Positions 1 through 33,019 of a stretch of DNA of 33,019 nucleotides are shown here, piece by piece. Under the pieces are notes generated by a model. That model worked only from the letters and a program-made list of their open reading frames with translations, did not search any database and was not told the DNA's origin. Source of the DNA: Kineococcus endophyticus. Lineage in GTDB: Bacteria; Actinomycetota; Actinomycetes; Actinomycetales; Kineococcaceae. The stretch is from positions 1 to 33,019 of the forward strand of contig NZ_JBFNQN010000022.1 of NCBI RefSeq assembly GCF_040796495.1, written 5' to 3'. Every line of letters starts with the position of its first letter. Position 1 is the first letter of the stretch. The translations under genes and the position numbers were made by a program.

Positions 1-146
1 GGCAGGTGGCGGACCGGATCCACATCCAGCGGTTGGGTCGGCGGGCGGCGGTGATCACCCCGTCGTCGCACTCGATGGGTGAGGGGGTGGCGATCATGAC
101 CGGCGCCGTCACCGTCCCCGCCGAGGACCAGGCCGTCCGTGCCTGA
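1..146 (+). CDS. Sugar ABC transporter ATP-binding protein, C-terminal end (partial)
   Basis: Only the last 47 codons are inside the window, read in frame 3 and ending with TGA at 144-146. The tail contains VADRIHIQRLGRR and HSMGEGVAIMTGA, which closely resemble the C-terminal end of FrcA-type ATPases that energise fructose or ribose-class sugar importers (CUT2 family). This is family knowledge from the tail only, since the Walker motifs lie outside the window. The next gene starts 8 bases before this stop, so the two are probably translated together. The sugar specificity cannot be read from this fragment. Confidence 0.7.
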   Translation, partial: QVADRIHIQRLGRRAAVITPSSHSMGEGVAIMTGAVTVPAEDQAVRA

Positions 147-816
147 GGCCTCCGAGCAGCTGGACGACCGCCTCGACGACCTGGACGACCTCGTCGACCT
201 CGCCCGGGCGATGGTCGAACCCGGGCGGCGGCGCATCCTGGGACTCACGGGTGCGCCCGGCGCCGGGAAGTCGCGCCTCGCGGAGGAACTCGTGGCCGCG
301 CTCGGTCCGCACGCGGTGTTCGTGCCGCTCGACGGGTTCCACCTCGCCGACCCCGAACTGCACCGGCTCGGCCGCCACTCCCGCAAGGGCGCGGCGGACA
401 CGTTCGACGCCGCCGGGTACCTGAACCTGTTGCGGCGGATGCGCAACCAGGACGACGGGGTCGACGAGGTGGTCTACGCACCGTCGTTCGACCGCGCGCT
501 GGAAGCCGGGATCGCCGGCAGCATCCCCGTCCCGGCCGACGTCCCGCTCGTCGTCACCGAAGGGAACTACCTCCTCCTGGACCGACCCGTCTGGAACCAG
601 GTCGCCGCTCTGCTCGACGCCTGCTGGTTCGTCGATCCGGGGGAGTCGACCCGCCTGGACCGGCTCGTCGACCGCCACGTCCGGTACGGGCGGTCCCCCG
701 AGGAGGCGCACGCGCGGTCCTGGGGACCGGACCAGGACAACGCCGAACTCATCACCGGGACGCGCCCGCGCGCCGACCGCGTCGTCCGACTCGCGCCGGA
801 CCCCCGACTGGCCTGA
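139..816 (+). CDS. P-loop sugar/nucleoside kinase-like protein (uridine kinase/FrcK-like)
   Basis: This 225-residue protein starts at GTG 139 inside the end of the upstream ABC ATPase. It has a Walker A motif GAPGAGKS at residues 38-45, a substrate-side PLDGFHLAD segment near 63-71, RKGAADTFD near 82-90, and VTEGNYLLLD in the middle. This order is typical of the uridine kinase/pantothenate kinase-like family of small-molecule kinases. Such a kinase follows the fructose ABC transporter in rhizobial frc operons, and the same order here supports a role in phosphorylating an imported sugar or a related metabolite. The substrate is inferred from the neighbourhood only. Acidic residues are frequent in the first 25 positions. 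Confidence 0.8.
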   Translation: MPEASEQLDDRLDDLDDLVDLARAMVEPGRRRILGLTGAPGAGKSRLAEELVAALGPHAVFVPLDGFHLADPELHRLGRHSRKGAADTFDAAGYLNLLRRMRNQDDGVDEVVYAPSFDRALEAGIAGSIPVPADVPLVVTEGNYLLLDRPVWNQVAALLDACWFVDPGESTRLDRLVDRHVRYGRSPEEAHARSWGPDQDNAELITGTRPRADRVVRLAPDPRLA

Positions 817-889
817 GGGCCGTCCCGTCCTCTGGAACTGCACCTCCCGAACTCCCCGGCTCCGCGGAGCCACGAACCCTGGAGCCACC

Positions 890-2980
890 ATGACCACGCT
901 CACCAGTGCGCCCCCCACCCGTTGGACGGCCCGCGACGACGAGGCCGTCGTCACCGCCCGCGTCCTCGCCATGGACGCCACCGAGAACGCAGGCCACGGC
1001 CACCCCGGGACGGCCGTCACCCTGGCCCCCGTCGGGCACCTGCTGTTCCAGCACCACCTGCGGCACGACCCGTCCGACCCGACGTGGCGGGGACGGGACC
1101 GCTTCGTCCTCTCCTGCGGCCACTCCAGCCTCACCCAGTACATCCAGTTGTTCCTCGCCGGGTACCCGATGACCCTCGACGACCTGAAGGCCTACCGCAC
1201 GGCCGGCAGCCAGACCCCGGCCCACCCGGAGTTCGGGCACACGCCGGGTGTCGAGACCACCACCGGGCCCCTCGGACAGGGGCTGGCGACCGCGGTCGGG
1301 ATGGCCATGGGCGCACGCCGCGAACGCGGTCTGCTCGACCCCGACGCACCGGCCGGGACGAGCCCGTTCGACCACCGCGTCGTCGTCCTGTGCTCCGACG
1401 GGGACGTGCAGGAGGGGGTGACCTCCGAGGCGAGCGCGTTCGCCGGTCACCAGCGGCTGGGGAACCTCACGGTCGTCTACGACGACAACCGCATCTCGAT
1501 CGAGGGCAGCACCGCCCTCGTCACCAGCGAGGACACCGCCGCCCGGTACGTGGCGTACGGCTGGCACGTCCAGACCGTCGACCTCGCCCCCGACGGGGAC
1601 GTCGACGTCGCAGCGCTCTCCCGGGCCCTCGAGGCGGCGGCGGACGAGACGGAACGACCGTCGATCGTCCTGGTGCGCAGCATCATCGCCTGGTCCGTCC
1701 CCGGCCGCCAGGACACCCCGGGGTCGCACGGTTCGCTGCTGGGGTCCGAGGCCGTCGCCCGGGCGAAGGAACTGCTGGGGGCCGACCCTGAGGCGACCTT
1801 CGCCGTCGACCCGGAATTGCTCGCCTGGACCCGGGGCCACGCCCGGGAGCGGGCCGTGGCCGCGCGCGCCGAGTGGGACGAACGCTTCGCCGCGTGGGCC
1901 GCGCGCCGACCGGCCGAACACGCACTGCTGCAGCGTCTCGAGGCCGGCCTCGTCCCCGACTCCTTCCCGCAGGCGCGTCCCCGGTTCGCGGCGGGAGACA
2001 GCGTGTCCACCCGCAAGGCGTTCCGCCTGGGGCTCGTGGCCGCCGCCGCGGAACTGCCGGAGGTCTGGGGCGGTTCGGCCGACCTCGGGGACAGCAACGG
2101 CACCACCATCGCCCCGACGTCCTTCCTGCCCGCCGGCAGCACCGAACCGAACGCCCACCCCGCGGGCCAGACCATCCACTGGGGGATCCGCGAGCACTTC
2201 ATGGCCGCGGCGCTCAACGGCATCGCCCACTCGGGGTTGTCCCGTCCGTACGGCGGGACGTTCCTCGTGTTCTCCGACTACATGCGGCCCGCCGTGCGGC
2301 TCGCCGCGCTCATGGGGTTGCCCACGCTGTACGTCTGGACCCACGACTCGATCGGCCTGGGGGAGGACGGCCCGACCCACCAGCCCGTCGAGCACCTCGC
2401 CTCCCTGCGCGCCATGCCCGGTCTCGACGTCCTGCGCCCCGGGGACGCGAACGAGGCGAGCGCGGTGCTGTGGAAGGTCCTCGGCCACCGGGGTCGGCCG
2501 GCCGCGTTCGCGCTGAGCCGTCAGTCCCTGCCCGTGCTGCCCGAGGACGGGGACGGTTTCTCCTCCGCCGACGGCGCCGTGCGCGGCGGTTTCGTCCGGT
2601 GGGAGGGCGGGCCCGGGGGAGACCCGGCCGTCGTCCTCATCGCCACCGGCTCCGAACTCCAGCTCGCGGTGGAGGCCGGGCGCACGCTCGCGGCGGGGGG
2701 CGTCCGGGTGCGCGTCGTGTCGATGCCGTGCCGGGAGTGGTTCGCCGAGCAGGACGAGGCGTACCGGGAGTCCGTCCTGCCGGCGCGGATCCGGGCCCGC
2801 GTCTCCGTCGAGGCGGCCGCCGCCCAGAGCTGGCACGACCTCGTCGGTCTCGACGGTCGGACGGTGAGCATCGAGGACTTCGGCGCCTCCGCACCGCCCG
2901 CCACGTTGTTCGAGCACTTCGGGGTCACGGTCGCCGGAGTCGTGGAGGCGGCTCGGGACGCGCTCTCGCAGAACGGGTGA
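890..2980 (+). CDS. tkt: Transketolase
   Basis: This 696-residue protein has the full length of a transketolase, the thiamine-diphosphate enzyme that moves two-carbon units between sugar phosphates in the pentose phosphate pathway. Visible motifs are GHGHPG at 35-40, GPLGQG at 126-131, the ThDP/Mg motif beginning SDGDVQEG at 169-176 and ending at Asn200 of YDDN, and HDSIGLGEDGPTHQP in the pyrimidine-binding domain. ATG 890 is preceded by GGAG at suitable spacing. It follows the transporter and kinase genes by 73 bases on the same strand, so it may be an operon-dedicated transketolase serving catabolism of the imported sugar. Whether another copy with a transaldolase exists elsewhere cannot be seen. 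Confidence 0.96.
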   Translation: MTTLTSAPPTRWTARDDEAVVTARVLAMDATENAGHGHPGTAVTLAPVGHLLFQHHLRHDPSDPTWRGRDRFVLSCGHSSLTQYIQLFLAGYPMTLDDLKAYRTAGSQTPAHPEFGHTPGVETTTGPLGQGLATAVGMAMGARRERGLLDPDAPAGTSPFDHRVVVLCSDGDVQEGVTSEASAFAGHQRLGNLTVVYDDNRISIEGSTALVTSEDTAARYVAYGWHVQTVDLAPDGDVDVAALSRALEAAADETERPSIVLVRSIIAWSVPGRQDTPGSHGSLLGSEAVARAKELLGADPEATFAVDPELLAWTRGHARERAVAARAEWDERFAAWAARRPAEHALLQRLEAGLVPDSFPQARPRFAAGDSVSTRKAFRLGLVAAAAELPEVWGGSADLGDSNGTTIAPTSFLPAGSTEPNAHPAGQTIHWGIREHFMAAALNGIAHSGLSRPYGGTFLVFSDYMRPAVRLAALMGLPTLYVWTHDSIGLGEDGPTHQPVEHLASLRAMPGLDVLRPGDANEASAVLWKVLGHRGRPAAFALSRQSLPVLPEDGDGFSSADGAVRGGFVRWEGGPGGDPAVVLIATGSELQLAVEAGRTLAAGGVRVRVVSMPCREWFAEQDEAYRESVLPARIRARVSVEAAAAQSWHDLVGLDGRTVSIEDFGASAPPATLFEHFGVTVAGVVEAARDALSQNG

Positions 2981-3008
2981 CGTCGCGGCTGCGGTGGTCC
3001 GGCGGTGA

Positions 3009-3875
3009 GTGCTGGTGACGTCGACGGGAGCTCGCGCGCTGGGGTGGCGTGGTCGTGCGGCCCTCCCCGTGGTCGGGGTCGTGGTCGCCGGCGTGACCCT
3101 CCTCGCGGCCGCCTCCGCCCCGGCGGTGGCGGCCACCGCACCTCTGCGGCTGGTGGCCCTGGGGGACTCGGTGACCGCGGCCCACGGCTGCGGCTGCACC
3201 GGGTTCCCCACCCGGTTCGGTCGCGACGTGACCGCGGCCACCGGCATCCCCGTCAGCGTGGAGACGCACGGGATCGACGGTGCGACGGCGGCCGACGCGC
3301 TGGCCGCCTCGCGGGAACCGGCCCTTCGGTCCGCGTTGCAGTCGGCCGACGACGTCGTCATCACCATCGGTGCCAACGACGTCGAACCCTCCGCGGCGTC
3401 CGTCCCGGACCCCGCGCGCACGGCCGCCACCGAGGCCTGGCAGGCGCAGGTGCAGGCCGGCGTGCAGGACGTCTCCTCCTCCGTCGACGCGCTCCTCACC
3501 GACCTGGACGCCTCCCCGCGCCACCCGCGGGTGTTCGTCACCGGGTACTGGGCCGTCGGGCTGGACGGGGCGGTGGCCCGCGCGCTCTGCACACCGCGGC
3601 AGGCCGACGCGCAGGTGCGGCTGACGGCGGAGGTCAACGCCGCCCTGGCCGCCGACGCCGCCCGGCACGCCGCGACCTACGTCGACCTCGGCCCGGTGTT
3701 CCACGGCGACGACGGGACGGTGGACCCGACCCCGTTGCTGGCCGCGGACGGGGACCACCCCAGCGCCCTGGGCCACGCCGCGATCGCCCGGGCGTTGGTG
3801 ACGCGCTGGATCCCGCCGCTGCAGCACCGTCGGCAGGGGCGCACCCCTCCGCAGGTCCAGGCCGGTCCCGCCTAG
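3009..3875 (+). CDS. Secreted SGNH/GDSL hydrolase
   Basis: The protein has 288 residues. A charged N-terminus and a hydrophobic stretch (about residues 18-42, ending APAVAA) form a signal peptide. The mature part has the SGNH blocks: LGDSVTA with nucleophile Ser54, GAND at 121-124 (block III Asn123), and DGDHP with the catalytic Asp247-x-x-His250 pair. These enzymes are serine esterases or lipases, and the substrate cannot be told. Three Cys near residues 61-63 could form a disulphide. GTG 3009 is the first start, and GTG 3015 is an alternative. It ends tail to tail with the MFS gene, and both use the same CTAG for their stop codons. Confidence 0.88.
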   Translation: MLVTSTGARALGWRGRAALPVVGVVVAGVTLLAAASAPAVAATAPLRLVALGDSVTAAHGCGCTGFPTRFGRDVTAATGIPVSVETHGIDGATAADALAASREPALRSALQSADDVVITIGANDVEPSAASVPDPARTAATEAWQAQVQAGVQDVSSSVDALLTDLDASPRHPRVFVTGYWAVGLDGAVARALCTPRQADAQVRLTAEVNAALAADAARHAATYVDLGPVFHGDDGTVDPTPLLAADGDHPSALGHAAIARALVTRWIPPLQHRRQGRTPPQVQAGPA

Positions 3876-5107
3876 CGTCGCGGAGGCGGACCGACGAGCG
3901 GGCGCGTGGCCGCGGCGGTCGCGAGGAGCAGGAGGACGCTGCCCGCGACGAGCGTCCACCGCAGGCCGACGGCAGCGCCGAGGACACCGCCGACGAGGGC
4001 GCCGACGGGCTGGACGCCGTGCACGAGCAGCCGCCACGTCGCCAGGGCCTGCGGCAGGTGCTCGGCCGGGACGAGGGTCTGCCGCAGCGTTTGCTGGTTC
4101 ATCCCGAAGAAGGCCGGTCCCACACCGCGCAGGGCCTGCCCGGCCACGAGCAGCGCGACCACGACCGCCCAGGGCCCTGTCGCCGCGGCCAGCACGAGAC
4201 CGGCGAGGCCCGTGAGCAGCATCCCGAGGAGGAACGTCCGCCCGCTGCCGCAGCGGGTGGTGACGGCGGGACCGACCAGGGCGCCGACGATCCCGGCGGC
4301 GCCCGCGACGGCGACGACGAGGCCGACCCCCACGTCCGGCAGGTGCAGCTCCCGGGCGAGGAAGAGGACGAGGACCACGTTCTGGACGGCACCCGCCAGC
4401 GCACCCGCCGTGGCGGCGAGCGTCGTCCAGCGCAGGGCGGGTTCGCGCCACAGCACGGTGACGCCCCGTGCGGCCAGTCGCCGCAGGGGTTCGCGCTCCA
4501 CCGGACCCGAGGAGGCGGTCCGGCCGTCGACGGTGAGCCGTCGGCGCCACAGCGCCGAGACGACGAAGGACACGGCGTCGACCAGCAGGGCCAGCGGTGC
4601 CGTCAGCAGACTCACGAGGAGGCCCGCGACGGCGTTGCCGCTGGTCCCGACCGTCGAGGAACTGAGGGCGCGCAGCCCGTTCGCCGTCAGCAGGTCGGCC
4701 CGCGGCACGACCGCGGGCGTGAGGGACTCGGCGGCCACGGCGTCGAACAGGCTGCAGGTGCCGGCCAGCACCACGACCACGCCGAGCTGCCACAGGCGGA
4801 GGACGTCGAGGACGGCCAGGACGGGGACCGCGGCGCTGAGGACGGCCTGGGCGAGGTCGGTCGCGACGAGCACCCGCCGCAACGGCCTGCGGGACAGCCA
4901 CACCCCGGCGGGGAGGGCGAACAGGAGGTTGGGCAGCAGCCCGCCGGCGGACAGGAGACCCATCTGCCACGGGGACGCCTGCAGCACGGTCACGGCCGTC
5001 AGCGGCAGGGCGACCGCGGTGGTGCTCGACCCCAGCAGCGAGACGGTGCTGCTGCCGAGGAGGCGCCGGAAGTCCGGGCTCTCCCGCAGCAGGAGGCGGG
5101 CCCTCAC
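3872..5107 (-). CDS. MFS transporter (MFS_3-like exporter)
   Basis: This 411-residue membrane protein consists mostly of hydrophobic helices and starts RARLLLRESPDFRRLLGSST, the usual opening of multidrug or siderophore-exporter-like MFS proteins. Characteristic pieces include LPAGVWLSRRPLRRVL in the loop after helix 2 and a mid-protein GFXGMNQQTLRQTLVP-like region (here FFGMNQQTL). The open frame continues upstream to 5851, but that part overlaps the methyltransferase and carries no MFS homology. I chose GTG 5107, which overlaps the methyltransferase stop by 4 bases (GTGA), a translational coupling arrangement. The transported substrate is unknown, and the coupled methyltransferase may modify the same compound. 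Confidence 0.88.
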   Translation of the reverse strand: MRARLLLRESPDFRRLLGSSTVSLLGSSTTAVALPLTAVTVLQASPWQMGLLSAGGLLPNLLFALPAGVWLSRRPLRRVLVATDLAQAVLSAAVPVLAVLDVLRLWQLGVVVVLAGTCSLFDAVAAESLTPAVVPRADLLTANGLRALSSSTVGTSGNAVAGLLVSLLTAPLALLVDAVSFVVSALWRRRLTVDGRTASSGPVEREPLRRLAARGVTVLWREPALRWTTLAATAGALAGAVQNVVLVLFLARELHLPDVGVGLVVAVAGAAGIVGALVGPAVTTRCGSGRTFLLGMLLTGLAGLVLAAATGPWAVVVALLVAGQALRGVGPAFFGMNQQTLRQTLVPAEHLPQALATWRLLVHGVQPVGALVGGVLGAAVGLRWTLVAGSVLLLLATAAATRPLVGPPPRR

Positions 5108-5694
5108 CGGCGGCTGACGACGAGGTACCGCTCGTCCTCCACCGGGCCACCCCAGTAGGCCGGCGCGGTCAGGCGCGTCACCGCGGCCTCCCCGCGGTGG
5201 CGCCGGACCAGGTCGGCCAGCTCCGCCGCCCTCAGGCCAGCCCCGGTGGACCACCGACCCTCCACGAGCAGGAAGCGTCCTCCCGGACGCAGCAGGCGCG
5301 TCCACGCGCCCAGCACGTCGGCCGGGTCCTCGAACGCCCACAGGACGTGGCGTGCGAGGACCACGTCGACGGACCCGGGCTCGACCGGAGGGTCGGCGGC
5401 GTCGCCCACGCTGAAGCGGGCCGGGACTCCGGCGGCGTCCGCCTTGGCGCGGGCCGCCTCGACCATGCGCGGCGAGAGGTCCACGCCGTGGACGTCGTGA
5501 CCCGCTTCCGCCAGCAGCACGGACAGGGTGCCCGTGCCGCAGCCGAGGTCGGCGACGACGGCGCCGGACGGCAGCAGCGGGAGCAGGAGGTCCGACCACG
5601 CCCGCCGGACCCCCGGGTCGCGCAACCCGTGGTCGGCGGCCTCGTCGAAGGTGGCGGCCTGTTCGTCCCAGAAGCGTCGCGCGTCCTCGCTCAT
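5104..5694 (-). CDS. Class I SAM-dependent methyltransferase
   Basis: This 196-residue cytosolic protein has a Rossmann-type SAM-binding core: motif I VVADLGCGTGTLSVLLAE near residues 45-62, acidic VDLSPRMV for the ribose, then VDVVLARHVLWAFEDP and LRPGGRFLLVEGRW, the standard Methyltransf_11 layout. The ATG start at 5694 is the first Met of the family-like N-terminus (MSEDARRFWDEQA). A CAGGCT sequence 6 bases upstream may be a -10 element of a leaderless transcript. It is coupled to the downstream MFS gene by a 4-base overlap. The substrate is unknown. The divergent APH gene begins 40 bases away. Confidence 0.9.
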   Translation of the reverse strand: MSEDARRFWDEQAATFDEAADHGLRDPGVRRAWSDLLLPLLPSGAVVADLGCGTGTLSVLLAEAGHDVHGVDLSPRMVEAARAKADAAGVPARFSVGDAADPPVEPGSVDVVLARHVLWAFEDPADVLGAWTRLLRPGGRFLLVEGRWSTGAGLRAAELADLVRRHRGEAAVTRLTAPAYWGGPVEDERYLVVSRR

Positions 5695-5721
5695 GCGCCC
5701 AGCCTGACGCAGCGGACGGGC

Positions 5722-5727
5722 TAGCCT
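5722..5727 (+). promoter_or_regulatory. Putative -10 element (TAGCCT) of a leaderless promoter
   Basis: TAGCCT lies 7 bases upstream of GTG 5735, and no Shine-Dalgarno sequence precedes that start. The TANNNT hexamer at this distance is the usual sign of leaderless transcription in actinobacteria. No convincing -35 box is visible. Confidence 0.5.
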
Positions 5728-5734
5728 TCCCGGG

Positions 5735-6646
5735 GTGCTCACGGCGGCCGACCTCGCGCGCGTCCACGACCTCGTGCGCGCCGAACCCGCCCTGGCGTCC
5801 TTCGCGGGTTCCGGCCCCCGGTCGATGCCGTGGGGCAGCGGGAGCGTGCACCTGATCGGGAACTGGGCGGATGCGGGTGTCGAGGTCCTGGTGAAGGTCG
5901 GCGCCTCACCGGCGCAGGTGGCGTGGACCCGGGAACTCGCGGGCTCGGAACCCTCCCTCGTCCCGCGGGTGTTCGCGGGCGGGCTCCGCCTCGCGGGAGC
6001 CGACCTGGGGTGGCTGGTGCTGGAACGCCTGCCCCACGGCCTGGACGGTGGCTGGGGCGGTGCGGAGTTGACCGCGCTGGTGGACGCCGGGGTGCGTTTC
6101 CAGCGGGCCGCCCGCGACGTCCGGCTGGCCGCCGGCGACCTCACCCGGGACCAGGTGCGCGACTGGATCGTCCTCGCACGGGACCGCGGAGCGCCCGGTC
6201 CCGTGGACGTCCTGCTCTCCCGGCTCGACGTCGACTGGGAACTCCTGGTCGAGATCTGCCCGCCCGAGGTCTGCCACGGCGACCTCCACCTCGCCAACGC
6301 CCTGGTGCGCGCGCCCGCCCCCGTCCGCTCGCCGGCGGTGCTCGTGGACTGCGAACCCTCCCGGATGTCGTGGGTCGTGGAGGCTGCGTACGCCCAGGTG
6401 CTGAACTCCGACCCGGCCCGACCCGGCTGGCGGGACCTGGCCGGCCTCATGGCCGGACGCCGCCGCGTCCAGGGCCTGGCGGTCGGCCGGGACGCCGACG
6501 TGCAGCGGGCCGCGTCCACCGCGCTGGCCTGGAACGCGCTGCGGTTGTGGGGAGTTCTCGGCCCCGTCCCGGACCCGGGGTGGCGGGCGGCGGCCGTGTG
6601 GGAGGAGTGGACGAGGAACTACGTCGATGCGGGGGTGTCGGTCTGA
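5735..6646 (+). CDS. Aminoglycoside phosphotransferase (APH)-fold kinase
   Basis: This 303-residue protein has a kinase fold. The catalytic loop HGDLHLAN is at 181-188 (catalytic Asp183 and metal-binding Asn188), and the metal-binding Asp205 lies in the following LVDCEP, where most family members have DFE or DWE. A Lys within VEVLVKVG near residue 55 could be the ATP-binding lysine. APH-family proteins phosphorylate small molecules such as aminoglycosides, choline, homoserine or fructosamines, and nothing here fixes the substrate, so resistance should not be assumed. It stands alone between a divergent methyltransferase and a downstream GrpB-family gene with its own probable promoter. Confidence 0.85.
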   Translation: MLTAADLARVHDLVRAEPALASFAGSGPRSMPWGSGSVHLIGNWADAGVEVLVKVGASPAQVAWTRELAGSEPSLVPRVFAGGLRLAGADLGWLVLERLPHGLDGGWGGAELTALVDAGVRFQRAARDVRLAAGDLTRDQVRDWIVLARDRGAPGPVDVLLSRLDVDWELLVEICPPEVCHGDLHLANALVRAPAPVRSPAVLVDCEPSRMSWVVEAAYAQVLNSDPARPGWRDLAGLMAGRRRVQGLAVGRDADVQRAASTALAWNALRLWGVLGPVPDPGWRAAAVWEEWTRNYVDAGVSV

Positions 6647-6668
6647 CGGTCGTCCCTGGCCGGCGGGC

Positions 6669-6674
6669 TACCGT
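6669..6674 (+). promoter_or_regulatory. Putative -10 element (TACCGT) of a leaderless promoter
   Basis: TACCGT sits 6 bases before GTG 6681, the start of the GrpB-family gene, which has no Shine-Dalgarno sequence. A CTGACG about 20 bases further upstream is a weak -35 candidate with a long spacer. Confidence 0.45.
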
Positions 6675-6680
6675 TCTCGG

Positions 6681-7283
6681 GTGCCCGGACCCGCTGTGCT
6701 GCGCCCCTACGACCCCGAGTGGCCGCTGCGAGCAGCCCGGCTCCTCGCCGACGTGCGGCGGGTCCTCGCGCCCCTCGGTGTGGCGGAGTCGTTCGAGCAC
6801 ATCGGGTCGACGTCGGTGCCCGGGTTGTCCGCGAAGGCCTACGTCGACCTGCAGGTGACGGTGATGGAACTCCCGGTCGCCGCGGCCCTCGTCGAGGCCC
6901 TGGCCCCGGTGGGTTTCGTCCCCGCGGTGGGAGCCCGTCCGGATTCTCCCGGCGTCCACCGCGACCTGCCGCGTGGTTCCGAGGTCGTCCCGGACGAGCT
7001 GTGGCGCAAACGCCTGTTCACCCGGGACGTCGACGGACCGGAGGCGTCCATCCTCCACGTGCGGCTCACCGCGTCACCCTGGGCGCGGTACACGGTCTGG
7101 TTCCGCGACTGGTTGCGCGCCCACCCCGAGGCGCGCGACCGGTACGCCGAGTTCAAGGCCGCGGTCGCGGTCGAGCACGCCGGGGACCCGGACTTCGACG
7201 ACTACACCCGCGCCAAGACGGAGTTCTTCGACGCGGTGCAGGAGGAGTTCGAGGCGTGGGGCCGTCAGAGGTCCCGACCCTGA
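6681..7283 (+). CDS. GrpB family protein (nucleotidyltransferase-like)
   Basis: This 200-residue protein has the family core: VLRPYDPEWP near the N-terminus, then FEHIGSTSVPGLSAKAYVDLQV, which matches the GrpB/UPF0157 nucleotidyltransferase-like signature (IGSTSVPGLxAKxxxDL). The C-terminal half has the usual FRDWLRAHPEARDRYAEFK and DDYTRAKTEFF segments. I chose GTG 6681 because the family homology begins directly after it and a -10-like hexamer lies just upstream, although the frame is open to 6627. No biochemical role is established for most members. A stand-alone gene of this kind may act on a coenzyme A-like or nucleotide substrate, but that is speculation. Confidence 0.88.
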   Translation: MPGPAVLRPYDPEWPLRAARLLADVRRVLAPLGVAESFEHIGSTSVPGLSAKAYVDLQVTVMELPVAAALVEALAPVGFVPAVGARPDSPGVHRDLPRGSEVVPDELWRKRLFTRDVDGPEASILHVRLTASPWARYTVWFRDWLRAHPEARDRYAEFKAAVAVEHAGDPDFDDYTRAKTEFFDAVQEEFEAWGRQRSRP

Positions 7284-7427
7284 CGCAGCTGGCTCGGCGT
7301 GCAGGGGCCTGGGGGCCGGGTCCTGCCGACGGTTCGGCACGCACCTCCTCGACGACGACCGCTGCGCCGCCGACGAAATCATCCGCCTCGTGCTCGACAC
7401 GAGGCGAACGGCGACGGCCCGTCCGGG

Positions 7428-8183
7428 TCAGCGGCCGAGGCTGGGAACAGTGGTGGTGGTTCCGTCGCGCCACACCACGAGGCCGGTGCGTCCGGGCCGC
7501 TCACCCAACCAGCGGGCGGCGTCCGCGTCGTGGGCGTAGGCGGCGGTGGCGTCGATGTCCGCCCACGTCAAGGAGCCGGCGACCACCGTCACCTGAGCGA
7601 CGGTCGTGGGGTGTCCTCCGGTGCGGGCGTCGACCAGGTGCTGCCCCCGGTGCGCGGTTCCCGACGTGGCGACGGCGCCGTTGGCGACCGGGACGGTCGC
7701 CAGCACGACGTGCGGGTCGAAGGGGTCCTCGATGCCGATCCGCCACGGTGGGCTGCCCCGACGGCTGCGGCACACCACGTCCCCGCCGCCGGACAGGCAG
7801 AAGTCGGTGTCGGGCAGCTGGCGCAGGTGGGCGGCGGCCCGCTGCAGGGCCCACCCCTTGACCACCCCGTTGGTGTCCAGGACGATCTCGCCGTCCTGCC
7901 CCCGTCGGTGGACGTCGAACGCGCCGTCGGACTCCCGGCGGGCCCGGTCGGCCAGGTCCACCACCTCCGCCACCTCCGGTGGGCAGTCCTGGAGTCCGAC
8001 GTCCCCTCGCCCCAGCCGGCTGATCCACGACTGCGGTCGGTAGGTGCTGAACACCTGGTCGACGTGGTGGAGGTCGGCCACCACCGACGCCCAGGCCCGG
8101 TGGCTCCGGTCGTCGTCGGCGTGCCGTCCGCGCAGGGCCAGGCTGACGGGGAACCCCATGACGTGGTCGACGTGCCGGACCAT
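7428..8183 (-). CDS. apbE: FAD:protein FMN transferase (ApbE family)
   Basis: This 251-residue ApbE-type enzyme moves FMN from FAD onto a Thr/Ser of a target protein, with Mg as cofactor. Visible family landmarks are FSTYRPQSWISRL near 45-57, DTNGVVKGWAL at 103-113 (the equivalent of the usual LGGIAKGYA), SGGGDVV at 131-137, HLVDARTG at 182-189, and WADIDATAAY at 207-216 carrying the Mg-binding acidic residues. It is shorter than lipoprotein ApbE proteins and has no signal peptide. Its ATG overlaps the stop of the FMN-binding protein gene by one base (TGATG). The neighbour is the obvious modification target. It is the last gene of the flavin module. Confidence 0.92.
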   Translation of the reverse strand: MVRHVDHVMGFPVSLALRGRHADDDRSHRAWASVVADLHHVDQVFSTYRPQSWISRLGRGDVGLQDCPPEVAEVVDLADRARRESDGAFDVHRRGQDGEIVLDTNGVVKGWALQRAAAHLRQLPDTDFCLSGGGDVVCRSRRGSPPWRIGIEDPFDPHVVLATVPVANGAVATSGTAHRGQHLVDARTGGHPTTVAQVTVVAGSLTWADIDATAAYAHDADAARWLGERPGRTGLVVWRDGTTTTVPSLGR

Positions 8184-8698
8184 CAGCCCATCTGGTCCAG
8201 GGCGCTCTGCAGGGACTGGACGTACCCCGTGCTGGTGACGGTCGCGCCCGAGACCATGTCGATGTCCGCGTTCTGCGCGCTCAGGGTCTCCTGGACCAGC
8301 ACCGGCAGGGCCTGCGCGTTGATCTCCTGGTCGCGGCCGTTGCCGTCCGGGTACTGCACGACGTCCACGGCGGTGATCTTGCCGTCGGTGAGGGTGAGCC
8401 GGACCTGCACCGGCCCCCACCGGGTGCTGGCGGCCGAACCGGTCACCGTGGAGGTCGCACCGGTCGTCCCCGCCGACCCGCCGACTGCGGCGCTGCTGCC
8501 GAGGGCGCCCGTACCGGTCGCCGTCGCGGCGAGGGTTCCGGCAGCGGCCCCCTCGGTGGACGTGTGGTACCCGAAGAGCAGCACCAGGACGGTGAGGGTG
8601 CTCATGCCCGCCACGACGATCCGTCGGGTCGAACCCCCGGTGCCGGTGGGCGTGCCGAACGCGCTCCCGGCAGGCAGGGAACTCGGCTCATCGAGCAT
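8183..8698 (-). CDS. Membrane-anchored FMN-binding domain protein
   Basis: This 171-residue protein has a cytoplasmic N-terminus, one hydrophobic segment at about 27-45, a low-complexity Ala/Gly/Thr/Ser linker (about 48-92) and a small FMN-binding domain (93-171). The domain contains DMVSGAT at 147-153, which fits the ApbE flavinylation consensus D-x-x-S/T-G-A-T/S, so Thr153 should carry covalent FMN. The linker would let the domain swing outside the membrane between the reductase and an acceptor. The reductase gene ends 6 bases upstream (stop at 8705) and apbE follows with a one-base overlap, so all three are probably one transcript. Confidence 0.9.
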   Translation of the reverse strand: MLDEPSSLPAGSAFGTPTGTGGSTRRIVVAGMSTLTVLVLLFGYHTSTEGAAAGTLAATATGTGALGSSAAVGGSAGTTGATSTVTGSAASTRWGPVQVRLTLTDGKITAVDVVQYPDGNGRDQEINAQALPVLVQETLSAQNADIDMVSGATVTSTGYVQSLQSALDQMG

Positions 8699-8704
8699 GG
8701 TCGT

Positions 8705-10129
8705 TCACCATCCGAACTCTTCGAGGTGGAGGCGCTCGGCGGGCACGCCGGCGGCCAGGGCTGCGGTGCGGACGTCCCGGGCCCACTCGCGGGGGCCGCA
8801 GACGTACACGTCGTGGTGGGCGATGTCGGGGACCAGCCAACGCAGGGCGGTGACGTCGTCGACGGGTGGAGTTCCACGGCCCAGCCACGAACCGTCGCCG
8901 CGGCGGGGTCCGGGCAGGTCGACGACCCGCAAGCCGCGCCCCGCGGTCAGGGCGGCGAACTCCGCCCGGAACAGCGGCTGGTCGCGGAACCGGTGCAGCA
9001 GCACCGCGTCCCCCGGGGCGTACGGAAGGGCCTCGGCCAGCGCCCGCAGGGGCGTGATGCCCACGCCGGCGCCGATGAGCGTCACCTTCGACGCGGTGCG
9101 GGCCCGGGCCGACAGCCGACCGTAGGGGCCCTCGACCAGGACGCGGGTCCCCGGTCGGACGGAGGCCAGACGCCGACCCCCGTCCCCGTCGGTGCGGACG
9201 GTGATGCGCAGCCCGTACGGGGTGGGAGCGGCCGACAGGGAGTAGGGGTGGTTGCGCATCCAGCCGGCCCCGTCGAGGAACCGGAACCCGAGGAACTGAC
9301 CGGCCTCGACGGGCAGCCGGTGCAGTCTCCGCCCGGACAGGTGCACCGAGACGACGCCGGGGGCCTCCGGGACGACGCGCGTCACGAACAGCCGGTGCCG
9401 CCGGCTGCGCAGGAGCGGCAGTCCGATCCGCCAGACCAGCACGGCGGCGGCCGTGGCTCCCCAGGCGGTCCACCAGAAGACCGTGCGGGCCGGGGAGGAG
9501 ACGAAGTCGGTCCCGGTCCACAACTGGTGCGGCAGGGCGAGGCCCACGCCGAGGTAGGCGTAGAGGTGCACCAGGTGCCACGACTCGTACCGCATCCTGC
9601 GGCGCGAGGCCTTGACGCTGGTCACCACGACGGCGACCAGGGCGAGGGTTCCCGCCGTCGCCAGCAGCATGCCGGGGTAGTCCGTCACGAGGTCCCAGGC
9701 GGTGGCCGGGACGCGGGTGAGTTCCCCGGCCGCGTAGCCCCACGTGATGGTGACGAGGTGGGCCAGCACGAGGTCGAAGGAGCAGAACCCGACCCAGCGG
9801 TGGACCTTGGCGAGCCGGTCCCGACCGAAGGCGTTCTCCAGCAGGGGGATCCGCGCCATCAGGAGGACCTGGGCGAGCAGCAGCACCGACGCCCAGAGTC
9901 CGGACAACCGGCCGAGTGAGCTGAGGCCGGTGGCCCAGCCGGTGAGGTCCTGCGCACCGCGACCGGTCAGCCACCAGTAGGTGACCAGCAGCAGCGACCC
10001 CCACAGCGCCGCACCGGCCAGGGCGCGGACGGTCGCGTCGCGTCGCGCCCGGGTCGTCGTCGGGCCCGCTGGGACGGCGGCGCGGTCGGCCGGTCCCGGC
10101 AGTGCGGAGGGAGGGAGCACCGCGCTCAT
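8705..10129 (-). CDS. Ferric-reductase-like transmembrane flavoprotein (ferredoxin reductase type)
   Basis: The protein has 474 residues. About six membrane helices (residues 35-240) form a ferric-reductase-like haem domain with candidate haem ligands His110, His124, His185/188 and His201. A cytoplasmic FAD/NAD(P)H reductase follows: FAD-binding RNHPYSLSAAP at 292-302, nucleotide-binding LIGAGVGITP at 351-360 and a late CGPREW motif. It would take electrons from NAD(P)H and pass them across the membrane, presumably to the FMN protein encoded next. ATG 10129 is supported by GAAGGTGA just upstream, although the frame is open to 10258. It is the first gene of the three-gene flavin module. Confidence 0.92.
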   Translation of the reverse strand: MSAVLPPSALPGPADRAAVPAGPTTTRARRDATVRALAGAALWGSLLLVTYWWLTGRGAQDLTGWATGLSSLGRLSGLWASVLLLAQVLLMARIPLLENAFGRDRLAKVHRWVGFCSFDLVLAHLVTITWGYAAGELTRVPATAWDLVTDYPGMLLATAGTLALVAVVVTSVKASRRRMRYESWHLVHLYAYLGVGLALPHQLWTGTDFVSSPARTVFWWTAWGATAAAVLVWRIGLPLLRSRRHRLFVTRVVPEAPGVVSVHLSGRRLHRLPVEAGQFLGFRFLDGAGWMRNHPYSLSAAPTPYGLRITVRTDGDGGRRLASVRPGTRVLVEGPYGRLSARARTASKVTLIGAGVGITPLRALAEALPYAPGDAVLLHRFRDQPLFRAEFAALTAGRGLRVVDLPGPRRGDGSWLGRGTPPVDDVTALRWLVPDIAHHDVYVCGPREWARDVRTAALAAGVPAERLHLEEFGW

Positions 10130-10339
10130 GTCGTCACCTTCGTGGTGGGTCGCCGTGGTCCGTCGCCGCGGCTGTACCCGAAGAGCATCGGCGTGGACCC
10201 TGCAGCCGTGCCCGGTGCCGGCTAGGGGAGGGCTGTGGAGCAGGGGAGTGGGGCTCACGGACGGAGCAGTCCGCAGCAGGACCCGACCCGCCCGGGGGGC
10301 CGGGCCGGGTCCTGCTGCGCGGTCTGGAGAGGCGGAAGC
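10130..10339. other. Intergenic region upstream of the flavin module
   Basis: No gene is supported here. The 210 bases hold the ribosome-binding site of the reductase gene next to 10129 and a large hairpin at 10273-10318 that follows the upstream secreted-protein gene. No clear -10/-35 pair could be assigned, but a promoter for the flavin module should lie between the hairpin and 10129. Confidence 0.5.
10273..10318 (-). terminator. Strong hairpin, probable terminator of the secreted-protein gene
   Basis: A perfect 13-base stem (GCAGCAGGACCCG, 10273-10285, with 10306-10318) encloses a second nested stem of 6 bases (GCCCGG/CCGGGC). It starts 21 bases after the stop of the upstream minus-strand gene. 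There is no clear T-run on either strand, so it could be a rho-assisted terminator, an RNA-stabilising 3' end or an attenuator for the flavin genes. Stem-only terminators are common in high-GC actinobacteria. Confidence 0.65.
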
Positions 10340-11017
10340 TCAGGCGGCGGTGGACGAGCTCGGGCTGGCGCTGGGAGTGCTGGAGCTGCTTCCCGAGCCG
10401 GACGACGAGGACGAACCGGGACCGTCGCCGTCGTGGTCGCCGCCGGGACCGCCGCGGCCGCCACGCCCCGGGAAGGTGGACTCCACCGCCTGCTTCACCT
10501 GGGCGGGCAGGTCGGCGGTGCGGGCGTCGGCCTGGGCCTGGGTGAGGTTTCCGTCGCTGACCTGCTGGGCCAGGCGGCTCGTGGCCGCCGCCACGAGGGC
10601 GTCGACGAGCTTCTGCTCGTCCACCCCCTGGGAGGAGGCGACGCTGGCCAGGGTGGCTCCATCCGCCTGCAGCGCGGTGCGCAGGTCGTCCTGGCTCAGT
10701 CCCAGCGTGGTGGCCGCGGTGTCCAGGTCGATGAGGCGGCCACCGTGACCGCCCGGGCCCCCGCGCAGCGCGTCGCTGGTGCTGAGCGTGTCGGCCACCT
10801 TGTCGGCCTGGTCCTGGGTGATGGTCCCGTCGCTCACCAGGCCGGCCAGCGCGTCCTTGACCCGCTGCAGACGGCTGGCCAACGCTCCGGTCGCGCCGCT
10901 GGAGTCGGTGGTGCTGGTGGCCGCGGTGGCGGGGGAGGCGAGCACCGCCACGCCCAGGCCCGAGACGGCGACGATCCCGGCGACACCGGCACCGACGATC
11001 CGCTTGGTCATCTTCAT
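10340..11017 (-). CDS. Secreted protein of unknown function with internal repeat and Ser-rich tail
   Basis: This 225-residue protein has a signal peptide (MKMTKR, hydrophobic to about residue 28, ASPATAA). The mature part holds two copies of a short helical motif, VSDGTITQDQADKVADTL at 61-78 and VSDGNLTQAQADARTADL at 153-170, around a segment rich in Leu/Ala helices (LGLSQDDLRTALQADG). A Gly/Arg/Asp stretch (185-200) and a Ser-rich tail (201-223) follow. ATG 11017 has AGGA at good spacing, and an ATG-like start at 11038 is less likely. I do not recognise a named family with certainty. The next genes downstream encode the flavin module, so a link to extracellular redox chemistry is possible but unproven. 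Confidence 0.8.
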   Translation of the reverse strand: MKMTKRIVGAGVAGIVAVSGLGVAVLASPATAATSTTDSSGATGALASRLQRVKDALAGLVSDGTITQDQADKVADTLSTSDALRGGPGGHGGRLIDLDTAATTLGLSQDDLRTALQADGATLASVASSQGVDEQKLVDALVAAATSRLAQQVSDGNLTQAQADARTADLPAQVKQAVESTFPGRGGRGGPGGDHDGDGPGSSSSSGSGSSSSTPSASPSSSTAA

Positions 11018-11038
11018 GGTCGATCCTCGTCTCGACAT

Positions 11039-11054
11039 CGGGGACCGTTCCCCG
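11039..11054 (-). repeat. Short inverted repeat in the leader of the secreted-protein gene
   Basis: CGGGGA and TCCCCG form perfect 6-base arms around the 4-base spacer CCGT, 21-37 bases upstream of ATG 11017. It could be an operator half-site pair or a small leader hairpin. Its function is unknown. Confidence 0.35.
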
Positions 11055-11174
11055 TGCCACCAGTTGCGGCCGCGGACCTGAGGAGAACCTGTGCCAGGGC
11101 TAGCTCGTGGCGTAGAAGCACCGCCCTCGCGGGTGAGGAGGTCCGAAGCCGGTCACCACCCTCCGGGGTGGCAC

Positions 11175-12023
11175 TCAGAGTCTGTCGAGGAACGCGGTCA
11201 ATGCCCTCGTGAACGTGTCGAACCGATCCCGTCGGATGTCGTGTCCAGCGCCCGCGACGAGTTCCACGTGCAGCAGGGGCCAGCGTTCTCTCGCTTCGAG
11301 AGCCATGCGCGGCGACACTGCGCCCGGGTCGCCCAGGAGCAGGAGGCCGGGGACGTGCAGCGCCGAGACGTGGTCACGCCAGGCGTTCGTCGTCGACCAG
11401 GAGCGGAACCAGTCGACCACGTCGGGATCGAGCTGCGTCTGCGCCGACGACCAGAGTTCCAGGTCGGCGACGTCCCACGACGGATGGAGAGTGCGCCCGT
11501 GAGCTCGCCTGTCAGCTTCGGACATGGCGGCCACTCCGGCCACACGTCGCCGACTGTCGTCGACGTCCTTGCTGCCGTCCTCAGGAACGTCGGGCCAGGC
11601 GGGGTCCTCGAGGACGACGGCACGGACCGGCATCCGTGCGGCCGCCAGAGTGGCGTGCACACCTCCCATGGAGTGGCCGACGATGACCGGCCGGTCCACG
11701 TGGAGGGCGCGGGTGAGTCCGACGAGGTCACTGGTGTGGGCCTCGGCGAGGTAGTCGGTGGAACGGTCGGAGGATCCGTGTCCTCGAGCGTCGAAGCTGA
11801 CGACGTCGTAGGACAGCTCCAGTTCACGGGCCACCCGGCTCCACGTGTCGGCGGAGTCGGTCAGACCGTGGACCAGCACCAGACTCGGCTTGCCGGTGCC
11901 GCGAGGGCCGCTCCTGGTCCAGGCCAGTCGCATGCCGTCGACGTCAGCGAGTCCGGCCTCGCGCGGCGCGGGGTTGATCGCGAGAGCGCGCGCGACCGGC
12001 GGCCACTCCGGGGGCTCCGTCAT
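11175..12023 (-). CDS. Alpha/beta hydrolase
   Basis: This protein of about 282 residues has a typical alpha/beta hydrolase fold: VLVHGLTDSADTW (oxyanion region, near 49-61), FDARGHGSSD (78-86), the nucleophile elbow VGHSMGG with Ser118, and the catalytic His261 in AGAGHDIRRD near the C-terminus. An acidic member is expected in the LLLGDPGAVSP segment. It is cytosolic, with no signal peptide. Two start codons are adjacent, GTG 12026 and ATG 12023, and I prefer the ATG. The substrate cannot be predicted, since such proteins include esterases, epoxide hydrolases and haloperoxidase-like enzymes. A 5-base hairpin (11157-11171) downstream might act as a weak terminator. Confidence 0.9.
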   Translation of the reverse strand: MTEPPEWPPVARALAINPAPREAGLADVDGMRLAWTRSGPRGTGKPSLVLVHGLTDSADTWSRVARELELSYDVVSFDARGHGSSDRSTDYLAEAHTSDLVGLTRALHVDRPVIVGHSMGGVHATLAAARMPVRAVVLEDPAWPDVPEDGSKDVDDSRRRVAGVAAMSEADRRAHGRTLHPSWDVADLELWSSAQTQLDPDVVDWFRSWSTTNAWRDHVSALHVPGLLLLGDPGAVSPRMALEARERWPLLHVELVAGAGHDIRRDRFDTFTRALTAFLDRL

Positions 12024-12200
12024 CACCGATCAGGTTCTCAGGCGGCACCAGTCGCCGGGAAGGGGGCCAGGTGACGTTGTGGCTCGAGGACCCCACCGCC
12101 TGGTCGAATGCATGACCGAGTCCTGAACCGCTCATCGCTGACGAGTGGAGTTCCGCTCCGAGCCCTGCGGTGCGCGGCGCCGGCGACGCGTGCCGACAGG

Positions 12201-12848
12201 TCACGGCCGGTTCTTCGACGAGACCTGCGCGCGACGGGGTGCTTCCGCGAGGATCGCCCGCGCGGTGGACTCGGCGTCCAGGTGCGTGGTGTCGAAGTAC
12301 CAGCCGAGCGCGCTGAGTTCGCCTGCGATGGTGGCGTGCAGACCTGAGACGTCGTACTCGACCTGCTCGGTGCTGGGGCGTCGGGTGTTGCGCCGACCCG
12401 CGGTCGCCAGGTCCGGTGCCAGGGTCACGAACCACACCGGCGCCGGCGTCAGCCACTGCACCATCGCCTCCGCCATGACCGCATCGGCGACGACGTGGTC
12501 GACGACGGGGAAGAAGCCCGCCTCGGAGAAGGAACCGGCGAGCAGGCACACGTTGCGGGCGCGCAGCACGAGCTGGGTCCGAGCCTCCTCGGCGGGCTCG
12601 TCGACGGGGCCGACCCAGCCGCTGCGGACCATCATCGCCACCGCGTCAGCGGCCACGACGGCACTGCGAGGCAGGGCATCGGCTACCAGACCGGCGACCG
12701 TGGACTTCCCGGCTCCGGGAACCCCGGAGAGGACCAAGCACCCGCGGGATCCGTCGATGGGGCCAGCCGTCGCTCCGTGCGTCACAGCTCGCACGATGGC
12801 ACCCCGTCCTGGACCTGCGCACGTCTGTGTCCATGCGTCACCGTCCAT
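12201..12848 (-). CDS. P-loop kinase/phosphotransferase-like protein (AAA_33 type)
   Basis: The protein has up to 215 residues. Walker A is GVPGAGKST, preceded by the beta strand CLVLSG, and VVAADAVAMMV follows where a substrate-binding acidic pair is usual. FFPVVDHVVADAVM and VWFVTLAPDL fit the chloramphenicol-phosphotransferase/zeta-like P-loop kinase group. An Arg-rich lid (AGRRNTRR) follows. No antitoxin gene is adjacent, so a toxin role is not supported. The start is uncertain: ATG 12848 lies inside a tandem 14-base repeat, while GTG 12794 or 12785 would leave that repeat in the intergenic space. About 175 bases without a gene separate its end from the hydrolase upstream of the left side. 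Confidence 0.75.
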   Translation of the reverse strand: MDGDAWTQTCAGPGRGAIVRAVTHGATAGPIDGSRGCLVLSGVPGAGKSTVAGLVADALPRSAVVAADAVAMMVRSGWVGPVDEPAEEARTQLVLRARNVCLLAGSFSEAGFFPVVDHVVADAVMAEAMVQWLTPAPVWFVTLAPDLATAGRRNTRRPSTEQVEYDVSGLHATIAGELSALGWYFDTTHLDAESTARAILAEAPRRAQVSSKNRP

Positions 12849-12856
12849 GCGTCACC
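12829..12856. repeat. Tandem 14-base direct repeat (two perfect copies)
   Basis: GTCCATGCGTCACC occurs at 12829-12842 and again directly at 12843-12856. It lies between the divergent P-loop kinase gene and the small conserved gene at 12893, 24 bases before that gene's putative -10 element. It may be a two-site operator or a recent slippage duplication. Confidence 0.8.
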
Positions 12857-12879
12857 GAGACGGCGTGTGCCACGTCGCC

Positions 12880-12885
12880 TACCAT
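12880..12885 (+). promoter_or_regulatory. Putative -10 element (TACCAT) of a leaderless promoter
   Basis: TACCAT lies 7 bases before GTG 12893, which lacks a Shine-Dalgarno sequence. It matches the TANNNT spacing seen before several other genes in this window. Confidence 0.5.
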
Positions 12886-12892
12886 CGAACAC

Positions 12893-13288
12893 GTGTTCGA
12901 GAAGTCGCGCGTGGTGCGCCACGGCCCGCCGGGGTGGCCCCAGGAGGTCCCCCCGCCGGACGCGCAGGACGTGGAGGACTGGCGCGTGGACGCCGTCGCC
13001 TGGCTGCTGGACCAGGCGCCGCCGGAGTACCGGACCTACCCCGCGGCGCGGCACCAGCCCGTCCTGCTCGTCTGGCTGGTCAAGCACCACGTCGCGGCGC
13101 AACGGGACGCCGTCCGGCGCGCCACGAGCACCGCCCGGCGGGACCTCGCGCACCGGCTGTCACCGGAGGCCGCGCCCGGCGTCTTCGACGTCCTGGAGCG
13201 CGAGGACCTGCGGCTGCGACGCGTCGCCCGGGCCGTCGACCTGCTCGACCAGGCGCTCGACGGGACGAAGTTCGTGCCGCGTCTGTGA
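12893..13288 (+). CDS. Conserved actinobacterial protein of unknown function
   Basis: The protein has 131 residues and begins MFEKSRVVRHGPPGWPQE. The middle is helical and rich in Arg and Ala (VEDWRVDAVAWLLDQAPPEYRTYP, then VLLVWLVKHHVAAQRDAVRRA), and the C-terminal half ends in a long amphipathic helix (LRRVARAVDLLDQALDG). No signal peptide, membrane helix, Cys pair or catalytic motif is visible. I chose GTG 12893 because of the -10-like hexamer upstream and the sharp change in composition at that point. The frame is open to 12827. I have the impression of similar proteins in other actinobacteria but can name no function. dxs follows 107 bases downstream with its own promoter-like site. Confidence 0.75.
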   Translation: MFEKSRVVRHGPPGWPQEVPPPDAQDVEDWRVDAVAWLLDQAPPEYRTYPAARHQPVLLVWLVKHHVAAQRDAVRRATSTARRDLAHRLSPEAAPGVFDVLEREDLRLRRVARAVDLLDQALDGTKFVPRL

Positions 13289-13350
13289 GCCGCTCGTGAA
13301 CGGTTGACCCGGCCGGGCGGGTTCGCGACCGCGGTGTCGCAGGCGGCTCC

Positions 13351-13356
13351 TAGACT
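13351..13356 (+). promoter_or_regulatory. Putative -10 element (TAGACT) of the dxs promoter
   Basis: TAGACT is a near-ideal actinobacterial -10 hexamer and lies 39 bases before the dxs ATG, leaving room for a leader with the AGGAGG ribosome-binding site at 13381-13386. A TTGACC at 13304-13309 is too far upstream (41 bases) to be its -35 box. Confidence 0.5.
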
Positions 13357-13395
13357 CGCCGGGTCCGTCCGCCCAGCCACAGGAGGCCACCCCGC

Positions 13396-15351
13396 ATGGG
13401 GCTGCTCGAGTCCATCCAGGGTCCGTCCGACCTCAAGGCCCTGGCCCCGGAGCAGCTGCCGGAGCTGGCCGGGGAGGTGCGCGACTTCCTCGTCGCCGCG
13501 GTCAGCCGGACGGGGGGCCACCTGGGCCCGAACCTCGGCGTCGTCGAGCTGACGATCGGCCTGCACCGCGTCTTCGACTCCCCGCGCGACCGGATCGTCT
13601 TCGACACCGGCCACCAGAGCTACGTCCACAAGCTGCTGACCGGGCGCCAGGACTTCAGCCGGCTGCGCGAGGCGGGCGGCCTGTCCGGGTACCCCTCGCG
13701 GGCCGAGAGCGAGCACGACGTCGTGGAGAACTCCCACGCCTCGACGTCGCTGTCGTGGGCGGACGGCCTGGCCAAGGCGTTCGCCCTGCGCAGTGAGCGC
13801 GACCGCACGGCCGTGGCGGTCATCGGCGACGGCGCCCTGACCGGCGGGATGGCCTGGGAGGCGCTGAACAACATCGCCGCGTCCGACCGGCCCGTCATCG
13901 TCGTCGTCAACGACAACGAACGGTCCTACGCCCCGACGATCGGCGGGATGGCCTCCCACCTCGCGACCCTGCGCACGACGCGGGAGTACGAACGCCTCCT
14001 GGACTGGGGCAAGCAGTCGCTGCGCAAGGGCGGGGCACCGGGGCGCCTGGCCTACGAGACGCTGCACGGCGTCAAGAAGGGGCTGAAGGACATCGTGGCC
14101 CCGCAGGGGTTGTTCGAGGACCTCGGCCTGAAGTACGTCGGACCCGTCGACGGACACGACACCGAGGCCGTGGAACACGCTCTGCGGCGGGCGAAGTCGT
14201 ACGGCGGTCCGGTCATCGTCCACGTCATCACGCAGAAGGGCCGCGGGTACCAGCCGGCCCTGGCCGACGACGCCGACCACTTCCACGCCGTCGGGGTCAT
14301 CGACCCCGAGACGGGGGAGGCGCAGGCCAGTTCCGGGGCGTCGTGGACGAGCGTGTTCAGTCGCGAGATCACCGAGATCGCCACGACCCGTCGCGACGTC
14401 GTCGGCGTCACCGCGGCCATGCAGATCCCCGTCGGCCTGCAGGAGTTCGCCGACGCGTTCCCCGACCGCGTGTTCGACGTCGGCATCGCCGAGCAGCACG
14501 CCGCCACCTCCGCGGCGGGCATGGCCGCGGGCGGTCTGCACCCCGTCGTGGCGGTCTACGCGACGTTCCTCAACCGCGCCTTCGACCAGGTGCTCCTCGA
14601 CGTCGCCCTGCACCGCGCGGGCGTGACGTTCGTCCTGGACCGTGCCGGGGTGACGGGCCCGGACGGCCCCAGCCACCACGGCATGTGGGACCTCGGCCTG
14701 TGCCGGCTGGTCCCGGGGCTGCGGCTGGCCGCCCCGCGCGACGCCGAGACCCTGCGCGAGGAACTGCGCGAGGCCGTCGCCGTCGAGGACGCCCCGACCG
14801 TCGTCCGGTTCGGCAAGGGCAAGGTCCCCGCGGCCATCCCGGCCATCGCCCGTGCCGGCCACGCCGACGTCCTCGAGGGTGAGGCGTGGTCCGCGGGCGA
14901 CGACGTGCTGCTCGTGGCGGTCGGTGCCCTCGTCCCGCGGGCCCTCGAGGTCGCCCGCCGCGTCCGGGAGCACGGCGTCGGCGTCACCGTCGTCGACCCG
15001 CGGTGGGTCGTGCCCGTGGACGACGCGCTCGTCGACCTCGCGGGGCGGCACTCCCACGTCGCCGTGCTCGAGGACGGCGGCGAGGTCGGTGGGGTCGGGT
15101 GGGCCCTGGCCGCTGCCCTGCGGTCCCGCCGGGACGCCACCACGGTGCAGGTCTTCGCTCTCCCGCAACGGTTCCTGGACTTCGGCGAGCGCGAGACCCT
15201 GCTCGACGAGGCGGGCCTGGCCCCGCAGGACGTGGCCCGCCGCGTCGTCGAGGCGGTCGCTCAGCAGGCCCGCTCGAGCGCGTCGTCGGCGACGGCCGAG
15301 GAGTCCCCGACGACGAGCACCCCGCGCAGCGCGGCGTTCCCCTCCAGGTAG
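13396..15351 (+). CDS. dxs: 1-deoxy-D-xylulose-5-phosphate synthase
   Basis: This 651-residue enzyme joins pyruvate and glyceraldehyde 3-phosphate with ThDP, the first step of the MEP isoprenoid pathway. Motifs are [14 protein letters not shown] at 40-53, [16 protein letters not shown] at 69-84, the ThDP motif [18 protein letters not shown] at 142-159, DVGIAEQHA in the middle domain, and [16 protein letters not shown] 13396 has a strong AGGAGG site. The last 30 residues are a low-complexity Ser/Thr/Ala tail, and they are encoded opposite the end of the convergent cell-wall-binding gene (91-base overlap). The tail is therefore probably a consequence of gene packing and not a functional domain. 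Confidence 0.97.
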
Positions 15352-16277
15352 GCCCCGGTCGCGGCGGGGGTGCAGTCCCCGGGGACCAGCAGCAGGGGCG
15401 CGCCGTTGACGGCCGCGGCCGGGACCGCGGCCAGGGCGTCGGGGAACGTCGAGCCCGTGGCGACCACCGCGACCTGCGACTGGGCGTGCACGGCGCGGGC
15501 GACCGCGGCGGACGTCGCGTACCGGTCGGCGCCCGCGAGGCGCGTCACGGCGTCGGGAGCGGACAGGAACAGGTCGGCGCGCGCCGCCACGGCTGCCGAG
15601 ACCGAGTCGGTGCTGCCGATGACGGTGACGCGGGCCCGCTCGGACGCGCTGAGCCACGTGGTCACCGCGTCCGGCAGCCGGTCCGGGGCCGTCAGCAGCA
15701 GCGGTTCCCCGCGCCACCCGGCCAGGGCCGCGCCGGAGACGGCGTCGGGGAAGGCGTCCCCGCGGGCCAGGACGAACGACGCCTGCTGGGCGGGGAAGAA
15801 CTTCTGCGCCACCGCCACGGCCGTGGCGTACCGGTCCGCGCCGGCGGTGCGGTCCACGGTCGCCGACGGCAGCAGCGCCCGGACGGCGGCGAGGACGGCG
15901 TCCGGGACGCGGTCGGTCCCGCCCACGACGTGCACGGACGCGGGCTTCAGCCGCGTCAGTTCGGCCCGGGTCGCCGTCGGCAGCCCGCTCGCGGCGGTGA
16001 GGAGCAGGGGGCCGTCGAGGTTCGCGGCCGCCGGTCCGGCGGCCAGGGCGTCGGCGAACGACTCACCGCTGGCCAGGAAGACCGTCGAGCCCGTCGAGGG
16101 CGCGAACGACCCCCGTGAGACGAGCGCCGCCGTCGCGTAGCGGTCCACCCCGTCGGCACGGACGGTGCCGCTGTAGACGAACGGGGTGCTGACCGCCTGC
16201 GCGGTAGGGGCGGCGGACAGGACGCAGGCCGCCGCCAACCCGCCTGCGACCCTCGCGATGTGACGCTTGGTGAACAT
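15261..16277 (-). CDS. Secreted protein with three cell wall-binding repeat 2 domains
   Basis: This 338-residue exported protein has a signal peptide ([13 protein letters not shown], hydrophobic, AQAVS near residue 29). Almost all the rest is three repeats of about 90-100 residues, each starting with a (A)GADRYATA-type motif ([12 protein letters not shown] near 43, [12 protein letters not shown] near 145, [12 protein letters not shown] near 248) followed by [19 protein letters not shown]-like and PLLLTA segments. This is the PF04122 cell wall-binding repeat 2 architecture known from Bacillus and Clostridioides surface proteins. No catalytic domain is fused, so it may be a stand-alone wall-associated protein. 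A Cys ends the chain. It converges on dxs with a 91-base overlap. Confidence 0.9.
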
Positions 16278-16297
16278 GAGGTGACTCTACGAGGAGC

Positions 16298-16693
16298 TCA
16301 CTCCCGCAGGTCGACGGCGCCGTGGTGCACCGGGAACCCTTCGGCGATCCACCGCTCCACACCGCCGTCGAGGTCGGTCGCCCGGCGCAGCCCCACGGCC
16401 CGCAACGACGCCGCCGCCAGCGAGGAGCTGAACCCGTGGCGGCACACGACGACGACACGCAGGTCCGGTCCCGTCGCCTCGGGGATCCGGTACGGGCAGG
16501 TGGGGTCCAGCCGCCACTCCAGCACGGTCCGGTCGATGACCAGTGCCCCCGGGAACTCACCCTGCACCGCGCGCTGCGACGGCGTCCTGGTGTCCACGAC
16601 GAGCGCCCCTGCGGCCTGCTCGGCGAGCAGTGCGGCGGGGGTCAGCCGGTCCAGCTCCGCCCGCACCCGCGCCAGGTGCTCGGCGGCGCCCAC
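16298..16693 (-). CDS. Rhodanese-like domain protein
   Basis: This 131-residue single-domain rhodanese has LVVDTRTPSQRAVQG at 31-45 with the conserved Asp34, then GEFPGALVIDR. The active-site loop CRHGFSSSLAA starts at Cys84, so it should be able to carry a persulphide or move sulphur. DLDGGVERWIAEGFPV is the usual C-terminal signature. GTG 16693 follows directly after the TGA of the upstream gene (TGAGTG), so both are probably translated as a pair. The acceptor is unknown. Confidence 0.9.
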   Translation of the reverse strand: MGAAEHLARVRAELDRLTPAALLAEQAAGALVVDTRTPSQRAVQGEFPGALVIDRTVLEWRLDPTCPYRIPEATGPDLRVVVVCRHGFSSSLAAASLRAVGLRRATDLDGGVERWIAEGFPVHHGAVDLRE

Positions 16694-17059
16694 TCAGGCC
16701 GCTTCGCGCGCCTGCAGGGCGTGCTCGAGCATCTCGGCCATCCGCCACGCCTCGGAGGGGGACAGGTGGAAGCCGAGCTCGCGGTGGGTGCCGAGGCCGG
16801 AGTAGATCGCGAGGCCGGACAGGTTCGGCTCGTGACCGTCGTCCTCGATGACGCTGAGGCAGATCCACGGCTTCATGCCGGGACGGAAGTGCGCCATCCG
16901 CAGGGGCGGCACGTGGCGCTCACCCTTGAGGTAGGGGACGAGCATCCGCGCGTACGCGAGGTCGTAGACCTCCGTGCGCCCTTCGGCGCGCAGGAAGACG
17001 TCGTTCCCGCGGATGGTGAGGGATTCAGCGGCTGTGGCCCCGAGCTGCACACCGCCCAT
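16694..17059 (-). CDS. Conserved protein of unknown function (121 residues)
   Basis: No family is recognised with certainty. The frame is open far upstream, but the segment from ATG 17059 (MGGVQLGATAAESLTIRGND) has normal, non-repetitive composition, in contrast to the Arg/Pro-rich sequence above it, so I take that as the start. The sequence has beta-rich parts (NDVFLRAEGRTEVYDLAYARMLVPYL) and a C-terminal helix (LSPSEAWRMAEMLEHALQAREAA). KPWICLSVIEDDGHEPNLSG is a striking mid-protein motif. There is no signal peptide or membrane segment. It is directly adjacent to the rhodanese gene. No Shine-Dalgarno sequence is evident. Confidence 0.65.
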   Translation of the reverse strand: MGGVQLGATAAESLTIRGNDVFLRAEGRTEVYDLAYARMLVPYLKGERHVPPLRMAHFRPGMKPWICLSVIEDDGHEPNLSGLAIYSGLGTHRELGFHLSPSEAWRMAEMLEHALQAREAA

Positions 17060-17109
17060 TTCACCGGACGAAGGGCTCCGTGTCTTGTTCGTTACCGGAT
17101 CCACACGGC

Positions 17110-17937
17110 CTACTGGCCCTCGGCGAGCACCTTCTCGACGAGGTCTGGGCTCGTCGGCGCCAGCGCGACCTCCTCGCGGGTGACGACGACGGGCCGGCGC
17201 AGACCCCGGTCGGCCGGGTCCGTCGCCGCCCACGCCGCACCCACGTAGGCGGGGTCGATGCGGGCCAGGTCGAACCAGCCGCGGGTCCGGTCCGGCACCG
17301 CGACCGCGCGCAGGACGTTGCCCGGCGTCCGGTCTGGACCGGCCACGAGGTGCTCGCGCAGCGTCCGCGAGGCCAGCAGCGTCGGCACGTCGCAGCCACC
17401 GACGGGGCGCAGCACGCCCGCCGTCGGGGTGCCGGTGTCTCGCAGCAGGCGCTGCACGACGAGGGCGCCGATGTCCTCCAGGCGCGCCAGGTCCTGCTCG
17501 GCGACCGTGCTCGACCGGCCGGTGGCGCGCGCCGAGGCGACGGGCAGCGGCAGGGTGCGTTCGGAGCGGCCGTGCGGGACGACGACGCCGAGCCCCAGGT
17601 GCAGCGCGCCGCCGAGGACGGTCCCGTGGGTCCAGCCGAAGCCGGGGTGGCGGTCGGCGTCGGCCGGCACGGCCAGCGGGACCACGCGGGCGGTCCCGGA
17701 GTGCAGTTCGAGGTGGGCGTGCAGGACGTCCCCGACGCGCAGGCGCGTGACGTCCTCGTCGCCGTCGCCCGCGGCGGAACCGGCGGCGCGCGCGAGGTCG
17801 GCCCACTCCAGCGGCGAGCACCCCGGCAGGCGGACGCCGTCGTCGTCGAGGTCGACGTCCAGGTCGTCCACGACGCTGGTGGCCAGCACGCTGCGTCGCA
17901 GGATGGCCCGGACGGGGGGCGGCTGTTCGGTGCTCAC
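17110..17937 (-). CDS. Conserved protein of unknown function (275 residues)
   Basis: I do not recognise this protein. It begins MSTEQPPPVRAILRRSVLATSVVDDLDVDLDDDG. Sequence traits are an acidic N-terminal stretch, a beta-rich centre (VLHAHLELHSGTARVVPLAV, GALHLGLGVVVPHG) and an RVLRPVGGCDVP-like motif (LRPVGGCDVPTLL) near residue 180, then GNVLRAVAVPDRTRGWFDLARIDPAYVGAAWAATD. There is no signal peptide, membrane segment or known catalytic motif. GTG 17937 is preceded at 7 bases by TACGGT, a leaderless -10 signature. It lies 50 bases upstream of the 121-residue gene and may be transcribed together with it and the rhodanese gene. Confidence 0.7.
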   Translation of the reverse strand: MSTEQPPPVRAILRRSVLATSVVDDLDVDLDDDGVRLPGCSPLEWADLARAAGSAAGDGDEDVTRLRVGDVLHAHLELHSGTARVVPLAVPADADRHPGFGWTHGTVLGGALHLGLGVVVPHGRSERTLPLPVASARATGRSSTVAEQDLARLEDIGALVVQRLLRDTGTPTAGVLRPVGGCDVPTLLASRTLREHLVAGPDRTPGNVLRAVAVPDRTRGWFDLARIDPAYVGAAWAATDPADRGLRRPVVVTREEVALAPTSPDLVEKVLAEGQ

Positions 17938-17944
17938 GTGCCCG

Positions 17945-17950
17945 ACCGTA
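17945..17950 (-). promoter_or_regulatory. Putative -10 element (TACGGT) of a leaderless promoter
   Basis: Read on the minus strand, TACGGT lies 7 bases before GTG 17937. A CTGCAC 16 bases further upstream is a weak -35 candidate. Confidence 0.45.
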
Positions 17951-17993
17951 GGCGAAACGGGCCCGGGTGCAGTGTCGTCGTCGCCCGGACGGG

Positions 17994-18488
17994 TCAGCGT
18001 GTCGCGAGGTGGAACCAGACGGTCTTGGCCGGGGACCCCTCGTCACGGGGCTGCGGCCACCAGGTGGCGCTCTCGTCCTCGGCCTGCCCGCCGACCTCGT
18101 CGCTGCGGTAGACGCCCCAGGCGGTGGCGAGCGCGTCGACGAGGGCGATGCCGCGACCGTCGGTGGCCTGCGGCGACTGCGCGCGCAGCGTGGGGACGCG
18201 GTCGTCGCCGTCGGTGATGCCGACGAGGATGCCCTCCTCGTCGTGGGTCAGGGACAGCACGACGGGCCCGCGCCCGTGGTCCAGGGCGTTCTGGACAAGT
18301 TCGCTCGTCAGCAGTTCGGCGATCCAGCGGCGGGCGACCGGCAGGTGCTCGTCGGGGCAGTGGTCGCAGACCCAGTGCCGCGCCATCGCAGCGGCGGACA
18401 ACTGCTCGTCCAGGGTGAGACGTTCCACGTCCAGCTCCGTCACCGTCGACACCGTCACCACTTCGTGACCGGGACGACCATCCCCCAC
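17994..18488 (-). CDS. Anti-sigma-factor-like ATP-binding protein (HATPase_c_2)
   Basis: The protein has up to 164 residues and a GHKL ATPase fold of the RsbW/SpoIIAB type. The N-box is ELLTSELVQNALDHGRGP, then GILVGITDGDDRVP and the G-box region DGRGIALVDALATAWGV. In actinobacteria such proteins are often anti-sigma factors or regulatory kinases of partner-switching systems. No anti-anti-sigma or sigma gene is adjacent, so the partner is unknown. Four Cys/His (HWVCDHCPDEH) near the N-terminus might bind a metal. The start is uncertain: GTG 18488, or an internal GTG at 18461, 18458 or 18452, which would remove an atypical lead (MGDGRPGHEV). Confidence 0.82.
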   Translation of the reverse strand: MGDGRPGHEVVTVSTVTELDVERLTLDEQLSAAAMARHWVCDHCPDEHLPVARRWIAELLTSELVQNALDHGRGPVVLSLTHDEEGILVGITDGDDRVPTLRAQSPQATDGRGIALVDALATAWGVYRSDEVGGQAEDESATWWPQPRDEGSPAKTVWFHLATR

Positions 18489-18491
18489 TCG

Positions 18492-18512
18492 GGCGAACCC
18501 GGCAAGGCGAAC
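18492..18512. repeat. Spaced direct repeat GGCGAAC upstream of the HATPase gene
   Basis: GGCGAAC is present at 18492-18498 and 18506-18512, one 14-base step apart, a few bases upstream of GTG 18488. This could be a regulator-binding pair, but it is short and may be chance. Confidence 0.3.
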
Positions 18513-18539
18513 GGTGTCGTCGTGCTCAGCCCGCGACCG

Positions 18540-19811
18540 TCAGGCGTCCAGCGGTGCGGCGGTGTCCTCCACCACGGCGGTCGCCATCGCCTGCACGAGC
18601 GGGGCGGCGACGAGGTCGAGCTGCCAGCCCCGGGCCCCGCGCGCGGCCAGCGCGTCGCGGACGGAGGACTCCTCCAGCGGGGTCGGCGGCGCCCACGCGA
18701 GGCGACGCAACGCGTCGGGCTGCAGGACGTTCTCGACGGGCAGCCCGTGCTCGTCGGCCACGGCCGTCACGGCGGCGCGCGCGGCGTTCAACCGTGCCGC
18801 GGCCTCGGGGTCCTTGGACGCCCAGGCGCGCGGCGGCGGGGGACCGTCCCCACGCGGCTGGTGGGCCGGCAGGTCCGCGTCTGGCAGCCCCAGGCCGGCG
18901 GCGACGGCGTCCGCCCACAGCGACAGCCGCGACCGGGACGCGCGTCCGGTGAACCCGGACGTCTCCGCGAGGGCCTGGGGCGTGCGGGGCATCGCGCGGG
19001 CCGCCGCCACGATGGCGGAGTCCGGCAGCAGACGCCCCGGGGAGGTGTCCTTGCGCCGCGCCTCGGCGTCGCGGGCCAGCCACAGTTCGCGGACCACGGC
19101 CAGCTGGCGGCGGGAGCGGACGGCGTGCAATCCGGACGTCCTGCGCCACGGCTCGGCCGGCGGCGGGGGCGGGGGAGTCGTCGCGACGTGCTCGAACTCC
19201 TGCCGTGCCCACTCCAGCTTGCCTTGTGCGGCAAGGCGTTCGGCGAGCGCGTCGCGCAGGCGCACGAGGACCTCGACGTCCAGCGCCGCGTACGTCAACC
19301 AGGGTTCGGGCAGCGGCCGGGTGGACCAGTCGACGGCCGAGTGCTCCTTGGCCAGCCGCAGGCCCAGCAGTTCCTCGACGACCGCGCCGAGGCCCACGCG
19401 CGGCAACCCCGCGATCCGCGACCCGAGTTCGGTGTCGAACAGGGTGCTCGGGTGCATGCCCAGCTCCGCCAGGCAGGGCAGGTCCTGGTTCGCGGCGTGC
19501 AGCACCCACTCCACGCCCTGCAGCGCCTCGCCGAGGGAGGACAGGTCCGGCAGGGCGGCGGGGTCGATCAGGGCGGTGCCGGCCCCCTCGCGGCGCAGCT
19601 GCACGAGGAAGGCGCGCTGGCCGTACCGGTAGCCCGAGGCGCGTTCGGCGTCGACGGCGACGGGGCCCGTCCCGGCCGCGAACGCAGCGACGACCTGCGC
19701 CAGCGCGGCCTCGTCGGCCACGACGGGCGGCAGGCCGTCGGCGGGGGCCGACAGCAGCGGCAGCTCAGGTTCGGCGACCTGTTCCTGCTGCTCCGTCGGC
19801 GTGTTCGTCAC
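18540..19811 (-). CDS. rnd: Ribonuclease D (3'-5' exonuclease with HRDC domain)
   Basis: This protein of about 423 residues trims 3' ends of tRNA and other RNAs. The DEDDy exonuclease domain shows VAVDAERASGYRY with Asp54 and Glu56, LHAANQDL with Asp110, and the YAALD motif with Tyr174 and Asp178. An HRDC domain follows (about 225-300, TSGLHAVRSRRQLAVVRELW), then a C-terminal helical domain. The start is inferred: the frame is open to TTG 19844, but GTG 19811 gives the natural N-terminus (MTNTPTEQQE) and lies just after a GGTGG that could serve as ribosome-binding site. That site is inside a 9-base inverted repeat. The gene lies downstream of the response-regulator gene. Confidence 0.92.
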   Translation of the reverse strand: MTNTPTEQQEQVAEPELPLLSAPADGLPPVVADEAALAQVVAAFAAGTGPVAVDAERASGYRYGQRAFLVQLRREGAGTALIDPAALPDLSSLGEALQGVEWVLHAANQDLPCLAELGMHPSTLFDTELGSRIAGLPRVGLGAVVEELLGLRLAKEHSAVDWSTRPLPEPWLTYAALDVEVLVRLRDALAERLAAQGKLEWARQEFEHVATTPPPPPPAEPWRRTSGLHAVRSRRQLAVVRELWLARDAEARRKDTSPGRLLPDSAIVAAARAMPRTPQALAETSGFTGRASRSRLSLWADAVAAGLGLPDADLPAHQPRGDGPPPPRAWASKDPEAAARLNAARAAVTAVADEHGLPVENVLQPDALRRLAWAPPTPLEESSVRDALAARGARGWQLDLVAAPLVQAMATAVVEDTAAPLDA

Positions 19812-19839
19812 CGCACCACCGTACGTGACCGGTGGTGCG
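19812..19839. repeat. Perfect inverted repeat overlapping the rnd ribosome-binding region
   Basis: CGCACCACC (19812-19820) and GGTGGTGCG (19831-19839) are perfect 9-base arms around a 10-base spacer. It lies directly after the stop of the response-regulator gene (19846) and ends at the rnd GTG at 19811. It could be a terminator-like hairpin, an operator, or a structure hiding the rnd ribosome-binding site. Confidence 0.7.
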
Positions 19840-19845
19840 CTCAAG

Positions 19846-20448
19846 TCACTGGATCACACCTGCGCGCAGGGTGATCGCGACCATCTCGGCGCGGTCGCCC
19901 GTGCCGAGCTTGCGGGCGATGCGGGCCAGGTGGCTCTTGACCGTCAGCGCGGACAGGCCCAGCAGGGCGCCGGTGTCCTTGTTGGAGCGGCCGTCGGCGA
20001 CGTGCTGCAGCACCTCGACCTCACGCTCGGACAGCGAGTCCACACCGGACTCCCCGCCGCGACCCTCGAACCCGACGCCCTCGGGGCGCGTGGTGACGAG
20101 GTAGCAGCGGACCCCGGCCGCGACCGCACCGCGCACGGCGAACGGGTCGGCGTTCGAGGAGAGCACGACGCAGCGGTTCCAGCCGGCCGCGCGCAGCTCG
20201 GAGACGAGCTGGGCGCCGGAGCCGTCGGGCAGCCCGGCGTCGGCGATGAACAGCGCGCGCGGACCCGTGCGGGCCATCGCGCGGGCCTGGGCCACGCTCG
20301 TGGCGTGCTCGACGTTCACGGCGCCGAGCATGCGCAGCGTGCGCGTCACCGATTCGCGCACCGCGGGGTCCGCGACGGCGACGAGGGCCGCGAAGCGGCC
20401 GAGACGGGAAGGAACGGCCATCCCGGGGCGTTCGACGAGCGCAGTCAC
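19846..20448 (-). CDS. LuxR-type response regulator (atypical receiver)
   Basis: This 200-residue protein has a receiver-like domain (about 15-125) and a C-terminal LuxR-type HTH (about 138-195, LSEREVEVLQHVADGRSNKDTGALLGLSALTVKSHLARIARKLG). Asp70 in FIADAGLPDGSG is at the phosphorylation position, but only one acidic residue (Asp27) stands at the Mg pocket and the conserved receiver Lys near 118 is absent (CYLVTTRPE). No histidine kinase is adjacent. GTG 20448 is fixed by AGGAGG 6 bases upstream, although the frame is open to 21399. It precedes rnd on the same strand. Confidence 0.88.
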   Translation of the reverse strand: MTALVERPGMAVPSRLGRFAALVAVADPAVRESVTRTLRMLGAVNVEHATSVAQARAMARTGPRALFIADAGLPDGSGAQLVSELRAAGWNRCVVLSSNADPFAVRGAVAAGVRCYLVTTRPEGVGFEGRGGESGVDSLSEREVEVLQHVADGRSNKDTGALLGLSALTVKSHLARIARKLGTGDRAEMVAITLRAGVIQ

Positions 20449-20453
20449 CGTCG

Positions 20454-20461
20454 TCCTCCTG
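20454..20461 (-). promoter_or_regulatory. Strong ribosome-binding site deciding the response-regulator start
   Basis: On the minus strand the sequence GCAGGAGG lies 5-6 bases upstream of GTG 20448. It settles the start in a frame that is open for another 950 bases. Confidence 0.6.
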
Positions 20462-20549
20462 CAGGCGATCGGGCGCACCCCTGGCGGGTGCACCTCTGGT
20501 ACTGAGGAGGTGATCGGCCACCCGGGGGCGGTCCTTGAACGTTTGTGCG

Positions 20550-21143
20550 TCAGTGGGTGCGGCGGCCGAGGGACACGACGCCCTCGGGCAACGGCGGCAG
20601 CCCCGCCACCGTGCAGACCAGTTCGCCCCACGCCTGCAGGTGGGCCGGCAGCCCCGCGGGGTCGCGGGGCGTCCACGACGCCCGCAGCTCGACGTCCACC
20701 GACGCCTCCCGGTCGGCGAGGGCGCCGTAGCCCTCGGACAGCACCCGCGTCACCGTGCCGCCGACCCCGGTCGCCTCCGCACCGGCGTGCGCCAGACCGT
20801 CCTCCAGCCACGACCAGCCGACCTGACCCAGCAACGGGTCCGCGCCCAGTTCGGCCTCGAGGTCGGCACGCGCGTACGTGACGACGCGGAACTCCCCGCC
20901 CCACTCCTGCGGCGCCGACGGGTCGTGCAGCAGGATGAACCGGCCGGTGGCCAGCTCGTCGCCGTCCAGGACGACGTCCCCGGCCACGGCCCACGAGTGC
21001 GGCGCGATCCGGGCGGGCGCCGGGACCTCCGTGAGCACCAGCTCCGAGCGCAACCGGACCTCGCGCACCGCCGCCACGGCCGCCTCGAAGGCGACGGGGA
21101 CGCCGGGCGCACCAGGTCCTGAGCGTCCTCGGTGAGCGGTCAC
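20550..21143 (-). CDS. DUF3000 family protein
   Basis: The protein has 197 residues and begins MTAHRGRSGPGAPG. The core FEAAVAAVREVRLRSELVLTEVPAPARIAPHSWAV and the following DGDELATGRFILLHDPSAPQEWGGEFRVVTYARADLE match the layout I know for DUF3000, a family of unknown role found in actinobacteria beside hemE. The end (GRRTH) is basic. There is no signal peptide or catalytic motif. I chose GTG 21143 because a TACGCT -10-like hexamer lies 7 bases upstream. ATG 21161 is the other candidate and has no supporting ribosome-binding site. It is transcribed divergently from hemE, 65 bases apart. Confidence 0.85.
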   Translation of the reverse strand: MTAHRGRSGPGAPGVPVAFEAAVAAVREVRLRSELVLTEVPAPARIAPHSWAVAGDVVLDGDELATGRFILLHDPSAPQEWGGEFRVVTYARADLEAELGADPLLGQVGWSWLEDGLAHAGAEATGVGGTVTRVLSEGYGALADREASVDVELRASWTPRDPAGLPAHLQAWGELVCTVAGLPPLPEGVVSLGRRTH

Positions 21144-21150
21144 GCCAGGG

Positions 21151-21156
21151 AGCGTA
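21151..21156 (-). promoter_or_regulatory. Putative -10 element (TACGCT) of a leaderless promoter
   Basis: Read on the minus strand, TACGCT sits 7 bases before GTG 21143. It is in the divergent DUF3000/hemE intergenic space and argues for the GTG 21143 start. Confidence 0.45.
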
Positions 21157-21208
21157 GGCATCCCCGCCCCCGGCGGGGGTGCAGCCACGCCGTGGGAGCA
21201 TCGCCTCC

Positions 21209-22276
21209 GTGCCTGACCAGAGCGTGCCCGACCAGACCTCCCCGTACCTGCACGCCGCACGCGGCGGGACCAGCCCCTCCCGCACCCCGGTCTGGTTCAT
21301 GCGCCAGGCGGGCCGCTCCCTGCCGGAGTACCGCGCCGTCCGGGCCGGCACCACCATGCTCGAGTCCTGCCGCCGACCCGAGCTCGTGGCGGAGATCACC
21401 CTGCAGCCGGTGCGGCGCTACGACGTGGACGCGGCCGTCTTCTACTCCGACATCGTCGTCCCGCTCGAGGCGGCCGGCGTGGGCGTCGAGATCGTCCCCG
21501 GCACCGGTCCCGTCATCGCCGAACCCGTGCGCACCCGCGCCGACCTCGACCGCATCCCCGAGCTCTCCCTCGACGCCCTGCAGCACATCACCGACGCCGT
21601 GCGGCTGACGACGGAACAGCTCGGGGACGTCCCGCTCATCGGGTTCGCCGGTGCCCCCTTCACCCTCGCCAGCTACCTCGTCGAGGGCGGGCCCTCGCGG
21701 GACCTGCTGCACACCAAGGCGTTGATGCACGCCGACCCGCAGCTGTGGCACGACCTCGCCGCCCGCCTGGCCCAGATCACCGGCACCTTCCTGCGCGCCC
21801 AGGTCCTCGCCGGCGCCTCCGCGGTGCAGCTCTTCGACTCCTGGGTCGGGTCCCTGCCGCTGGCGGTCTACGAACGGCTCGTGGCACCGCACTCCGCGAC
21901 CGCCCTCGGCGCCGTCCGCGACCTCGGCGTGCCGCGCACCCACTTCGGCACCGGCACCGGGGAACTGCTCGGCGCGATGGCCGCCGTCGACGGCGGCGTC
22001 GACGTCCTCGGCGTCGACTTCCGCGTGCCGCTCGACGTCGGCGCCGCCCGCGGCCGCGAGGGGGCCGGCCGTCCCGTCGCCGTCCAGGGCAACCTCGACC
22101 CCGCGCTGCTCTTCGCGCCCTGGGAGGTCCTGCGCGAGGACCTGCACCGCATCCTGCGCGAGGGCCAGCGCGCCGGCGCCGGGCACGTCGTCAACCTCGG
22201 CCACGGCGTCCCCCCGACCGCCGACCCGGACGTGCTGCCCCGCCTCGTGGAGGAGGTCCACGCGTGGCGGAGGTGA
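21209..22276 (+). CDS. hemE: Uroporphyrinogen decarboxylase
   Basis: This 355-residue enzyme converts uroporphyrinogen III to coproporphyrinogen III. Family motifs are VWFMRQAGRSLPEYR near 27-42, YDVDAAVFYSDIVVPLEAAG (with the functionally important Asp), GFAGAPFTLASYLVEGG and GHVVNLGHGVPP near the end. GTG 21209 is preceded by GGGAG. A longer frame starts at GTG 21179 but adds only an Arg-rich lead. It overlaps hemY by 13 bases, so hemE, hemY and hemQ probably form an operon. Its final product, coproporphyrinogen III, is the substrate of the next enzyme in the coproporphyrin-dependent route. Confidence 0.97.
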   Translation: MPDQSVPDQTSPYLHAARGGTSPSRTPVWFMRQAGRSLPEYRAVRAGTTMLESCRRPELVAEITLQPVRRYDVDAAVFYSDIVVPLEAAGVGVEIVPGTGPVIAEPVRTRADLDRIPELSLDALQHITDAVRLTTEQLGDVPLIGFAGAPFTLASYLVEGGPSRDLLHTKALMHADPQLWHDLAARLAQITGTFLRAQVLAGASAVQLFDSWVGSLPLAVYERLVAPHSATALGAVRDLGVPRTHFGTGTGELLGAMAAVDGGVDVLGVDFRVPLDVGAARGREGAGRPVAVQGNLDPALLFAPWEVLREDLHRILREGQRAGAGHVVNLGHGVPPTADPDVLPRLVEEVHAWRR

Positions 22277-23640
22277 CCACGCGTGCCCCCCACCGTCGGC
22301 ACGTGGTCGTCGTCGGCGCGGGCATCTCCGGGCTCGTCGCCGCCCGCGACCTCCTCCAGACCTGCGACGTCACGGTCCTGGAGGCCGCAGGTCACGTCGG
22401 CGGCGTCCTGCAGCGCGCCGACGTCGGGGGACTGACCGTCGACCTCGGCGCCGAGTCGATGCTGGCCCGCCGGCCCGAGGGGACGACGCTGGCCCGCGAG
22501 CTGGACCTGCCGCTCGTCAACCCCGCCACGACGACCGCCTCCGTCGCGACCGCCGCCGGGCTCAGCCCCCTGCCCGCCGGGACCCTCATGGGCGTGCCCC
22601 GCACGGCCGCGTCCGTCCAGGGGCTGCTCGCCCCCGACGCCGTCGAGCGCGTCCGCACCGAACCCGACCGTCCCGCGGCCCCCCTCGAGCACGCCGTCAG
22701 CGTCGCCGACTACGTCGCCGACCGCGTCGGGCAGGACGTCGTCGACCGGCTCGTCGAACCGCTCCTCGGCGGGGTCTACGCCGGGCACGCCCGACGACTG
22801 TCGTTGCAGGCCACCGTCCCCGCGCTCTGGCAGCACGCCGTCCGCGGCGGCTCCCTGCTCACCGGACTCGGCCCCGCGCCGACGGTGACCGGACCCGTCT
22901 TCGCCGGCGTCGACGGCGGCCTGGCCCGGCTGCCGCTCGCCCTGCACGAGCACCTGCTCGCCCACGGCGCCGACGTGCGGACCGGGACCCCCGTGCGCGA
23001 GCTGACCCGCACCGCCGGCGGCTGGCGCGTCCGCACCCCCGACGGGGTCCTCGACGCCGACGCCGTCGTGCTGGCCGCGCCCGCCCCCGCCGCCGCCCGG
23101 CTGCTGGCCACCGAGGTGCCCGCCGCCGCGGCCGAGCTCGCCGACGTCGAGACCGCGAGCATGGTCATCACGGCGCTCGCCGTCCCGGCCGCCGACCTCG
23201 ACGGGCTGACCGGGTCCGGGGTCCTCGTCCCGCCCGTCGTCGGGGCCGGTCGGGGGCTGCGCGCCAAGGCCCTGACGCTGTCCGGGCGCAAGTGGGGCTG
23301 GGTGGGCGCGCAGAGCGACGAGCTCGCGGTCCTGCGCGTCTCCCTGGGCCGGGCCCGCGAGACCGAGGCGCTCCAGGCCGACGACGCGGACGTCGTCCGC
23401 TGGGCGACGCAGGACGCCTCCGCCCTGCTCGGCCGCGAGCTGCACCCCGTCGACCAGGCCGTCGTGCGCTGGGTGGACGGCCTGCCGCAGTACGCCGTCG
23501 GTCACGTGGACCGCGTCGCCCGGCTGCGCACCGCGGTCGCGGCGGCCGGAGGGCTGGCCGTGTGCGGGTCCGTCCTGGACGGCGTCGGCGTCCCTGCGTG
23601 CATCGCGGCGGCCCACCGGGCGGCCGCCGCAGTGGCCTGA
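22264..23640 (+). CDS. hemY: Coproporphyrinogen III oxidase, oxygen-dependent flavoprotein (HemY/CgoX type)
   Basis: This 458-residue FAD enzyme has the dinucleotide-binding HVVVVGAGISGLVAARDL at 13-30. The next part is typical of protoporphyrinogen oxidases (GGVLQRADVGGLTVDLGAESML), and the end has VCGSVLDGVGVPACIAAAHRAA, the FAD-binding C-terminus. In actinobacteria HemY oxidises coproporphyrinogen III to coproporphyrin III, so the old name protoporphyrinogen oxidase would be misleading, and the adjacent hemQ supports this reading. GTG 22264 has GGAGGAGG 6-7 bases upstream inside hemE. A GTG at 22273 would give a 4-base overlap but has no spacing for a ribosome-binding site. Confidence 0.94.
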   Translation: MAEVTTRAPHRRHVVVVGAGISGLVAARDLLQTCDVTVLEAAGHVGGVLQRADVGGLTVDLGAESMLARRPEGTTLARELDLPLVNPATTTASVATAAGLSPLPAGTLMGVPRTAASVQGLLAPDAVERVRTEPDRPAAPLEHAVSVADYVADRVGQDVVDRLVEPLLGGVYAGHARRLSLQATVPALWQHAVRGGSLLTGLGPAPTVTGPVFAGVDGGLARLPLALHEHLLAHGADVRTGTPVRELTRTAGGWRVRTPDGVLDADAVVLAAPAPAAARLLATEVPAAAAELADVETASMVITALAVPAADLDGLTGSGVLVPPVVGAGRGLRAKALTLSGRKWGWVGAQSDELAVLRVSLGRARETEALQADDADVVRWATQDASALLGRELHPVDQAVVRWVDGLPQYAVGHVDRVARLRTAVAAAGGLAVCGSVLDGVGVPACIAAAHRAAAAVA

Positions 23641-23664
23641 GGAGCCCTGGGGGAGACTGGGGCC

Positions 23665-24375
23665 ATGTCCGACACGACCACCACCACGGGCCCGACCGCC
23701 GACGAGATCAACGACACCATCGCCTACGCGATGTGGTCGGTCTTCGCCGTCGAGACCACCCTCGGTGACGCCGACCGGGCCGAGATGACCGACGAGGTCG
23801 CGGGCCTGCTCGAGGAACTGACCGGCAAGGGCCTCGTCGTCCGCGGCCTCTACGACGTCGCCGGCCTGCGCGCCGACGCCGACGTCATGGTCTGGTGGTA
23901 CGCCCCGACCATCGAGCTCGTCCAGGAGGCCTACCGCCGCCTGCGCCGCACCCGCCTCGGGCGCCACCTCGCACCCGTCTGGTCGGTCGTCGGCCTGCAC
24001 CGTCCCGCGGAGTTCAACCGCGGTCACGTCCCGGCCTTCATGTCGGGGGACCGGGCCCGCGACTACGTCTGCGTCTACCCGTTCGTCCGGTCCTACGACT
24101 GGTACCTGCTGCCCGACGCCGAGCGCCGCACGATGCTGCGCGACCACGGGCTGGCGGCACGGTCCTACGAGGACGTGCGCGCCAACACCGTGTCCGCGTT
24201 CGCGTTGGGCGACTACGAGTGGGTCCTCGCGTTCGAGGCCGACGAGCTGCACCGCATCGTCGACCTCATGCGCGACCTGCGGGCCACCGAGGCCCGCCGC
24301 CACGTCCGCGAGGAGGTCCCGTTCTTCACCGGGCCGCGCGTCGAGCTGCCCGAGCTCGTCAACGCCCTGCCCTGA
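23665..24375 (+). CDS. hemQ: Coproheme decarboxylase (HemQ/ChdC, chlorite-dismutase family)
   Basis: This 236-residue enzyme performs the last step of coproporphyrin-dependent haem synthesis, two oxidative decarboxylations of coproheme with hydrogen peroxide. Candidate catalytic residues are Tyr138 in [16 protein letters not shown], a distal His121 in FNRGHVPAF, and the haem-ligand-like His161 in [17 protein letters not shown]. These assignments are by comparison with known HemQ proteins, not by structure. ATG 23665 has GGGAG upstream, 24 bases after the hemY stop. The ferrochelatase gene is not in the window. Confidence 0.94.
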
Positions 24376-24381
24376 GGGACC

Positions 24382-24699
24382 TCAGACCTGGCGGTAGTCC
24401 GCCTCGGAGTCGGCGTCACCCGCGCGGGTGGCGTCGACGTCCGGTTCCTCCTGAGCCAGCCGCTCGTCGAGGGTCTCGGAGTCCCGGTCGCCGTCCTCGA
24501 TGATCTCGGCGGTGAAGTTGCTGAGGTGGTTCTCCGGCTCCCAGCCCTGGTCGTCCTGGTCGTCGCGCATGAGCGTGTCGGAGGAGAGGACCTCGGGGTC
24601 GTCGGCCGAGGGGGACGCGTCCGAGTCGACCTGCTGGAGGTCGGGGTCCGCCAGCGGGTCGACGTCGGGATCGCGGGGTTCGTAGGGCTGCTCGCTCAT
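24382..24699 (-). CDS. DUF5709-like acidic small protein
   Basis: This 105-residue, very acidic protein has no Cys. It opens with MSEQPYEPRDPDVDPLADPD, and its end contains SETLDERLAQEEPDVDA, which resembles the DUF5709 signature of actinobacteria. Secondary structure is probably sparse, with a short helix around ETLDERLA. No function is known. A CAGGCT hexamer 7 bases before ATG 24699 may be a leaderless -10. It ends convergently, 6 bases from the hemQ stop. The assignment to DUF5709 is from memory of the motif and is moderately sure. Confidence 0.72.
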   Translation of the reverse strand: MSEQPYEPRDPDVDPLADPDLQQVDSDASPSADDPEVLSSDTLMRDDQDDQGWEPENHLSNFTAEIIEDGDRDSETLDERLAQEEPDVDATRAGDADSEADYRQV

Positions 24700-24714
24700 G
24701 CAGCCCAGCCTGCC

Positions 24715-25152
24715 TCAGGCCTGCGTCGGCCGCAGGCTGAGGCTGATCGAGTTGATGCAGTACCGCTGGTCGGTGGGCGTGGGGTAGCCCTCGCCCTCGA
24801 AGACGTGACCGAGGTGCGAACCGCAGGTGGCGCAACGCACCTCGACGCGGCGCATGCCGAGGGAGTCGTCCTCGAGCAGTTCGACGGCGTCGGAGTCCTT
24901 CGGGTCGAAGAACGACGGCCACCCGCAGTGCGAGGCGAACTTCTCCGAGCTCGTGAACAACTCGGCCCCGCAGGCACGACAGGCGTAGACACCCTCGGTC
25001 GTCGTGTCCTCGTACTCACCTGTGAAGGGGCGCTCGGTCCCGGCCTGGCGCAGCACCTGGTACTCCTGAGGGTCCAGCTGCGCGCGCCACTCCGCGTCCG
25101 TCTTCGTCACGCTGTACGTCTTGCTGCTGGTCTCGGGCGTGTGCGCAGTCAT
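24715..25152 (-). CDS. msrB: Peptide-methionine (R)-S-oxide reductase MsrB
   Basis: This 145-residue protein repairs oxidised methionine (R-sulfoxide). Zinc ligands are Cys58 and Cys61 (CRAC) and Cys107 and Cys110 (CATC). The catalytic Cys is Cys132 in QRYCINSISL, and Cys76 in SHCGWPSF is a likely recycling Cys. EWRAQLDPQEYQVLRQAGTERPFTGEY is the standard N-terminal signature. ATG 25152 has GAGGAGG directly upstream. It is transcribed toward the DUF5709-like gene, with 15 bases between them, so the two may share a transcript. Confidence 0.96.
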   Translation of the reverse strand: MTAHTPETSSKTYSVTKTDAEWRAQLDPQEYQVLRQAGTERPFTGEYEDTTTEGVYACRACGAELFTSSEKFASHCGWPSFFDPKDSDAVELLEDDSLGMRRVEVRCATCGSHLGHVFEGEGYPTPTDQRYCINSISLSLRPTQA

Positions 25153-25200
25153 GTCCTCCTCAACCCCTCCGGTCCGTGCTGTGTTCCGTGTGGCGTTCCG

Positions 25201-25734
25201 TCAGCCCAGGCGGGTCGTGCCCGCGTACACGTGCAGGACGGGCACCCCGAGGCTGTCGCGCGCCCGCGAGGCCCAGTCGGCGTGGAACGTGTCCTCGACG
25301 GCGTGCGGGCGGGTCACGACGACGAGCTCGCGGGCGTCCGGCTCCTCGGCCAGCGCCGTGCGGACCGCTGGCAACGGGTCGTCCTCGGTGGTCCGGCCCT
25401 GTGCCGTGAGGCCCTCGGCGCGCAGGGCCTCGACCGTGGCGCGCAGGGCGGTCTCGGCGTCGGCGCGGGCCTCCTGGGCGTCCGGCCTCCCGGCGCGCAG
25501 GTCGGCGAGGGCCTCCTTCAGCTCCCCGAGGCTCAGCTTGTCGACGACGTCGGCGAGCAGGCTGCGCTGGGTGTCGGCCGGCACGAGGACGAGGTGGCGG
25601 ACGTCCTGCCCCTCGGCGCGTTCGGCGGCGTGCAGCTGCGCGACGTTGCGGGCGTCGACGTCGCCGAAGGCCTCCTCCGTGAGCACGACGACGGTCCAGG
25701 GCGCGGCGTGGGGCGACTCGTTCTCGGCAGGCAC
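25201..25734 (-). CDS. Conserved protein of unknown function (Rossmann-like, 177 residues)
   Basis: The protein begins MPAENESPHAAPWTVVVLTEEAFGDVDARNVAQLHAAE. Two halves of alternating strands and helices are visible: HLVLVPADTQRSLLADVVDKLSLGEL and, at the end, ELVVVTRPHAVEDTFHADWASRAR then VPVLHVYAGTT. This resembles a nucleotide-binding or universal-stress-like alpha/beta fold, but no P-loop or catalytic motif is seen and I name no family. GTG 25734 has a TAGGGT -10-like hexamer 7 bases upstream, which fixes the start in a frame open to 27273. The divergent DoxX-like gene begins 62 bases away. Confidence 0.75.
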   Translation of the reverse strand: MPAENESPHAAPWTVVVLTEEAFGDVDARNVAQLHAAERAEGQDVRHLVLVPADTQRSLLADVVDKLSLGELKEALADLRAGRPDAQEARADAETALRATVEALRAEGLTAQGRTTEDDPLPAVRTALAEEPDARELVVVTRPHAVEDTFHADWASRARDSLGVPVLHVYAGTTRLG

Positions 25735-25741
25735 GTCCGCG

Positions 25742-25747
25742 ACCCTA
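25742..25747 (-). promoter_or_regulatory. Putative -10 element (TAGGGT) of a leaderless promoter
   Basis: Read on the minus strand, TAGGGT lies 7 bases before GTG 25734, which has no Shine-Dalgarno sequence. Confidence 0.5.
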
Positions 25748-25795
25748 ACGGGGGCGGGTGCGCCCAGCAGCCCGGTGTCGGGCAGGATCGGGGCC

Positions 25796-26188
25796 GTGAT
25801 CGCGTCGACACCCCGGGGCCGGAGCAGTCGTGCGGTGCCGCGGTGGGTCGCTCCCGCGGCGCTCTTCGGCGTGGCCGGGGTGGCGCACTTCCTGCGCCCC
25901 CGCGGTTTCGACGTCATCGTCCCCCGGGCCCTGCCCGGGTCGGCGCGGGCCTGGACCCTGGCCTCGGGGGTCGCGGAGCTCGGCCTGGCGGCGGGGTACG
26001 CGGTGCCCGCGACGCGACGCGCCACCTCCCGTGCGGCGGCCGCATTCCTGGTGGCCGTGTGGCCCGCCAACGCCCAGATGGCCGTCGACGCCTGGCGATC
26101 CGGCTCCACCCGCGCCCGCGTCGTCACGACGGCCCGGCTGCCGCTGCAGGTCCCGCTGGTCCGGCTCGCCCTGCGGGGCGGTGCGTGA
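25796..26188 (+). CDS. DoxX/MauE-like small membrane protein
   Basis: The protein has 130 residues with three to four hydrophobic segments: WVAPAALFGVAGVAHFL, WTLASGVAELGLAAGYAV, and AAAFLVAVWPANAQMAVDAW. FGVAGVAHFLRPRGFDVIVPRALPG and ELGLAAGYAVPATR are typical of the small DoxX-like family (HxxxP-rich, Arg-rich loops). The family has no settled function; some members are linked to redox or sulphur chemistry. GTG 25796 is preceded by AGGA. It overlaps the hydrolase gene by 4 bases (GTGA) and is the first gene of the six-gene cluster. Confidence 0.8.
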   Translation: MIASTPRGRSSRAVPRWVAPAALFGVAGVAHFLRPRGFDVIVPRALPGSARAWTLASGVAELGLAAGYAVPATRRATSRAAAAFLVAVWPANAQMAVDAWRSGSTRARVVTTARLPLQVPLVRLALRGGA

Positions 26189-27357
26189 ACGGCCGCCGCG
26201 CCGCCGCGGTCGGGGCTGTCGCGACGGCCGCCGCCGCGACCCTGACGGGAGCCGCCCTGACGGCGACCGCGGTCTCCTTCGCCCGCGCCGTCGTGACCCC
26301 TCGCCGCCACAAGCCGGACGACCTCGAGGTCCTGCAGGTCGGCCCGCACCGCGTCGTGCTGTCGGCCACGGTCGACACGGTCGTTCCCGGCCGGTACGGC
26401 GTCTGGACCGACGGCGGCCGCGGGCACTTCCGGGTCGGGGAGGTCCTCGAGAGCCGCGAGGAGCGCGTCACGCGCGAGCTGCTCGGGGTCGACGCCGGAA
26501 CCCCCGCCCCGGGCCGGGCGCGCTGGAACCAGTACTACTTCGCCGGCGACCCGGCCGTGGCCCTCGGCCTGCCGCACGAGGACGTCCTCGTCCCCAGCGA
26601 CGTCGGTGCGCTGCCCTGCTGGTCGCTCCCGGGTCCCGTCGACGGCGGTTCCGACACCTGGGCCGTGCTCGTCCACGGTCGCGGGGCGACGCGCGAGGAG
26701 GCGCTGCGCGCCGTTCCCGTGCTGCACGCGCTGGGGGTGCCGTGCCTCGTCCCGGCCTACCGCAACGACGCCGACGCCCCGACCGTGAAACCCGGCCTGT
26801 ACGGCCTGGGCGACACCGAGTGGCGCGACGTCGAGGCCGTCGCCCGGTACGCCCTGGACCGCGGCGCGCGGCGGCTGCTGCTCGTCGGCTGGTCGATGGG
26901 CGGCGCGATCGTCCTGCAGTTCGTGGCCCGCTCGCCCCTGGCCGAGCACGTCACGGCCCTCGTGCTGGACGGTCCCGTCGTCGACTGGTTCGACGTGCTG
27001 GACCACCAGGCCCGCCAGGCCGGGGTTCCGGTCCGCCTGGGGCGCCTGGGGTTGCAGCTGCTCGGGCACCCCGTGGGCCGTCGCCTCGTGGGAGTCTCCG
27101 GCCCCGTCGACCTGCGGGCCATGGACTGGGTGCGCCGGGCCCAGGAACTGCAGCTGCCGGTCCTGCTCCTGCACTCCGACGCCGACGACTACGTGCCGTC
27201 CGGGCCGTCGCAGCGGCTGGCGCAGGCACGTCCGGACCTCATCACCTACGTCGCCAGCAGCACCGCGCGGCACACGAAGGAGTGGAACGTGGACCCGCAG
27301 GGCTGGGAGTCGGCCGTCCGGGAGTTCGTCACCTCACGGTTGGAGGCGGGCGCGTGA
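26185..27357 (+). CDS. Alpha/beta hydrolase with N-terminal membrane anchor or signal
   Basis: The protein has 390 residues. The first 35 residues form an Ala-rich hydrophobic segment, either an uncleaved anchor or a signal. The hydrolase domain starts near residue 155: VLVHGRGATREEALR, the nucleophile elbow VGWSMGGA with Ser237, an acid in LLLHSDADDYVPSGPS (Asp332 or Asp334), and His363 in STARHTKEWN. The N-terminal 40-140 part is a separate beta-rich region. Prolyl-oligopeptidase-like or acyl hydrolase activity is possible. GTG 26185 overlaps the previous stop by 4 bases, and the next gene overlaps this one by 4 bases, so it is in a translation-coupled operon. Confidence 0.88.
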   Translation: MNGRRAAAVGAVATAAAATLTGAALTATAVSFARAVVTPRRHKPDDLEVLQVGPHRVVLSATVDTVVPGRYGVWTDGGRGHFRVGEVLESREERVTRELLGVDAGTPAPGRARWNQYYFAGDPAVALGLPHEDVLVPSDVGALPCWSLPGPVDGGSDTWAVLVHGRGATREEALRAVPVLHALGVPCLVPAYRNDADAPTVKPGLYGLGDTEWRDVEAVARYALDRGARRLLLVGWSMGGAIVLQFVARSPLAEHVTALVLDGPVVDWFDVLDHQARQAGVPVRLGRLGLQLLGHPVGRRLVGVSGPVDLRAMDWVRRAQELQLPVLLLHSDADDYVPSGPSQRLAQARPDLITYVASSTARHTKEWNVDPQGWESAVREFVTSRLEAGA

Positions 27358-28331
27358 GCGTGGCGCACGCGCTGTGGACGACCGGGCCGGGTCAGGTCGA
27401 ACTGCGCGAGGAACTGCTGCCCGTGCTGGGCACCGCCGACGTGGAGATCCGGACGGAGTTCTCGGCCGTCAGCCGCGGGACCGAGGCCCTCGTCCTCGCC
27501 GGGGCGGTCCCCTCGAGCCAGCACGACACCATGCGGGCCCCGTTCCAGTCCGGGGAGTTCCCCTTCCCCGTGAAGTACGGGTACCTGTCCGTCGGCACCG
27601 TCGAGCAGGCCGGGCCACGGGCCCAGGACCTCGTGGGGCGCAGGGTGTTCTGCCTGCACCCCCACCAGGACCGGTACGTCGTGCCCGCCTCGTCCGTGCT
27701 GCCCGTGCCCGCCGCCGTGTCGCCCGGTCGGGCGGTGCTGGCCGGGATGCTGGAGACCGCGGTGAACGGCGTCTGGGACGCCGGTCTCGGCATCGGCGAC
27801 CGGGTCAGCGTCGTCGGTGCGGGGGTGCTCGGACTGCTCGTGGCGACGCTCGCCGCGCGCGTCCCGGGCACCGACGTCGCGGCCGTCGACGTGCGCACCG
27901 ACCGCGCGGGAACCGCGGAACGGCTCGGGTTCCGGCTCGTCGCGCCCGACGACGCGCGGCGCGAACGCGACGTCGTCCTGCACACCAGCGGAACGGGTCC
28001 GGGGCTCACGACGGGGTTGCAGCTGCTCGGCGACGAGGGCCTGCTGGCGGAGATGAGCTGGTACGGCGACCGCAGCGTGGAGGTCGGCTTGGGGGAGGGT
28101 TTCCACTCCCGGCGGCTGACGATCCGCGCGTCGCAGGTGGGGCGGGTCCCGCCGGCCCGTGCGCCGCGCTGGACGACGCGGCGCCGGCTCGCGCTGGCGC
28201 TGGACCTGTTGTGCGACGAGCGGTTCGACGCCCTGCTCGACGGGGTGACCCCGTTCGAGCGGTCCGCGGAGGTCCTGCCCGGGATCGCCGCCGTGGGCGG
28301 CGACGCCCTCTGCCACCGGTTCAGCTACTGA
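27354..28331 (+). CDS. MDR-type dehydrogenase (zinc-binding alcohol dehydrogenase-like)
   Basis: This 325-residue medium-chain dehydrogenase/reductase has the Rossmann motif [14 protein letters not shown] at 151-164. At the usual catalytic-zinc Cys position it has [14 protein letters not shown] (near 37-50), as in BchC-like and other SRGTE proteins, so classic zinc alcohol dehydrogenase chemistry is doubtful, although His102, His104 and Asp106 (LHPHQDR) and Glu134 may still coordinate a metal. The Cys-rich structural zinc loop is missing. GTG 27354 overlaps the hydrolase stop by 4 bases. The substrate is unknown; the neighbouring PTPS-fold, glycosyltransferase and methyltransferase genes point to one biosynthetic pathway. 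Confidence 0.88.
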
Positions 28332-28341
28332 GGAGTTCGGC

Positions 28342-28725
28342 ATGTTCTCGTTGACGGTCCGCGACCGGTTCATGGTGGCCCACAGCTTCACCGGAGAGGT
28401 GTTCGGCCCGGCCCAGCGCCTGCACGGCGCGACGTTCGTCGTCGAGGCGACGTTCCGGCGCGTCGAGCTCGACGGCGACGGCCTCGTCGTCGACATCGGC
28501 GTGGCGTCGCAGGTGCTGCGCGCGGTGCTCGCCCAGGTCGAGTACCGCAACCTCGACGACGTCGAGGAGTTCGCGGGGCAGAACACCTCCACCGAGTTCC
28601 TCTGCCGCTGGATCGCTGACCGCCTCTCGGTGGACCTGGGACCCGCCGTCACCGGGCTCGCAGGGATCACGGTGCTGTTGCGCGAGTCCGACGTGGCGTG
28701 GGCGGCGTACGAGAAGGAGCTGTGA
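28342..28725 (+). CDS. 6-pyruvoyl-tetrahydropterin synthase-fold protein with degenerate active site
   Basis: This 127-residue protein has the family length and layout: FMVAHSF with His14, [11 protein letters not shown] with His28, [20 protein letters not shown] and a late [11 protein letters not shown] (Glu near the pterin-binding position). Compared with QueD and PTPS from established knowledge, the catalytic Cys becomes Ala24, the second His of HGH (zinc ligand) becomes Ala30, and the Asp-His pair of LDHRYLN becomes Glu-Tyr (VEYRNLDD). Ordinary 6-carboxytetrahydropterin synthase activity is therefore unlikely. It sits 10 bases after the dehydrogenase gene and overlaps the glycosyltransferase by 4 bases. 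ATG 28342 has GAGGAG upstream. Confidence 0.85.
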
Positions 28726-29609
28726 GGTTCCTCCTCGCCCCCGACCTGTCGGCCCCGACGGGCGGGAACCGCTACGACGCCGAGCTCCTCGCCCGGGGGG
28801 TCGTGGACCGGGTCGTCGGATCGCTCGGCGAGGTTCCCGACGGGTCCTCGGTCCTGCTCGACGGTCTGCTGGCCTCCGCCCGCCCGGACCTGCTCGCCGC
28901 GCACTCCGGCCGCGTGCGGCTCGTCCTGCTCGTGCACCTGCTGCGCGCGGACGACGTCCCGCCCGAACCGGTCCTCGCCGAGGAGGTCCGGTCGCTGCGT
29001 CTCGTCGACGCGGTGGTCGTGCCGAGCCGCAGCGCCGCTCGACGGGTCCTCGAGGTCTCCGGGGTCCAGGCCGTCGTCGCCGAACCCGGGACGGCCCCGG
29101 CCCGCCCGTCGGTCGCCCGGGGGGCGCACCGCCTGCTGTCCGTGGGGACGGTCGGCGGGCGCAAGGGCCAGCGCCTCGTCGCCGAGGCCGTCGCCCGGCT
29201 CGGCGGCCCGTGGTCGTTGCGGTGCGCCGGGACCGTCGCCGAGGGTTTCGCCCTGCCGGGAACCACGTTGCTGGGGCCGGTCGACCACGCTGCGCTGCAG
29301 GCGGAGTGGGACCGGGCCGACCTGCACGTCCTGCTGTCGGAGTCCGAACCGTACGGGATGGCCGTCGCCGAGGGCCTGGTCCGCAGCGTCCCGTCCCTCG
29401 TGGCCGACCGCGGGGAACTGCCCGACCTCGTCGGGCCCGCCGGCATCGTCGTCGAGCCGGACGTCGACGCCGTCTGCGCCGCGCTGGGGCGGTGGGCCGG
29501 CTCGGCCGAGCTTCGGGTAGCCACGCGCCGGGCTGCGGCGGACCGGGAACTGGCGACGTGGGACGAGACCGCGCGGATCGTGAGGGAGACGTTGTGGACG
29601 AGACGGTGA
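28722..29609 (+). CDS. Glycosyltransferase family 4-like protein
   Basis: This 295-residue protein starts [22 protein letters not shown], with the usual acceptor-side Gly-rich loop. It then has [34 protein letters not shown] (the GRKGQ part binds nucleotide sugar) and, in the C-terminal domain, [13 protein letters not shown] with the E-x7-E motif (Glu209 and Glu217), all typical of retaining GT4 enzymes. It is short for the family (many are 350-400). The donor and acceptor are unknown. GTG 28722 overlaps the PTPS-fold gene stop by 4 bases, and the methyltransferase start lies inside this gene's end, so it is part of the coupled cluster. Confidence 0.88.
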
Positions 29610-30346
29610 CCGAGCTCGAGAACTTCGACCCCGACTGGCTGGCGCTGCGGGAACCCGTGGACCACGCCACGCGCTCCCGGCGCCTGGAGGGGTTGCTGGC
29701 GGCCCGGCTGACCGACCGGGAACGCGTGCGGGTCGTGGACCTCGGTGCCGGGTCGGGGTCCACCCTGCGCCACCTCGCCCCGCGGTTGCAGGAACTGGGC
29801 GTGGCGGCCGAGCAGGAGTGGGTGCTCGTCGACCACGACGAGGACCTCCTGGCCCGGGCGCTGGCGACCCCCGTTCCCGCGGCGGCCTCGGTCGCGACGG
29901 CGACCGTGGACCTCGCCGACCGGGACGCGGTGCGGGACGTGCTCTCCGGCGCGGACGTCGTCGTGGGGTCGGCCCTGCTCGACGTGCTGCCCGCGCCGGT
30001 CGCGACCGGTCTGGTCGAGGTGCTGTCGACCCTCGACCCGCGGCCGGCGGTGCTCTTCGTCCTCACCGTCGCAGGCGGAGCGACGAGCGAACCCGAGGTC
30101 CCGGGGGTCGCGGAGGGGTTCGACGCCGACCAGCGCGTCCACGGCCTCGGCCCGGACGCGACGGGTCACGTCGCCGACGCGTTCGCGGCCCACGGGTGGT
30201 CGGTGGAGCGCGAGGCGACACCGTGGCGTTTGAGCACCTCGCCCCTCCTGGACGCCTGGGCCGAGGGCTGGTTCGCCGCGGCCGGAGTGCCTGCGCAGCC
30301 GTTGTCCGCGGCCGTCGTCCCCCACGAGGACCTGCTGGCGCAGTGA
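29594..30346 (+). CDS. Class I SAM-dependent methyltransferase
   Basis: The protein has 250 residues. SAM-binding motif I is VVDLGAGSGSTLRHL at 47-61, followed by the acidic ribose-binding Asp80 in WVLVDHDEDLLARAL, then VVVGSALLDVLP. The N-terminal ENFDPDWLALREPVDHATRS is the family-specific entry segment. The last third is a helical tail ending VPHEDLLAQ. GTG 29594 has GGGAG 5 bases upstream inside the glycosyltransferase gene. The in-frame GTG at 29606 would give a 4-base GTGA overlap and is an alternative. It is the last gene of the six-gene plus-strand cluster; the next gene is convergent, with 4 bases between. Confidence 0.88.
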   Translation: MDETVTELENFDPDWLALREPVDHATRSRRLEGLLAARLTDRERVRVVDLGAGSGSTLRHLAPRLQELGVAAEQEWVLVDHDEDLLARALATPVPAAASVATATVDLADRDAVRDVLSGADVVVGSALLDVLPAPVATGLVEVLSTLDPRPAVLFVLTVAGGATSEPEVPGVAEGFDADQRVHGLGPDATGHVADAFAAHGWSVEREATPWRLSTSPLLDAWAEGWFAAAGVPAQPLSAAVVPHEDLLAQ

Positions 30347-30350
30347 GGGT

Positions 30351-31168
30351 TCAGGGCCGGCGCGCGACGAGGGAGAACATCAGGGGGCACTGCGCGGAAC
30401 CCTCCGGGAGTTCCCACCCCCGCCCGCCCCGCACCAGGGTGGGCAGCGCCTTCCACGGGATCGAGCGGTGTTCGTGGAAGGCCTCGATGCGCAGTCCCGC
30501 CGCCAGCAAGGAGTTCAGCACCTCACCGAGGTCGTGCGTCCACTGGTACGTGACGGCGTTCTGCATCCGGGTGTCGCTCGCGTAGGTGGTCCCGTCGTCG
30601 AACCGGCTCGGACCACCACCGGAGAAGTACGGCTCACCGAGGACCAGGAGGTCGTCGTCCCGGTCGTACTGCAGAGCACTCGTCGTCGGGTGGACGTCGT
30701 GGACGAGGAACACCCCACCCGGTCGCAGGAGACGCGCCACCGCCCGCGCCCACGCCGCAGGTCCGCCAGCCACGTGAACACCCCCACCGAGGTGAGCACC
30801 ACGTCGAACTGCCGGCCCAGGACGTCGGGGGCGTCCTCGTTGGCGGTCTGCACGAACGAGGCGTCCGGCAGTCCCGCCCGGGCGGCGAGCCGGCGGGCCG
30901 TCGCGACCGCCTCCCCGGACAGGTCCGTGCCGACCACCCGGGCGCCGCGGCGGGCGAGGCTGGTCGTGTCCGTGCCGATGTGGCACTGCAGGTGCACGAC
31001 GTCGAGACCGTCGAGGGAACCCCCGGGGAGGTGCGGGGCGAGGACCTCGGCCTCCACCTCGACCCCGACGGCGCTCGGATCGTCCGCGAAGGCCTCGGCG
31101 TCGTGGGCGACGACGTGGTCGGCGACGCGCTCGTCCCAGTTGCGCATGATGGCGGCGACGGGATCCAC
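30351..31168 (-). pseudogene. SAM-dependent methyltransferase gene with a frameshift
   Basis: The N-terminal half is read from ATG 31168 (MDPVAAIMRNWDERVADHVVAHD), with the SAM motif LQCHIGTDTTSLARRGARVVGTDLS, then DVVLTSVGVFTWLADL. The natural continuation (AWARAVARLLRPGGVFLVHDVHP and a C-terminal domain ending SLVARRP at 30351) is in another frame. The two halves join if one base is added near 30755-30760. As given, the protein would leave the family after about residue 137 and run to 217 residues. It may be a real 1-base deletion or a sequencing error. If intact it would be about 272 residues. Confidence 0.85.
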
Positions 31169-31177
31169 GGTGAGATC

Positions 31178-31495
31178 CTAGGCGCGACGCTGGGACTGGA
31201 GGCAGGGGACACACCCGCTGGCGTGCGGCAGGAACTCCAGACGTCCTGCCGGGATGGGACGGCGGCAGTGCACGCAAAACCCGAACTCACCCGCGTCCAT
31301 CCGGGCGAGGGCTTCCTCGACCTCCTGCAGGATGCGTCGCGCGCTGCCGATGCTAGCCGCGATCACCGGGTCGGTCTCCGCCGCCAGCAGTTCCTCGGCG
31401 GTGATCGACTGCAGGAGAACGCGACGGTCGTCTCGTGTCTCCTCGAGGGCCGTCCGCAGGTGGTCGTGATCGGTGTGGTGGGTCGTGGCGGTCAT
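31178..31495 (-). CDS. TraR/DksA-family zinc-finger protein
   Basis: This 105-residue protein has a coiled-coil-like N-terminal half (LRTALEETRDDRRVLLQSITAEELLAAE) and a C-terminal C4 zinc finger, CVHC...CVPC (FGFCVHCRRPIPAGRLEFLPHASGC), in the TraR/DksA arrangement. Such proteins bind RNA polymerase through the secondary channel, and in actinobacteria many are short paralogues of unknown target. The acidic DxxDxA tip of E. coli DksA is not obvious here. ATG 31495 has GGAG at 7 bases. It is 10 bases from the frameshifted methyltransferase gene, and a hairpin lies in its upstream leader. Confidence 0.88.
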   Translation of the reverse strand: MTATTHHTDHDHLRTALEETRDDRRVLLQSITAEELLAAETDPVIAASIGSARRILQEVEEALARMDAGEFGFCVHCRRPIPAGRLEFLPHASGCVPCLQSQRRA

Positions 31496-31719
31496 GGTGG
31501 AACTCCGTGAGAATGACGAAAGGACGCCTCGCGAATGCGGGGCGTCCCTGGGTGTGCTGACCTCTGCGGGTCAGCCACCCGGGGGCGGAACGGTGGGTGC
31601 GCAGGTCCACGTGGCGCGGGGGGTCACCCCGAACCGACCGCGTCCATCCACTGCTCGCACGGAACCCACCGTAGCCGCGGGAACCGAGGCGGTCATCCGG
31701 TTATCACCGGTGGTGCGGC
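31496..31719. other. Intergenic region between the HNH gene and the TraR/DksA-like gene
   Basis: No gene is supported in these 224 bases. They hold a hairpin (31522-31547) whose minus-strand exit is T-rich, a smaller inverted repeat (CTGACC 31557-31562, GGTCAG 31569-31574) and the ribosome-binding site next to 31495. No obvious promoter could be fixed. Confidence 0.5.
31522..31547 (-). terminator. Hairpin with T-rich exit, probable intrinsic terminator
   Basis: GGACGCCTCGC and GCGGGGCGTCC pair over 11 bases (one G-T) around the 4-base loop GAAT. On the minus strand the hairpin is followed by TTTCGTCATTCTC, so it could end transcripts arriving from the HNH endonuclease gene, or act as an attenuator 27 bases before the TraR/DksA-like ATG. 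Confidence 0.65.
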
Positions 31720-33019
31720 TCAGAACGGTGGCGGGTCGTCGGCCTCGCGGGCAGCGCGCAGCGCCGCGACCCGCCGCGCCCGGTCGTCGACGTGTTCCCA
31801 CACGAACTGCGTCTTGAACCGGTGGTGGGTCCGGCACAGGGCTTGGAGGTTGTCGGCGGTGGTGGGGCCTTCGGGCCAGGGGACGACGTGGTCCAGGTCG
31901 CAGTCCGCTGCCGGGCGCACGCACCCCGGGCCGCGGCACGTCTCGTCGCGGGCGACGACGAACCGGCGCAACGCCGCGGAGGGGCGGTAGACGTCGGCGG
32001 CGATGTCGATCACCTCCCGGGTGCCGGGGGCGGTGACGACCTTGCGCCAGGTGGCGTCGGGGTCGGCGGCCAGTTCCCGCGCCGTCTTGATGGACACCGG
32101 GCCGAGGCCGTCGACCCACGCCGCGTTCTCGGGAAGTTCCCCACCGTTGTCCTCGTCGGTACCGAACAGGGTGGTCGCGTCGACGCGCAGCAGGACGTGG
32201 ACGCTGGTCGCGGGCCGGTGACTGCGGCCGGTCGTCACCGGGTGGTCCTCGTCAGCGGGCTGCTGGTGGGCTTGGTCGGAGGTGGCGGGGGTCCACCGCG
32301 TGAGGCCGTCGCGCAGGACGTCGACGAGGGCGTCGTTGACCCTGGTGGCGTGGTCGCGGGTGTCGTGCAGGCCGTGGGCCTTGGTGTGGTCGGTGGTGGC
32401 GTCGGCGCAGGCGGTGGCGAACGTCATCAACCGCCGGCCCAGGCCGAGGGGGAGTTCGAGGGACAGGTGGGCGCTGGCGCCGTCCTCGCAGTCGGTCAGG
32501 ACCGCTTCGCGGCCGGGCCGTCGGGTGTGGCGGACGACGCGTTCGTGGTGCGGGGTCATCCGTTCCAGCAGCCGGAAGCAGCGGCCGTGCAGGGCCGAGC
32601 CGACCTTGCCCTCGCGGGCCCAGGTCAGGGCGGTGGTGTGGAACCGGTCCAGGGCCTGAGCGAGAGCCTCACCGTCGAGGAGCGCGGGACCTTCGGTGAC
32701 CTCCCCGTCGGCGTCTGCGGCGAGGGTCCCGGTGTGGGCGGCGAGGCGGCGGGACTGGGCCAGGATGGTGCGGGCTTGGCGGGCGGTGACCTGTCCGGCG
32801 GCGACGGCTTCCCACACGGGCCGTTCGACGGTGCCGGCGGTGTGGGCGGTCCAGACGTGGGTGAGGGCGGACTCGATGGGGACGCCGCAGCTGCGGGAGT
32901 GGTGCAGGGCGACCAGTTCGATCGCCGCCTGCAGTGGGGTCCAGGCCGCGAAGGGGTGGCCGTGGTGGCGGCCCATGATCTGGATGCGGCGGTCGGACAG
33001 TTCCCCGGCCTGGTCGGGG
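31720..33019 (-). CDS. DUF222 domain HNH endonuclease (5' end outside the window)
   Basis: At least 431 residues are visible, and the frame is still open at the right edge, so the start lies beyond 33019. The long N-terminal part is the helical DUF222 region (TARQARTILAQSRRLAAHTG, LERMTPHHERVVRHTRR). The C-terminus holds the HNH nuclease: CRGPGCVRPAADCDLDHVVPWPEGPTTADNLQALCRTHHRFKT, with Cys pairs for zinc, the catalytic-type DHV and the NLQALCRTHH signature. Such genes occur in multiple copies in many actinobacterial genomes, and neither a mobile-element role nor a restriction role is established by this sequence. It ends 224 bases before the TraR/DksA-like start. Confidence 0.9.
   Translation of the reverse strand, partial: PDQAGELSDRRIQIMGRHHGHPFAAWTPLQAAIELVALHHSRSCGVPIESALTHVWTAHTAGTVERPVWEAVAAGQVTARQARTILAQSRRLAAHTGTLAADADGEVTEGPALLDGEALAQALDRFHTTALTWAREGKVGSALHGRCFRLLERMTPHHERVVRHTRRPGREAVLTDCEDGASAHLSLELPLGLGRRLMTFATACADATTDHTKAHGLHDTRDHATRVNDALVDVLRDGLTRWTPATSDQAHQQPADEDHPVTTGRSHRPATSVHVLLRVDATTLFGTDEDNGGELPENAAWVDGLGPVSIKTARELAADPDATWRKVVTAPGTREVIDIAADVYRPSAALRRFVVARDETCRGPGCVRPAADCDLDHVVPWPEGPTTADNLQALCRTHHRFKTQFVWEHVDDRARRVAALRAAREADDPPPF

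Follow-up and report, generated by a model that had tools for sequence, protein, structure and literature searches.

The 33,019-nt stretch of Kineococcus endophyticus DNA analyzed here (the window) contains, between positions 25796 and 30346, six ORFs, all open and all on the + strand, joined by four GTGA overlaps and one 10-nt gap, which confirms the translation-coupled layout given in a preliminary description of this DNA. The features are, in order:

25796-26188, + strand: small DoxX-like protein (name from the preliminary description; no family match); a neighbor outside the conserved module
26185-26188, + strand: 4-nt GTGA overlap, DoxX-like/hydrolase
26185-27357, + strand: alpha/beta hydrolase; genus-conserved neighbor outside the module
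27354-27357, + strand: 4-nt GTGA overlap, hydrolase/dehydrogenase
27354-28331, + strand: BchC-like dehydrogenase of the MDR superfamily, lacking the zinc-ADH signature; the conserved module starts with this gene
28332-28341, + strand: 10-nt gap, dehydrogenase/PTPS
28342-28725, + strand: PTPS-fold protein of the SCO6650 type, with HGA replacing HGH, no catalytic Cys or His, and the presumed pterin-binding Glu115 present
28722-28725, + strand: 4-nt GTGA start/stop overlap, PTPS/GT4
28722-29609, + strand: GT4 family glycosyltransferase with E-x7-E (E209, E217)
29606-29609, + strand: 4-nt GTGA start/stop overlap, GT4/methyltransferase
29606-30346, + strand: probable class I SAM methyltransferase, a subfamily of its own; Pfam matches below cut-off

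GC content is 0.73-0.77 in 1-kb bins across the cluster, similar to the remaining window, and neither a sigma-70-like promoter nor a terminator-like site was found within 25600-30520.

What was described as one six-gene cluster has the layout of one, but consists of two units: the DoxX-like and hydrolase genes, and the dehydrogenase-PTPS-GT4-methyltransferase module. The hydrolase scores above its Pfam cut-off (Hydrolase_4, 4.4e-11); the DoxX-like ORF has no match at E<=0.01 in Pfam or NCBIfam, and its name is therefore unproven. Ten of the 11 genus genomes have the hydrolase gene, irrespective of PTPS, and in two that lack PTPS it stays together with the DoxX-like and dehydrogenase genes, at a locus from which GT4 and methyltransferase are also absent. 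Neither gene lies near PTPS in any of the 48 testable named loci with long flanks (DoxX being searched for within 8 kb; Kineococcus siccus, which does have it near PTPS, is outside the 48 because its flank is short), and it is in the genus alone that the two adjoin the four-gene module. On the genus-wide hydrolase and the 0/48 linkage, both were rejected as pathway members; the earlier suggestion that the membrane proteins form its export or membrane end finds no support in this distribution. They are a separate genus-level unit, mere neighbors of the module, although probably on the same transcript, given the gene overlaps.

The remaining four genes (27354-30346) form a conserved set with a patchy distribution over several bacterial phyla, probably the core of a pathway. 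Of 63 testable named loci, 59 have them in this order, among them loci of Alpha- and Gammaproteobacteria, Acidobacteriota, and one of Actinomycetota (the named set is dominated by Acetobacteraceae), and the order is far from chance; in 71 of 72 the dehydrogenase gene precedes PTPS, with both on the same strand. The preliminary description presupposed that the PTPS-fold and glycosyltransferase genes are conserved jointly and that the gene order extends beyond a single strain, and both hold. A full-length HGA-form PTPS was seen in only 9 of 396 genomes of a phylum sample, source genome included, and a PTPS-fold gene in 5 of 11 genus genomes. The latter five are intermixed with PTPS-negative genomes in a hydrolase tree, and are therefore not one clade. 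The final counts of neighboring genes are from sequence matches, not from Louvain families; one of the latter (fam 9) mixed CDP-alcohol phosphotransferases with an FkbM methyltransferase.

The PTPS-fold protein is above the Pfam PTPS cut-off (3.6e-24) and below those of both NCBIfam PTPS/QueD models (42.3 vs. 89.25 and 27.6 vs. 125.5 bits). By alignment, it is without the catalytic Cys and His of PTPS/QueD and without one of the His ligands to Zn. Where the Cys would stand, 97 of 98 HGA-type sequences have Ala (the other has Ser), as do 20 of 20 of the HGH type, and the third His is replaced by Ala in all 98 of the HGA type; the Glu which we take to be the pterin-binding residue is kept in 119 of 119 aligned sequences. 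All 12 QueD-type comparison sequences have CxxxHGH, and the window protein falls in a clade separate from them. With PTPS-I/QueD, PTPS-II, and PTPS-III (COG0720) it shares the Pfam family, two of three Zn His, and the pterin Glu, but it has neither their catalytic His nor any of the signatures CxxxHGH (with catalytic Cys and three Zn His), CxxxxxHGH, or ExxHGH, as these are given in the available part of PMC5041015, and all three identities were rejected. Because of the missing catalytic Cys, His, and Zn ligand, the rule that enzymes of this fold produce precursors of pterins or deazapurines, on which the preliminary description relied, is not simply transferable to this protein.

Its nearest solved relative is Streptomyces coelicolor SCO6650 (PDB 3d7j, E 4e-47), deposited as uncharacterized. 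Homology and common active-site replacements make the window protein a PTPS homologue of this type: both have the same HGA and Tyr replacements, and only the variable residue before the Tyr differs among the catalytic and metal positions compared. Streptomyces-like genomes also share the module order. The authors of the structure reportedly saw a pocket of the pterin type, but neither Zn nor PTPS activity.

A deazapurine product (preQ0- or queuosine-like), as the preliminary description allowed, would fit the PTPS fold itself. In 8 of 80 named loci, the module is preceded at a distance of a few genes by two families whose members in L019 and L027 are QueC and QueG, and L047 possibly includes a queuosine-precursor transporter. 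These QueC/QueG neighbors are limited to the Pseudoroseomonas/Roseomonas lineage, however; no QueE/ToyC-type gene is among the annotated recurrent families, and the residues absent from the PTPS-fold protein are those a functional QueD with QueE/QueC partners would need. No second PTPS/QueD homologue was found in the source genome at E<=0.001 with the window protein as query, a search that a strongly diverged QueD could escape. A deazapurine is thus extremely unlikely.

The dehydrogenase falls below NCBIfam cut-offs; the nearest model is BchC (TIGR01202, 2.4e-19), but at 69.6 bits vs. an equivalog cut-off of 291.25, a BchC identity was rejected. Zinc-dependent MDR alcohol dehydrogenases have a catalytic Cys (CGxD-type) and a GHE motif. 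Among 105 sequences of the module dehydrogenase, CG[TS][DE] is found in two and GHE in six, ruling out this class as well, while an SRGTE-type motif is found in 100 and YGY in 98. The enzyme may have another role, since it is kept without PTPS, GT4, and methyltransferase in the two genus genomes mentioned above. The glycosyltransferase has a group 1 domain above the Pfam cut-off (6.7e-10) and an E-x7-E motif whose two residues, E209 and E217, are present in all 23 sequences aligned, which places it in GT4. The best Pfam match of the methyltransferase is below cut-off (8.7e-5, 23.6 vs. 30 bits); in its glycine-rich motif, G49 and G51 are invariant in 23 aligned sequences. Profiles of both proteins found general relatives only among solved structures.

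Genes recurring near the module encode a RibD_C reductase, GTP cyclohydrolase II, a creatininase-family amidohydrolase, a CDP-alcohol phosphotransferase, and a flippase-like protein. The extra members proposed beforehand (GTP cyclohydrolase, RibD-like, amidohydrolase) do therefore recur, the cyclohydrolase and the amidohydrolase in a minority of named loci: of 48 loci, 47 carry RibD_C within 8 kb, against 6 with a linked cyclohydrolase II and 4 with creatininase. In loci L118-L125, cyclohydrolase II is within 8 kb in seven of eight and RibD_C in only one; in the same-order loci L157-L163, RibD_C is found in six of seven. L125 and L161 have neither nearby. Precursor-supply genes were said to lie outside the window, and in the source genome a cyclohydrolase II-RibD_C pair is indeed on another contig. 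Within the genus (a small sample of 11 genomes), module-type RibD_C is present in exactly the five PTPS-positive genomes (Fisher p=0.002), adjoined by cyclohydrolase II in 5/5; the CDP-alcohol phosphotransferase is found in these five, plus one weaker match with an internal stop (Fisher p 0.013). In an order-level sample, ordinary RibD scores overlap the RibD_C range, and co-occurrence is therefore not cleanly readable. The RibD_C protein of the source genome consists of this domain alone, as in a stand-alone diaminopyrimidine reductase of the archaeal/fungal type; its nearest PDB entry is a 2,5-diamino-6-ribosylamino-pyrimidinone 5'-phosphate reductase (6p8c), and it scores below the NCBIfam equivalog cut-off (TIGR01508, 93.3 vs. 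186.45 bits).

This pair might instead serve a photolyase-related gene (PF04244, a family that presumably has a lumazine antenna), which it adjoins in four of the five pair-bearing genus genomes, the fifth locus being short. However, 10 of the 11 genomes have the photolyase-related gene, and only the five with PTPS have the pair, a distribution on which the neighbor was rejected as the reason for the pair and which makes this reading very improbable.

The same enzyme families (GTP cyclohydrolase II, the formamidases BrbF/ArfB, RibD reductase) begin the riboflavin pathway, from which the module set differs in its reductase-only RibD_C and in the added PTPS-fold protein, glycosyltransferase, and methyltransferase; no lumazine or riboflavin synthase is among the annotated recurrent neighbor families. 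BrbF, a creatininase-family enzyme, deformylates the cyclohydrolase intermediate, according to the available part of PMC9478397. The creatininase-family protein of relatives scores 37.1 vs. 180 bits with the ArfB model, and no creatininase was found in the source genome. Among 18 cyclohydrolase ORFs (one unreadable), six Streptomyces-like ones have Met at the position of E. coli Tyr105, all with creatininase in the locus; so do 3 of 11 Tyr forms, however, so that the pairing of Tyr105 loss with creatininase holds one way only and is a Streptomyces-like pattern.

The recurrent PTPS/GT order and the partner genes make a glycosylated, methylated, GTP-derived small molecule, as the preliminary description had it apart from the deazapurine, well motivated. 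The module and its chromosomal partners elsewhere probably convert GTP to a methylated compound that resembles a pterin or pyrimidine and carries a sugar. The best explanation, and a reasonably likely one, is that the module is the core of a GTP-derived glycoside pathway whose early-step genes are adjacent in many relatives and unlinked here; from the observed gene set, order, co-occurrence, and active-site changes, we infer its substrates, reaction order, and product. No published description of this product was found in the open-licence literature searched. GTP would be opened by GTP cyclohydrolase II; the creatininase-type amidohydrolase, where present, would take off the residual formyl group; and the stand-alone RibD_C would reduce ribose to ribitol, giving 2,5-diamino-6-ribitylamino-4(3H)-pyrimidinone phosphate, with the 2-amino group retained because there is no deaminase domain. 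The conserved Glu of the PTPS-fold protein, for which PTPS/QueD chemistry would be out of reach, may bind the 2-amino-4-oxo-pyrimidine edge. If the dehydrogenase oxidizes a side-chain alcohol, the ring could close to a pterin; the core would then be a pterin or a ribityl-pyrimidine, reached via a 2,5-diaminopyrimidine. GT4 would add the sugar, and the methyltransferase would cap the product.

In Chlorobium and cyanobacteria, pteridine glycoside precursors are made via FolE, PTPS, and sepiapterin reductase. The product could likewise be a pterin glycoside of the cyanopterin or limipterin type, from dihydroneopterin triphosphate (GTP cyclohydrolase I), with RibD_C as pterin reductase and cyclohydrolase II incidental. 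A Chlorobium pteridine glycosyltransferase makes such a glycoside (PMC5683033, in its available part), cyanobacterial counterparts are named in reference titles, and these enzymes would perform the same kind of step as GT4. In family f19, moreover, the module adjoins a FolB-type gene in 7/7 loci (verified by Pfam for one, L130), and the PTPS-fold protein keeps HGH. Another f19 neighbor gene, a candidate FolE, is an acyltransferase by Pfam (L131). No GTP cyclohydrolase I is among the annotated neighbor families, however, and the cyclohydrolase II-RibD_C pair tracks PTPS within the genus; this origin seems unlikely.

As an addition to the GTP-derived glycoside pathway, the CDP-alcohol phosphotransferase may link the glycosylated pterin or pyrimidine alcohol to a lipid, with LPG_synthase_TM flipping the product. 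Counting genes no more than 8 kb from the core, the phosphotransferase is found in 12 of 48 named loci, 7 of 8 loci in L118-L125, and 5 of 5 long-flank same-order loci (LPG_synthase_TM in 4, 7, and 3, respectively), and it co-occurs with PTPS in the genus. Its motif, DGxxAR...GxxxDxxxD, is in 44 of 50 rows, some of which are overlapping loci from a single place; of the six rows without it, five are truncated where the locus ends, and one (L074) is full-length. Against this, most Acetobacteraceae loci link neither gene, nor does any of the seven f19 loci; both families have diverse substrates, and the phosphotransferase matches curated models only weakly. Lipid attachment is conceivable, if doubtful.

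More speculatively, and rather improbably, bacteria might have another way of making pterins from GTP, without GTP cyclohydrolase I, in which cyclohydrolase II and the reductase would give a ribityl-diaminopyrimidine, the dehydrogenase would re-oxidize its side chain, and the PTPS-fold protein, its metal site broken, would hold or close the ring; the glycosylated, methylated product, attached to lipid in some lineages by a dedicated CDP-alcohol phosphotransferase, would be a pterin-bearing membrane lipid.

The module is present in unrelated phyla, including Streptomyces-like genomes, and Pfam files its PTPS-fold protein under 6-pyruvoyl tetrahydropterin synthase despite the missing catalytic residues. 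The gene set as a whole suggests a precursor and narrows the product to a few candidates, and the module model would assign a role to SCO6650, a protein of solved structure so far uncharacterized.

The six ORFs of the Kineococcus endophyticus cluster (25796-30346, plus strand; contig C22 of a 5.04-Mb genome) lie where the preliminary description placed them; four of their five junctions are 4-nt GTGA overlaps and the fifth is a gap of 10 nt. The family names proposed there were mostly borne out by Pfam and NCBIfam: the DoxX-like label was not, neither database giving any match at E ≤ 0.01, and the dehydrogenase and methyltransferase scored only below curated cut-offs. GC content is even along the window, and a scan of it for tRNA genes and Rfam families (gathering score) found none. 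The cluster's surroundings include:

25201-25734, minus strand: divergent gene, zero matches in Pfam and NCBIfam
30351-31277, minus strand: convergent methyltransferase-like gene 3' of the cluster, in overlapping frames (30515-31168 and 30351-31277)
31178-31495: DksA/TraR zinc-finger gene, near the next ORF
31720-32976, minus strand: ORF of HNH/DUF222-type appearance, judged by eye

The two-frame reading of the 30351-31277 gene resembles a frameshift, and could be a draft-assembly error; searches with both frames found no match in five loci of the genus. The order HemQ, MsrB, 25201-25734 gene, DoxX, hydrolase is kept in five of six genus loci, the sixth contig being too short.

The last four genes of the cluster, dehydrogenase-PTPS-GT4-methyltransferase (27354-30346), form a module found in several phyla. 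It was surveyed in the best 80 of at least 126 confirmed relatives of the PTPS-fold gene (the “named loci”), mainly from Acetobacteraceae and other Rhodospirillales, counting only loci with sufficient flank; this omits 8 of the 80 for the dehydrogenase, 7 for GT4, 11 for the methyltransferase and 17 for the full set. Among these, the dehydrogenase is immediately 5' of the PTPS gene on the same strand in 71/72, GT4 is immediately 3' in 71/73, and the methyltransferase is kept in 64/69. All four genes are present in 59 of 63: a methyltransferase match is absent from L058, L063 and L078, and both GT4 and methyltransferase matches from L070. The complete loci include Gammaproteobacteria (Thioalkalivibrio, Marinobacter, Xanthomonas), an acidobacteriote (L004) and an actinomycetote (L057). 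Module order is identical in Wenzhouxiangella (L003) and a member of the Gemmatimonadota (L005), both with short flanks; spacing differs in a deltaproteobacterial locus (L020). The distribution is scattered rather than common.

DoxX and the hydrolase are not part of this module. Neither is within 8 kb of the PTPS gene in any of 48 testable named loci (from the best 80 of at least 126), the hydrolase is found in 10 of 11 genus genomes, and two genomes without PTPS (G403 and G399) retain DoxX-hydrolase-dehydrogenase, with GT4 and methyltransferase absent at that locus; the pair is therefore a neighbour unit at the genus level. The closest of the best 80 of at least 126 relatives, in Kineococcus siccus, likewise carries DoxX, the hydrolase and the divergent gene; its short flank keeps it out of the 48.

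The PTPS-fold protein has an altered active site. In an alignment of 119 sequences (98 of an HGA motif type, 20 HGH and one fragment, possibly with duplicates from overlapping loci), every one of the 98 HGA sequences has Ala in place of the third zinc-binding His, the catalytic His position is Tyr in 97/98 HGA and 17/20 HGH (otherwise Met or Phe), and the QueD nucleophile position is Ala, with a single Ser exception. The Glu which we take to hold the pterin in PTPS enzymes is conserved in 119/119. The divergent HGH family, f19, retains HGH, without the catalytic Cys and His. The QueD reference 4ntk itself has Ala at the nucleophile position; Cys is indicated by the CxxxHGH motif, as given in PMC5041015, and by 12 QueD-type loci (from 16 weak matches, omitting two without a reading frame, one outlier and one f19). 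These 12 form a clade (support 95/98) apart from the HGA (99/99) and f19 HGH (99/98) sequences. PTPS-family matches occur in 110 of 396 genomes of the phylum, a count that therefore takes in plain QueD proteins; the full-length HGA form was seen in nine. The nearest solved chain is SCO6650 (3d7j, deposited as uncharacterized), whose authors reportedly found a pterin-type pocket, and neither zinc nor PTPS activity, properties that agree with what the sequence here suggests.

Genes near the module differ among groups of loci.

Partner genes near the module, in order: named loci (within 8 kb; from the best 80 of at least 126); L118-L125; same-order loci with long flanks; f19 loci
RibD_C reductase (Pfam PF01872): 47/48; only 1/8; 5/5; 7/7
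GTP cyclohydrolase II: 6/48; 7/8; 3/5; 0/7
Creatininase family: 4/48; 6/8; 0/5; 0/7
CDP-alcohol phosphotransferase: 12/48; 7/8; 5/5; 0/7
LPG_synthase_TM: 4/48; 7/8; 3/5; 0/7

RibD_C is the commonest extra gene in the named loci. L118-L125 are the eight top HGA-type matches of the 396-genome sample, own genome excluded (seven of the same class, one of the same order; a ninth, L133, was too short to count); six, L119-L124, are Streptomyces-like, judged by eye, including PTPS sequence comparison with SCO6650. The same-order loci (L157-L163, five with long flanks) are from seven of the ten further genomes that gave a strong dehydrogenase match; Kineococcus is placed in Kineosporiales. The f19 loci (L126-L132) have all four core genes in 7/7. 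FolB-type and acyltransferase-type genes also adjoin the module in all seven (Pfam-checked in L130 and L131 only), and QueC-type and QueG-type families lie 5' of it in L016, L019, L027, L031, L037, L038, L047 and L061 (identities checked in L019 and L027, respectively).

Streptomyces-like cyclohydrolases have Met at the E. coli Tyr105 position (6/6), and a creatininase adjoins each; the other 12 cyclohydrolase ORFs have Tyr in 11, with one unreadable. Met in S. coelicolor SCO6655 is said, in 2006 work by Spoonamore, to halt the enzyme at the formylated product. BrbF, of the creatininase family, deformylates such a product, according to PMC9478397. All five genus cyclohydrolases have Tyr, and a creatininase search of the own genome found none (a control search matched in 6/14 genomes), a combination to be expected if Met-type enzymes do halt there. 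The pairing is not a general rule, since L002-L004 combine Tyr with a creatininase. The own RibD_C protein lacks a deaminase domain and scores under the NCBIfam equivalog cut-off; its nearest PDB entry is a 2,5-diamino-6-ribosylamino-4(3H)-pyrimidinone 5'-phosphate reductase.

For later steps, the dehydrogenase, from which zinc-ADH motifs are mostly missing, may oxidise a side-chain hydroxyl; if a ribityl chain were re-oxidised, the ring could close to give a pterin with no need for GTP cyclohydrolase I. GT4 has the E-x7-E motif, and its profile is closest to Tll1590, presumably a sucrose-phosphate synthase, and to inositol-phosphate and phosphatidylinositol-mannoside transferases. For the methyltransferase, a single-sequence search found zero solved relatives and a profile search weak ones only. 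A membrane role is predicted solely from the CDP-alcohol phosphotransferase and LPG_synthase_TM proteins. One structure and some single enzymes were already known; no description of the gene set as a pathway, or of its product, was found in open-licence literature, and a subscription paper could exist.

Another contig of the own genome, C17, carries a cyclohydrolase II-RibD_C pair, with matches at 68765-69373 and 67991-68629; the pair shares 58% identity with the L057 fusion protein. C16 holds one more match, of ordinary appearance, and the genome also encodes two CDP-alcohol phosphotransferases (47-48%). A photolyase-related gene (PF04244; 6039-7562 in locus L116) adjoins the pair in four of five pair-bearing genus genomes, and itself occurs in 10/11. 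Five of 11 genus genomes are PTPS-positive (G000, G396, G397, G400 and G401), and precisely these have module-type RibD_C (E 4e-88 or better), adjoined by cyclohydrolase II in 5/5; best RibD_C matches in the six negatives are 7e-25 to 2e-4. The CDP-alcohol phosphotransferase is in the same five and G404 (a weaker match with an internal stop). One-sided Fisher values for co-occurrence with PTPS in the 11 genomes are 0.002 for RibD_C, 0.013 for the CDP-alcohol phosphotransferase, 0.045 for the dehydrogenase, and 0.55 for both the hydrolase and the photolyase-related gene. A one-gene hydrolase tree of ten genomes joins PTPS-positives to negatives (G400/G403, G396/G402, G397/G404), so several gains or losses must be invoked for the joint PTPS/RibD_C pattern. 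Of the evidence that the C17 pair works together with the window operon, this pattern is the strongest.
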